From Tetradesmus obliquus (lineage: Eukaryota; Chlorophyta; Chlorophyceae; Sphaeropleales; Scenedesmaceae): a stretch of 64,000 bases of DNA. Positions 1 through 64,000 of this stretch are shown piece after piece (position 1 is the stretch's first letter; each line of letters starts with the position of its first letter). Below the pieces are notes generated by a model, which was given only the letters and a program-made list of their open reading frames with translations, searched no databases and had not been told where the DNA came from. The stretch covers positions 1,302,001 through 1,366,000 of the forward strand of contig CP126193.1 in the NCBI GenBank assembly GCA_030272155.1. Reading direction: 5' to 3'. Position numbers and translations under genes: made by a program.

Positions 1-1054
1 GCTTGGCTTGGCTGAGCTATGAAGGCTTCTCAATGGGTTCGGCATGTGTGGCCAAGCTAGGGTGGTGGCCCAGCAACACAGTGACGAAGGCATAGGCAGC
101 TGCGGCGCGCACCAGCAACGCCTTGTGCATTCCGTGCAAGTGCTTTCTGCACCTGTAGCTGACAACCGTACTCTGATGTCTGCTGCCTGCAGGAACGGGG
201 GCCATGAGCGGCTGTGTGGGCTGCAGGACCACCACCTGCTGCACTACAAGGTGACAGTTGCATGTGCCATCCATGTGGCCAACATCATGAGCCACACCTA
301 TGTGCAGTAAGCAGCTTGACCTGGCAGGGCCTCCTGCGTCTCCAGAAGATTATTGCCTGAAGATGTGCTGGCGTTGAACTTGATTGTTTGCGCTGTTGTC
401 GCTGTGTGGCGCAGCGGCAGCCATGCATTGGATGCTGCATATCGGTCTGGAAGCATGCAGAGTGCTACGCCGCATGTGCATGGCTCGACCATGTATGGCG
501 AGCTACTGCTGACTTGCGCACGCTGTGATTTTGTGAAGTGTGTATGAAGCAGCAGTCACACCTGCTGTGCATGCCATGCACATGCAGTGCATCTGTGCTG
601 TGCTGGTTCGATTCAAGCGTATGCTATTGGTGAAGATTCTTTGGCCTGAATCAATCTACAGCAGCCGCTGCAGGCTCCGACAACATTTGGAGCTTTGCGC
701 TGCTGTGCAGGCATTCAATGGCTGGCCTGTTGCAGCATGTGTAATGTAGTTGTACTCAATTGTAGCATAGATGCATGTCATCACGTAGGATATATTGTGT
801 GTCTCAGCTTGGGCATGCATGGAGCAGCAGCTTCACTTTGTCTGCAAACTGTAGTATGACAGCTGGGTTGCCAAACGGCAGCTGTCGGCAGATGTGCAAG
901 TCCTAACCTGATTTTGTTTGTTTCTGATGATAGCCAGGGTGCATTTTTGTGGCTTATGGTGTGTGGGCGACAGCATGCTGTTCTGGATGCAAGCAAAGAC
1001 TCTAGTAAATTGCGCAGGGGCTCTGTTTCGTAGTGCAGGGTCACTTATTGTGGT
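1..1054. other. No assignable gene
   Basis: No protein family is recognisable here on either strand. A 58-base open segment at 193-250 is bounded by a plausible acceptor (CTGCAG) and a donor (AAG|GTGACA), and could be one exon of a gene entering from the left. It is too short to identify. Confidence 0.4.
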
Positions 1055-1348
1055 GTGTTCAGCCTGACATGTCCAGCCTGTACAGGCCTGCGGCATTTGA
1101 CTTTGTGGGAGTTGATATTGTTAAAGAGGATATACACGCGCTTGTGTCAGCTGCGTGAGTCTGGTGGCGCATGCAAGGCAGTGCAGCAGCTGACGGTGCT
1201 GCATCTGGACCACTGCAGCCGGGTGACAGCCCGGGGCGTGCAGCAGCTGACACGGCTACAGCAGCTGAGGGTGCTGTGGGCAGAGAATGCTGGCTGGGCA
1301 ACTCCACAGGCTGTTGCAGCTGTGCTGCGGCACTCAACCTGCACCTGA
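1055..1348 (+). pseudogene. LRR terminal-exon fragment
   Basis: The last ~60 codons before the TGA at 1346 read as leucine-rich repeat: a VLHLDHCSRVTARGV-type repeat followed by QQLTRLQQLRVLWAEN and a VAAVLRH ending. They match, residue class by residue class, the C-terminus of the LRR gene that ends at 3870 (LKLDNCRGMSDRGV, RQLTRLKELRLLWAQH, AAAVLMR). The open frame upstream of about 1170 has no LRR pattern, so only the terminal exon seems to be present. It is probably a relic of a duplicated LRR gene. Less likely it is the true last exon of a gene whose earlier exons I could not find. LRR proteins of this AMN1/F-box type usually act as protein-binding scaffolds; nothing here shows a partner. 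Confidence 0.55.
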
Positions 1349-1491
1349 GACTGGTTGTTTTTGATTGGTGAATGTCGCAATGGCACCATTGATACTCTGC
1401 GAGTTGATGAGGCCTAACCATGTAACCACGCAACGGTTGGCGACTGCCCTTGCCATCGAGGCTCGATGAGGCTCATCGGACATCGGATGTC

Positions 1492-1546
1492 GTTGCAGCT
1501 GTGCTGCAAAGCACGGCAATGGCTGAGACTGGTGGTTTACTGAAAG
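1492..1546 (+). repeat. Second copy of LRR exon end
   Basis: The stretch from GTTGCAGCTGTGCTGC through GAGACTGGTGGTTT repeats the end of the LRR fragment at 1313-1365, which carries the same bases around its stop codon. The copy lies about 180 bases downstream, with differences in the middle. It is not open as an LRR. Confidence 0.5.
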
Positions 1547-1740
1547 CAGTTCGGCGCAGCAGCAGGGCGACCTGTAGGTATTCTGGAAGTGTACTTGCCC
1601 AGCTATTATCAGCAAGCATTCTGAATGCTGTGCAAGCACCAAGTCATGCTGGCCCCAGCAGCAAGCAGCCGCTGGTAGTCAGCCTGGTTACATGGTTAGG
1701 CCTCAGTTGCTCAGCGACTGCAGTATGACATGTCAGTTGC

Positions 1741-1769
1741 TGCTGCTGTCCTCGCTGAGGACAGCAGCA
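1741..1769. repeat. Perfect 13-bp hairpin
   Basis: Positions 1741-1753 are the exact reverse complement of 1757-1769, around a 3-base loop (GCT). It lies outside any supported gene. Function is unknown. Confidence 0.7.
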
Positions 1770-2539
1770 AGTCAGCTCGTTCTCTGCCAGAGGCGGCCTT
1801 GATATTTGTGCCGTTCTCGGGGCATGTCACACAGTATGCCGTCTCCAGTGCTGCATCTGCTGCATCGTATTTGCAGTTGGTTTGGCCTGAACCCTTGGCA
1901 CTGTCAAGTGGGATGCGGCGAATTACATTTGATACTGTACCTATGCATCCCTGTATGCCGCATTGTGCCGTTTTCCTGCGTTGGCAGGTCAATCCAAAAC
2001 GTTGTAGCAGTTTGCAGGGTGGTGTAACCCGATGTTACAACACATGGCACTGGCGGCAGCAGCAGCAGCAGAAGGACCCATGCCAGGGCATGCTTTGCTG
2101 TGTAGCATCCTGAAGCAGCTGCTCTGGGCATTTGCCTGCAGTTTTTGCACACCTGCACCTGGTCAAGCGACACTACAACAATCGAACCCCCAGCACAGGA
2201 CGTCAGCTGACACACTGGTGGATGCAGCGTGTTGCTAGTGCCACACACATACAATCAAAGGACTTGGTCTGTTAGGATCAAGCTGGACGAGGCGGAGAGG
2301 GTGCTTACCATGGCTCCTGGTGCAGGTGCGCCAAAACTGCTGACACACCCAGCACCACGCGGTTATTTGCACATTCAGGGTTTGACAAGCACTTCAGCTC
2401 ACTAAGGTCGTAGCTGAGCCTCCGTTCGTCTGTGTCAGGCAGCAAGGTCAGGTGACAGCAGCAGCAACTCACCCCAAGTGTGGGCCCAATCACCTGGTTG
2501 CAATCGATGCAAGTGTCATGAAAATAGTTTAAGCTTTGT
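1770..2539. other. No assignable gene
   Basis: Open frames here are short and of low complexity. None shows a family motif or fits into the LRR gene that follows. A small CAG run lies near 2054. Confidence 0.4.
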
Positions 2540-3870
2540 TTGTGTGTCTGCCACGGTGCTGGCTGCCTCCTTGCAGTGGCTCAACAAGCAGTACTGCTTC
2601 ATTCATCAGCGCTGCCCCTGCTGCTGCAGCACAGCAGCGTGCACAGCGACGTGCAAGCAGTGCTGCAGCTATGCTGCACCAGCAAGGCGATGCGGGCAGC
2701 AGTGCTGCAGCACTGCAAGGGCTTGCTGGATGTCAGCTTCACCACCAGCAGCAGGCAGCAGCACTTTGCAGCGTTTCGGAGCATGGGTTGCGCAGCAAGG
2801 GCAGCTGATGGGTGTCCTGCGCATCCTGCCGGGGCACCATCACAAACACCCAGAGATGTACGGCCTCACCCGCAGCGAGGCAGCAACACAGCTGCAGAAG
2901 GATCACCTGTGCATAGCAGGCGCGCTGATGGGGCTGCAGCCAGAGGGAGAGCAGAGCAGAGTGCAGCTGCGTGCGCTGCACCTGCCGTTGGTTGACATAG
3001 CAGCGACAGATCAAGCAGCTGTCACACCTTACAAACTTGTGCATCCAGTGCCAGGACTTTGAGCAGCTCCTAGTGGCTGCACTGCCTGTGACACCTGCGC
3101 AGTTTGCTGGCGTGCTGGCAGCACTGACAGAGCTGAGGATACTGGAGCTATGCACGGAGCCTGGGTACCACCTGCTGCTGCACCAGCCGGCAGCAGCAGC
3201 TGTGGCTGCAGCACAAGCAGGCCAGCTGCAGGATGATGCAGCAGTGCCAGCAGCAGGGGCTGCAGATGGCGGGCAACAGCAAGGTGAAGCACCGCAGCTG
3301 CAGCCAGGAGCAGCAGCTGCTGGCCAGCCTGTGCTGCAGCAGCAGGATAACTTGCCGTTGGAGCTGCTGCTGGATGAAGACATGGACGCCGTTCTAGGGA
3401 TGCAGCCGCAGCAGCCGCAGCAGGTCGCGGATATGTCTTCACCAGACATGCTGCCTGTCACAGCCGCCATAGCAGGGCTGCCCCACCTGCAGAGCTTGGA
3501 GCTCAAGTGCTCGGGCTTGAACCTGGAAGCAGTAGACCCACTGGCGCAGCTCAACCAGCTAAGCCGTCTCACCATATCCGGCTGCGACTTTGATGATGCC
3601 GCCTGCATTAGCTTGGTGCTCAGCCTGACAGGCCTGAAGCGCTTGAGCTTGGGCGGCAGTGAGCGTGTCAGCGACTTTAGCCTGGTGGCAATCTCCAAGG
3701 CACTGCCGCAGCTGACAGAGCTGAAGCTCGACAACTGCAGAGGCATGTCAGACAGAGGGGTGCGGCAGCTGACGCGGCTGAAGGAGCTGAGGCTGCTGTG
3801 GGCGCAGCATGCAGATGGGATATCTCCGCAGACAGCTGCAGCTGTGCTGATGCGCACAGCACAGGGATGA
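2540..3870 (+). pseudogene. LRR protein gene broken by two frame changes
   Basis: Three frames in succession encode one family. Frame one (2540 to about 2790) carries an F-box-like helix region (VQAVLQLCCTSKAMRAAVLQ, then DVSF). Frame two (about 2791-3012) continues with QQGQLMGVLRILPG and an LRALHLPLVDIA repeat. Frame three (about 3013-3870) runs from LTNLCIQCQDFEQLL through an acidic/Gln-rich insert to LRRs such as LQSLELKCSGLNLEAVDPL and LTELKLDNCRGMSDRGV. The first switch, near AGCATGGGTTGC at 2790, looks like a single extra base. The second, near 3010-3020, could be another frameshift or a short intron with its acceptor at 3000. F-box/LRR proteins of this kind act as substrate-recognition or scaffold proteins. 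Whether this copy is dead, spliced or mis-assembled cannot be decided here. The start is uncertain; the paralogous fragment lies at 1177-1348. Confidence 0.6.
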
Positions 3871-4579
3871 GTCTGACTGGGCAGTTGGCGTAGGTTGCTA
3901 TGTACAAAAACGGCTGTGACTCCAGTGTGCAGCTGTTGATGCTTTGCGTTGACTGGCAACATAGATGGGAAAGGGTGTGCTTGACTGTTGTTCTGGCATC
4001 AGGCGCTGCTACTAGCTAGTAGCGGCAAACAGCTGCACTGTGTCTTTAGTAGGATGCATGTATCGCGGCCATTCACCTGGGTGCCACACATGGTATCAGC
4101 AGGCGGCAGTAGCATGCTGTGACACTCAGCAGCAGCTTGCTGGTGCATGCATGCATGCATGCATGCATATGTAATACCCTTCGTTGGTTACATGTGGGTC
4201 CTGTGCCTTCATCACTCCCCTCAAGCCATATGCATGCGGGCAGTGGTGTTGCTGAGACACAATTACGTGTGCAAGGACACCGCAATGCACGCATGCAAAG
4301 GAGGTCCCGCAGCCCAATATGGTGATCAAAGATGCAACATGCATGCACATGGTGCAACAGTGTCACCGCAGCACGGGTGCAGCACTGTCGCGCGGCAAGA
4401 AAATAAGTTGTTGCATGCCTTAAGGCAGCATCAAACACGGTGTGATTGAAATCAAAGTGAACTGAGCTGCGGTGGCAGCAGCAGCTTCATGGTACAACAA
4501 ACAAAGGAACAAACAGATGAAAGAATGGATCTACATCTATGTGCAAGCACACAACCACGTACCCACGGCATAGCGAGAC
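3871..4579. other. Intergenic, convergent
   Basis: This spacer lies between the 3' ends of the LRR gene (+) and the phosphodiesterase gene (-). It holds a TGCA microsatellite and no supportable coding region. Confidence 0.6.
4144..4168. repeat. TGCA microsatellite
   Basis: About six uninterrupted TGCA units, self-complementary, so the tract can extrude as a cruciform. More scattered TGCATGC motifs follow to about 4340. Confidence 0.85.
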
Positions 4580-6228
4580 TCAGGCGTCAGCAGTAGCCCT
4601 CTGCTGCAGCCAGTCATGCAGCGTGCCAGGCCAGTCTGCAAAGCCCCCATCAATCTGTTCACTGTCAAACAGCCATGCAAACTCACAGCTGATGTCGCCT
4701 GCACAACCCTCCGGCACAAACTGCTCTTCATCTCGCAGCGTGTAGGGATGCACTGCCAAGCCATATTGATGCAGCTTTGCCACTAGCCCAGTTGACTGCA
4801 ACCGCACTCTGCTGCTGCTGCCTGGTGGCTCGACTTGCCGGCCGACATCCGGATGGATGAACTTGGAGCAGTGCATTGACCGGCAAGGTGCTGCGCCTGT
4901 TGCTGCTGCACCTGCGCCATCAGTGCTGCTGTTCCCGTCCGACCCCACGTCATCACTCCCACTCTCACCACTCACTACAGTATACAAGCTGCTCTTCCAT
5001 GGACCCACACCTGCTGCATACCCTGCCAGCTCCGACAGAAACTCATCACTAATCATCTCAGCATGCGTCATGCCTGTATCAGGTGCAACATAACCTTCCC
5101 AGCCACCCATCAGCAGCACCAGCGGCATGCATGTCATTCCTGCAAGCCGCTGCAAGCTAGTGGGCTCGAATGATTGAATAAACACAGGCTGCGCACGCCA
5201 TGCATCGCTGGCCACAGGCGCTGATGCGGCGTAGCCGCGCGCATGCAGGGCATCCACAACAAGCTGCTCGATAGTAGTGCCAGCTGCCAGCAGCTGCGGC
5301 AGCGAGTTGTGCCAGGTGGGGTGCTTCACTTCCGGGTAGATGCCCACAGCTCTAGGAGCTGACAGCGCCACATCCAAAAACTCCGCTAGAGTTGGGATTG
5401 CGAATGCGCCATCGTGCGTGTGGTCGCGGAAGGCCCAGCGCTGCTTTGCGCGCAGCTGCTTGACCTCTGCAAGGGTCAGGTCTGCTGCGAAGATGCCGCT
5501 GACTGCCTCGCCGTCAATGCTGTAGGTGGCTGCGCGGTGCGGAAACAGCTGCCAGGCGTCTGTGGTGCTGTTGAGGTTCGGCTCGTGGCGGCAGACTAGC
5601 TGTAGGTCGCGCGTGACCACCACGTCACACTCTGTGGGAAGCATGGAGACAGTGGTCGCAGCAGAAGCAGCAGCACAAGCATTGGTTGCATGTGCAGATG
5701 AACACACGTTTTACCTATTACTGACAGACTGCCAGGCCAGCACCTGACGTGCGTACTTGAACAGCTGCGGGTTTGTCTGCATGCAAAGGCTGATAGCAGC
5801 TATGAAGCTACCATGCAGCTGCATGCTGCAGCTGCTGCTGAGCAACCTCCACTCACCAATGAAGTCTGCCCCTTGTGCGATTGCAGTGGTGTAAGCAGGC
5901 AGGGTGTGCTCCGGCAGGGGGCCTGCAGGATGAACACACGTACAGCAGTCAATGCTTATGCAAACACCATGCACACCTTTGTTCTGGCAGGTCTGCTGCA
6001 CCAGCTGCTTCGCTGGAACTTGTTGCTGTGTTTGTGCACCCACAAGGCACCTGAAACATGCTGTGCACCCAGGTGCAAACAACAAGCATGTTTTGAACGC
6101 TTTGTGTTGTTGCATGCATGTCAACAACCACTCTTGTGCATGCACGTGTTGCCAGTTGCAGGCGCTGAGTGACCCACCTGAGGCTCCCCTGTGTGCAATG
6201 ACATACGGCCTGCTGTCCTGCAGGAGTG

Positions 6229-6269
<41 letters not shown>

Positions 6270-6514
6270 AAATGGAGCTGTGTGACCTGCTTCCTGTCTT
6301 TGGGTGCCTCTTCACTGCTGAATGGCAGCCAATGAGGCGCCCAGCTGCGGCCAGCTTCCAATGCAGCAGCTGCTGGGCCTGGCTGCCTCAGAGCTGCTGC
6401 TGTGGATGGCAGGCTGGACAGCAGCAGGCTTGCTGGTGCACTGCTGGCAGCCAAAATAGCTGGCAGGAGCCACATAACGCTCACTGCTGCCAGAGCTCTG
6501 CTTGAATGCACCAT
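4580..6514 (-). CDS. Secreted glycerophosphodiester phosphodiesterase
   Basis: Three exons (6514-6178, 5922-5857, 5631-4580) join in phase to 484 residues. The enzyme hydrolyses glycerophosphodiesters to glycerol-3-phosphate and an alcohol, as in lipid turnover and phosphate scavenging. The catalytic set of the GDPD fold is present: H108-R109 in YVIAHRGASG, E135 and D137 in ECDVVVTRD, and H150 in CRHEP. The GIYPEVKHP motif (E235) is typical of the longer GlpQ-like class, as opposed to the short UgpQ class. The start at 6514 is chosen because it opens a hydrophobic signal peptide (about residues 1-25, with VSMWLLPAILAASSA character), so the protein is probably secreted or periplasmic. A Gln tract of about 12 residues from a CTG run at 6235-6269 separates the signal region from the catalytic domain. 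Splice sites are TCAG|GTGGGT, TCCTGCAG|, ATTG|GTGAGT and CCCACAG|. A late Gly/Ser/Asp-rich insert falls near residues 350-380. Confidence 0.88.
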
Positions 6515-7866
6515 GTTGCAGCGCTGCCTGCTGGGTTGACAACCGCCCTGCTGATGAAGCTGGCAAGGCAGCAGCTGCCGGGCACAGACTGCCGCCCGCA
6601 GAAACCCAGCACTGCAGCAATGGTTGTGTAGAACTCTATTGTAAGGGACTACTGCGTTCAAATGCTAACTGAGCCGCAGCGCTGAGCACTGACGCAGAAG
6701 GCGCGGATCCGAGAGCAAAGGTGCAGAGCCCGTTCATAGTGTCGATTTTAGCTTTGATTCAGTCTTTCAGGACGTTTCGTGTGCCTGTGTGCGTCGGGCG
6801 TTTGCAGGTGCCAGTATATGCTGCGCATGTTCCTTCGCACACTCATTGAATCTAGCGATGACGCAAACCAGCATTGAATCACCTAACTAGTTGAAATTAC
6901 ATACTTAAGACAGTGGTTGTATATGAGGTACCAGGGCACAACATGGAAACAAGTAACTACTGCAGGTTGCCAACTTGGCAAGGCGGGCAGTGCACGATGC
7001 ATTGACCAGACAGTACAGCGCAACAGGTAACACATGACAGTAGCCGAGTGTTTGGCTCCTAAGAGCTTGAAGTAAGTTTTCAGTGCCCACAGCCTGACAC
7101 CTGTCAGTTGCATTGTCCAGGCTGGTGCGGGCTGCTCAGTTGCCGCATGATTTTCATGCGCTTAGCAGCAAAGCCTGGAAGAGATCAGGACAGCCTGTGC
7201 ATTCAGCTGACACATGATGAATCGTGACAACAACAGTGCACTGCATGACCTGTCAAGGTGAGCTGGTAACCCTGAATTTATAACATGCCCGATAGCTGAT
7301 GATGTCAATGCCATTCACACAGCAGCGCTAGTCAATGGCAGCAGCGCAGCACTACCTTCATTAGTGATGCTGAGAGGGATTTTGTGCGTGTTGCCAGGGC
7401 AGCAGTTACCACGCAACAAAACGTGTGGCAGCTGGCGATACACTGCTGACCACTCATCCAACCAACAACTTGATGGACTCGTTGGCGGAGCCGAGTATAT
7501 TTGCCGTGAAACCACCGCAAAACTACGGCAAATAGCAAACAGGGGTTGCAAGCAATGCACATGTCCTCATCAAGATACACCACCGTCAATGCTGCTGAGT
7601 CTGGATGCCAATTGCCAGCCTGCCACTTAAGTATGTTAATGGATGTCTGCAATCATTCTGCACAGCCAAGGAGGATACCAGCTGGCACGCTGCAGTGTTC
7701 GGCTCTGCAGCCACCAGCAGTGCACTGCAGTGTAACGCAGCAACCACAAGAGAACCGCTGATGCTTGGCAACAGCAGCACCTCAATGCTTGTTTGGTACA
7801 ATTGCTGCCACTGCTGCTGGCTCTTCTGCTGCCCTTGCGTTCAGCCGCGTCCCACTGCTGCTGCTA
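6515..7866. other. Intergenic
   Basis: It includes the presumed promoter of the phosphodiesterase and the 3' region of the next minus-strand gene. Composition is less CAG-rich than in the genes. No coding signal or RNA gene is recognised. Confidence 0.5.
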
Positions 7867-9438
7867 TCACCTGCCGTTCGCTGGCTCTGCTTTGACGTCA
7901 ATGATTGGGGCGCCGGAGGGTTGCTGCTGCTGCTGCTGCATGACTTCCTCCTCCATATCCTGCATGACAGCAGCGGCACACCAAAAGGCAGCAGGCAACA
8001 TTACAATACCGCGCAATAGGAGGTAGACATGGCACATGCAGCTCGCTACACTGCAGTAGCACTCACACCCCCAGAAAGCACACAAGAACAAACCATACAG
8101 TAGCAGAGTGGCATGCAAGCTGCAAGCCGCGTGGCTGGGCCACACATCCTACCAATGCCTGCTCACTATGCAACAGCATGCTGCGGCGGCGCCATTTCCC
8201 TCCCCTTCTACCCACACGTACATGTGACATGCAGCGCAACGCAAGCACAAAATCTGGCGACAGCACTGACTCTGCTCTTGTGGCTGTAGCGGCCCCGCAC
8301 CTGCAGCGTCTTGATCATGCCCACAAAGTCCTTGAACTGCTGCTCCTCCACCTGCAGCGGCTCCAGCTTGTCACCATCACCCAGCTGGATGGGCTGCGTC
8401 TGGCCCTGCCACTCCCCGTCCGCAAACAGCGTCAGCAGCAAGTAGTCGTCGGACAGGTCGATCTGCACGGCAGCAGCGAAACATGAAGATGCAGCGAGAG
8501 GCCCGGTGTGGAGCATCAGGCAGTCCTGAGCAAAGGCGGTCCACAACACTGCTGCTGATGTCCCTGCACACTTGCTAAGAGGCGCTAGCTCTTCTTTCTG
8601 CAGCTGCACCATCTGCTCTTGCAGGAACCCTGCTGCAGCAAGCCAGCCGGCCAGGCGCACCTGCTCTAGCTTGTCTGTCTGCAGCACGTGCACCGAGCCG
8701 TCATTGGTGTCGCGCAGCAGCATGGTGCCAGCCACCTCCATGTCCAGCTTGCACTGCATCCAGGTGCCATCGCTGCGGCGCAGCTGCGCACGGCCGTTGA
8801 CGTCACGCCGTATGCCATACTTGAGCCTGCGCGCAGATGCAGGCAGATGCATTGCACGTGGGGTCACATCCATGCTTGCAACCACAGATGTAATTTAATG
8901 GCGGATGGGGTCTGCAGCTGCGACATGTGTTGGTGGTTATTTTGCAGCAGGTGCTTTCTGAAACTGTCCAGGCAGACGTAATGGCCAGCCTGGCTGTATG
9001 AAAGAGCGGCACAGAAGCAATGCGCTTGCTGTGTTGTGCGTCTCTTGGCCACAGCAGGTTACTGTTGACAGGTTTGCATGCATGCAGCTGGTGTGCCAGT
9101 CTATATATTGACATCCACACAGTCAAACCAGATTCACAGCTGTCAGTAATCTTAACAAGCATCCATGGACCACTGGCAGCATCGTGGTCCTACCTGAAGG
9201 TCTCAAGCGCAGAAGCATCCACACCACGAGCTTCCATTTCAAACAGCTCCTGCAAAGCCTGTGCTGCTACAGGAGAAGCACCCTCGCCAGAGTCATCTTT
9301 GGAGAACGTCGCATGCACGTTCACTCGCCGCTGCAGCGGCCTCTGCTGCAGAACTGCTGCTGCTGTGTGTCTGCAGCGGCTGCTGCTGCAGCTGCTGACT
9401 GCCCGACTGGTGCCTGCCCTGAATGCTGCTGCTTGCAT
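7867..9438 (-). CDS. Predicted plastid-targeted protein, family unknown
   Basis: Exons 9438-9194, 8826-8661, 8462-8301 and 7959-7867 join in phase to 221 residues. The N-terminus (about 50 residues from M at 9438) is rich in Ala, Ser and Arg and poor in acids, like a chloroplast transit peptide (VSSCSSSRCRHTAAAVLQQR). The body contains LKYGIRRDVNGRAQLRRSDG, DMEVAGTMLLRDTNDGSVHV, then IDLSDDYLLLTLFADGEW, and an acidic/Gln-rich tail ending PIIDVKAEPANGR. I do not recognise the family. The segment 8463-8660 is 198 bases, in frame and without a stop; I treat it as an intron because its ends (CAG|GTGCGC, GTGCAG|) fit and its removal joins LEQ to IDLSDD. If it is retained the protein has 287 residues. 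The gene is divergent from the giant Gln-rich gene. Confidence 0.6.
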
Positions 9439-10273
9439 CGCGAACGACCTCCTGCAGGACAGAGAGTAATCACTGATCGTGATCATCTGTCAAGTTGCCC
9501 TATAGTCTCTGCAGCCACAAGTGACATGCTGCTGCTCGATCGACACTGGCCTTGAAAGGTTTGTCAGGACCGCTGTCAGGCGGTCAGGTGTCTCACATAC
9601 CTTGAACGTAAAACTTGAACAGCTTAAAGCGGTGACAGCAGGCTGCAGCACTCAACTGACTGTCGATCGACGGCACAAGGAAACGGGATAGCGACGTTCT
9701 TTGCGTTTGCTAAGGGAAAACGATATGCTTGACTGGTCTGCAAAATGATGCTCAGCCACTACAAAGAGACATCAGCCAGACCCTAGCTATTCAAAAACTT
9801 GACTCGGTCTGAGTGGTTCGCTGATGACTCCTGCGGGTCCGATTTGCGGCACAGGAAATGATTAGAAGTCTTGATGTTGTCGTGTCCTGGACTGAACGCT
9901 GGTTCGGGGACATGTTGTGAGCGAACGTTTGCAGAGGTACCTCAAGCTGTTTACTGTTGCAAATTCTCCGCTGCTCAAACACTTTGTTGTTTGTATGACA
10001 AGCTAAACCCTTTGGTATTAGGCATACACGCAGCGCCACCTAATAATAGAGGCGTCCATCACTTGCAGCCTCTGCTGGACATTCAGACGTGGAGGAAAAG
10101 CTGCGGTACTAAAGCACGCAAGGGGCTGGCTTATGATAATCAGTGTAGCTGCTACTCATATGGAGCGGTTGGGCAGCCGTAGGCAGTTTGCAGCTGGCCA
10201 TTGGGGGCACAGCCGCTGCTGCTGCTGAATACGTCAGCAGCGCCATCACAGCAGGCAGTAGCTGGGGCTCTTC
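9439..10273. promoter_or_regulatory. Divergent promoter region
   Basis: The 835-base spacer separates two divergent starts (9438 on minus, 10274 on plus), so both promoters should lie in it. No TATA-like element or specific factor site could be picked with confidence. Confidence 0.4.
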
Positions 10274-10608
10274 ATGACTCCAAACTATGCAAATGCGCTG
10301 GTTCAGCGCTATATGCGCTCCTCCTTGGTGGGGGGCGACACCAGCGACTCATCTGCAGGCAGTGAAGTTGCCAGGCGCAGCAGCCCTTCCCTGCTGGCTC
10401 CGGCACGAGCCAGCAGGATCAGTGCAGCAACAGCCGGCGGCAGCACAGCCAGCAGGGCCAGTGTTGCTGCAGCTGTTGCAGAGCAGCGTGCAATGCGGCG
10501 AGACAGCAGTGTCGCCAAGCGCGCAAGCAGCATGATTCGTGCAGCGGACACCAGCAGCGATGATGAGCCTCTGCCAAGGCCCAGCATCAGGTCTGGCTCC
10601 AGCCCCAG

Positions 10609-10641
<33 letters not shown>

Positions 10642-11878
10642 CAGGCTATCCTCGCCTCCTGCAGGCAGGGACGCAGTACGGGCTTCAAGTGTAGTGCAGA
10701 CACTCCTGCACAGACACAGCAGCACCACCAATACAGCAGCGCCACAGCAGCAGCAGCAGATGCCGCTGCAAGCACCTGCAGCTAGGGCGTCCTACGCAGC
10801 TCTTCCACGGCGCAGCTCAAATACGCTTGAGCAGACAATGCAGCAGCACAGCAGCCAGGCATCAGTGGCAGCTGCACGTGCGTCACAAGCAGCCGCAGTA
10901 GCACGTGCAGAGCCTGGTGCTGGTGTCCGCCGGCAGTCCCTGGTAGATACACGAGCAGAGCAGCTGGTTGCTAGTTACTACCCCAATAGGTCACCCTCGC
11001 CAAGCAGTGTTAGCCCGCCGCGTCGGTTATCGCAGCAGCAGCAATACCAGCAGCCAAGGATGTCAAGGCCGGCATCTGACAGCATGGCAGCTGCAGCATA
11101 CCAGCAGCGTGGCTTTGAGTTCCCTGCTGCTCCCTTGAGCGGCAGCCCCCGCCGCGCATCTGCCAGCCTTGCTGGCTGGAGCGAGCAGCAACAGGCACAG
11201 CAGCAGCAGCAGCAGCAGCGCAGGCCATCTGGCACGCTGTCACCTGTGCCACCCAGCCACAGCATGCCTCCACCAGGCATCCTCAGCCCACGCAGCAGCG
11301 CCATGTTTGCGATACAGCAGGGCCTGCAGCAGCGTGATGGCCGCACTTCACTCACGCAGCTGCCAGGGCAAGAGCTGGCGTATGGACAGCCTGGCAATGA
11401 TGAAGACGCACAACATGCTGCAGCGCAGCCTGCAACGATTGGTGCAAGCTCCGTCAGCCAGCAGCTGCGTGATATTACCAGCAGTGCAGCAGCGGCCATA
11501 GCTCGCGCACGCAGCGCCACTGCTGTCAACAGCAGCGTTGCGCTGCCAGACAGGCGCCTGAGCACGCCTGTGGCTGCTGCGGGCGGCAGCAGCAGCAGTT
11601 ACAGTGCAGCGCAGCGGGCCCCTGGCATTGCTAACCTGGGTGGCGCAGGCTTGCCGCCACCCAACACAGGCCTTGCAAGGGAAGCCGCGCAGCGCATCAA
11701 CAGCCCTAGCCCAGGCAGGCGCTCAACCGGGGGTGGCATGCAGCAGCCAGGCGGTGCGCATGCTGACAATGACGGCAGCAGCGATAGTGATGATTATGAC
11801 GCAGCGCTGCGAGGCATCCCAGGATATGGCGATGGCAGCAGGCACCGCACCAGCAGCAGGCCCAGCAGCGGCAGGGTT

Positions 11879-11910
<32 letters not shown>

Positions 11911-14900
11911 AGGGCGCATTAGTGCTAGCTCGCCTGACCGCCGGCTGTCAGCTACTGCTGAGGTGACAGCTGCAGCTCTGGCATCTGTGTCATCAGCACT
12001 TGGTGGCAGGAGCAGCAGTAGCCCCTTGCCGGACGCTGCAGACGTTGCTGCTGGTGTTGTTACGAGGCGCATGTCGGCCTTTGCAGCTGCACAAGCTGCT
12101 GCAGAGGCTGCAGCAGCTCAAGATGCAGCAGCAGCTGCACAGGCGCAACCTGGCAGCCCTGTGCTTGCTGCTGCACGGCAGTCTGCAGTGGCAGCCAACA
12201 GGGCGCGTCAGAGCGCAGCAGCTGCAGTGCAGTCCGCAGAGGATGACTGGGCACAGCAGCAGCGATATGAGCAGGCGCACATGCAGCAGCAGCAGAGGCC
12301 AGCTTCTGCTGTTTATGGTGGCAGGAGCCACACAGGGGACAGCAGCGCCAGCAGCAGCAGCGGCAGCGGCAGCGACTCTGAGGAGGGCGCGGAGCAGCGC
12401 GAAGGCGACAGAGTCTGGCGCGATTTCCAGCGACAGTCCAGGTGGGATGCATGTATGTGGTTGCCAATATGTCATGAAGCTGGTGTTATGGCTCCGCTGG
12501 TGCTGGACAAGGGTTTGCCTGTACTGCAGGATACGCTGGCACGCACTTGATTTGCATTGGGTTGGCAAGTACTTCACTTTGCAAACAATTGTGATGTTAT
12601 GTATGGCAAGACTTACCAGGTGTTGTGTAACTCACTGCGTCACCTGCTGCTATGTGTCCTGCAGGCAAGGCTGGTTCCACAGCCCTGAGCGGCTTAGGCG
12701 CCAGCAGCAGCAGCAGCAGCAGCAGGCAGCGCTGCGGCCAGGGCGCTACGTGTCACCCACGCGCGCCACCAGGTGGACCCCTTGGTATGAGGGCGAGCAG
12801 CAGCCACAGCAGCACCACCGGCGGCAGCAGCAGCAGCAGCAGCAGGGCAGCTCAATGCGCATGCACTTCAAGCTGCCATCTGCATCGCCGTCTGCAAGGG
12901 CCAATGCAGCTGCAGCCGCTGCAGCTGCTGAGCTGCAGCACCCGGCCAGAAGCAACCGCAGCACGAGCAGCGGCCACGGCAAGCATCGGGAGCGCCAGCC
13001 TGGCGACAAAGTGTACAGGCAGCTGCTGAGGGAGAGCATTGAGCAGCCGCTCGGGCCAGGCATTGGACGGCCGAGCAGTGCAAGGCAAGCTTTGCCAAGC
13101 AGCGGCAGCAGCAGTGACGGGGATGGTACGGATGCCAGCAGCAGCAGTGGGGATGGTGAGGCGTATGCACATCATGCAGCTGCTGGTGCACCGCAGAATG
13201 CAGGAGACAGCGACAGCGAGCCCTCGCTGCGTGCGCTGCGCAACAGCCACAAGCGGCAGCAGCGTGCCCGGCAGCAGCTGCTGGAGCAGCAGCAGCGCGA
13301 GGAGCAGGCACGGCGCGAGCGGCGGCAGCAGCGCAGGGCAGCAAAGGCTGCAGCACTGCAGGCGGCCTACCGGGCTGCATCACCAGAGCGCAGGCAGAAT
13401 GTTGCCAGTGGCAGGGCGTCCCCTGAAGTTGTGGGCACTGTGATTGAGGCTGCCACTGCCTCAGCAGCAGCGGCTGAGGTGGCATGGCATGCGCAACAGC
13501 AGCATGAGCAGCAGCTGCAGCAGGAGCCTACGCTGGCGCTGCCAAGCAATGCCCGCAGGTGGGGATTCGTAGCTGGTGCTGCCCTGGTGGCCACAAACGG
13601 GGCGCTCTCATTGACGAAAATCTGCCCTGTGGCGCAGCACACGAAGCAGTCGACAGCTGCATGGATGAGACGCCAGCAGAAACAGCTGCTTTGCTGGTTT
13701 GGGCTCGCACCTGCTCACTGTGTACAACGTCTACTGTCCTGCCGTGTACTGGTGCAGGCGCTCAGGCGTTGCTGCTGGCGCTGCTGCTGCCAGCCTCATC
13801 GGCAGCCCGCAGCTGCGCAAGCAGACAGCAGACGAGGTGCTGCACAAGGCGCGGCTGCAGCAGCTGCTGCAGGGCCAAACGCTGAGAGGTGCGCAGCATG
13901 CTTTCGCAACAGTGCAGTGTGCTATGTCCTAGAATTGTGCAGCCATGCAGAAATACACAGCACAGGGGCTAAGACAACTGGGTATGTCCATGTCCAGCTG
14001 TACACAGTGTGTCCTCATACCTCAACATTTAGAGTGCCGCTCTCTGATGCGTTTCTGTTACATGCCGCATGCATCCCTGTGCATCCTGCAGAGCCACGCC
14101 CAACCAGTGCAGGCACGCCGCTCACAGGCGTCAGCAGGAGCGGGCGCTACGCACGGCCCAGCAGCAGGAGCCCATCACCCGGCACAGCAGGCGGCGCAGC
14201 AGGCGCAACCAGCAGCAGCTGGCAAATGCGGGCTGTGTCTGCTGGCAGGACCAACATCACGCCTGCCAGGCTGCCTGGCATGCCAGCTGCCGCCTCTTAC
14301 AGCAGCAGCATGCAGCAGCAGGGCTCAACGTATGCAGCAGCATCTGCGGAGCCCGGGCAGCAGTACATGCAGTCTGCCTCAGCAGCATCTGCCAGGGGAG
14401 GGGTTGGCAGCAGCAGCGTCCCTGCGCTGTTTGAGCGGCCAACCAGCAGCCAGGCTGCTTTCAATGTGGACCCGCCTGGCTTGCTGGGCTCGCCAGGGCT
14501 GGCAGACACTCCTGCCATGTTCTCAAAGCAGCAGTTGCGGGCCTCATTTGATGGCAGTGCGACCGGCATGGCAGGCGGCTGGCGCAGCTCAGTGTCTGGC
14601 ATGGACTGGCATCAACAGCAGCAGCAGCAGCAGCAGCAGCATACTGTGCAGGCAGAGCCGCAGCGGGGCTCAGCGCCGACTGTGCAGTCTGTAGCACAGA
14701 ACCTGGCAGAGCTGATGCAGCGGGTGGCTACAACGCTCGGCACTGGCGTGCCAGAGGCTGCAGCTGGGCCAAGGAATGTGTCACCTGGCAGGCGCACTGG
14801 CAGCCCCTCTAAGCAGCAGCAGCAGCAACAGAGCTCCAGCTGGATGGGACAGCCAACATCTACTCAGTCGCCACAGCAGCAGTGGCCGTTGGAGCCGAGA

Positions 14901-15274
14901 AACATAGCTAGCCATGATGCTGGCGGCAGTGCCATGCAGCAGCAGCAGCAGCAGCCTGAGCTGCGGTATGAGATCTCGTATGCTGACGAACTGCGCAACC
15001 AAGGCAGCAGCAGCAGCTTCACCTTGCAGGGGCAGCACCTGGTCAGCAGCAGCATGCAGCAGCAGCAGCAGCAGCAGCAGGTGGAGCTGATTGCGCCGCT
15101 GATGTATGTGCCGCGCCACAGGGCTGTTGATGCTGCAGTGTCAGGCAAGCCCAGCAGTCCCATGTGGAACCAGATGCATGTGGCACAGCGCCGCCTGCAT
15201 GAGCTGCAGCAAGAGCAGCAGGCCATACTCGGTGCAGTGCGCCGCAGCATCAGCCCTGAACCACGGCAGCAGCC

Positions 15275-15309
<35 letters not shown>

Positions 15310-17665
15310 CGCCGGCATCACCACCGCAGCCTCAACAGCAGCAAGCGGCTGTGCAGCAAGACCAGGCAATGCAGGTGGCACCGGTGTCGCCCTCAGCTCA
15401 GGCAGCAGCCGCTGGCAGCGACAGGAGCGTCAGCAGGAGCGCCAGCAGGAGCAGGGCCAGCCTCGTTCCTGTTGGAGACCTTGTGGCAGCTATGACAGCC
15501 CTCAAGCAGGCAACACAGCAGCAGCAGTCGCCAGCAGCACTGCAGCAGCAGCAGCAGCAGCAGCAGCGCAGCCCACATGCGCCCGCGCCCACGCCTGAAG
15601 CCATGCGGCTGCTGCATGCACCTTCACCGGTGAGGCACGCATGGGAAACGCCGCCTGGTGCTGGCAGCGGTGCGGCGTCTCCAGCGCCAGCAGCACAGTG
15701 GCCAGCAGCAGCTGCAGCAGCAGGTGCGTCTGCTGCAGCAGGGCCAGCTGCTGCCTGGCCAGCAGCAGCAGGAGCAAGCAGTCCACAAGTAGCACCAGGC
15801 TCTGCAGCATCGAGTCCTAGTGTGCCGCCTGCTGCCTCTGCTGCTGCCTCGCCAGGGCCTGAAGACCTGAGCAGGCTGCTGTCGGGTGTGGTGGGGTCTG
15901 TGCATGGCTTGGACAGCATGATGTCTTCACTGCTGGCTGCAGCCAGGGCCAGGTCTCCAAGCAAGCAGCAGGGCAGCAGTGAGGCACACCAGGGTTCTGG
16001 TTTAGCTGCAGCGGTAGAGCAGGGTGCAGCAGCAGGCAGCAGCGGCAGCATGATGGGAGCACGATACACAGGGTATCAACAGCAGCAGGTGGGTGATGAG
16101 GGTGACACCGTAAACTTGGGGTCAGTGCAGCCCCTGTCAAGGTATAGACATGCAAGTGCAGCGGTATCACCTCAGCAGCAGCAGCAGCAGCAGCAGCTGG
16201 GAACCGTGGCTGAGCACAGCGTGGCAGACTGGCAGCAGCCAGCAACAGCAGCAGCAGCAGCAGCAGCACAGACGCCAGGCGAGGCTGTGGCTGCTGCTGC
16301 TGCTTCAGTGCGTGTGGTGCTGGATCAGCTGCGCTCCTCAGCAATGGCCACCTGGCAGGCAGATGCAGCAGCAGCACCACCAGCAGCGCCAGCAAATCCG
16401 CAGCTGTCACCCCAACAGCCACAGCGGGGTGTGTTGCATGCGCCTCTGTCTCCTGCTGCTGGCAGTGCAGCAGCCATGAGCAGTGTGCCAGGCACTCCTG
16501 AGGCACTGAGCCCCAGCCCTGACAAGCAGCTTGCCCCCAGCTCTGCTGCGCCAGCTGCACCTGCATCAACTGCAGGCACTGTGCCAGCAGTGCAGGGTCA
16601 GCAGCAGCAGCAGCAGCCAGCAGCTCCCCAACAGGAGGTGCTGCAGCAGCTGGCCAACTTGGAGGCTCAGCTGCTGAGCATGAAGCAGCAGCTGCTGCAT
16701 GCGCCCGAGCAGCAGCAGCAGGTGATTGACAGCCAAGCACTGCTGCCGTCTCAGCAGCTGGCACAGCTGCAAGGCGCGTTGCAGGCCCTGCTGCTGGGCA
16801 GTCCTGTGCCCGCAGCAGCAGCAGCGCAGGCTGAGCAGCAGCCACAGCGGCAGCCAGATGTGCAGAGTGCAGCTGCTGGTGTCAGGAGGTCGCTGGCAAG
16901 CAGCTTTGGTGATGCAGGCACCCATGGTCAAGCAGCAGCAAGTTCCCCTGCACATGCAGGTGCTGCACAGCAGCAGGAGTGGCAGCAGCCTGCCTCTCCT
17001 GCTCGCGGTGTGATGCCAAGCCAGCAGCAGGGTCAGGTGGACCCAGCTGCAACTGAGCAGCAGCAGCAGCAGCAGCCTGCTGCTACAGCCGGCCTGCAGC
17101 TGGAGCTTCTCCAGGTGTCAGCCGAAGCACAGCTGGTGGTGACTCAGCAGGTCAATGAGCTGCACGAAGGTCTGGGAGCAGCCGCAGCTGATCTGAGGGG
17201 CGTGCAGCAGCATCTGCAGCACCTGGCCGCGCAGCAGCAGGTGCTACAGCAGCAGCTTGATCAGCAGCAAGGAGCACATGTTCACGGGGAGCAGCTCCAC
17301 CAGCAGCTGCAGCTGGTACAGCAGCAGCTGCAGCAGCTGCACAGCAGTGGGCTCAATGCTGAGCACCTGGCGATACAGCAGCTGCTGCAGGAGCAGCTGC
17401 AAGAGCTGCAGCAGCAGCAGGCCAGCGCATCATCGAGAATGGAGGCACAGGCTGCTGCAGCAGCGGCAGCGGCAGCAGCAGGTACTGCCCAGCAGCTGGA
17501 GCTGCTGAAGGGGCAGGTTGCTGTCATTGAGAGGACTCAACAAAAGCTTCAACACGCGCCGCATGTGCCAGACAGTGCATCACAAGCAAGACAGCAAGTT
17601 GTGGAGGCACAGCTGCTGCAGCAGCAGGAGGCACTTGATTTGCTTCAAAAGCAGCTGGCGCAACT

Positions 17666-17697
<32 letters not shown>

Positions 17698-18810
17698 CAG
17701 CTGCAGCAGGGGAGGGGCTCAATGCGCAGCAGCAGGAGCTGCAGCAGCATCAGCAGCAGCTGGCAGGGGAGGTTGATGCTGTCAAACAGCAGCTGATTCA
17801 ACTCCAGCAGGAGAGACAAGAGCAGCATCTGGCGCATGAAAGTGCACTTGCTGCTGCACGTGACAGCGGCAGCCAAGCTGCGGCGGCATCAGAGCTTGCT
17901 GCTATGCTGCAGCAGCAGGTGCAGCAGCTGGAACTAAAGGTTGCGCAGCTGCAGGTACAGCAGGTGGAAGGGATGCCGGCGGCTTCTGCTGCTTGTGCTG
18001 CAGGCACACCAGACCAGAGCAGCAGAGCTGTGGCTGAGCTGGGTGTTAGCATACAGCAGCAGATGTGTGCAGAGCTGGCAGGCGAGGTGCTGGCGCTGCA
18101 GCAGCAGCTGCAGCAGCTCAGCAGCTCCGTGCAGCAGCTGCAGGTCGATGCAGCCGGCGGCACAGCTGCAAGCCCCCGTCCCTACCAGCATGCAGATGCA
18201 GCGGCATCTGCTGCTGCTGCCGAGTGTGGTGTTTTGCAGCAGCAGCTGCTGCGGCTGGATCAGCGTGTGACTGACATGGCTGGCCAGCTGCACGACTGCA
18301 GCACTGCTGCTGGCATCACGCTGCCGCTGAGGATGAGTGAGGTGGAGGAGCGCGTGGCTGCGACTGCGCAGACCTGCGCAGATGCTGTCAAGGTGAGGCA
18401 GCAAACCGCCTTGTGTATGTGCTGGTGTTCCGTGTTTGCGCGTACACAGCTAGGCTGCAGGGCTGCGCGGCTTGTGTGCAGTTGTATTGCCAGCTTGCTG
18501 TGCCCTGCTGTTGTGCATGTGGATGACTTACAAGCCGCGCAATATAACAGCTGCAATCACGGAATACAGCTGGCCATGCTCAGTGCTGCGTGCTGCCGCT
18601 GCATGCTGTACTTGGCTGCAGGTGATTGCGCTGAAGCACGCCTCCATCTCAGCCATGTTTGCGGAGGTGCAGGCCTCGCAGGCTGCTGCAGACAACCGCC
18701 TGGCGCAGCTGAGCAAGCAGCTGAGCAGCGCTCGCGCCAGCAGGGGCAGCAGCAGGGGCAACAGCAGGCCCAGCAGCAGGACGCTCAGCAGCACTGGCGT
18801 GCTGGTCTGA
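10274..18810 (+). CDS. Giant Gln/Ser/Ala-rich coiled-coil protein
   Basis: Five exons (10274-12441, 12665-13558, 13758-13888, 14092-18392, 18622-18810) join without a frame break to 2560 residues. The first ~1900 residues are disordered: Ser-Pro-Arg motifs recur (SPSPGRRS, SPERLRR, SPGRRTGSPS, SRSPSPG), which look like proline-directed or CDK-type phosphosites, between many polyGln and polyAla runs. From about residue 1910 a Leu/Gln heptad pattern begins (LANLEAQLLSMKQQLL) and continues as coiled coil to about 2530. It stops before a basic Ser/Arg tail (SARASRGSSRGNSRPSSR). Introns begin AG|GTGGGA, AG|GTGGGG, GAG|GTGCGC and AAG|GTGAGG. A TGTAA motif at 18987-18991 fits the usual chlorophyte polyadenylation signal. 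No enzymatic domain is visible. A structural or scaffolding role, for instance cytoskeletal or centriolar, is only a guess. Confidence 0.72.
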
Positions 18811-20116
18811 TGCGCCGGCCTCTTGCTACATGGTGTGGCTTGAAGGGAGGTTATGAGATGATGTACAACACACCAGTTGCATGCTTTGTTTTTCGTGCAG
18901 TGTGTGTGCATTGCTGCTGCTTGTGGCAGACAGCACGCGGAGGGTGCTTGATGCGCTCCGCCTTGACAGTGCACGCAGCCTCCCCCTGTAACCAGGGCTG
19001 CAGAAGCTGTGTTGGGCACGTCATTGCGCTGGTGGGGACACTGGTGAGCATCTTGCAGATCTGCTCCCAGCAAACCGCCATGCCATGCTGGCAGCCTGCA
19101 TCTGGTGTGTTTGCGTGTGGGTGGGTGACTAGGGAACGGAGTAAGCTCACGGGGTCAGCTGTTACTGTGACGATTACAGCAAGAGAATGATCTGACTACA
19201 TCTGGGCAGGCCCATGCTGAGGCAGCAGTCAATGCCGCTGGGCAGAGATTGCAAGTCTTGTTGAAGCAAAGCAAGCTTGCATCGGTTTCGGTGCGTTGTA
19301 TGGCCGCAACCAACCGCATCACACGACGGCATTGTATGACTATGACACGACCATTTCTGTAGCTTGACATGTGCTGTGGACGTTATGTTTGTGATTGACT
19401 ATTACTTGACTAGTTTTGCTGTTGGAACAACACACCTGCTTGTGCTGGGGCTGCTCTGCCGCCTGAAATTTCTTTGTGTAGCTTGCCATCTGCACGTGAT
19501 GTCTTTGAACCATGTAGTACTACTCTTGGGATCCTTCCAGAAGAGTGCTGATGCTGCTACACATTGTGTTGCTGGGGCAGCCAGCCGGCTGACTGTTTGT
19601 CACATTGGTGCATGTCCACCATCTGCATGTGCATGACATGTCGGAGCTCGACGGGCGAGAACGGCATGTGTTACACCAGTGAATCTGCAGTAGCTTACAC
19701 GAGCTGTATGCGCTTTGGCTGCTGGTGATAGGGACTGTTGCATTGTCACCACATTTGGAAGAAATAAAAGCGACATGACTTGTGTGCCTGAGGTGGCATG
19801 GCATGAGGGGGGGGGGGGCAAAGCAGCATACGTCTGAGCTGCTGGAGCTGACAGCCCAGCTAGCTGGGCTGCAGCCACGCCGTGTATGGCAGCAGATGTA
19901 ACCGTGTGGTCAAGAGCACTATTATGATCAGCCCTGATCAAACGCGCATGTACTGCATGCATGCAATAAGCACCCTCCGTTTTTACGCTGCCAATCAGCG
20001 GCAGCTGTTCATACAGCAGACCTGCAATGACGTCCTGCCAACTTTGTCACCACAGTTCGCCAGCATGTGTATCCAATGATCTGTGCTTGAGCTTCCGCTG
20101 TACACAAAACAATAAA
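18811..20116. other. Intergenic, convergent
   Basis: This is 3' flank for the giant gene (+) and the LRR gene (-). It contains a 12-base G homopolymer at 19807-19818 and several TGCATG motifs. No gene can be supported. Confidence 0.5.
19807..19818 (+). repeat. G12 homopolymer
   Basis: Twelve consecutive G residues, unusual for this window. It is prone to length error in sequencing. Confidence 0.8.
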
Positions 20117-21322
20117 TCAACATGCCTCTTGAGATTGAAACTTTGACCCGCCACACACCCCAGCCACAGATAACTGTAGGTGCTGCAAGTCAGCCAGCCC
20201 AGAGGCTGCTGCCAGCAGCTGTGCCAGACTTGCATCAATGTCATCTCCTGCAGCGGCAACATACCCCAACCTCTGCAAGCTGCAACACCCAACCAGCATG
20301 CGCCTCAGACAGGTGGCCTCTCCCACACACAGCTCCAGCCGCAAAGCTCTCAGTGCTGTCAACTGACATACACTGCCGCTACCGCCTCCTGCTGCCCTGC
20401 TGCAATAGTAACACCCAAAGGCAGTCAAGCCAGTGAGGCTACTAGGCAAGCCGTCCAAGCAAACTGCACACTCCTCTGTGCCCACCCTATGCAAGTTCAT
20501 TTGCTGCAGCTTGCTCAAGTGCCTGGCTGCTGCAATGACACTGCCATTTAGCCGCTGCGACAGCTGCAGCTTCAGGCTTGTCAGCTGCTGTAGGGAGGCG
20601 AGAGCTCCAGCAAACACCACCCTTTCAGCTGCTGGTGACTTTGACGCTGTGTCTGTTGCGCTTGCATCGCCTGGTGCTACTGAAACTAATTCCAGTTGCT
20701 GCAGCTGTGGGAGTCCTGCAAGCACCTCCCATCCTTGGCCGGCAGCAAGCTTGCAGGAGTGAAGCTTCAAGGAGGTAAGCTGCAATGGTGCTTGCAGGAC
20801 GGAAGGCCCCAGGTGCAGCTGGCCAAGTGCCGCCTTTGCTGCTGCTGTGTCATTGTGGCGTATTGGCTGCTGCTGCACGCCTCTGCCTGCAGCCGCAGCT
20901 GCTGTTGCAGTTGGCCCAAGCTGCAGCTGCAGGCAGTCCAAACCATCCACGCTGAGGCTCTGCAGCTGTGCCAGCTGCTGCATCGACAGCCTGAGGTGAC
21001 CAACTGATGTCCTTACAGCTGCTGCGGGAGGTTGATGCCATTGTGCGCTCCTTGCAGTGCTGACTTGAAGGCTTCGTAAGGGCTGCATGTGCATGCATGC
21101 ACGCCCCACCCCAACCACATCCAGGCATTCCTGCAAAGCAGCTAGCTGCGATGGATGTTCAATATGTACTGCCAGGCTGCTCTCCCCAAAGAGCAGTTGC
21201 TGCACCATGCCCTGCTGCAGATGATCAAGGCACTGTGGTACCAGGTACAGCGCGATCTTCTGCCACAAGTGCTCTGGCAGCTCCGGCAGGATCTGCAGGA
21301 CAGTGGCAGCAGTGGCAGCCAT
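20117..21322 (-). CDS. F-box-like leucine-rich-repeat protein
   Basis: A single exon of 401 residues. The internal Met at 21322 is preferred over an upstream in-frame start at 21511, because it directly precedes an F-box-like helix (LPELPEHLWQKIALYLVPQC). Leucine-rich repeats follow: LAQLQSLSVDGLDCLQLQLG, LTSLKLHSCKLA, LQQLELVSVAPGD, LTSLKLQLSQRLNG, LSKLQQMNLHRVG, LTALRALRLELCVG and LQHLQLSVAG. F-box proteins link SCF ubiquitin ligases to substrates that their LRRs recognise. The F-box match is short and judged by eye, so the SCF role is inference. It belongs to the same broad family as the broken gene at 2540-3870 but is not a close copy. It is read convergently with the giant gene upstream. 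Confidence 0.72.
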   Translation of the reverse strand: MAATAATVLQILPELPEHLWQKIALYLVPQCLDHLQQGMVQQLLFGESSLAVHIEHPSQLAALQECLDVVGVGRACMHMQPLRSLQVSTARSAQWHQPPAAAVRTSVGHLRLSMQQLAQLQSLSVDGLDCLQLQLGPTATAAAAAGRGVQQQPIRHNDTAAAKAALGQLHLGPSVLQAPLQLTSLKLHSCKLAAGQGWEVLAGLPQLQQLELVSVAPGDASATDTASKSPAAERVVFAGALASLQQLTSLKLQLSQRLNGSVIAAARHLSKLQQMNLHRVGTEECAVCLDGLPSSLTGLTAFGCYYCSRAAGGGSGSVCQLTALRALRLELCVGEATCLRRMLVGCCSLQRLGYVAAAGDDIDASLAQLLAAASGLADLQHLQLSVAGVCGGSKFQSQEAC

Positions 21323-23295
21323 TGTGTGAGTGAAGTTGAGGCCATACCAGCGTGTAGGCCTGCTGGCTGCACTGCAGTGTGCACTAAATACAGGTGTATG
21401 ACATTGATTTTGTCCATGGTATGCATGCCCTTGCAGCACTTGTGTTTGTGACCAGGCAGTACAGTGCTGCACCACAGCTGACGCATCAGTTGACCCGTTC
21501 ATGCACAGCATTGGTGATACTGCTGTTGTGACCTGAATTCGTGGTAACTACATCGTTATACACGTTAAGTAGAACAACAGTGGGAGCATCAGCTGTTAGG
21601 ATGCAATACAGGAGTGGATGTACAAGAGCAGAAGCAGCTGACATCGCAAGCCATGTGCAAGGCAATTGGTAGCCCGGCAATGCCGTTCAAAAAAACATAT
21701 GCATATTATTAGTATATCACCTGTGTAGTTGTTGCGGCCATGGCGGCTTTGGCGATCTCGATGGACCACTGAGAAGACCGTTGACTGCCTGGCTTGTAGT
21801 CACGTATTAAACAGCATTCACCATTCCAACATAAAGCAGAACCGCAAAGCAAAATTTTAGGTCTACTTTCAACCGTCAGGAGCTGGTCGGACAGATTCAA
21901 AGGGCACTCCAGTGTCTAGGGTTTTGACTGCTCTTGCATCATACACGCTCAAAGAAAAATCGCACGCAAGTGTAATGACGCGTGACTTTGGCATTGTTAG
22001 GCTTTTCACTGCATTGTGATCCTGGGTAGTTTACAAGTAACCAACCACTCTGATGTCTGCATTCCGGCATATTTTTGCCAAAGCTGCTGCCATAACCACA
22101 GCCACTCCGCACTGCATGTGATCAATGCTTTTGTAGGTGACTGAGTATCAGTGGACCAGCTAAACAGCTGCATATCTTGAACAGTACACACAGTTTTTAG
22201 ACTGACCCTGCTAACCAACATGTGATCGCGCTTCTACGTAATCAAGCGCCAGCCTGGCGCTCCCTCCTGAGGGAGTACCACCACCTGCTGACACAGGAAG
22301 CATCCAGCACGTGCCTGCTGTTCAGGCAACATGTTGCTGCTGCTGCTGCCCCTGAAAGACAACCCAAGGCAAAGAGCGACCATATCACTGAACTTCTAGC
22401 TGCACACAGCTACCACTGACAGTATTTTGCAGCAGTGCCAGCATCATGCACTAAGCAGTGTGCTTCACCCTGCACCGCGTGCTGACCAAAGCCATGCGTA
22501 AAGCCAACTATGATAACGTAGCCCAAGCCAAGTTGGGTGACGTACAGTCCACTGCATACAGTCCGCTGTTGAAGTCTGCTTATGCACTCATTAGTTGTGG
22601 CTGGTGCAGAACGCCCAAACGCGTTTTTAACCCCATGCCCGGGGGCTTTTAGAGTTCCCCTGACCATGTGCCCCTGACCATGTGGGAATGTGCGCCTCCC
22701 TAACATGCGCTGGCAGTATGCACAGGCTGGACAATGCACAGCGATCGCTAAGAAGTACAGAAGACCAGTGCAGCACAGATGTTTCAATCCATATATGTGC
22801 TAGACAAGGACGACACGATGCTGTGACAAAAGCTGCGCAAGCAGAGCCACACCAGCTATATTGGTGCTGCACCACATGCGTCTGCAGACACCACATATGA
22901 TGCGGCTGAGCGGGTCGCTGGTGGAGGATCAACTGGCAGGAACCCGCAACTTGGCACAAATGACTGAACAAGCAAAAAGGCCCAGATATGGCAGCGCACA
23001 GGTGCATGGCGTTGAACAAGGCACACACCACGCGCAGCTTGCAGTCATACCATCCAGACTTGCACTCAACTCAGCTTCATTGTCAGTGCCTGAGGGCACC
23101 ATGGCTGGGTGCTTTGGAGCTGCTGCACGGCAGTCACTGGCATACTCACAACTTGTAGCACCTGAACATATGAGCAGGCACAATGTGCACATACACAACA
23201 TAAGACTGCATGCACAGGCAGGCACCACATAACGCAGCCGGCAACGCGAGAAGGAGCAGCGTGAAACTTTAAACACACATGCAGGGTCGCCCTCC
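21323..23295. other. Intergenic, nearly 2 kb
   Basis: The part nearest the LRR gene is AT-richer (21680-21900) and should hold its promoter. The rest has short unconvincing open frames. Two adjacent perfect hairpins lie at 22246-22275. No gene or mobile element is recognised. Confidence 0.5.
22246..22275. repeat. Two adjacent perfect hairpins
   Basis: GCGCCAG-C-CTGGCGC (22246-22260) is followed at once by CTCCCTC-CT-GAGGGAG (22260-22275). Each has a 7-bp perfect stem, and they share one base. Function is unknown. Confidence 0.75.
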
Positions 23296-25649
23296 TCAAG
23301 GCAGCTTAGCACCAGGCACCCGCATCTGCACAGCAATAATCCGCTTCTCATTCAGCGCATACAGCACCTTATCAGCAAAGACCAGGTTTGCCACCCCACC
23401 CTCAATCAAGACAGTGCCCAGGCGCTTCCCTGAGGGTGCAAAAACCTCAACCCCAGCACCTGTCCCAGTGTACACGTTGCCCTGCACATCCATCTTAATG
23501 CCATCTGGTAGGCCCGTCTCTGCAACAGCAAACGTCCTGCGGTTGCGCAGCGTGGGGAAGAAGCTGCCGCTCTTGCCAGATTTTGCGGTCTCCACGTCAA
23601 AGGCATAAATTGTCTGGGGGTTGGCAGGGTTGAATCCGCTGGGGCCAGTACCCTGCAGGCAGCAGCAGCAGCAGCATGGTGCGGTCAGTGCAGGTCATGC
23701 AGCAGCAGTGCTGTGTGTAACCAGCAGCAGCGCTTGGTCCAAACCAAAGTGTCCAAAAGCACGCGACTGCCGCATCACAGGGCAGCAGTCCAGGTTGTCA
23801 GCACATCGCACCGCCCTGCATGCAAGGCGGCTGCCACGCACACGCTGAGGCGGCGGCAGCCGCATGCAACCTACAGCGCCTCTGCACTCACATCAGCCAT
23901 GCCGGTGTCGGTCACGTAAGCAGTCTTGTAGTCCGGCGAGAACGCCACGCCGTTTGGCTTCACAAAACCATCTGCTGCGACGCTAACAATCTTGCTGACG
24001 GTGTCGTAGGCGTACACGTAGTTGCCGAGCTGCGGCTGCAGTTTGAAGTTCTGCGCAAAGCCATACGGAGGATCCGTGAAGAACAGCGTCCGGCCATCCT
24101 TGAAAAACGCAATGTCATTCGGCGAGTTGAACTGCCGGCCGAGGTAGTTGTCCAGCAGCACCTCATGCTTGAGGGTCTTTAGGTTGAGCTTGTTGACTGC
24201 GCCAGGCTGCCAGTCGCCCTTGCCTTGGGTGAGCAGTGCAATGCTGTCGTCTGTGCCAGGGAGGTTTGTGGCTCCGTTGGACATTGGCAGGCTGTTGCCG
24301 AGAGACTCTGGCAGCTTGGTCACTGTGCCTGTTGAGATGTCCAAGGTGTTCAACTGCGAGGTGCAGCAGGGTGCACAGCGTGTGTGTCAGTCAGTGCAGC
24401 CGCATGGCAGCAGTGCGTCGTCAGCAACGGCAGCAGAAAGGCCAACCTATAGCAACATACGGCGGCGCTGCCTGCACAGTATGCATACTGCGACGCATGG
24501 GCTGGTGCTTGTTGTTGCAGGGTTGGGCCAGTTCTTCACAGAAGCGTTATGGTAACCCAGGAAACTTTCCCTGCTGCACCTGCAGTGTGACATAGCAGCA
24601 TGCACAACCACTTGCAACTCAGCTCTTGCAGCCCACCTCAATGAACTGGGTCACACCGCTAGTGTTGCCCAGCCGGTTGGACACAAAGAAGATCTGCAGC
24701 AGCAGCAGCAACAGGCGTATGTGCTGTCAGCTTGTGGATGCAGCTCACCATTTCATTGAAATTGAACAGAGTGCTTGCTGTTGTTTTGCACTTATGCTGC
24801 ATGCTCTACAGGCACAGCCATCTGCTCGTGCACTACGACGCGGCACCAGGCACACTGCAGGACCATGAATGCAAACGTGCGAACTCAACGGCTGCCTCAC
24901 TGCACTGCACACCCACTAGATCTGCTGCTACATCCTGCCGCTCTATGAGTAGTTGGCAGCACGCAGGCCAGCTCCCATTACACGTGGCAGTGCCGGCCCA
25001 CCTGCTTCAGAGCCGGCAGGTACACAGGGGCCTCGTGTGCAAAGGCGTAACTGGCCTCTGCTGCCACCCTGGGTGCTGCTGACGTGTCAACCAGCCCCAG
25101 GAAGGCATTGTCTGCAACAGCATAGCCGCAGCCCTTGAACTGGCTCAGTGGGCTGAAGTTGTTGGCAGCCCGCATTGAGCCTGCAGTGCAGCAAAGTGGC
25201 CAGGCAGTGCAAAGCAGCAGGTGCATTTGTAGGGCTGGGTTACTTTGCAGAGCTTGATGCTGGTTCGAATTCGTGATTCCTGTCATAAGGTGGCCCTCCT
25301 GCAGTCACACACAGGCTGGCTGCAGTGTAATGGGAGCTGCACTGATGGTAACTTCAACTGCATGTGTGCTGATGTGGAGGTAACTGTCTCTGCAGCAGGC
25401 TGGCATTACAGTCAGGCAGGCAGGCTGCCTGCAGAGAGTAACCACAGTGTGAGGCCAGGTGTGGCACATGGAAGGCTGTTGCGGTTATCAACCTCATACT
25501 TGTCATGCTTTAAACAGCAAGTCATGGTTTTGTAACACACCTGGGCCAAGCACAGCCAATGAGCTGTAGGAGCAGATGCCATTGGGCAGCGCAGCCTGTG
25601 CCCCAGCAGCACATAGTGCCAGGGCCACGATCACAACGAGGAGGCCCAT
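23296..25649 (-). CDS. Secreted SMP-30/gluconolactonase-like protein
   Basis: Five exons (25649-25541, 25180-25002, 24693-24637, 24353-23892, 23652-23296) join in phase to 387 residues. The start opens a clear signal peptide (MGLLVVIVALALCAAGAQA), so the product is secreted or lumenal. The six-bladed propeller family is shown by NSPNDIAFF (191-199), FFTDPPYG (206-213), KPNGVAFSPD (near 247-256) followed by AYVTDTG, and GLPDGIKMDVQGNVYTG near the C-terminus. In this family the Asn/Asp of the SPND, PNG and PDG motifs bind a divalent metal, and members hydrolyse sugar lactones or related esters. The exact substrate cannot be read from sequence. The acceptor of exon 3 lies at the end of a CTG run. 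The upstream 150 bases carry two perfect palindromes. Length is close to plant and fungal secreted members. Confidence 0.88.
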
Positions 25650-25735
25650 CTTTCCAGTAGTTCAGCCGGTATTATGTTCGTTAACTATTGGGTGGCACAG
25701 AAGATGCCCGGCTTTGACGAGAGAGGACAAAGTGA

Positions 25736-25747
25736 CCGTTCGAACGG
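25736..25747. promoter_or_regulatory. 12-bp perfect palindrome upstream of SMP-30 gene
   Basis: CCGTTCGAACGG is fully self-complementary and lies 87 bases before the start codon at 25649. It could be a dimeric factor site. No known factor is assigned. Confidence 0.35.
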
Positions 25748-25765
25748 AATTCCTGCTGCTGTTGA

Positions 25766-25782
25766 CACACCGGCGCGGTGTG
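25766..25782. promoter_or_regulatory. Perfect inverted repeat upstream of SMP-30 gene
   Basis: CACACCG-GCG-CGGTGTG has 7-base arms and lies 19 bases farther from the start codon than the palindrome at 25736-25747. Taken together they suggest a regulatory cluster; this is inference. Confidence 0.35.
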
Positions 25783-26515
25783 AAAGACCGGCAGCGATAT
25801 TGGGAACCGACACGGTGATGCTACAGTAGGTGTTGATGCTTATGAATGGGATGACGCAGAACTTGATCCTTTACTTGTACCCTTCTTTAAGTCCAACTTA
25901 ACATCACTCTGTCACAGTGTGATTGGGTTTTTTGGTCACACTTGGTCTGTCATCTCTTGAACCGCACTACCTTTCCTATGATTTCAATTTTTTTCTATGT
26001 TGATGTCAGCTGCCAACACCTACTGGTATAGGAAGGGGCGACACGCAAGTGAGCAGGGGAAGGTGGGTGGTGGTTGACCAGATTCATGGTGAAGAAGCAC
26101 GCATGCTCAACAGCATGCGGGCTAATCTACATAATCAAACCTGAGATGTTGTTCCAAAACACTGTTACAGGTTGACATGACTCCTCTCATGTGCATGGAT
26201 CCCAGCCAGTCACACGCAAACATGCGCATGTGACGGCACCAAGCACTGCCAGTACATGGCATGTATGTACTGCATGGTGTGTGCGTGTCGCCACCCTTTT
26301 CCGCCATGCCCGACGCGCTTGAGTGTCCACCGAGATGTTGCGTGATGTACGCAAGGTCTCCTTTGTCACGTGCAGCACAAGAGACAACCAGTTGCTTGCC
26401 AGCAGGCTGCCACTGACCGCCTGCCAATAGTACTACAAGGGCCCGTCAGAGCCCCACCCACGCACAGCATGCGAATGGCTGAATGCGCAAGTTGTGAAGG
26501 AGGCATTGGTGACTT

Positions 26516-29500
26516 TCATGCGCTGCTGTCTGCACCATAAGGCAGCAGTGGAGCCGCACCAGCATCTGACCCATTGGGTGATGCTGCGGCCTCTGCACCG
26601 GCACTGGCCCCTGCGCCGCGCGTGCCTGGCGCACCAGCGCCAGTACTAAGCGGCGTTAGCAGCTGTGCTCCGCGCCGCAGCAGCAGCCCGCGTCCTCCTG
26701 CAGGAGCAGCTGCAGCTGCATTATCAGGTGCTGACCTGGCGCCACTCCACAGGCCCTGCTGCTCAGTGGGGGACGCAGCAGCCTGCCTGCCTGCAGCATC
26801 CCTCAACAGCGACGAGTACTGCCCAGGCTGCCGCCTGACCTCGCCTGCAGCTTCTGTTACCACACTGCTGCTGCCGCCGCTGATGCGGTGCCCCACCCGT
26901 GGTGCCTCTGCCGATACAGGGTCAGGTGCTGCTGTGCCAGACTGGATCTGCCAGCTGGGGCTGGCTGCTGCTGTGCCAATGCTGAGCCTGCTGTCCCTGT
27001 CAGCGGTTGTCCTGCCGCTGGGCAGCGCCGCTGCGCTGCGGCCAGGGCTGCTGCCAAGCCTGCCAGCTCGGCTGAAGCGTGCAGGGCTGCCTCCAGCTGG
27101 GTCTGGAGGATGTGCATAAAAAGCGGGACGGTATGGCGCACGGCAGGATTGAAGTCAATAGCTTCCATTGATCGCAACATGAGCCCGTGCTGCTTGGTGT
27201 GAGAGGGTGCATGCTGCCAGCAGCACAATGATACATTACCCAAACTGCACATCATGACACATGTAGTACAACAGGAAAGATGAGTATACTGTCTTCTGCT
27301 GCTGCTGCCTGCATGTTTGCCCACCTGTGCTCTGCCAGTCTCCGCCGCCTGCGCTGCTGGCCCTCTCAGCACCACTCATGCTGCTGATGCTGCCTGCCAG
27401 GCTGCTGCTACGCCCCTCCCTGCCAGCGGCACCTCGCAGTGCATTCCTGCCAGGCGACAGCCTGCCAAATGCCGCCCTGCCACCGCTGCCGCTGCTGCTG
27501 TATCCACCTGCGCCGCCAGCGCCTCCATAGTCGCTGCTGCCGCGCGCTTCCAGCAGCTGCTGGTCCCTGTTGCTGCTGCCGTCTGCCAGCTGCTGCTGCA
27601 CTGCTGCCAGCCGAGCTGCCCTGCCCTCCCGTACCAGCCGCACGCCTTCGCTTTCAACCTCCTGCAAGCAGTAGCATCCAGTTGCTGTCTGATGAATTGC
27701 AGCAAAGCATACATAATCCGCACAGCTGTACAGCGCTGGAAGCAATGCTTTCAGAGAGTCTGCACATCTTGAATGCACCGCTGCAGTACCTGCAGAACAA
27801 GATGTGATCAAGCACGCCGCAAGCAGTATGAAGATGAATGGACAGGCACACAGATTCACACTGAACATGGGATGTAGTGTAACTTTGCCCTCACCTCGTC
27901 ATAAGTGGCAGCCACCTCCTTGTTGCGCCTCATCTTCTCCACAGTGTCCCGCAGCCGCTCAAGGCACACCCCCACGCTGTCACCGCCAGTCTGCTTCAGT
28001 TCCCCCAGCCCCCTCGCCAGCACATGCAGCCGCAGGCAAATCCTGCCGCCGGCACCTGCCAAGCCGCCAGCTGCTGCTGCTGCAGCTGCCATGGTGTTAG
28101 CCCCAGCAGCGCCGAAGCTCCTACACTGCATGCCTGGTGCAGCTGCTGCTGCGCCAGATATGCGCTCCACTGCCCTGGCACCTGTAATAGCAGCTGGTGT
28201 GTGGGTGCAGCTGGCGGTGCTGAGGCTGGCGCGCGTGCTGCTGCAGTCGCGGGTGTGCAGGTGCTGGCCCTGCTCGTAGCGCTGCTCCAGGTCTGTGATG
28301 AAGCTCTCATCCACCAGCTGCGGTGTGAGGCCAGTGAACCAGCCTGCAGACAATGTGAGCGCAGCAGGCATGCACGTCGGCAGGCTGCACCGATGTTGCT
28401 AGCAAGGCGACGACGCGCAGGGCTGGGTGTAAGAAGCAGTTTTCTGTTTGGCTTGAATGGCACATCCTTTCTTGCTCTGAATCGGCTGCACACGGAGGCA
28501 ACAGCTATGTGCTGCAGCTGCTTGCTTGAGGTTCTCGCCCTGCTTATGCGCTGCCACTCACTTGTGAGCTCCTGGCGGAAGCTGCTGCGCGCCTCCACTG
28601 CTGCCCACACGGGGCAGCTCACGTGGTGGCAGCCGGGCGTGTTGGGCAGCGTGCACAGGCTGTAGCCCACAAACTCATCCCTGCAGCAGCACAGCAGCAT
28701 GCAGGCCAGGTGCGTGCACTGTGTGCATGCCTGCCGCGCAGTCAATGCCAAGATGCTAAAGGCATACATGATGGCCTCTTGCTTGCGCGGCTGCGCAGGA
28801 TGCTTTTTCGCTCATCATGCAAGCTGCTGCGCCACTGCCTTCTCAGTTGCGCCTGACTGACTGGACCTTGTGACCCCAACGCCTCTCACCTGCCTAGCCA
28901 TATGCTGCGGTGGAACAGTTTGAACACAATCGCTGGCCAGTGCTGGCTGCTGGTGGTGGTCAGCGCTATGTCCAGCGGCGCCTCCCACACCACACCAGAC
29001 AGCCCACCATCCTCAGGCAGCAGCGGGCTGGAGGCATGTGTGCGGCCCTGCGAAGCAGCAGCAGCAGCAGCAGCAGCAGCAGAGAGGCTCTACTGCTTGC
29101 AGTCTGTGGCAAGATTTGGTATGGAGCCATGGAGATGGTCCTGCAAAGCCGACGACAGGCGTATGCTGCTGGCTGGCTGCTGCTGTCAAGGACTCCTGTC
29201 CCGCTAAGGACAAGCTCGAGCCACTGCAGGCATGCCAGAGGATTGCAGGCTGGACATTAAATAGGCAACAGTGTCGCCTACTGCTGTGTGCAGCTCCTGC
29301 AGTGCCTGCGCACCTTTGCCAGGCCCTTTGTAACAGCCCACAGCTGCTCATCATGCACCAGCTGCCACGTGCAGTACAGTGGCTCAGCGCCAAAGCCCAC
29401 AGCGCCAGTGATCTCGCCAATCACATGTATGTCTGCTGTGCCATCTTTGCGCCGGTGCCTGACCTGCCGCTGCTCGCCAGTCTGCAAGAGGGTGCAGAGA

Positions 29501-30126
29501 CAGCAGTGCAAGCGTAATTAGACGCCACCTGCCACTGCTAGTGGGCCTGACACCCTGAAACTGTTTGTCAGGCGAGGGTTGCAGGAAGCAGCAAACAGTC
29601 GTAACCTGCCCAAGGACAGCAACGGAAACCGCCACCAGTATTGTGTCTGCCACAGCATCATGCATCTTGAACTTTCTCACTTTGCGGGGTTGCTGCCTGA
29701 GAAGAGGGTGGCCATCCTTCAAGGCTGCAGGCTGCTGCTTCGATGACCCCAGCAGTTCTACAGTGCCACTTTGCTGCAGCTCTGCAGGCCTGTCGCCTGC
29801 CTGGTCAACGTGGCTGCCTCCCCTGCTGCTGTTGGGGCTGTCGGGAACTGGCGAGGGCGAGGCAGCAAACTGTGCTACCTCTGTTTCAGCGTCAGGTTGC
29901 TGCTGATGCTGCTGTTGTTCAATGGCTATTGGCTGTGATGCTGAGGCGACAGCTGCATCCCAAGGGCTTTGAAGATGCTGTGTGATGGGTGATGCAGTGT
30001 TTACAGGCGCTGCCACCCTGCAATCAGGCCTCAGGTGTCATCAAGCGATCAGGCTGGCAACAGCATTTGAAGGCGGGAAGGTACTGCAGTCCACTTGCTG
30101 CTTGCCCACCTCTCCCGCCTAGACAT
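26516..30126 (-). CDS. B9-domain protein of the ciliary transition zone
   Basis: Eight exons (30126-30110, 30017-29606, 29481-29314, 29047-28890, 28680-28562, 28343-27895, 27661-27325, 27102-26516) join in phase to 748 residues. The first coding exon is only 17 bases (MSRRE plus a split codon). The B9 domain, a C2-like fold found in B9D1, B9D2 and MKS1, starts near residue 157 with DIHVIGEITGAVGFG. It continues through LYCTWQLVHDEQLWAVTKGL, VWEAPLDIALTTTSSQHWP, GRDEFVGYSLCTLPNTPGCH and LTSWFTGLTPQLVDES. These proteins form the MKS complex at the ciliary gate. The N-terminal 140 residues and the region after about 400 are family-atypical: a charged helix (VCLERLRDTVEKMRRNKEVA) leads into a Ser/Gly/Arg-rich tail with SPGR motifs. 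Which of the three B9 subfamilies it belongs to is unresolved. An Ala/Ser insert interrupts the last strands. The last-exon frame is chosen by splice phase. Confidence 0.8.
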
Positions 30127-30578
30127 TAGAAGTTGTATCAAAATAATTTCATGCAACGTGACATCTAAGGCGTACTGCTGGCTTGCTGTCAACTGATACA
30201 CGCCAGTCAGCAAGCTTATGATCGTGCACAGCACTGAAACGTGATGCTCCCATTCATATCTAACAAGAATCAATGTTCTGCAAGATGGCATGGCGGGCGT
30301 CGAATCCGTATCATAGAGCAGAACAGTGTCACGCAAAACACCCGTTTGAGAACTGAGTGCTGATTTCGTTGCCTGCTGACGATTCGCTGCAATCGGTTTG
30401 TCTTTTTTGTCAAAGCCGTCAACTCAACATAAAGCATTACATCAGCAGAGGCGGCAGTACTCTGTGGTGCTTTCAGAGCTCCATCCAGTACTGCTGCTGA
30501 AGACTGCTTTTCTGAACATCAAGCACACACGCCTGTTTCCTGGATCTGCTTGCATCTTGGGTAGATTGAGCAATCAAT
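30127..30578. promoter_or_regulatory. Divergent promoter, B9 gene and UBLCP1
   Basis: Only 452 bases separate the two start codons, so the 5' leaders and promoters share this region. An AT-richer part lies at 30130-30440. No individual element is called. Confidence 0.45.
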
Positions 30579-33500
30579 ATGCCGCAAATAGTAGTGAAGT
30601 GGTCAGGCAAGGAGTACGAAGTAGAGCTACCGGAGAGCGATACAGTTGCCAACCTCAAGAGGGTGCTGCAGGAGAAAACAGCAGTGCGTTGCACCATGAC
30701 AGCAGCATAGCATGAACAATATTGCTGGTTGACCAGCAGATTGGCATGTCCATGTTGCCGGGTGATTGACCATTGGCAGTTGAGACAGTTGCAGCAGCAG
30801 CGCAGCACATGGCAATGGCACCAACTGTCCGTTTCATACACAACTGTTTGCATGGATCTCAACAGGCATGATCATGCACCACAATACATATGCCCATGCA
30901 CCTCGTATGCACCGGTGCCGTACAGTTCCAGCAGCATTTGCCCAGCAATACCCACAGCAGCATTTACTTCAAGCATGTGCCTGTACTGCCACCAGCAGCT
31001 GTTTGAGGTGGGATGCTGCTTGTCTTACTCTGCATGCATGTGCGCAGGTTGACCCCAAGCGGCAGAAGCTGCTGGGGCTTAAGACCAAGGATGGAAAGAT
31101 GGCAACAGACGAGGCAGCCATTGCTGACCTGGCAATCAAACCCAACACAAAGGTGCACAACTTGCAGCCTGCACAGCGAACTGGCAGCGTTTGTGAATGC
31201 CGTTCCTGCCAAATCACAACCGTGCCTGTAAATCAACATGCAGTTCATCAAGAAAGCAGTTCAGCGTCAAGCAATGCCGCTGCACAAGCAACAGGCAGCC
31301 CGCCCACCTCTTTCAAACCATCACACGCCTGCCTTATGTGGACAACTGCTGCAGGTGATGATGATGGGTCAGCCTGAGGCAGTGATCCAGCAGGCACATG
31401 CAGAGGCGCTGGCAGCGCCCGAGGTGCAGGACGACTTTGACATAGGCGCGGAGGAGGAGGCAGCGCTGCAGGTGCGGCTGTGCTGCCGCAGCGCTGAGCT
31501 GGCGGCATGTGCAGTGTGTGTTTCAACAGGTTGCAGCACATGTGCATCTTGTGGCACAGCAGCAGCAGAGGCCTAGCCAGGCATGATAGGTAGTGCAGTT
31601 GATGGTGAGCACACCATGCGCAGCACGTAATGCAGCGCAGACAGCACTGTCCGCGCCACTTGCATGCTGGCAGGCAGGTACGCAGGATGCCACTGACAGC
31701 CTAGCAAGCATGCATGCGGTCAGATGCAGAGCTGGGGTGTTGCCTACTGTTACAGGTCACCTGTTATACAGCTCATGAGGTGGCTGCTGCTGCTGCTGCT
31801 GCTGCTGCAGGTGAAGGACAAGCCTGAGGTGCAGGAGAAGCTGCAGCGGCGCATCGCCAGCACAGAGGTCAAGATCATGCACCCGCCACGGCCAGGTGTG
31901 CACTGGGCTGCAGCAATTGTTAGTGTGTGTTGCTTGCAGGCACTTAGTGACAAAATGGCAGTCTGCCATGTAGCCAAGCAAATGTGCCACACACCAAACA
32001 CCAACTTGTGCTTACTGGTGTGCTTAGCTGCTTGTTGGTTGCTGCTTACTGACGTGTTTGTGTGTGCATGGGGTGCGCGCCGGGGTGTGTGCAACCAGTC
32101 CAGCAAGACATGCCTGGCGCTGACATCAACTCCACGCTGTTCGACGTCAACAGCAGCGCTTGTGCGCCCGTTTATACGCTTGCACATGTCTGCCTGCATT
32201 TGCAGGCAAGAAGTGCCTGGTGCTGGACATTGACTATACAATGTTCGACCTCAACAGCACATGCTGCTGACACAGCGCTTGCGCCTGTATGTGTGTTTGT
32301 GTCTGCCTGCATTCGCAGGCAAGAAGTGCCTGGTGCTGGATATCGACTACACGCTGTTTGACCTCAACAGCAGCGCGGAGCGGCCTGACGAGCTGGCGCG
32401 GCCCTACCTGCACGAGTTCCTGTCCGCCTGCTATAAGTTCTACGACATCATCATCTGGTCAGCCACCAACATGAAGTGGGTGGAGGTGAGGCGGCACATT
32501 TCTGCTTGACGGCACAGCATACCAACGGTACTGCGTGTGGGCTGCCTTCTTCCTATCACATATTTGATGCATGTGCCTCCAAGCCTGGCAGCCAGGTAGG
32601 CAGGCAAGGGTCCCAGATCACCTCATGCTGTTCAACACATCGCATGCATGGTGCGTCCTGTGCCGCCTCATCTACGCCCTCAACCCTACACGCTGCACCC
32701 CGCAGGTCAAGATGCGTGAGCTGGGCTGCCTGAGCCACCCGCAGTACAAGTTTGTGTGCATGCTGGACCACAAGGTGAGCCGCAGCAGCAGCAGCAGCAG
32801 TGGCGGCAGCGGCAGCAGCATCACACGCGGCAGTGCAGCGTTGTGGGCCGCATCAACAGCAGCAAGGCAGCAGCATGGTTTAGACGGCCGGCAGGAGGTC
32901 AGCTGCCGCCCTGCCCACCTCAGCGCAGGCGCAGCAGCTTTTTGCACATGTGATTCAGCACACTCACTTTCAATACTAGTCAAACGCTGTGAGCTGGCTT
33001 GGGGAGTGTGTGCGTGATGGTCGCATGAATTGCTGTGCCATTTCGCTGCTGCTTGCTGCTGTCTGCTGCCACGTGCTGCAGGCCATGGTGACTGTGCAGA
33101 CAGAGAAGTATGGGGTGTTTGACTGCAAGCCACTGCAGGTGAGCTGCTTGGCGTCATTTGGTGTGTGGCAGTGCACCCTGCGCCACGTGCTGCTACTGCA
33201 CACACGTAACGCGCGTGCTGCCAGGTTGTGTGTGCGGCTGCATGCCTGTTGCGGGTCGGGCTGGCTTAAGCACATGCACGTGTCACGACTTTGCCTGCTG
33301 CGCCCTGCTGTGTGCCCAAACTGCTGCAGTTCATCTGGGCCAAGTTTGATGAGTATGATGAGGACAACACTGTCATGCTGGACGACCTACGGTGAGGCTG
33401 TGGCAGTGGTGTAAGGCTGCACAGCCTCACTTACTCAATGGCAGAGTTGTGCACCATTTGTATGAGAGCACATGCTGTGAAATCGCCAAACCTGGCAGCT

Positions 33501-33800
33501 CAGCCAATTCAAAACCAGCAACCACCCTATGACTGCTGCTGCTGCTGCCGCTGCTGCTGCTGCTGCCGCTGCTGCTGCTGCAGGCGCAACTTCATCATGA
33601 ACAAGCAGAACGGCCTGGTCATCCGCCCCTTCAAGAAGGCCCACCTCACGCGCCACCTGGACCAGGAGCTGCTGCATTTGATGCATTACCTCACACTGGT
33701 GGGCCAGCTGGACAAGCTGTCTGGGCTGGACCACAGGCGCTGGGAGCGATACCTGGCCAAGCACGGCGCACGCGCGCTGCAGAATGCTGCGCTGCAGTAG
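30579..33800 (+). CDS. UBLCP1: Ubiquitin-like domain CTD phosphatase (UBLCP1)
   Basis: Nine exons (30579-30683, 31048-31152, 31355-31471, 31811-31895, 32319-32485, 32706-32774, 33082-33138, 33330-33391, 33584-33800) join to 327 residues, close to the 318 of the human protein. Residues 1-80 form the ubiquitin-like domain ([41 protein letters not shown]). The HAD/FCP-type phosphatase follows: catalytic D145 and D147 in [19 protein letters not shown] (184-191), and the D253-D254 pair in VMLDDL, then [11 protein letters not shown] and the C-terminal [16 protein letters not shown]1 binds the 26S proteasome in the nucleus through its Ubl domain and dephosphorylates it. All catalytic residues are present, so it should be active. 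The acceptors of exons 4 and 9 end CTG repeats. Degenerate copies of the catalytic exon precede exon 5, and copies of the last exon follow the stop codon. Confidence 0.95.
32102..32318 (+). repeat. Two decayed copies of UBLCP1 catalytic exon start
   Basis: Each copy comprises the first ~60 bases of exon 5 plus the intron end before it. The copy at 32206-32318 has its own acceptor (TTTGCAG) and still reads [18 protein letters not shown], but runs into TGA at 32268. The copy at about 32102-32205 has a deletion and reads [12 protein letters not shown] in another frame, with the second catalytic Asp changed. The functional copy starts at 32319. Confidence 0.85.
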
Positions 33801-33845
33801 GTGAAGCGCAGGGTGACACTGGCGTAACACAGCCCTGCAGTGGGG

Positions 33846-33914
33846 CACAGGCGCTGGGAGCGCTACCTCGCTAAGTATGGCTGCCGCGCATTGCAGAATG
33901 CGGCGCTGCAGTAG
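33846..33914 (+). repeat. Second copy of UBLCP1 last-exon end
   Basis: The segment repeats the end of exon 9 from CACAGGCGCTGGGAGCG through the TAG at 33912, with scattered changes ([11 protein letters not shown] in the copy). It lies 46 bases past the real stop at 33800. It is not reached by the reading frame. Confidence 0.85.
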
Positions 33915-34070
33915 CGGCCGCGCACTGCCGGACGCGAGGCTGCAGTAGGGCTCAAGCTGGTTCCCGGGAACTGCAGTGTTGCAGCACTGCAGCGAGGCGC
34001 GAGGCGGCACTGCGTCATGCAGCACTGCAAAAGGGCGCAGTGGGATACTCCTAAGCGCAGACTGGTGGGC

Positions 34071-34178
34071 CAGCTGGACAAGCTGTCGGGGCTGGACCAC
34101 AGGGCTGGAGCACGGGCGCGGGGAGCGCTACCTCGCCAAGCACGGCGATGCGCACTGCAGGATGCGGTGCTGCTGTAG
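34071..34178 (+). repeat. Third, degraded copy of UBLCP1 last exon
   Basis: It starts farther upstream in the exon ([13 protein letters not shown]) and ends at the TAG at 34176. An insertion and frame shifts separate it from [11 protein letters not shown] still weaker fourth remnant can be seen at about 34441-34485 (GGCAAGCACA..CTGCAGAATGCAG). Confidence 0.75.
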
Positions 34179-34485
34179 GGCACACGTGCACTGCACATAA
34201 GTTGAAACTCCTGACCCAAGAACGGCGCATTTCACGTCACAGCGATCAGCAGGCCCTAAAGTCAGCAGCTGCTGTGGGCTGCTGATCTGCAACTGGCAGC
34301 TGCTGTAGTGTGTGTATGCAGGCGCGTGTGGCGTGCACGCTGCATAATTGTGTTGCTGCGGCAGCTGCTGCAGCTGGCATTCTGGTGGCAGCTCCAGCGA
34401 GGGTTGGTGCAGCTTGTTGAGGTAGGGTGCCTGCTGCTGGCTAGGCAAGCACACAGCGTCCTGCAGAATGCAGCAATGCAGCCGT

Positions 34486-35841
34486 ATGGTGCTGGCTTTG
34501 TGCTCTTGGCATTGTACTACAAGTAGTACTTCGTGAGCTGCATGTGTCCGGCAAAAACAGGCAAGCACTGCACACATGTTGGGACGTTGCTGGCTGGCCA
34601 GTTGGGGCTGGGCTCAAGCAATTCGTTTTTGGGCGCTGGCACAGCTGATGCCATCAGTGACACCTTCAATTTCTGTAAGTTCTGGGCTGTACAGATCTGG
34701 ACAGTACACGGGCACCTGCACATGCCTTGCCAAGGCTGTACAGCACATGTGGCTGTTGCGCACACATGCCGTTGATGCATGTAAGTTAGGCAAGGCAAGG
34801 CAACTCCTCTGCTTATTTTTAGTCCGGGAGCTGGGCACCTCCTGTATAGGGGTGTTAGACGTGTCTTGCTGGTGGAGGCATCGCCTTTGTGTCCCCTCCA
34901 GTCAGGTTCGCCTGACTGTTGCGTGTGACTAGCCAATAGGATTTCGTCCCCCCTGGTAACAAAAAAGTGCATGTAAGTTTAGATCATTCAGCGGTGCTGG
35001 CGTTCAACCCAACAGCTAACATGGTCCAGCGGGTGAACCATTCTTGGTTTCCAGCACCAACACAGAATAGTTGTTTGTCAGACCCTTGTGTCATCCATGA
35101 TTGTTTGAGAGTCAGCCGTCGCGCGTGCACATGCATCTGTCTGTCCATGGAAGCGCCCAACAAAGATGTGAAGCAGATCTGAAGGTTACATGGGTAGCTT
35201 TCCGAGTACGAGGTGCCAATGACAGGCCCATATGGACAAAGAGCAGCCCAAATCAAGTCAGGATAGAAGCCATCGACAGTTCCACAGTTCATTTCGGTGA
35301 ATTCTTCAAAAAAAGTTTGCGCAAAGAATAACAACAGTCCCCGCAGCAGTTCCTGGCCCAGGTTGCGGGGAGCAAGCCCAGCTGCATCTGCTTGGGGTGG
35401 CAAGCAGATGCTGATAACAGTACCCTCTGTGTGTAGTAAACGACAGCCACATGCTTCGCAGATGTGCCACAAACACTTGCAGGCTGCTGCTGCAAAGTAC
35501 AGCAGGCCTTTGATGCTCCTGCAAGGTTGACATGCGACAGTGCCAAACCCAAATTCGCAACGCCTTAAACTCAACGTCCTACTGAAGGATGTAGAAGTAA
35601 AGCACTTACAGGCAACCAATTGCATGCAGACAGCTCTACACTCTGCTACGGATGCCATGAGGCAAATGCACCTCTGGCAGGACCACCTAGCCTAGTTACC
35701 TACTTGCCTCTCAACAGCTACATGCCCCTGCTGAAACTGAATCAACAGCAGCCAGTCCTGATGCAAAGTGGCGTCTAAATATTGCTCACCAAGCACAGGG
35801 CACGTGCTGCTACTGCTACTGCTGCTGTACTGCTACCGCTA
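34486..35841. other. Intergenic, convergent
   Basis: The spacer lies between UBLCP1 (+) and NAA20 (-). Three TGTAA motifs (near 34673, 34778 and 34971) could be polyadenylation signals for UBLCP1. A UUCG-capped hairpin is at 34909-34928. No coding region is supported. Confidence 0.5.
34909..34928 (+). repeat. 8-bp stem with TTCG loop
   Basis: CAGTCAGG-TTCG-CCTGACTG is a perfect stem closed by a TTCG tetraloop, a very stable RNA hairpin if transcribed. It could lie in a UBLCP1 3' UTR or be part of an unannotated RNA. Confidence 0.6.

Positions 35842-35895
<54 letters not shown>
35842..35895 (-). repeat. 18-codon CAG tract right after NAA20 stop
   Basis: On the minus strand, 17 CAG codons and one CAA follow the NAA20 TAG directly in frame, ending in a second TAG. 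The tract belongs to the 3' UTR, or to a C-terminal extension if the stop is read through. Confidence 0.9.
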
Positions 35896-35897
<2 letters not shown>

Positions 35898-36420
35898 AGT
35901 CAAACTCCAGATCCTCAGGTTTGACAGGTCTGCTGAGGGGTATTACAGACTCCTTTTTGACGTCTCTGGGCATCGCCTTACGCATGTCGTACGCGTCTTC
36001 ATCGCCAGCATAGTAGTTCAGCACAGTCCTGTACACTGAGTATCCAAAGCCCTTGTACATGTTGATGGCGACGCTGTTGGACACGCGCACAAACAGGTCC
36101 ACGAAGTACGCGTTGTGAACCTTATCTGTGATCTCCTCCAGCATGTTCATCAGCTTGCGGGCCAGGGCCTGCCGCCTAAAGTCCGGAGCTACAGTCACTG
36201 CCGTAACATGGCCGTGCCACAGCTTGCCTTTGCCTTCTGCCTTGCCTAGGATGTATCCCATAGCCTGCTTGCCCGGGCCTTCAGCTAGCAAGCAGTACTC
36301 GGGCCAGCGAGCTAGGTACTGCAGGTAGAAGGGTAAGTTGTATGTCTCCGTGAGGATGTCCAGGTTGACGTTGTTGAACGTGAACAGATCATTGCACGTA
36401 AAGCGTCTGATCGTGGTCAT
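35896..36420 (-). CDS. NAA20: NatB N-terminal acetyltransferase catalytic subunit
   Basis: A single exon of 174 residues, near the ~178 usual for NAA20. The enzyme transfers acetyl from acetyl-CoA to nascent N-termini that begin Met-Asp, Met-Glu, Met-Asn or Met-Gln. It works at the ribosome with the auxiliary subunit NAA25. The N-terminus MTTIRRFTCNDLFTFNNVNL and the NLPFYLQYLARWPEY segment are characteristic of NAA20. GYILGK (55-60) and HVTAVTVAPDFRRQALARKLM carry the GNAT acetyl-CoA loop, with RRQALA where Gly is more common at the fourth position. FVRVSNSVAINMYKGFGYSVY and VLNYYAGDEDAYDMRKAM follow. The Met at 36420 is chosen because homology starts there; an upstream extension in frame to 36606 has no family character. 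Confidence 0.95.
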
Positions 36421-37454
36421 GATGGTGAGCGGCGAGTGTGTAGCAGATGCAGACAGTACTGTGGTGGTGGCAGCAGCAGGGCAGATGGTGAAGCTTAAGG
36501 TGTGCTGCTGATGAGCTGCACCAAGCTGAATGTTTGCAGGAGCACCCCCTGTGTACCGCAAATATGATGAATACTGCTGCCAGGGCTGGGTTAAGCGCAA
36601 TTTCAAGTAGTCACAGTGCCACAGGCCTAACGGTTTGATATATCATGTATATAACATGGCGACACAGCGCGCACGGCAGAAGATCATTGCCAATGTGGCT
36701 GAAATGTTGGACCTGATACTTGTGCTTGGCAGCAGTTTCTGTAACTGTTGCTACAGTTGGCTACTGGTCAGTGATGGTAGCCAGAGCTTCTGCTGTGCTG
36801 GCACGAGCCGAGCACGTCACTGGGTTATGCACTGCATATCGTCATGTGTGACACATGACGCTATGCGTAGGGCTTTTAGCTGACACTGGACTAGGTCTCA
36901 AGCGTGTGCTGATAGGCAGGTGTGTGCAGCATTGGCTAGAAGTCAATCGAAGTGCGCTGAGGCCAGCCACTGTCGCTCGTCCAGGGTTCTGGCCATGGCC
37001 CTGTGATCAAGCACATCAGGTTGTATATGTTGGCAACTGGCAGGCTTGCTGTCGACCAGGGTTGACTTAATAACGGTATTGCAGGTATTGGACTAATAAG
37101 CAGCACGCCAGGAAGCAGTGATGGCGACCTGTGTGATGTGCACTGCCACAGTGATTGGCATCAATCCATCATCAGTTTGCTTTTCTTGCTGGTGCTGAGC
37201 ACCTGCATATGGATTTTAAGTTGACATTCGTTGTATAATTTGGAAGTTGATCGTAGCCGTGATCAACGGAGCGTGAAGTTACGCACTACCCGTCCCATGT
37301 TGCCAGGTCATAGTTACGAGCTCCGCTGTGCTCAACGCCCGGCAACTTTCCTCGCACTGCATTGAAATTCATTGAACATTCATGGTTTGCCTTTTGATAT
37401 CTGCTGTGATAGTGATAGCTGCATTTCAAACACGCTGATTTGCTTTCTTGGGCC
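36421..37454. promoter_or_regulatory. Divergent upstream region, NAA20 and BAR gene
   Basis: It holds a 21-base perfect palindrome at 36840-36860 and an open frame from ATG 36656 (MATQRARQKIIANVAEMLD). The frame might be a first exon of the plus-strand gene but has no donor I can link in phase with confidence. Confidence 0.4.
36840..36860. repeat. 21-base perfect palindrome
   Basis: CGTCATGTGT-G-ACACATGACG has 10-bp arms around one base. Placement between divergent genes suggests a factor-binding site; no known motif is claimed. Confidence 0.6.
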
Positions 37455-39234
37455 ATGGCCACGGCAGCCTTCGAGATGCTGGTTTGATCATTCCAACTGC
37501 TCCGCTAAGTGGTGAGTATGTTCTGATGCATTCAAGCACATCATAGTGGCGTTGACCACCTGAGCTGCTGGCGATCCTGCAGCTAAACCTGCTGCTTTGC
37601 TGTTGCTACTGCTGCTGCCGCTGCACCTCGTACCTCACCATGCGCATTGTGTGTCAGCTTGCAAGACAAGTGGCAAGACATGCATGAAGCGGTCTTATAT
37701 GTTGATTTTAGCATATTTGCACTGCGGATGGCTGCAGGCACGAGTTGAAGAAGCCCTCAGCAGGCTAGCTGCTAACCAAGCCTGCTGTACACCTGCCCCC
37801 AGCAGAGCTGGTGCTGTTTGTGGCACACCAGCGCAGCACAGCATGCCACTGCAAGCATTTGCTGAGAAGGTAAGCTACTGTGATGATCAGCAATGTAGCG
37901 GTCCCCACAGCTGTAGCACACAAGGCACCGATTGGTGCAAGCACAGCTGAGCTTCAAAGCAGAATGGTCAGCCAGTAGTGCTGAGGGAGCTGTGACTCGC
38001 CTTGTTGGCCACGCTGGCTGAGGCACGCATCGGCTAGGGGCATCTGCAAATCCCACGCGATGCTATCTTACTGACAGCCTCAACCGAACAATACACCAAA
38101 CAGCCTGCCACATTTAATGCACAAACACTTCTCTCATTGCTTTCTTCGTCTCTGCTGGCTGCCCTCACCTGCCCTTGCACTCAAAATCCAAAACATCACC
38201 CTATTCAAATTCAAAATTCAAACGCTCGCAGGCCCGCCAGTCGCTGGGCGTGGGCATCCCTCCCTTCCAGCCCATCAGCCTCACCCGCTACAGCCAGGCG
38301 CTGGGAGAGGCACAGCGCTACGCGGCATGGCTGGGCGCGCTGCGGCGGGAGCTGCAGGCGGGGCAGGCCGCAGTGGCTGGTGAGTGCAAAGCTGAAGAGT
38401 GCTGAAGAGTGCTGGAGTTGGATAGCTTGCCTGCTGCTTCCTTGCTTGCGCTGCAAGTTGACGTGCCTGGGTGTGCTGGATCTGAGTTACGTGCGTGCCT
38501 GCTTGCTTGAGGCAGCTGGCATTGGTTGCGTACACGAATCCTGGGTGTGTGGTGGTGCATGAGCGCCTGTTGTGTACGCATCTGTGCTGCATCAATCTGC
38601 CGGGGAATTGCATAGAAGGCAGGCAGGCAGCAACATCTGCTTAAATATGTTTGGGCTGCTGCGAGCACACAGCAGGCACACCAATAGCTTTGCACCACTG
38701 CTGCCACAACACCCGTGACTGGTCCTTCCTCGCCCCTCCTCGCTCACCCCAGGTTTTTTCGTGTCCTCCCTGCTGCTCCACACCACTGGCGGTGTGCTGC
38801 TGCTGCACTGCTGCCACCTGCCGCTTACTCACTCACTCACGCAAGGTTTCCTTGTGTACTCCCTGCTGCTCCACACCACTGCCTGTGTGCTGCTGCCTCA
38901 ACTGCTGCCACCTGCCGCTTACTCACTCGCTCACCCCAGGTTTCCTCGTGTCCTCCCTGCTGCTCCACACCACTGCCTGTGTGCTGCTGCTGCAACTGCT
39001 TCTGGTATCCCCGTCTCTTCACTCATGCCAGGTTTCCTGGTGTCCTCCCTGGCCGCTCTGCCAGACTGCCCGCTGCCGTCCCTCTACAGCGAGCGCGTCG
39101 ACAACCACGAGCTCACCACCATACCGCCACCCCCGCCACCACCCCAGCTCGCACACCTCTTCACGCTGCCGGCAGCAGCAGCGGGCGCAGCACTGATGCG
39201 CGGCACGCAGCCAGACGCCATTGCCATGCCGCTG

Positions 39235-39269
<35 letters not shown>

Positions 39270-39329
39270 TGCAGCAGCCGCCAAGGGCCCTGCAGAGCTG
39301 TCCGGCCCAGCAGCAAGACTACCCAACGC

Positions 39330-39378
<49 letters not shown>

Positions 39379-42067
39379 GCTGCCAGGCACATGCCCACTG
39401 GCAGGGCCAGCAGAATATATGATTCTGGGCTTGAGAGCCAGCTGCTGTCTGCGGGGCAGTTTGCTGAGCTGTCGGAGGCCATGCAGCGGCTGCCTGGGAG
39501 CTTCCGCGCAGCCGCGCAGTCGCAGCTCCTGGCGCCGATTGAGGTGTGGCTGCAGGCCTACAAGGAGGCACAGGTAAGGAGGCTGCGATTGGTTTCATTG
39601 CTTGTGTTTTGGGTTACACGTGGGTTTGCGCACCGCGATAGGACGGCATGTGATGAGTCGAACGCGTGCATCTTGAGAGCAGCAGTAAGCTGCACATGCG
39701 TACATGTGCCACCTCTTGCAAGCGCTGCAGCGTAGGCAACAGCATGATGCCTCTTTGTTGATGCTGGCAGTCTGTGCGCTACCTCAACAAATCTCTTTCC
39801 CCATTCCATTCCTGCAGGTGCGCCTGGGTGCCCTGGACAAGCTGCGCCTGCAGGTGGATGCTGCGCGCCGCAAGCTGGACAGAAAGGGCAGGGCAGCGCT
39901 TGCCAGCATCACCAACGGCCACAACAACACCCACGCTGCTGCTGCTGCTGCTGCCGCCATGCCAGCAGCAGCAGCACAGCAGCGGGCCACCACCACTACC
40001 ACAACCGGCCACATCAACAGCAGCAGCAGCAGAATCAGCAGCCATGGTGTGCCTGCTGCTGCTGCTGTGGGTGCCTCTGGGCTGTCAGCGTCCTGGGCGG
40101 AGGAGCCTGCTGCTGCTGCTGCTGTGGCAGTTGCTGAGGGTGGGGGAGCTGGCGGGCTGGCTGGGACGCAGCAGGTGCTACAGCACGACCTGCAGCGTGA
40201 GTGGCGGCATGTGCTGCTCAGCTGTGTGTGTGCGTTTGTCCTGCAGCCAGAGCCCGTGACGCCTGTGGCAAGGCTGACTGCGTCGCAAAGAATTCCTTCA
40301 CCAGGGTTGGAACATGCTTTTCATATATCCATCCGTATAAGCAGCTTGATGGTTTGCGCACTCTACTCCTCTCTTGACGGGCATTATGCCGCACATGCTT
40401 CCCTTGCTCCTTCGCCCAAACCACATGCCATTGAACTAGCTAGTGTGCTGTGCTCTGTCCTTCCTGCCAATCGCCACGCTGCTGCATGCTGCGCTCTCTC
40501 CTTCAGCCCTTCTGTCAGAGTTTGCAGCAGCGGAGCAGTCCCTGTCAGTGCTGCTGACCTGGCTGGTTGACCAGGCGGCGCGCCTCAGGGCGGCACTGGC
40601 GGCGCTGCTGCTGCAGCTGGCCACTAGCCTGGAGCACTGGCAGCTGCCACAGGGGCTGCTGCAGCCGCTGCCTGCTGCTGCAGGACCGCTGAAGGTGAGC
40701 CGGCTGCTGCTGCTGCTGGTGCTGCTGCTGCTGGTGCTGCTGCTGCTGCTGGTGCTGCTGCTGCTGCTGCTGCTGCGTGGCATGTTGGTTCTTGAACAAC
40801 ACTAGTGGCAGTACAGAGACATTGCAACCAGTGTGCTTAAGTATGTGTCAGCCAACTCTACGCAGTGACGCTGCAGCCCATTACCGCAGCCATTGTTGCA
40901 CAACAGTTTCTATTTGTTCGTTGCCAACACAGAGCTCACACCTTCAGTTTTGGTAAACGCCCGACACAGCTTGCACCCGACCTGCTGTCACCTCTGTGCT
41001 TGCAGGGCGCTGCTGGCATAGTGCCTGCCCCTGCTGGCCCCCTGGGGGAGGGCGCCCTCTCACCAGAGATTGAAGAAGCCAGCTACACACACAGCCACAG
41101 CCACACCCACAGCCAGAGGCAACATCCCATGGTTGCCGCTGCTTCTGCACGCGCCGCTCTGCACCACTGCCTGGCGTCAGCTGCTGCCGGCCCCCTGGGG
41201 GAGGGCACGCTCTCGCCAGAGATTGAGGAAGCCAGCTACACCCACAGCCACACCCACAGCAATGAGCCACACCATGCAGTTGCGGCCGCTGCCGCACGTG
41301 CGCAGCGCTGGCTGGCCTCAGCAGCTGCCGGGCCCCTGGGGGAGGGCCGGCTGCCAGCAGGTGGAGATGAAGAAGATGCTGCTGGTGATGAGTTCAGATA
41401 CGAACCACACCCTGCTGCTGCTGCTGCTGCTGCTCGTGCGCAGCCGCGCAGCTGGCCTGCATCATCAGCTGAAGCAGCAGCAGCCGGGCGCGGTTTCCAC
41501 ATTCGACCCTCGTTTGAGGCGGAGCGGCAGCTTGAAGTTCTCAGGGAGGAGCGTGAACTTGAGGCTGAAGTTGCGCAGCGGCAGCTGTCGATGCAGCAGC
41601 ACGGCAGCAACGCAGCGATCGGCGCCATAACAGGGGACCAGCCAGGCAGCGCGAGTGCAGCTGAGGGGTCCCCTGGCGGCAGCAGCAGCAGCGGCAGCAG
41701 TAGTGCTGCAGGCAATGGCGGCAGCTCTTCAAATGGCTTGCAGCAGCGGCAAATGCCAGGAACCTCAGTGCAGTGGGTGCCAGGGGTAGGGGTGGTGCCA
41801 GCTGACAGGGAAGATGCTGCTGCTGCCTCCACACTTGGTGTGCCAGTGCGCAGCCGCAGCCGCAGCAGTCTTGTCAGCAGCCGCAGCCGCAGCAGCCGCA
41901 GCCTTGCCAGCAGCGGCGCCAGCAGCAGCAACGTTGCAGCACTCAGCCCTGCTGCTGCTGCTGCTGGAGGCAAAGCAGACCAGCAAGCAGTGCCAGCAGC
42001 AGCAAGTGGTACAGGGGTTGCAGCAGGAGCAGATGCCGGTGGCAGCAGTGCAGCTGCTGCTCCTGCT

Positions 42068-42099
<32 letters not shown>

Positions 42100-43185
42100 G
42101 CAGGGCAGCCCTCAGGCCGGTCTTGTGAAGGGGCTGTGGGACACAGCACTGATGTCATACCTGCAGCGGGACACAGCCCTACTGGAGGGCATCACAGGTG
42201 AGGGACACACCATGTGCAGCTGCAGTAGCCGGCCGTGTTGTGATGAGGCGCAGGCACACAACAGCAGCAAGCATTTTAATTTGCACTAGAAGCAGGTCAT
42301 GTGTGCCTGTGCCAGCAGTCAAACCATACATGCCTGCCACAGGCACTGCAGGACAGCAGAACATATAACGAGCAACAGGCATGCTACATTTAACCAATGC
42401 CTTGTTTGTTCCTGCATTGCTCTTCCTGCTGTGTTCCCTGCCGCCTTGACAGGTGACGATGAAGCATGCACAGCATGCGAGACGGCATCAGCTGCGCAGC
42501 CACAGCAGCAGCAGCAGCAGCAGCAGCAGCAATTGCACGGCGCTGTGCCGCGTGACGAGGAGTGTGCGGCACTGCTGGCTCGAGCAGCAGAGCTGCAGGC
42601 GGAGCGGGACACGGCAACTGCTGCTGCTGCCGAGGCTGCGGGCCTGAGGGACGCTGCTGCTGCGCGTGCCGCAGAGATTGGCGTGCAGCTGAGGGGTGAC
42701 CTGCCTGCGCGGAGGCAGCAGCTGCAGCAGGAGCGGGAGGTGGGTGCGCACGACACATGTGTGGCAGGCGCACAATGTGGCTGCAGCGATCTTGATGCTA
42801 GGGGGCATCAGGTCACCACCAGCACTACGCAGCTCACATGCCACTGCTGTAAAGCACTTCCCCCTGTGCTGAAAGCATGGGTGTGCGCAGCTCTTGCTTC
42901 ATGCTCACCCATCTCAATCTGGCCTGTCCGCTGGCTGCCTGCTGGGCTTATGTATAAGAAGAGATTTGCTACAACAAATGCAACACATCAGCTAGCTTGA
43001 CTGACGCATTATTGTGCCCCCTTCCTGCCTGTCTGCTTGACTGCAGGCTTTGTCTGCCCAGCTGGCGGCTCTGTCAGCGCAGCACGCGGCAATGCTGCGC
43101 CAGCTGGCTGACTGCCAGGGCCAAGTGGGGCAGCTGCAGCAGCAGGCCGAGGGGCTGCAGGCACAGGAGGGGCAAGGTGCGGCGC

Positions 43186-43226
<41 letters not shown>

Positions 43227-46200
43227 GGTCCTGCCTGCTGGGGCATTGTTGCCTTGTTGTTTGCAGCTGTTGTGCATCTGCGCCGCTGCATGCCTGAGCA
43301 ACACTTCTGGGGCCAGGCATGGCAAGGCCAAGAGGGCCCTGTAGGGTGTTGACCCCTTGCCCACAGCAGCATAACATATAACTGCCATCTATGTGCTGTA
43401 CGACCCTGTTACTGTGGGGCTACTTGACATGGTTGATGACACCGATCTGTTTGCAGGCTCCTCTGTCTCTCTTGTGCTTGCTGCTGCTTGTTGATGCTAA
43501 GTGTGCCTGCCTGGGTTATTGCTGCTGCAGTCGTGCAGCAGCGTGAGGAGGCCAATGCTACACTGGAGCAGCTGCTGCCTGCTGCTGCTGAGCTGGCTGC
43601 TGCGCGGGAGGCAATTGCAGGGCGGCTGGCGGGAGCAGAGCGGGAGGTGATGCAGCAGGAGGGCAGACTGAGGCATGTGGAGGAGCAGGTGAGGTCACAT
43701 GGTACATGCAGTTGTTGACAGAGGGATTACAGTTAGTTGCATGCAAACAGGCTATGATACAACCGTTGTGTGGGGCTGTGTGCTTTGACCGTGCATAGAT
43801 GCGTGGCAGGAGGCAAAGTGTGGGTGCTCCTGCAAGGGTTGGCCTCCCTGTCTGCAGCAGGATGGCAGGCTGAGGCATGTTGAGGAGCAGGTGGGGTCAC
43901 ATGGTACACGCAGTTGTTGACAGAGAGCATACAGTTGGTTTCATGCAAGCAGGCTATGTCAATACATCCGTTGTATGGCGCTGTGTGCTTTTGGCTATGC
44001 ATGGCTGCGTGGCTGGAGGCAAAGTGTGGGTGCTCCTGCAAGGAGCTGGCCTCCCTGTCTACAGCAGACAGCTGGCTGTGTGCAATGCCATGCTTTGTTA
44101 GGCCAGCTATTGCGAGCATAAATGGCAGCAGCACGCGCTGATCTGCACTGCCTGCTAGCCCTGCTCCAGCACAGCAACCAGCCAGCCAGCCAGCCAGCGA
44201 AAAACAGCCTGGCAGCCCGAACAATGCTTTTTGCCCCTGCTTCAGCTGAGCAGCCAGCCAGCCAGCGCTACATGCACGGCCTGGCAGCCCTGTACTCAGC
44301 TTGATACACAACTGGCCCCGTATGTCATTTGCGGCACTGCCTGTGGTGTGCAGGTGTCAGCTGCTGCTTATGAGCTGGCGGCTGCTGAGGCGGCTGCTAT
44401 TGAGGCCAGGCAGCGGCTGCAGGCGGCAGAGCAGCAGCTGCAGGAAGGTGAGGCGCTCGTGAACACGCTCGTGCTGCCTACGAGGTTACGTGTGCTTGTG
44501 ATGGCGATGGTTGCTACATATATACATGTGGCTTTAAGATGGTGCCAGGACCCACATGTGAATTCTCTCTCTCACATATGTACGTGCTCAGCGGCATTGG
44601 GTGGCAGGAGGCACGAGCTGTGCACACCACGTGAAGGTGTTTGCCATTAGCATGACTCAGACACCTGTATATCTGCCTGCAACCTGTTTCATGGCCGCAG
44701 CCACCAGCCGCATGGCAGACACACGCTCCCTTGAGGCAGCAGCAATTGTCAAGCTTGCAGACATGACTCGCGTGCAGCTGCCCAAAGCAGCAGGCCACGC
44801 AGCAACAGTGGCTGGGCTAATGCAGGGCCAGCAGCAACAGCGGCAGCAGCTGCAGGTCCAGCTGCAGGAGGCAATCAAGGAGCAGCAGCAGGAGCAGCAG
44901 CAGGAGGCGCAAGTCAAGGACATGTGAGTGTGGCGGCCTCATGTGGTGAAGCACATGCACGGATTTGTATGTGTGATAGGAAACATGATCGCCTCTTCAC
45001 GCTTGATTGAATGTTAACGGACAGCATGCAATTTGTGCCATTGTGCAACTGCCACAGCGCACTGCAGGGAATGCTTCTTATGGTTGCACATCACTGACGG
45101 CACGCCCCTCTGCTGCTGCTGCTGCTGCTGCTGCTGTGTCTGCGTTTGCAGGTCTGCTGCTGGCGCCAGCAGCCTATCTGATCTGGAGGCCACTGCAGAC
45201 CGGCTGGCCTGCCAGGCGGCAACGCTGAAGGCCAAGGCTGCTGGCGCTGAGGGGCTGCAGGCGGCTGAGCAGGCCCGCGCAACAGCAGCGGCTGCAGAGG
45301 CACGTGGCCTGCAGGTGGGGCACAGTGGCTGAAGGGCAGCAGCAGCACCAGCGTGTAGTCGGGCGTGTCTATCTGATGCGCAGCGCAGCTGCACGGTTTG
45401 TGCGTGTTGCGTACCCAGTTGCTGCTTCGTTGCTGGGTGTTTCAAAGTGGCTGCTTGATCGCCAAGCAACGAAGGAGAAACTGGGTACAGTTGCGGTCAG
45501 TTGCGGTCACCTTCTGCATGCGTCTCGCTGGGCTAGCACTTGGGAACAGTTTCGCCTTCTCAAATTTGATGTAGCGTGTCTGGGTCATTGCCGTGCGGGG
45601 TGCTAGTGTGCAAGCAGAGCACTAACCAAAAGATACGAGGCATGCACCGTGTAAAAAGTGCGTTCACTTTCTGCTAATTGTGCTTGCTCCAGCAAACCAT
45701 CTTTCTGCGTCCAGCTGTGCCCCTCCTGCTGTTGCCACTGCCGCTGCTGCAATCATCTGAACTGTGCCTTACAATGCATGTTGCCTGCGCACTGTGTTAT
45801 CAGGCTGCTGCCAACACCTTGCAGAGGACCACTGAAGCAGCAGGCATTGAGCAGCAGCAGCAGCAGCAGCCTCCCATTGCAGTCCCTGCTGCAACCGCTA
45901 CTGTTGCCGGTGAGGGCACCGAGGCAGCTGCCACCCCTGGGACTGCAGAACAGCTTTCCTCTACTGCTCCTGCGGCGGCTGCTGCTGCTGCCACCACTGG
46001 AACTGCTGAAGAGCAGCGGGAGGTGCCAGTCAGCACAGCCAAGCCAGCAGGCTGGTGGCGCAGCCTGCAAAAGGTGTGAGACTTGAGCTGCATGGGACTA
46101 GTGCATGAGCGGCTGCCTGTGTGCTGTGCTGTTGGCTGCAGCAGTAGGTTGGTGTGATGTCAAACAAAACATGTGGTGGATGTGCATGGCATGCCAGCGT

Positions 46201-47163
46201 TCCTGGGTAGTAGAGTAGCAGTGCCTGTCAGCTACACCTGCATTGCAGAAATGGGGCCAGGCTTCAACAGCTACCTTCCGTTAACAAGTCTGCTTCCTGC
46301 ACCTGAGGTGATTGCTGATTCTGTGGGTGGAGGTGGACTCTGGATAGACCTTGCCCTGTGCCTTGCCACCGATGCTGCTACAAATCAAAGATGCTGCTGT
46401 ACTGCGCTGCTGGCCTCGTCATAAACTTTTGTGCTGCCCGCCCAGGCTGCTACCGGCACGCTGTGGAGGACCGTGCCAAGCCTGGAGCGCCAGCAACAGC
46501 AGCAGCTGCAGCAGCAGCAGCAGCAGCAGCAGGAAGCCGCTGCTGCCGCTGCTGCTGCCAGCAAGGAGCCACCTGCTGCTGCAGCAGCCACTGATGAGGG
46601 GCCAACCACAGTTGCTGCTGCTGCTGCAAAGGAGGATGTTATCAAGAAAGCAGGGGCCCCAGAGAGCATTGCTCCTGCAGCTGCTGCTGCTGCTGCAAGG
46701 GAGGAAACTGCTATGGTAGAAGAGGCCCCAGAGAGCATTGCTCCTGCAGCTGCTGCAGGCCCAGCTGGCAGTGCTGCTGCTGCTGAGGCAGCACATGAGG
46801 CAGTCATAATAGAGGTGAGCACAGAATGCATGTAAGCTGCCAGAGGACAATGGACAGGCGTTGTTTCAGCCGCCTTCGACTGTCAAGCAGGGTTGGTTGC
46901 GGGTGTCTTGGCAGCAGCAGCGCACATTCATTCAAGACAATTGAGGGCGCATTGGAGATTGATGTTGCTGGCTGTCGTCTGCCGTAAGTCTTGAGCGCTG
47001 GATGTCAGAGTTGCATGCATTGCTGCGTTGCACAGCGTCATGACACAAGCACTTCGCGGGGCCAAACTTATTCTCCCCTCCGATATGCCACTGCCAACCT
47101 TTGCAGGTGCAGCCAAGCATGCCTTCAGAGCCAGCAGCAGCTGCAGCACCCTCAGCCGCCAGC

Positions 47164-47198
<35 letters not shown>

Positions 47199-49559
47199 AC
47201 CAACCATGCCTCAGCAAGCGCTAGCACCTACAACCACTGGCAGCAGCAGCACCCCCACCTTCTTCACCCCCACTGCCAGCCTGGAGGTTGCTGCTGCTGC
47301 TCCTGCTGCTGCTGATGCTGATGAGGCTGCTGATGTGGCGCAGCCCCTCCCACGTGATGCTGCTGAGCTGGCACATGGTGCTGCTGAGCTGGCACCACCT
47401 CCTGCACATGATGCTGAGCTGGCAGCTGCCGCTGCTGAGCTGGCACATGAAGGTGATGATGACCTGGCGCCGCTCCCCACACACGACGCTGAGCTGGCAG
47501 CTGCTGCTGAGCTGGCACACACAGCGCGGCTCAGGCACGACCCCAGCCTGGCAGCAGCAGCAGAGGCAGTCAAGGAGCAGCAGGCGGTGCAGGTGGCGGC
47601 ATATCTTGGGGTGTCGGAGGCAGCGGCATGGCGCATTGTGGGGCTGCCTGCTGAACCAGCAGCAGCAGCACGGGAGGTGCCGGCAGCAGCATTGCCAGGA
47701 ACAGCAGCAGCAGCAGCAGCAGCACCAGCAGCGCCAGCAGGCAAGAAACCGGCCGTGATGGTGATGCCGCTGTCAGGAGTGGCAGAAGAAGAGCCTTGGA
47801 TGGAGGAGGCAGCAGCAGCACTGGCAGCAACAGCAGCAGCTGAGCAGCAGCATGCAGCAGCGCCTCCTGCTGCTGGTGCGGCAGCAGAGCAAGCGCCAGC
47901 AGAGCTGGCAGCTCCTTCTGCTGTAGAGCGCATTGCAGAGCAGCCAGAAGCTGAGGACGATGCGCTGCCACCACTACCAGCAGCAGCAGCAGCAGCAGCA
48001 GCGCCGTACAATGCACGCAGGTCTGAGACCACCATGGGGACAGCAGGCAGTCTGCAGGGCCGCGACCAGTCTGCATCCTCCTTCAACAACAACATTGAAG
48101 CAGCAGAGCCTGGAGTAGTCAAGCTGGATGTGCAGCCCAAGCCAAGGCAGCACATCACACTCATGCTTGCAGGGCCGCTAGGTGGAGTAGAAGATGCAGG
48201 GAGTGTGCCAGTGCAGGGTGTGCTGGTGGGTGGGCCCTCTGCAGCAGAACAGCAGCGTGAGTATGCACTGTATAAGACGCAGCGGCAGTGGGCCAGCCAC
48301 CGGCGTAAGGTGGAGGCTGCAGCAGCAGCAGCAGATGCAGCGAGGAACAGGAGGGGTAGCGATACGAATGGCAGCGGGAAATGGAGGCAGAGGGAGGCAT
48401 GGGGTGAGGTGCCTAGTGCTGGTGGCTGGATGCCGCTGGCTGCTGCTGGAGCAGCAGCAGATGAAGAGGCGGTAGCAGCATCTGGCCTCGCAGGCCACAT
48501 GCGGTTCCCTGAGCTTGCAGATTCAGCAGCAGGGCATGCAGCTGGCACTGGCATCATGCCGCTTCAACATGCACATCAGCAGGTGATACAGAGTGGTGCA
48601 TCCAGCAGCAGGCAGCTTCCTGCTGCTGCAGCAGCACCAGCTGGGCCTGCAGAGGCAGCTTCTGGTGCTGACAGTGGTGATGGCAGTGGTGCTGCTGAGG
48701 CAGCCAACAGCAAGGTGTGGCGTTGGCAGCAGCAGTCAGCAGCAGCGCCAGCAGAGGAGCAGGGACCACTGGCAGGCTCTGAGCCTGGTGGCAGGTGTGT
48801 GGTGCCGCGTGTGATGCAGCGTTTTCAGTCTTGAAGGATGCACACGAGCACTGGCTGCATGCGTGCATAACATCTAGCACGGTCCTGTATGGTTGCATTG
48901 ACAGAGCAGCTGCTGTACGCTCAGCAGCCTGATGCGTGGCAGTACATCAACCTGCTTGCCCAGCCGTACAGTCTGTGAAGATCTGTCCTGCATTTGCTCG
49001 GTATTTTGACATGTAGGCTGGCTTGCCATCGGCTGCTACACTGCTGGTGCCGTGCAACACATACAACAGTTGCCTGCCCATCCCCAGCCTGAGGCTGTGC
49101 TGCAACTTGTGGCTGTACCCAAGCTGAAGCACAAACTATCGCATGCTTCTTTATGTGCTGGTGCGTACTGCCCTCTTGCCATCCTGCAGGCTCCCTGACG
49201 CCGCCAGCCCAGGCATGCAGCTGCCCGTCTCTCACCCTGCGCCATCAGCCGGCGAGGCTATGCACACAGCACACAAAGGAACAGCACGCCACCACAAGCA
49301 CCAGCAGGCACAGGCGGTGGGGGCTGGCGGTGCTCCACAGTATGCAATGCTGCCTCATCATGCTGATGCTGCTGGTGCTGCGCCGCATGCCAGCAGCCGC
49401 GCTGCAGACGGCAGCAGGGGTGATGCCAGGGCGAGTGGCGCCTGGGAGGGTGGCGGTTACAGCCGCGGTGCTGACGCAGCAGCACAGTCGCTGATGCGGC
49501 AGTGGCAGGCGCTGCCAGGCCCGCTGGAGATGGGCGGGGAGATGCCGCTTAGCCGCTGA
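37455..49559 (+). CDS. Giant BAR-domain and coiled-coil protein
   Basis: Sixteen exons agree in phase: 37738-37869, 38232-38379, 39032-39573, 39818-40196, 40507-40694, 41006-42197, 42453-42739, 43047-43176, 43531-43688, 44354-44447, 44701-44923, 45152-45314, 45804-46073, 46446-46814, 47107-48794 and 49190-49559 (2110 residues). A first exon at 37455-37481 (MATAAFEML, Kozak-like GGCCATGG, weak donor GTTTGA) would give 2119; it is the least certain part. The first ~470 residues look like a BAR domain, a curved helical dimer that binds membranes: ARVEEALSRLAANQ, FQPISLTRYSQALGEAQRY, LSEAMQRLPGSFRAAAQSQL, YKEAQVRLGALDKLRLQVDAARRKLDRK and LLSEFAAAEQSLSVLLTWLVDQ. Next come three GPLGEG..SPEIEEASYTHSH repeats, an RS-like stretch, heptad coiled coil (residues ~880-1220) and Ala/Gln-rich tails. 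A membrane-remodelling scaffold is a reasonable inference. The BAR call is by eye. Confidence 0.7.
38753..39031 (+). repeat. Three upstream copies of exon 4 acceptor region
   Basis: Three units of 92-94 bases start at 38753, 38846 and 38940. They precede the functional exon start at 39032. Each carries an AG followed by a near copy of the exon start (GTTTCCTGGTGTCCTCCCT) and a CTGCTGCTCCACACCACT segment. All keep an AG, so all are potential 3' splice sites. Confidence 0.85.
39241..39376 (+). repeat. CTG and AGC tracts in BAR exon
   Basis: A (GCT)n run at 39238-39264 is read as polyAla. An (AGC)n run at 39340-39375 is read as polySer, about 14 residues. They lie within a disordered insert of the BAR-like region. 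Confidence 0.85.
40700..40782 (+). repeat. CTG/GTG tract at an intron 5' end
   Basis: Runs of CTG interrupted by GTG triplets begin within 10 bases of the donor at 40695. Confidence 0.85.
41036..41460 (+). repeat. Three in-frame protein repeats, His-rich
   Basis: Units of about 47-51 codons start with GPLGEG. Units one and two continue SPEIEEASYTHSH..HTHS and end in Ala-rich SAA. The third has lost the His/Thr part for an acidic DEEDAAGDE segment. The alternating His could bind metal; this is inference. Confidence 0.8.
43656..44064 (+). repeat. Tandem duplication of exon end plus intron
   Basis: Unit one runs 43656-43857 and unit two 43858-44064, about 202 bases apart. Unit two copies the last 33 bases of the exon (QEGRLRHVEEQ becomes QDGRLRHVEEQ). 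It has an AG before it (TCTGCAG) and a GT after it (GAGCAG|GTGGGG). The mini-exon 43858-43890 is 33 bases and in phase. Confidence 0.85.
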
Positions 49560-49824
49560 GCAGGTTTTTTGAGCATGATGATTGAGGTGGATGCCAGCAT
49601 TGTTGGCTGCCCTGCAGGACTCGGCACTTTGCAAGACGATAATTTACCTTTCTGGCAGGTGCATCTTGCTGCCAGGGCCTCTGGAGGTGGGCGGGGAGAT
49701 GATGCTCAGCCGCTGAGGGTCTTTTTCTCGAGCATTTTGATTGAGGAGCATGCCAGCATCAATGCTGGATACCCTGCAGGGCGAGGCACCTTGCAAGACA
49801 ATATGGTTGCTTGTGGGCAGGCGC
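49511..49824 (+). repeat. Tandem copy of BAR gene last-exon end
   Basis: The end of the coding region and its 3' flank (49511-49667) is repeated at 49668-49824, period 157. The copy includes CTGGAGGTGGGCGGGGAGATG and its own CCGCTGAG stop context. The copies differ by scattered substitutions. A further short echo of the CTGAGCCGCTGAG motif sits near 49920. Confidence 0.8.
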
Positions 49825-51782
49825 ACCAGGTGGACATCGCATGAGTTGCAACAGGACCGTGTGGTCTCTCAACCAGGCTGTGGTAGGGCTGGCCTCAAGT
49901 GCCAAGCAGCAGCACTGCAGCTGAGCCGCTGAGCAAGCAAGTACTGGTTGAGCAGTGTGGCAGCGGTGAAGCTGGCTGCCCAGCATGCTGAGTGCGTGGA
50001 TTGACAGACAGGTTGCATTTGGTGGTATGCAAGCCGTGCGAGTGTCGGGGGACTTGAAGCTTTGTGTATGCAGTTGCGTTGTGTATGCAGTTGCGTATTG
50101 ATGTGGGCGCCGCCTGCGAATGGTACAGTGGTCTGGCAAGGCCACAGCTGGGAGGTGCCGCGGAGCGGCTGGCTATAGCTAGCTGAGCAGCATGGCATGT
50201 CATGCTGGCCAGCAGTGACGCTGGCTGCCCCGCGAGATGTGGCATGCAGCATGTTTGAGGAAGGAAGTTGCGTATGCATCAGCATTGTAGACTAGTAGCA
50301 GCAGCGCGGGTGAAGCGTTGGTGTTAGGCCTATTTGTTTGAGCTGTGCTGTTCAGTCTCTTGGCAAAGATTGCTAGCTCATGACAGACATGCTGCGTGTC
50401 AGGCATGGAGTTGATCTGCATTTTGCAGGTTAATTACATAGCACGTATCCAACGCACCTGCCCATGCGGAAAGAGGATGCTGCACATTTGCTCTCTTGCT
50501 GCCGCAACCGGCTGCTGTGTTGAGTCCAAGACAAAATACTGTGCCTGGCTGTCACAGTGGTAGAAAGCGTGACGCTGTAATACTTTACCAGCAGTTGCAT
50601 ATCTTGACATCTGCAAAGTGAACATCAACATGTCGACCATGTTAACACGTGTTACGGCACCAGTGCAGCTCAAATTCAGGAGCATGACACGTGCGGTGGC
50701 ACAACAGGACACTAGCTGGCAAGTCGGCATGGCATGTCATAGCAGATATGCAACCAGCCACGGTGGTTGCTGACAAGCAAAAAAAGCAGATGCGCTGATT
50801 GAAGCCAGATGCGCTGGTCAAAGGCAGATGCGCCTGTCACCTGCAGATGCGCTGATCGACAGCTCTACCAGCACAAACATGCAGCTGGATTACGTGAGCA
50901 CCAGATGCACAATTCAAATGCAACCTTTTGATAGGTTTGAAGGATCTTTGCATGCGCCCAAGCTGATGAAAGCATGGACGAAACCCTGAATGACAAGCAA
51001 CCTGCTGATTCAATGCACTTCAACATAAAACTGCGCACGCTGCAACTCTGTACACTACTAGTGTTCAGGTTGCGCCTAGGTTGAACGGAAAGTGCTTCAA
51101 AAGCTGGACCTGCAATGCAGCAGGCTACTGCCAGTGCACAGCTGGATCTGCTGAGCAGTTGCACTTGGCGACAGCCTTCATCAGCACACTGATGCATCTG
51201 TCTCCCTAGAAGAATGCCGACCACCACCAACAAACAACCCGGAACCAACTTCACAAAAAGCATTCAAGGCATTTGCAAGATGGGTTGCAGAGTGTTGGCA
51301 GCAACACCCGCATGGACACCACAGTGTCTGTGGAAGAAAGACCAGACTCCTACGCACTAAGATTGCACACACAAGAGTGCAATGACGACATGGGCCAAAC
51401 TACGCAGCTGCAACACTTGTTTTGCCTCGTGCACGTGCCTACTGCTAACATGCAACCAGCAAACCTGAGCTGCGGACTATACGACCGTGCCTAAACCTGC
51501 TCCTGGCACTCAAAATACCGCATATTGTTGTACAACGAGCACAGCCGGCGCCTTGAAGTGCATGTGCCAATCGACGCACGCTAACGCACGCTGTGATGGG
51601 TGCAGCTGCCACCGCCACCAGCACCACCACAAAATCAAGCACAGATCCAGGCATCATCTATCTATAAAGTACAGGATAGGCAGCCAGCCGCAACTTCACC
51701 TGCATGCTGCCTTGCTAGCAACAAGAATGCACAGAATACACGACTGCTCCCACAGCAGCGCTGCTGTCAGTCCTACGGCTGC
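49825..51782. other. Intergenic, convergent
   Basis: This is 3' flank of the BAR gene (+) and the first ARM gene (-). It holds a 19-base minisatellite at 50787-50862. Open frames are short and without motifs. Confidence 0.5.
50787..50862 (+). repeat. 19-base minisatellite, four units
   Basis: CAGATGCGC begins at 50787, 50806, 50825 and 50844, exactly 19 bases apart. The remaining 10 bases of each unit vary (CTGATTGAAG type). Confidence 0.85.
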
Positions 51783-54700
51783 TCACAACGCTGGCGCCCT
51801 GATCATCTGCAGCTGCAGCAGCAGCCGCTCATTCTGCACCTGCAGCGTGGCCACTCCACGCAGCCACAGCACCAGCTCCTTCGCCTGGCCCTGACTTGGA
51901 GCAATCACGCCCCTGCTGCTGCTGCTGCCCCGCTGCTTCTTCCTGCAGCTGCCATGAAAGTCTGCCAACACCTTAGCAGCATGGTTGCGCCGGCCCTCTG
52001 CCCACTGCTGCTCCCGCTGCAGCTGCTGCACCGCCTGCTGCACGCGAGCAGCAAGGTCCCGCAAGCTTGCCGCAAGCGCTGCTGCGTCAGCAATGCTGCT
52101 GTCGCGCTCATCTATGCGCGCCTGCACGCAGCGCTGCACTGTCGGCAGGTACCGCGCCAGCGCCAGCCTGCCTTGATTGAAGCACGACAGCTGCAGCAAG
52201 CAATCATAGACTGACACAGTCAGCCAGGTGCAGCGCTGCAGGAGAGCCATTAGCTGCGGTATGTACCCTGGCACGACCTTGCACGCGCCTGCTGCTGCAC
52301 ACACCCAAAACACAGGCTCAAACGCCTCCCGCGCCTCAGTGCCGGCAGCATCTAGCGCCACCGGTACAGCTGCAGCAGCCTGCTCAGGCACTCCAGCAGC
52401 AGCAGCTGCAGCAGGCTGCTGCGATGCATCATACAGCTGCCCCACACTGGCCAGCAGGCCACTGACAACACAGCCGAGCATCGCCTGCCGCCGCGGGTGT
52501 GCCAGCAGCTGCCTGCAAGATGGCATCGCATTTGCAAGCTGCGCCAAGCAGCGCGCAGCGCATGCAAGCGCGGGCCCTCGCTGGTGCACCACTTGCAGCA
52601 ATGTGTCGACATGCTGCACCCCGCTGAGCGCTGTGAGGCCCTCCGGCCGCTGCAGCAGCGTCACAATGGTGTTGCCTGCGTCTGTGGCTGCGTCTGGGTG
52701 CTGCCGGTGAAGCATAACATTGAGCACGGCTGGCGCGTGCTGTAGTACTGCTGCCTGGCCTGCAGCGCCGCCACGTGAGGCTAACACGAGGATGATGCGC
52801 ATGGCCTGCGCGGTGACCTCTGTGCGGTGGTGCGGCCTGCGGCAAATGGGAGCCAAATGAGAGGCAGATGCATCTTGAGTGGTGGAAAACATTGCACCGC
52901 AGCACGCCCACCACACACTGCATGCATCTCAACGCAAGCAGACCACACACATATAAACTTCACGATGCATGTAAGACAATAGCACCCAGCATGCTGCAGC
53001 AGAGCTAGCCCCCAGCTTCCACCCCAGCCGCACTCACTGCGCTGCCGCCAGCAGCTGCGGCACGTGCGCCGCAAACGCAGCCAGGCCATCCTCGCTCGAA
53101 GCCAGCACGCCGCTGATCACAGCACCCGCCACCTGCACGTCCTCACTGCCTCTTTGAATGACCTCCAGCAGCATCGGCACACCACGCTGGATCATAGCTT
53201 GTGCGCCTTGCGGCAGCTGACTCAGCCGCCATAGCACGTTTCCTGCAAAGCGCTGGAAGGGCCCGGGGGAGAGCAGCAGCTGCAGCAGCAGCCGCATGTG
53301 GCCCAGCAGCAGCTGCAGGCCAGCAGGCATCACGCTGATGCTGAAGACCAGACTGCAGGGAGGCAGAAAAGGCAGCAGCATGAAAGTGAGTGAGGCGCAG
53401 CGCAAGCAGCCAGCAGCATCCCAGCAGACAGAGCTGTCCGGTAGTTTCAGAGAGAGGGCAGTTACATGATGGTCCTGGCACCATCTCAGGCGTTATGAGC
53501 CACAGCAGGATGAGCGCATCATGCTGAGTTTCAAGCGGCTGCTACATATGTGCGCTGGTGGACATCAAGCAGCTGCTGCAGATGCAATTTCAGCTGTCAC
53601 AAGCACATGTGCGCTTGCTGCATCCGGACAGCTGCATCCGCACAGCTGCTCACCGTGCCGCCTCTGATGACTGCTGCTGCACGCAGCGCAGCAGATGCTG
53701 CAGCATCGCCCCGAGCTGCACACCATCCGCTGCCCCCAGCATGCGCTCCAGCGCAGCGCTCGACAGCAGCGCCACCACGCGCCTGCTGCTGTCCAAACCA
53801 CGCAGCAAGCTCTGCAGCCCTCGCCGGTGCTGCGGCCTGAGCAGCGCCGCAAGCAGCCGCCCCGGCACCGCCACAGCAAACGTCATCACCGCCAGCGCTG
53901 CTGCGTCAGCGATAACAGGCGTGTGTAGCGACTGCAGCAGCACTGCCATGCCTGGGGGCTCCTGTATGCCAATCACAGCCTCAAACCACGCCTCTGTTAT
54001 AGCTGTTGCCTCCGGGCCAGGGTGTAATTGCGCTGTCGCGGCGAGTCCTACAATGACAGATGCTGCTGCGTGTGATAGGATGCTGTCGCTGCTGCATGCC
54101 ATGCTGCTGATGAGGGCCTTGATGCCCTGCCGCTGCTGCGCCACGACTTCCACCAGCACGGATGCTGCTGCTGGGCCTGACATGGCTGCCTCGCGGGACA
54201 CCGCTGACAGCACCTGGGTGGCTCGCCGCTGCTGCTCGCCTCCCAGCTGCATCATCTGCAGTGACAAGCAGAGTGACAAACAGAGTGACGAACAGAGTGA
54301 CACACACAACAACGGCGGTGTGCAGGTGGACGAAAGGCGGCAGATGCAGCGCAACCGACATGTGTAACCAGGTGCAACTGGGTGGCAAGTGGTATGTATA
54401 GCAGCAGGTTAGCAGCAATGCAAGCATGAGGTGCAGGGCAATGCTGCAGCAGCATGACACATGCTGCAATTGGACGCCATGTGGTGCACACCCACCTAGC
54501 CTGCATCAGCCTGGCACTCAGCAAGCACATGCTTGAAGCACCTGGCAGCGCTGGGGGATCACGCAGCAGCTAACATCTGCAAGGAAATGGCATGCATACA
54601 CCGCATTGCTGGCATATATGCATTACCCGTCTGTAGCTATTGCTGCAGCCAGTCCAGTGCAGCTGAGCAGTATGCTGCCTAGCATGCTACACACGCACCT

Positions 54701-55070
54701 GCATCATGTGCTGCAGGGTGGGCTTGCTGCCAAGCATGGCTGTCAGCAGCGCCACCGGAGCAGCAACTGCCGCCTCGCTGAGAGCAGCAAGTGCTGCGTC
54801 ATGCAGCTGCGACTGCGGCGTTGCCTGCAGCATTGCTTCCAGCACTTCTGGCAAGTGCTGTGTGTTTGTGGCTGGGGCAGTGGCAATTGCCTGAGCCAGA
54901 TGCAGAACTGTCGCCCGCTTCTTCCTTGCTTGCCCCACTGTTGCAACTGCTGCTGGTGGTGGTGCTGCTGCAGGTGCCGAGCGCTTAGAGCTGCGCCTGC
55001 CGTGTGCTGCTGGTGCTGCTGCTGGTTCAATGTGTGCTGCTCTGGCCAGCTGCCTTGTCCGCGGTCGCAT
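51783..55070 (-). CDS. ARM-repeat protein, four exons
   Basis: Exons 55070-54699, 54255-53654, 53352-53038 and 52836-51783 join in phase to 780 residues. The N-terminus is basic and Ala/Pro-rich (MRPRTRQLARAAHIEP, GRRSSKRSAPAAAPPP), possibly a nuclear or nucleolar signal. The rest is a chain of short amphipathic helices in armadillo/HEAT style, for example LHDAALAALSEAAVAAPVAL, PQGAQAMIQRGVPMLLEVI, VQVAGAVISGVLASSEDGL and ALACAARCLAQLANAMPSC. The last 150 residues form longer helices (LRDLAARVQQAVQQLQREQQ). ARM proteins are binding scaffolds; no partner is evident. Its C-terminal half is paralogous to the gene at 61392-64000. Donors and acceptors are CAG|GTGCGT, CTGCAG|, CG|GTGAGC, CCTGCAG|, CA|GTGAGT and CCGCAG|. 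Some donor-side frames run to an immediate stop, which supports the introns. Confidence 0.78.
54261..54304 (+). repeat. 12-base tandem repeat in ARM intron
   Basis: GTGACAARCAGA repeats about 3.7 times with period 12, just inside the intron beside the acceptor of exon 2 (minus strand). Confidence 0.85.
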
Positions 55071-57728
55071 AGCACGAACTAGCTCAGCACCTATAACGCA
55101 ACAGATTTCAGCATTGATCGGCCGGTGAGTCGGTGACCATCAACCCCAATGTGGTTAGCCCAGCCTGCCGCTCCTTCGTGCTGTAGCAGGCAGCCAAGTC
55201 GTGCGCACCTGACAAATCCATATGATATACTTTGCTACGACAACTGTACCCAACAACAAAAGCTCCGCCACCGGGTGGCCCTTCGCCCTACTTATCAATG
55301 GCCTGTTTTTGAGAAGTGCTCACACAGGATCCGCTTCAAATAAAAATTCGGGACTCATCTAAAGCATACAGGTTGTACATGAAGGTGCGAGCTCGTAATA
55401 ACCACACTGTTATTTGCCATTTGCAAGGTGGCGTTGTCTGGGATGCTGACAGGCAGGATAAGCAGGAACTCTCACCCAGTGCATTCAGTACCTGTGGCTG
55501 ATGATCAGGTACGTGGGAAGTACCGATGTGAGTTGGCTGGGCGCTTGCTTGCTGCAGCTGCTGAGCTTCGAAGCTCATGAATTCATGCTGCATTGGCTAC
55601 CGCAGGCACATGCGTACTGTACCACAAGACTTCCTGCCATGACTGGGCAAAGGGTAAAGATAGGACAACACTTTTTTGCGTGAACTGATGGTCTGCTTTC
55701 TTTCTCTTTTTCTTTCTGACCGCAACTTGGTCCTCTGCATGTCAACAGCAACTTTGACTGTACTGAGATCAGGCCACTGGCCACGCCGTGACGGTTGACC
55801 AGGCTGAGCAAGCGCGAGTGAACAGGTGTGAGTGAGGTCCACACAGGCACTGGGAGAATCTAGTTCCCAATATTGATCGGACCAAGTGTTTTTTGTTGAA
55901 GGTTGATTCACAACATTTTTGGCATCAATGGTGACAGGGCCCGGCCGCAGGGCAGGTCAAGCCAGCAGCACCAACTTGAAGGACTTGGCACATTTGTGAA
56001 CTTCAAGGCGTACCACCTGAAAGCTGGAGTGCGTGTGGTGTGATGTATAAGAACGAATCTAGATTTCACCAATGCCCATCCACTTGCTGTTACTGCCAGC
56101 TGCCATGGCACAGCACAGCGCATCCGCATACTCGTCATGTTGCTATTTGAAACACAGCAACAGCGCCACCAGCCCAGCGCCCTACTGATATTACTCCCCG
56201 ATTCTGCAGCAGAAGGGAGGGGAGAGCACAGCTGCAAGGTGCTTGCCAGCATTGCTGCAGCTCAGCTCAGCACATGTATATGTGAAATGTGCGACTGCAA
56301 CAGCAACAAAACATGTTGGGAGGCAGTGCCCTGACACATGCTGTGTCAGCACTTGAACTTAAAGCATATTTTTAGCATATTTTTCATCCAACGCAGGCTC
56401 TGGAGCAAGTACCAAAGCACCCCAGGCCAGACAATGTGTGCCTGATGTGGGTATGCGCAGCACTGATGACAGCAATGGCAGCAATGGCAGCAAGTGCCAC
56501 CTTCTACAGAACTTCTCGAGCTGCTGTTAGAAGACACTGATATCTGCTGCACACCCTAGCAACCAACAGCAGTCAAAACCCACACGTACAGTTAAAAACC
56601 ACAACAGGATGGTGTACCAACCCAATGTGCCAGAGGACACCTTGCTCACTGAGCTGAGTCAGCATGTTGTGCAATTAGAGCCACTGAGTTCAGACCCTTG
56701 CAGCACATGAGCACTGCACTCAACAGGACTGACCAGGCGTTTCTGCAGATTTTGCAAAATCCACAACGCAGGCAAACCAGCCCTTGACAGCACAGCGTTC
56801 TAGGCCCTTGATGACTGCTGAAATGAGCATGCAGGTGAATCGTGCATAATTCATAACGCTTTGCAGCAAAGATGCATACAACTCTGTACTGGCTGCAGAT
56901 ACGTACACAGTCTGATAACTCAATCACAAACGACTCCCATGATGTTGACACACTGACAAAGACGATACGTGTAACAAGCACAAAGGCGTACTTGTAACAA
57001 CTAACACTGTTATGAAACTGGCGTCTGTTACGCATGCTGAGACGGCGGCAGGCTTGCAGCCAGCACCCCACCCCACACAGTAGGACCACAGCCAAGACCA
57101 GATCTCAGCCTGACGGTCAGGTGCATCTCACAGCACAGCTGCAGCGTTGCAGCTGCCTCGCAAAATGCGCTAAACAAGCACAACACTGCCAGCAAGGTCT
57201 GCTGCAATCCAGTTCACTCTCAAACTTGGGCCACATGAGTACAACGTAGCATGCGTAGCACTCTTTGACAGTCTTTGGCCTTGCAGGCACACTGTCTTCA
57301 TTCTGAATCAACACCATCCAGTAATAGTAATATGCTGTCATTGGCACTTGGATCCTTGCAATGAAGTTCTGTCAAGTCATTCAAACACACTGGGCAGTCG
57401 ACAAGCATGAACTTCACACAACAGACATCTGTCAAATCATTCGGCTGCCATAGCACAGCAGAACTTCACACAACAGACATCTGTCCACCTCATTCGGCTG
57501 CCATAGCATAGCAGAACTTCACACAACAGACCTTGGTCAACCTCATTTGGCTGCGATAGCATAGCTGATATCACAACCCTGTACACTTGACCTCCACAGC
57601 ATGCAGCATGCTGCATTTGCTGTGTAATGCCGCCCAACACTTCGCTTGATCCGCTGTTCCCTGCACAACCCAGCTACCCGTCTCACAGATCAGCTCAGCA
57701 AGGCTCGCCAAACCCCGCAGTCACTGCC
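55071..57728. other. Intergenic, 2.7 kb
   Basis: The region upstream of the first ARM gene and downstream of the second. It is poorer in CAG repeats than the genes. It contains a 52-base minisatellite. I find no supportable gene; several open frames of 60-150 codons lack motifs and consistent splice partners. Confidence 0.5.
57409..57563 (+). repeat. 52-base minisatellite, three units
   Basis: Units begin GAACTTCACACAACAGACAT at 57409, 57461 and 57513 and continue with a TCATTCGGCTGCCATAGCA segment. Divergence rises in the last unit. A partial unit precedes at 57365. Confidence 0.85.
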
Positions 57729-58931
57729 CTAGGCAACCTCTTCCAGCGCTGCCAGCGAAGCAGATGCTGCCTTGATACTGGCATCACCGCTGCTGATGCT
57801 GCTGCTGTGGCCGCCATCGTTGCGCAGGCATGCAATGAGCATGTCCACCACAGATGCTCCTGCAGGGCCCTCCTGCTTGCACAGCAGCTTCACATTATGA
57901 GGACAGCCCTCAAGCAGAGCAGCCAGCGCCTGCGCTGCAGCCCTGCTCACCGCCTTGCTGCTGCTGTTGCTGTTGCTGCCGCCTGCGAGCAGCGCCAGCG
58001 TTGCCATGACTGTGCTTTTGCTGCTGCCGTGCCTGTGGCCTGTTGCTGTCGCAGCAATGAACTCCTTGAAGGCGGGCGAGCAGTGCAGCGCAAAGCACTG
58101 CAGTGCCGCAGCTGATGCACACGCCAGCTCTGGAGCCTCTGCTTCCAGCAGAGATGCCAGCACAGGCACGAGCTTTGCTCCCTTGGACTTGGCTGCTGCA
58201 GCTGCTGCTGCTGGGTCTGCTGCTAAAGCTGCCAGAGCCCCAGCGCCCAGCAGCTGCAGCTGAATGTCCCTGCTGCGCATGCCGGCAATGAGCGCTGACA
58301 CCACTCCCTTCTGGCTCACCAACTGACCTGGCACTGCTGTGGCCAGATTAGCCAGCGCTGCTGCTGCCTCTTCTCCTGCAAGCGCGCATGCGCTATCAGG
58401 CCCTGCTGCTGCAGCAGCCTGGACCAGCTGCGCCAGCAGCACTGCAGGCGGCCCGCAGTTGCGCTGCTTCTGCAGCAGCCGCAGACACACGCCGGGCTGT
58501 GCATGGCTTGTGAGCATCTTGGTGCATCTGGCTGCTGCTGCTGCCAGCTGCGGGGTGCTGTGGCTCAGCAGTGCAGCCAGTGTGCCCAGCAGGCGGCAGG
58601 GGCTGCTACTGATGGCCTCCTTGCAGGAAGCTGGGCCACCTGCTATGCATGCCAGCAAAGTGAGGCCTGACAGTAGTGTTGCGCTGTCCATAGTGTAGGC
58701 TGCCAGCAGCGACTGCAGGGCTGCCAAGATGCCTGGCTCACTGCCAAGCATCATGCAGGCCTTGGCGGGTTCTGGAGCAGTAGTGATGAGCTCCAGCAGG
58801 TGCTGCGTGGTTTCGAGGGCTTCCGCTCGATGCTCATCGCTGACAGCTGCGAGCTTGAGCTTGTGGGCGAGGGCATGCAGCTCCTCCTCAGTCACCGTCT
58901 TCAGCATGCTGTTGACAGCTCTGCGATTCAT
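57729..58931 (-). CDS. ARM-repeat protein, single exon
   Basis: An intronless frame of 400 residues. The start MNRRAVNSMLKTVTEEELHAL is the first Met and leads straight into helical repeat. ARM/HEAT helices recur: [104 protein letters not shown] and AVSRAAAQALAALLEGCPHN. Several contain the Gly-rich turn and small-residue packing typical of armadillo units. The Cys and Ala content is like that of the other two ARM genes, but its order differs, so it is a cousin of the first and third. It could bind peptides or act as a scaffold; no function can be named. Confidence 0.75.
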   Translation of the reverse strand: MNRRAVNSMLKTVTEEELHALAHKLKLAAVSDEHRAEALETTQHLLELITTAPEPAKACMMLGSEPGILAALQSLLAAYTMDSATLLSGLTLLACIAGGPASCKEAISSSPCRLLGTLAALLSHSTPQLAAAAARCTKMLTSHAQPGVCLRLLQKQRNCGPPAVLLAQLVQAAAAAGPDSACALAGEEAAAALANLATAVPGQLVSQKGVVSALIAGMRSRDIQLQLLGAGALAALAADPAAAAAAAKSKGAKLVPVLASLLEAEAPELACASAAALQCFALHCSPAFKEFIAATATGHRHGSSKSTVMATLALLAGGSNSNSSSKAVSRAAAQALAALLEGCPHNVKLLCKQEGPAGASVVDMLIACLRNDGGHSSSISSGDASIKAASASLAALEEVA

Positions 58932-61391
58932 ACGTTTCGGAATCCTGCTAGATGGTTACTAATACTATTTTAAACTCCCTCTAGATGGATTGAGTGTCAC
59001 GATACAGCCAGCAGCATGGCAGAGCCGAGTAGTCATCTATTGTATAGTGTCACACAATAGCACAAATGGGTCAGTCCAGCACACTTACATAAAAAAACTG
59101 CTTGCATGCTAACATCCGGCGCAAGTAGGATTTGATGTCTTGTCACTCAGGGCTTTAGTGGCGGGCGCGCCATATGGACACACCTTCCTCGCAGGCTGCA
59201 GATGTTGGGGCTCCAAGGCAGCCTGCCTTACGAGTACGCTATGAGTATTTTTTTTTGATGCTTGAAATTTTTGAGGTGGGCACACTGCAGGCAAGCCCCG
59301 GCCTGTTGCCTTACAGCGTTCCCGCCGAGTGTCCTGCACTCGTGTGCCTGCAGCACTGTCCGCAGGGTTGCAACTCAGGAAAACAGCGAAATTCAAGGAG
59401 TTTGACTTGCGAGTTGAGCAATGTCACAGTCTTGGTAACACGTTGCATCACCATACGCTGGTTGGCATGTGCTGGTTGGTTACGCTGGTTTGCATGTGCT
59501 GCATCTAAAGGGTGCTTGGTGTGACAAGACTCTTGAGTTTGACAAATAGCTGGGTTGCCATTCAATTGAGCAGGTGCAAGCTGCTCCACTGCATGATGGC
59601 ACAGAGTACGTAAATGCAGCCATCTATGCTGCGCATCGCATGACCACACAACACTGTCACAACAATTGTGACCAAGGTGCAGTGCCTCAGGCAGACATAC
59701 GCCAAAGAACTCGAACACAAAATCATCCTGACCTGATACGCTGCAGCTGTAGCAGTTGAAATATGCTCAGCGAGCACTGCGCGCTGGCCTGGTACTCCTC
59801 CCAACAAACTAAGAGGCTCAGGCGCAAGCATACCCAACAACTTTGTTTTTGAAAAGCAAAACCCTCGTGTTGTCAAGCAGCAACCAGGCAGAGTCAGGCA
59901 AAGCCATGAAGCATGCAGACAATGACAAAGTGAGCCCAGGCAGGACATGCAGATAACTCAGCTGTGGTAACCTTGAACAGCCCACGCTGAAGCCTTCAGC
60001 TGGCAGCCAGTTCCAGCACCACACCAACACAGCGAAACAGCAGCAACAGAACACCACCCAGCAGTGCAAATGCACAAGCAGGGGTTGGGCGTACACAGCC
60101 TTTGGTTTGATCACGAACTGGCCGGGCTGCAAGCGGAAAAAGTGTGACGCAGCTGCAGCCCTCATCAGATCCATCCAACAGTGTAATTCTGCCGACTGCC
60201 GACACACAGCGTGTCTTGCTGCAGGGTTCATCGATTACAGAGCAGCGCACAGCAGCATCCAAGTGCTGTGAAGCACGCAACACATTGTGCAGCAGCAGCA
60301 GCAGCAGATGGCCACAGTGTCGCAAGTGCTGGAGTGAAGTGCTAAAGCATGCGTGTGGTTGTCAGGTGAGTGAGTGAGTGAGTGACTACCCAGGCCGCTC
60401 TGCAGCTCCTGGGTAAGTTAAGGCTAAGAGGGTGTGTGTGGCCAGGGGCAGCGCCCCTGGGCTCCACACCCTCTACCTGTCGTCAGGAATAATGCTTCAG
60501 GTCCGTGCTGTCATTTGCTCTGCAGTGCGCCGCAGCAGCGGTAGTTTTTGCAGTGTGCAAATAGGCATGGAGTGACATAAGAGGGCCACACCAGTTGGTG
60601 CGCATGTGCTCAAGAGGTCTGTGAATGATGGTTGCCTGCCAGGCATCAGGAGCAGTGCGCAGGCAGAACACACCATTGGCGCTGACATCACCACACCCAG
60701 CCCAAACAACCAACCATTCTGACAAACTCAACAGCGGCTTGTGCTACACCCAAGTAGCGACAGCTATCTTACGATGCAGTTCCAACGGTAAAATACACAG
60801 GATCAACACAACACAGCCACAGGGCCAGCACAACAGCAGGAGGATGGCTCCCCTGCATGTTGTGCTGCACCAACGACCTGTCTTGCAAGGTGCGCTGCGG
60901 TCCACATAAAGAAACAACAGGACAGCCGCATTGTCCTGAATGTGTTCCAATCTTTTAGAATGTGTAAGGGGCTGGTTGATTGCAGCTGGATTGTTGTTGT
61001 ACAACAAGCGGCTGCCGAAGATACGGCGAGGACGTGCCACACGTGTGTGACATGTGGACTGCAACATGAACAGTGCTTGTCTGGCAGTGCGGTGCTTGTG
61101 AAGATGCTGTAGCCTAGCATGCACCACCTACTAGTGCCAGCAGCAGGTCAAGTTTTATGGCACTGCCACGAAGCAACACTCGACAGGCGGACACAAGCAA
61201 CTACACCAACATGTCGTCATGCCAAAGCGTCACAAGGCCGTAGTACAGCAGAACACAACACAACACAACACTACACAATATGACACCTTGAAATTATTTC
61301 ACTAGAACACAACGCACCCCAGGACTGCAACCTGCCGCAAGCAACAGCCCAGCGAGCTGCTACCCCGCTCATGAGGGTGATAGCGAGGCAC
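58932..61391. other. Intergenic, 2.5 kb
   Basis: It separates the second and third ARM genes, both on the minus strand. It contains a (GTGA)n run near 60365-60384, a large hairpin at 60427-60474, and an (AACAC)n run near 61255-61270. No gene is supported. Confidence 0.5.
60427..60474. repeat. Large two-part hairpin
   Basis: Outer arms of 10 bp (AGAGGGTGTG/CACACCCTCT) and inner arms of 8 bp (CCAGGGGC/GCCCCTGG) enclose a 3-base loop, with a 5/4-base internal loop between. It sits next to a GTGA microsatellite. It resembles a structured RNA or the tip of a small foldback element. Confidence 0.65.
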
Positions 61392-64000
61392 CTAGTCTGT
61401 GTTTACCTGTGCCACAGCAGCAAGCCACCGCCCAGATACCTCCAAGTGCCGCTGCCTGTCAGCCACGCGCTGCCATGACTGCACCACACTCTCTTGCTCT
61501 GCTGCTGTCCAAGGCTGCTGCATGTGCAGATGCTGTCTTGCAAGCAGCGTCACCGCATGGTGTTGATGCGCTTTCAGAGCTGCAAAAAACCGCTGGTACT
61601 GCCGCGCAGCCGCTCGCACTGCTGCCTCCATGCTTGACAGCCGCGCCTGCAGCGATGCATCAGCCAGGAACTGTGGAGCGGCCACCGCCTGCCGCACATG
61701 CCTGATGTACGGCGCCAGGCTCGCCTGTCCTGTCTTATGCACTGCCAAGGCCTCCAGCTCTGCAAACAATGCCAGTGTCAGCGCTGGCCGCTGCAAGCAT
61801 CTTATGAGCCCAGGCAAGAATCTGGGTGTCCCTTTACAGGCAGCCGACACCACACACAGCCAGTGCACGAGCTCCAGCAGCTGCTTCGCGCGCGGCGAGT
61901 CTGCAGCACACCCTAGCAGCTCCTGCTGGATGTCTAGCATGCTGTTCATTGCCTCCGTGCGCCCTGGCGCCGCCAGCAGCGGCAGCACTGCAGGCATTTC
62001 ACAGGCCAGCTGCGCAAGCGCCTTTGCAGCGAGTGTCATGGCTGGCGCTCGGCTCTGCACGATGCCCACCAGCGCATCGACATGCTGCTCGCTGCTCAGC
62101 GCGTGCAGCCGATCAGGCGCCTCAATCAGGCTGAGCAGCACCTCGCCTGCAGCAACTGCAGGGCCCGGATGCGCGGCCTGTGCCATGGCTGCAAGCAGGC
62201 CGCTGCTGTGCTGCAGGACTGCCTGCTGTGCCCACTCAGGCGACCCGGCTCCACAGAACACGCTGATCAGGCCCATCATTGTGTGGCACACAAGTGGGCT
62301 GGTTTGCGGTGCCACCAGCGACAGGATGGTGGGAATGTGCAGCATCAGCGCCCGGCGCCCGGCATCAAACGGAGCCAGCATCTGCAATATGGCTGCTGCA
62401 GGCTCTGCCACGACACCCCCCTGCATCACAGCCTGCGCGCGAAGTTACATGCAGGCAGCACCAGTCAAATCAAGCAACAGCATTGCAGCCACAGAGGCAT
62501 TGCAGCGTCAGCCAGCAGCATGGCATTGCTCAGGCAAGTAGCTGAAATCTTAGGTCTGGCAGATGGTGGCAGGCACCGTGACACACAAGCTCTGCTGCGG
62601 TGCAACGTGTGTGCTGCAAATAAAATAACAGGGCGGGCACACCTGTAGCAGCGGCTGCAGGTCCAGCTCTGCCAGCTCTGCCATGGCCTCGTCGTCATTG
62701 CTTGTCACAACCTGCAGCACGAGAGCAGCATGTCCCTGGCAGGGAGCCGGCTCGGCCACCATCTCCAGCAGCACCTGGCACAGCAGCAGCAGCAGCAGCA
62801 CAGCACAGCAGCAGCATGTAATTTCAGGCGCAATCAGCAGAAGCCATGGTGCACACTAAACACCGCTGAATCACCTAGGTGATGCCTGCGCCAGTGGCTC
62901 AGCACACGCATTGGCGAAAAAGTGGGCGGCCTGCAAGTCTCGATTGGGATGCTGACATTGGCAGCAGATGCGCATCCCATATCAAGTTGTATTAGCTAAA
63001 AGAGCTCAGCACCAATAACCCAGTTTGCTGGCACAGCAACTGCTGGAGGCAGCCATACCTTGATGTGCTGCCTCAGCTGTACTGGCCCGGCGGGCGTGCC
63101 TGCCAGGCTGAGCAGCACCTCGCCTGCGGCAACTGCAGTGTCTGGATGCGCGGTCTGCGACATGGCTGCCAGCAGGCCGCTGCTGTGCTGCAGGACTACC
63201 TGCTGTGCCCACTCAGGTGCCGCAGGTTCACTCAATGCGCGAATTGCGTGCATTGCCATGCGGCAGAGTACGCTGTCGGCTTGCGGTGCTACCAGCGACA
63301 GAATCGTGGAAATGTGCGGCAGCAGCGACTGGCGTCCAGCATTAGTGAGCGCTAGACAGGTGATTGTGCCCATTGACAAAGCTGCTGCACGGTCTCCCTG
63401 CAATGCAGCCTGCAAAGAAGCAGCAGCAGGCAGCACAGAGGAAATCAGCCGAGCACAATACCACCACAGAGAGCATCTGTACCTTGGACAACCAGCAAGC
63501 AAGCAAACAAGGAAGCAAGCAACAACGCATTTCTAAGATGAGTGTTTGAAAGCAAGGTCATGCATACGGAGTGCAGGGCAGGGCACGTGAAGCAAACAGC
63601 AACAGCAGAGCTATCACACCTGCAGCAGCGGCTGCGGGCCTAGGGCTGCCAAAGTTGCCACCGTCTCCTCAGTGACTGGGTACACGGCGGCACTGGCCAC
63701 CTGAAACAGTGCCTTGGCCACCAGTGCCTGGCAGGGAGCCTGCACAGCCACCAGCTCCAGCAGCACCTGGCACAGCAGCAGCAGCAGCAGCAGAAACCAA
63801 AAGCCGTGAGCTGCGTCTTATACACACCTTGGTGTAAGCTGCCTCTGGGGCCAGTGTGCGTACTGCTGTGCTGCCAGCACCAGTGGCCAATGGCCTTCAA
63901 GCCGTTCTCCTAAGCCGTCGCGCTCAGCATGCTGTGTTGCGCATCACCAGCTATGCTCATCCAGCAGCTGCTGGCAGTGTCCTCACCTTGATGTGCGGCC
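61392..64000 (-). CDS. ARM-repeat protein with repeated exon pairs, 5' partial
   Basis: Exons seen, in coding order: 64000-63987 (partial), 63766-63620, 63409-63059, 62774-62643 and 62432-61392. All meet in phase 0. They alternate between a short type (VLLELVAVQAPCQALVAKAL.., ending QPLLQ; 49 and 44 codons) and a long type (AALQGDRAAALSMGTI..ISTILSLVAP..AAPEWAQQVVLQHSSGLLAAM..; 117 codons). The last exon starts as a long-type unit and adds a C-terminal domain paralogous to the end of the first ARM gene (APAMTLAAKALAQLACEMP, then a helical ..YQRFFAALKAHQHH tail). The upstream partial exon ends HIK, as the long type does. The protein thus grew by duplication of an exon pair. The start lies beyond the window. 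Function is unknown; a scaffold role is inferred from the fold. Confidence 0.78.

Follow-up and report, generated by a model that had tools for sequence, protein, structure and literature searches.

Partial copies of exon edges in the UBLCP1 gene and in many other predicted genes of Tetradesmus obliquus

The catalytic exon of the UBLCP1 gene of the green alga Tetradesmus obliquus is preceded, within the upstream intron, by two partial copies of its own start, the nearer of which carries a splice acceptor. Do such copies take part in the expression of the gene or are they remains of past duplications, and how exceptional is this arrangement in the genome? The question was raised by a sequence-only reading of a 64-kb stretch of DNA (the window, to which all positions refer unless a sampled stretch is named), which described the two copies, predicted that splicing to the nearer one would join a Ubl domain to a stump of phosphatase, and considered a duplication of this kind unusual. 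We found that its description of the locus was largely accurate, whereas its judgment on rarity is not supported by a sample of this genome.

The protein predicted from the gene (Table 1) matches the Pfam ubiquitin family at residues 4 to 76 (E = 6.1e-10), which gives it an N-terminal Ubl domain, and the NIF phosphatase family (E = 8.4e-24), with the DxDxT motif present. The UBLCP1 structure PDB 3shq matches residues 4 to 315 of 327 (E = 5.4e-92), and the motif is aligned. By both criteria, the Ubl domain on the one hand and the NIF phosphatase domain with near full-length similarity on the other, the predicted gene is UBLCP1, the name that it had been given at the outset. A protein search of the whole genome (104.66 Mb, 17 contigs) found no second copy; it returned at least 11 matches at E values up to 10, all in the UBLCP1 locus, the search scoring only the best candidates and its counts being lower bounds. 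Our home-made gene finder recovered all 9 exons and added one spurious exon of 3 nt, a weak check because the finder had been seeded with UBLCP1. Rfam and tRNA scans of the window yielded no match.

Table 1. UBLCP1 and the partial copies of its exon edges, in window positions
Feature	Positions	Strand	Description
UBLCP1, coding part	30579..33800	+	9 coding exons, 327 aa, intact; frame closed, GT-AG introns
UBLCP1 exons 1-5	30579-30683, 31048-31152, 31355-31471, 31811-31895, 32319-32485	+	
UBLCP1 exons 6-9	32706-32774, 33082-33138, 33330-33391, 33584-33800	+	
UBLCP1 exon 5	32319..32485	+	Encodes the catalytic motif DIDYT; preceded by the true acceptor, ending at 32318
Farther partial copy of exon 5 start	32103..32159	+	One-base deletion; Asn replaces second catalytic Asp
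Nearer partial copy of exon 5 start	32187..32259	+	First 54 nt of the exon, preceded by 19 nt from the end of the intron
First downstream copy of last exon's end	33846..33914	+	Stop codon included; 84% over 69 nt
Second downstream copy of last exon's end	34058..34179	+	80% over 123 columns

Alignment confirmed both partial copies of the DxDxT exon. The nearer, in direct orientation upstream of exon 5, matches 32300-32372 at 90% over 73 nt and retains an acceptor ending at 32205; six of its codons differ from those of the exon, 5 synonymously and 1 nonsynonymously. The farther copy matches 32319-32376 at 84% over 58 columns. It has indeed lost the second catalytic Asp, and its one-base deletion, which had previously escaped notice, sits before the motif. 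Its acceptor sites score -0.09 and -0.36, below the 5% quantile (2.51) of 195 predicted acceptors. The donor at 31895/31896 and the acceptors ending at 32205 and 32318 lie where they had been placed. Splicing to 32205 would produce a 158-aa protein, the predicted Ubl domain with its stump: the frame reads 18 residues beyond the acceptor, followed by CC and the stop. The nearer copy had been said to run into this TGA. The codon is there, in frame at 32268-32270, but it falls just beyond the copy's homology, so that as read from the alignment it is a stop of the non-homologous linker rather than an exon codon that decayed after copying. The sequence CTGAC at 32267-32271 overlaps it.

The acceptor of the nearer copy is as intact as had been claimed, scoring 7.96 against 7.25 for the true site (the median of the 195 predicted acceptors is 6.86). 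Since these values are similar, site scores do not tell which of 32205 and 32318 is used. A branch-point-like CTGAC starts 52 nt upstream of the true acceptor, while the sole such match for the decoy is TTTAT at 35 nt; the consensus used for these matches is a generic one, not trained on this genome. Among the donor-like sites between the two acceptors, 32220 is the best at 3.47, about level with the weakest of the true UBLCP1 donors (3.5 to 9.04), and it lies 14 nt into the copy. None of these sites yields an open in-frame extra exon. An 81-nt cassette exon at 32206-32286, using GTATGT at 32287 as its donor, was discarded, as that donor scores -0.54 and the exon would contain the TGA. Most likely, the true acceptor is used and the exon 5 copies are inert. 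Low-level mis-splicing followed by mRNA decay is possible; decay of any message spliced to 32205 would be a fair expectation, because four introns would follow the stop.

Exon 5 is not the only exon of the gene with such copies. The end of the last exon is also present in two decayed copies; both include the stop codon, lie 3' of the UBLCP1 stop (33841-34194) and were absent from the first description. The window has five further local duplication clusters, at 38739-39051, 41031-41347, 43651-44067, 49511-49803 and 57404-57568; in the one at 43651, an apparent exon end is repeated together with its donor (GAGCAG/GTGAGG).

We determined how common such copies are in a sample amounting to 0.3% of the genome. 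The discovery set (264 kb) combined the window with 20 stretches of 10 kb (L010-L029) taken at fixed round positions, not at random, on the 17 contigs. Five held-out stretches (L030-L034), which brought the total to 314 kb, came from 80 random draws, were picked before their letters were seen and stayed outside the training of the finder. Exons other than those of UBLCP1 are predictions of this home-made finder, seeded with UBLCP1 and retrained on the discovery sequences. Exons shorter than 45 nt or with a coding score below 6 were left out before counting, as were BLAST hits below 46 bits or of low complexity. A local copy was defined as a direct one within 700 nt of the exon, and a separate tally was kept for copies sharing at least 15 nt with a predicted exon of the same gene (discovery set, 73 of 131 hits; held-out set, 12 of 44).

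Self-comparison revealed local duplication clusters, 66 of them in the 20 sampled stretches (200 kb) and 7 in the window. One replicate of the same sequences generated from a first-order Markov model contained no local cluster, and no hit was obtained when each of 207 exons was compared with the sequence flanking one exon from a different record. Because both controls were empty, the exon copies, those of exon 5 included, exceed chance. Non-exonic local copies accompany 36 of the 207 predicted exons of the discovery set, in 19 of 42 genes, and 19 of the 42 held-out exons, in 5 of 7 genes. Together this makes 55 of 249 predicted exons (22%) in this one genome. The duplication in UBLCP1 thus loses its exceptional character: this gene is one case among many in the sampled genome. 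If exonic copies are admitted as well, the counts rise to 61 of 207 and 22 of 42, or 83 of 249 overall. In the open-access literature, insofar as its text was available, we found no description of partial exon copies as being frequent in T. obliquus, and an earlier report is possible.

Copies occur preferentially on one side of their exon. The 58 non-exonic copies of the discovery set comprise 34 exon ends located downstream and 19 exon starts located upstream; the 5 others are 1 start found downstream, 2 interior fragments and 2 copies spanning the exon. The 32 held-out copies comprise 16 ends downstream and 11 starts upstream, with 2 spanning and 3 interior copies as exceptions. Overall, 80 of 90 copies are exon edges on their own intron side, and no inverted exon copy is present among the discovery or held-out hits.

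The affected genes include conserved ones. Nine of the 24 genes with copies were picked as conserved-looking and tested, and all 9 had a Pfam match, among them glutamate-cysteine ligase, EFTUD2, PAF67/eIF3L, SDA1 and RNase H. In the glutamate-cysteine ligase gene (L014, 1687-5589), the edges of several predicted exons are copied; the start of the last exon is copied upstream and its end downstream, a layout much like that of UBLCP1. Elsewhere (L031, 7869-8510, and L027), intact edge copies are seemingly strung into PAF67/eIF3L-like and EFTUD2-like proteins, where they appear as repeated peptides. It thus seems that the gene finder predicted some intact copies to be exons, for which reason the non-exonic count probably understates the number of copies.

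We consider it likely that the exon 5 copies are leftovers of short local tandem duplications across the exon edge, whose orphan halves decay in introns. The duplicated stretch would have consisted of the end of intron 4 and the start of exon 5. After such an event, the reading frame would continue from the last copy only, and the earlier copies, which bring their own acceptor, would be left stranded in the intron. Having no job, they would accumulate base changes and small indels. The same process would have operated at the end of the UBLCP1 last exon and at about a fifth of the sampled exons. When a tandem duplication spans an exon edge, its orphan half remains in the intron, which accounts for starts being found upstream and ends downstream. 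At exon 5, the nearer copy agrees with such an event: it directly repeats the end of the intron and the start of the exon, and it lies on the side of the intron. The whole 113-nt unit is not conserved, however: 73 nt of the 113-nt spacing are alike, and homology in the intron ends after 19 nt. The rest of the unit was presumably lost by decay, and other copies in the sample do show long intron homology.

Several features of the sample point to the same origin. Local pairs within 1000 nt across the 314 kb are direct in 150 cases, overlapping-unit arrays excluded, and inverted in 2. Splice-edge copies lie 80 to 470 nt from their edge, 52 of 71 at 100 to 260 nt, 4 nearer and 15 farther. In 106 splice-edge pairs, homology extends into the intron by more than 30 nt in 40 cases, by 13 to 30 nt in 35 and by at most 12 nt in 31; these pairs, like those used below to compare exon and intron parts, include copies that the finder calls exons. 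Some pairs are homologous up to the 150-nt limit of the comparison. Long intron homology supports tandem duplication followed by decay. By alignment, the intron part surpassed all 20 shuffles in 29 of 37 edge pairs, low-complexity introns included.

The copies are probably unused in splicing. Decoy AG dinucleotides are retained in 22 of 30 cases (23.3 expected from identity squared) and decoy GT dinucleotides in 35 of 41 (33.8 expected). As retention is near the neutral expectation, decoy splice dinucleotides seem to be neither purged nor held as a class. Site scores are less in line with a purely neutral copy: retained decoy donors score 5.99 on average, against 5.97 for the true ones, and 28 of 41 score at least as high as the true site; for retained decoy acceptors the means are 5.61 and 7.5, and 8 of 30 are at least as high.

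These observations bear on the possibility that splicing at exon 5 is regulated and unproductive, with some transcripts using 32205, stopping after 158 codons and being destroyed, so that the level of UBLCP1 is tuned. The decoy acceptor matches the true one in score, its product would be truncated, and the changes in the nearer copy are mostly synonymous, all of which speaks for such a function. Nevertheless, no clean cassette exon can be drawn, the donor at 32287 being poor and that at 32220 lying within the first nucleotides of the copy; by the generic branch-point consensus the decoy has only TTTAT where the true acceptor has CTGAC; and copies are common in unrelated genes, their splice dinucleotides being retained at about the neutral rate. 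We therefore regard this function as improbable.

The suggestion that a stable short protein, made of the Ubl domain and the phosphatase stump, competes for the proteasome demands more still. The frame does allow the 158-aa product, and UBLCP1 binds RPN1 through its Ubl domain, according to a published study (PMC6568242), but both decoy splicing and escape from decay would be required and the stump would terminate within the phosphatase domain. We give this proposal very little credence.

Just as far-fetched in our estimation is intron gain in progress, in which 32205 would be used and a new short intron would run from a cryptic donor in the copy to 32318. It has a precedent in the potato RdRp gene, where a tandem duplication across an intron-exon boundary is reported to have given rise to a new intron, with support from RNA reads (PMC4974935). 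The anatomy is the same: the duplication spans the boundary, its unit joins the 3' end of an intron to the 5' start of the next exon, and both copies have an acceptor. In UBLCP1, by contrast, both the frame and the stop speak against a new intron, and the duplication is one of many events in the sample. With the donor-like sites at 32213 or 32220, the message would gain 7 or 14 nt and lose its frame, and with 32287 it would gain 81 nt that include the TGA; none of these candidate donors gives a frame-keeping new intron. In the AGGT model of intron gain, a short tandem duplication also occurs locally within a gene, but it is exon sequence that is duplicated, and the new intron forms from what lies between the two AGGT copies, whereas the UBLCP1 unit crosses an existing splice site.

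Other known arrangements resemble the locus in part. In tandem exon duplication leading to mutually exclusive exons, copied exon sequence likewise adjoins the original. Such exons are complete copies with an acceptor, a donor and an open frame, whereas the UBLCP1 copy is partial, its candidate donor at 32287 is not a good one, and the frame hits a TGA. Introner-type repeated introns also place sequence copies in introns, but in many introns of different genes; the exon 5 copy is local, and a 421-nt query of the region had one match in the genome, itself, with simple repeats and very common words skipped in the search. Finally, tandem repeats are a known site of assembly errors, but an assembly artefact can practically be dismissed, as the copies differ from the exon by 10 to 16% through base changes and indels, hardly the product of misassembly, and similarly diverged copies occur at many sampled loci.

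Tandem duplication followed by decay does not account equally well for all properties of the copies. In the 90 copies, changed codons comprise 244 synonymous changes, 224 nonsynonymous changes and 8 stops. The synonymous share, 0.513, exceeds the mean of 0.432 and the maximum of 0.493 obtained by simulating neutral copies, a null that depends on the assumed mutation spectrum; none of 300 runs was as high. The deviation was larger among the 53 copies with at least 88% identity (106 synonymous, 65 nonsynonymous, 3 stops), whose share of 0.609 compares with a simulated mean of 0.45 and a maximum of 0.583, again reached in 0 of 300 runs. The 37 older copies fit the null (0.457; 24 of 300 runs). 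With three other spectra, the 58 discovery copies remained above the simulated maxima (0.525 versus 0.445 to 0.491). Young exon-edge copies in the window and in both sets of sampled stretches (L010-L029, L030-L034) differ from their exons mostly by synonymous changes. As possible sources of the synonymous excess we considered conversion by the exon and the copying of sequence from another haplotype.

The intron parts of the pairs raise a related point. In pairs with at least 93% identity, intron homology ends at most 12 nt from the junction in 13 of 45 cases and extends beyond 30 nt in 20 of 45; the intron sequence next to some nearly identical copies is unrelated. When two copies of one edge are compared with each other, their exon parts are more alike (0.872) than their intron parts (0.780). 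The exon part is the more similar in 52 of 71 pairs from 24 families and the less similar in 16, although the copies had been found by exon similarity.

Duplications also touch exon edges more often than random placement predicts. With the array-like clusters (44 of 109) set aside, 48 of the 65 other duplications reach the edge of a predicted exon, where 24.8 were expected, and no placement among 300 gave as many. We considered a mechanism that targets exon edges and do not claim it, because unequal detection could explain much of this enrichment: an exon duplication decays in one copy, and a duplication confined to introns or intergenic DNA does so in both. The features that a purely neutral copy does not explain could each owe something to conversion from the exon, to earlier use of the copies as alternative exon ends, or to copying that favors edges.

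The UBLCP1 locus on its own is thus ordinary for this genome, and what is surprising is how frequent such copies are in it. A broader proposal, which we put forward tentatively and think rather unlikely in its full form, is that a fifth to a third of T. obliquus exons have copies of their own edges with working-looking splice sites, the young copies being held close to the exon by coding constraint or by conversion from it. If true, duplicated splice sites would be permanently on offer in the genome; the spliceosome would select among them, and they could become the source of alternative exon ends or of new introns. The UBLCP1 copies would then represent a late, broken stage. The seeming inclusion of intact edge copies as extra exons in conserved proteins is also a hazard for annotation. 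As a class, edge copies amount to a large natural collection of paired splice sites that are almost equal, although a working message results from just one site of each pair. Such pairs could reveal what, beyond the site itself, guides the choice of the spliceosome, and they bear on how introns and exons move.
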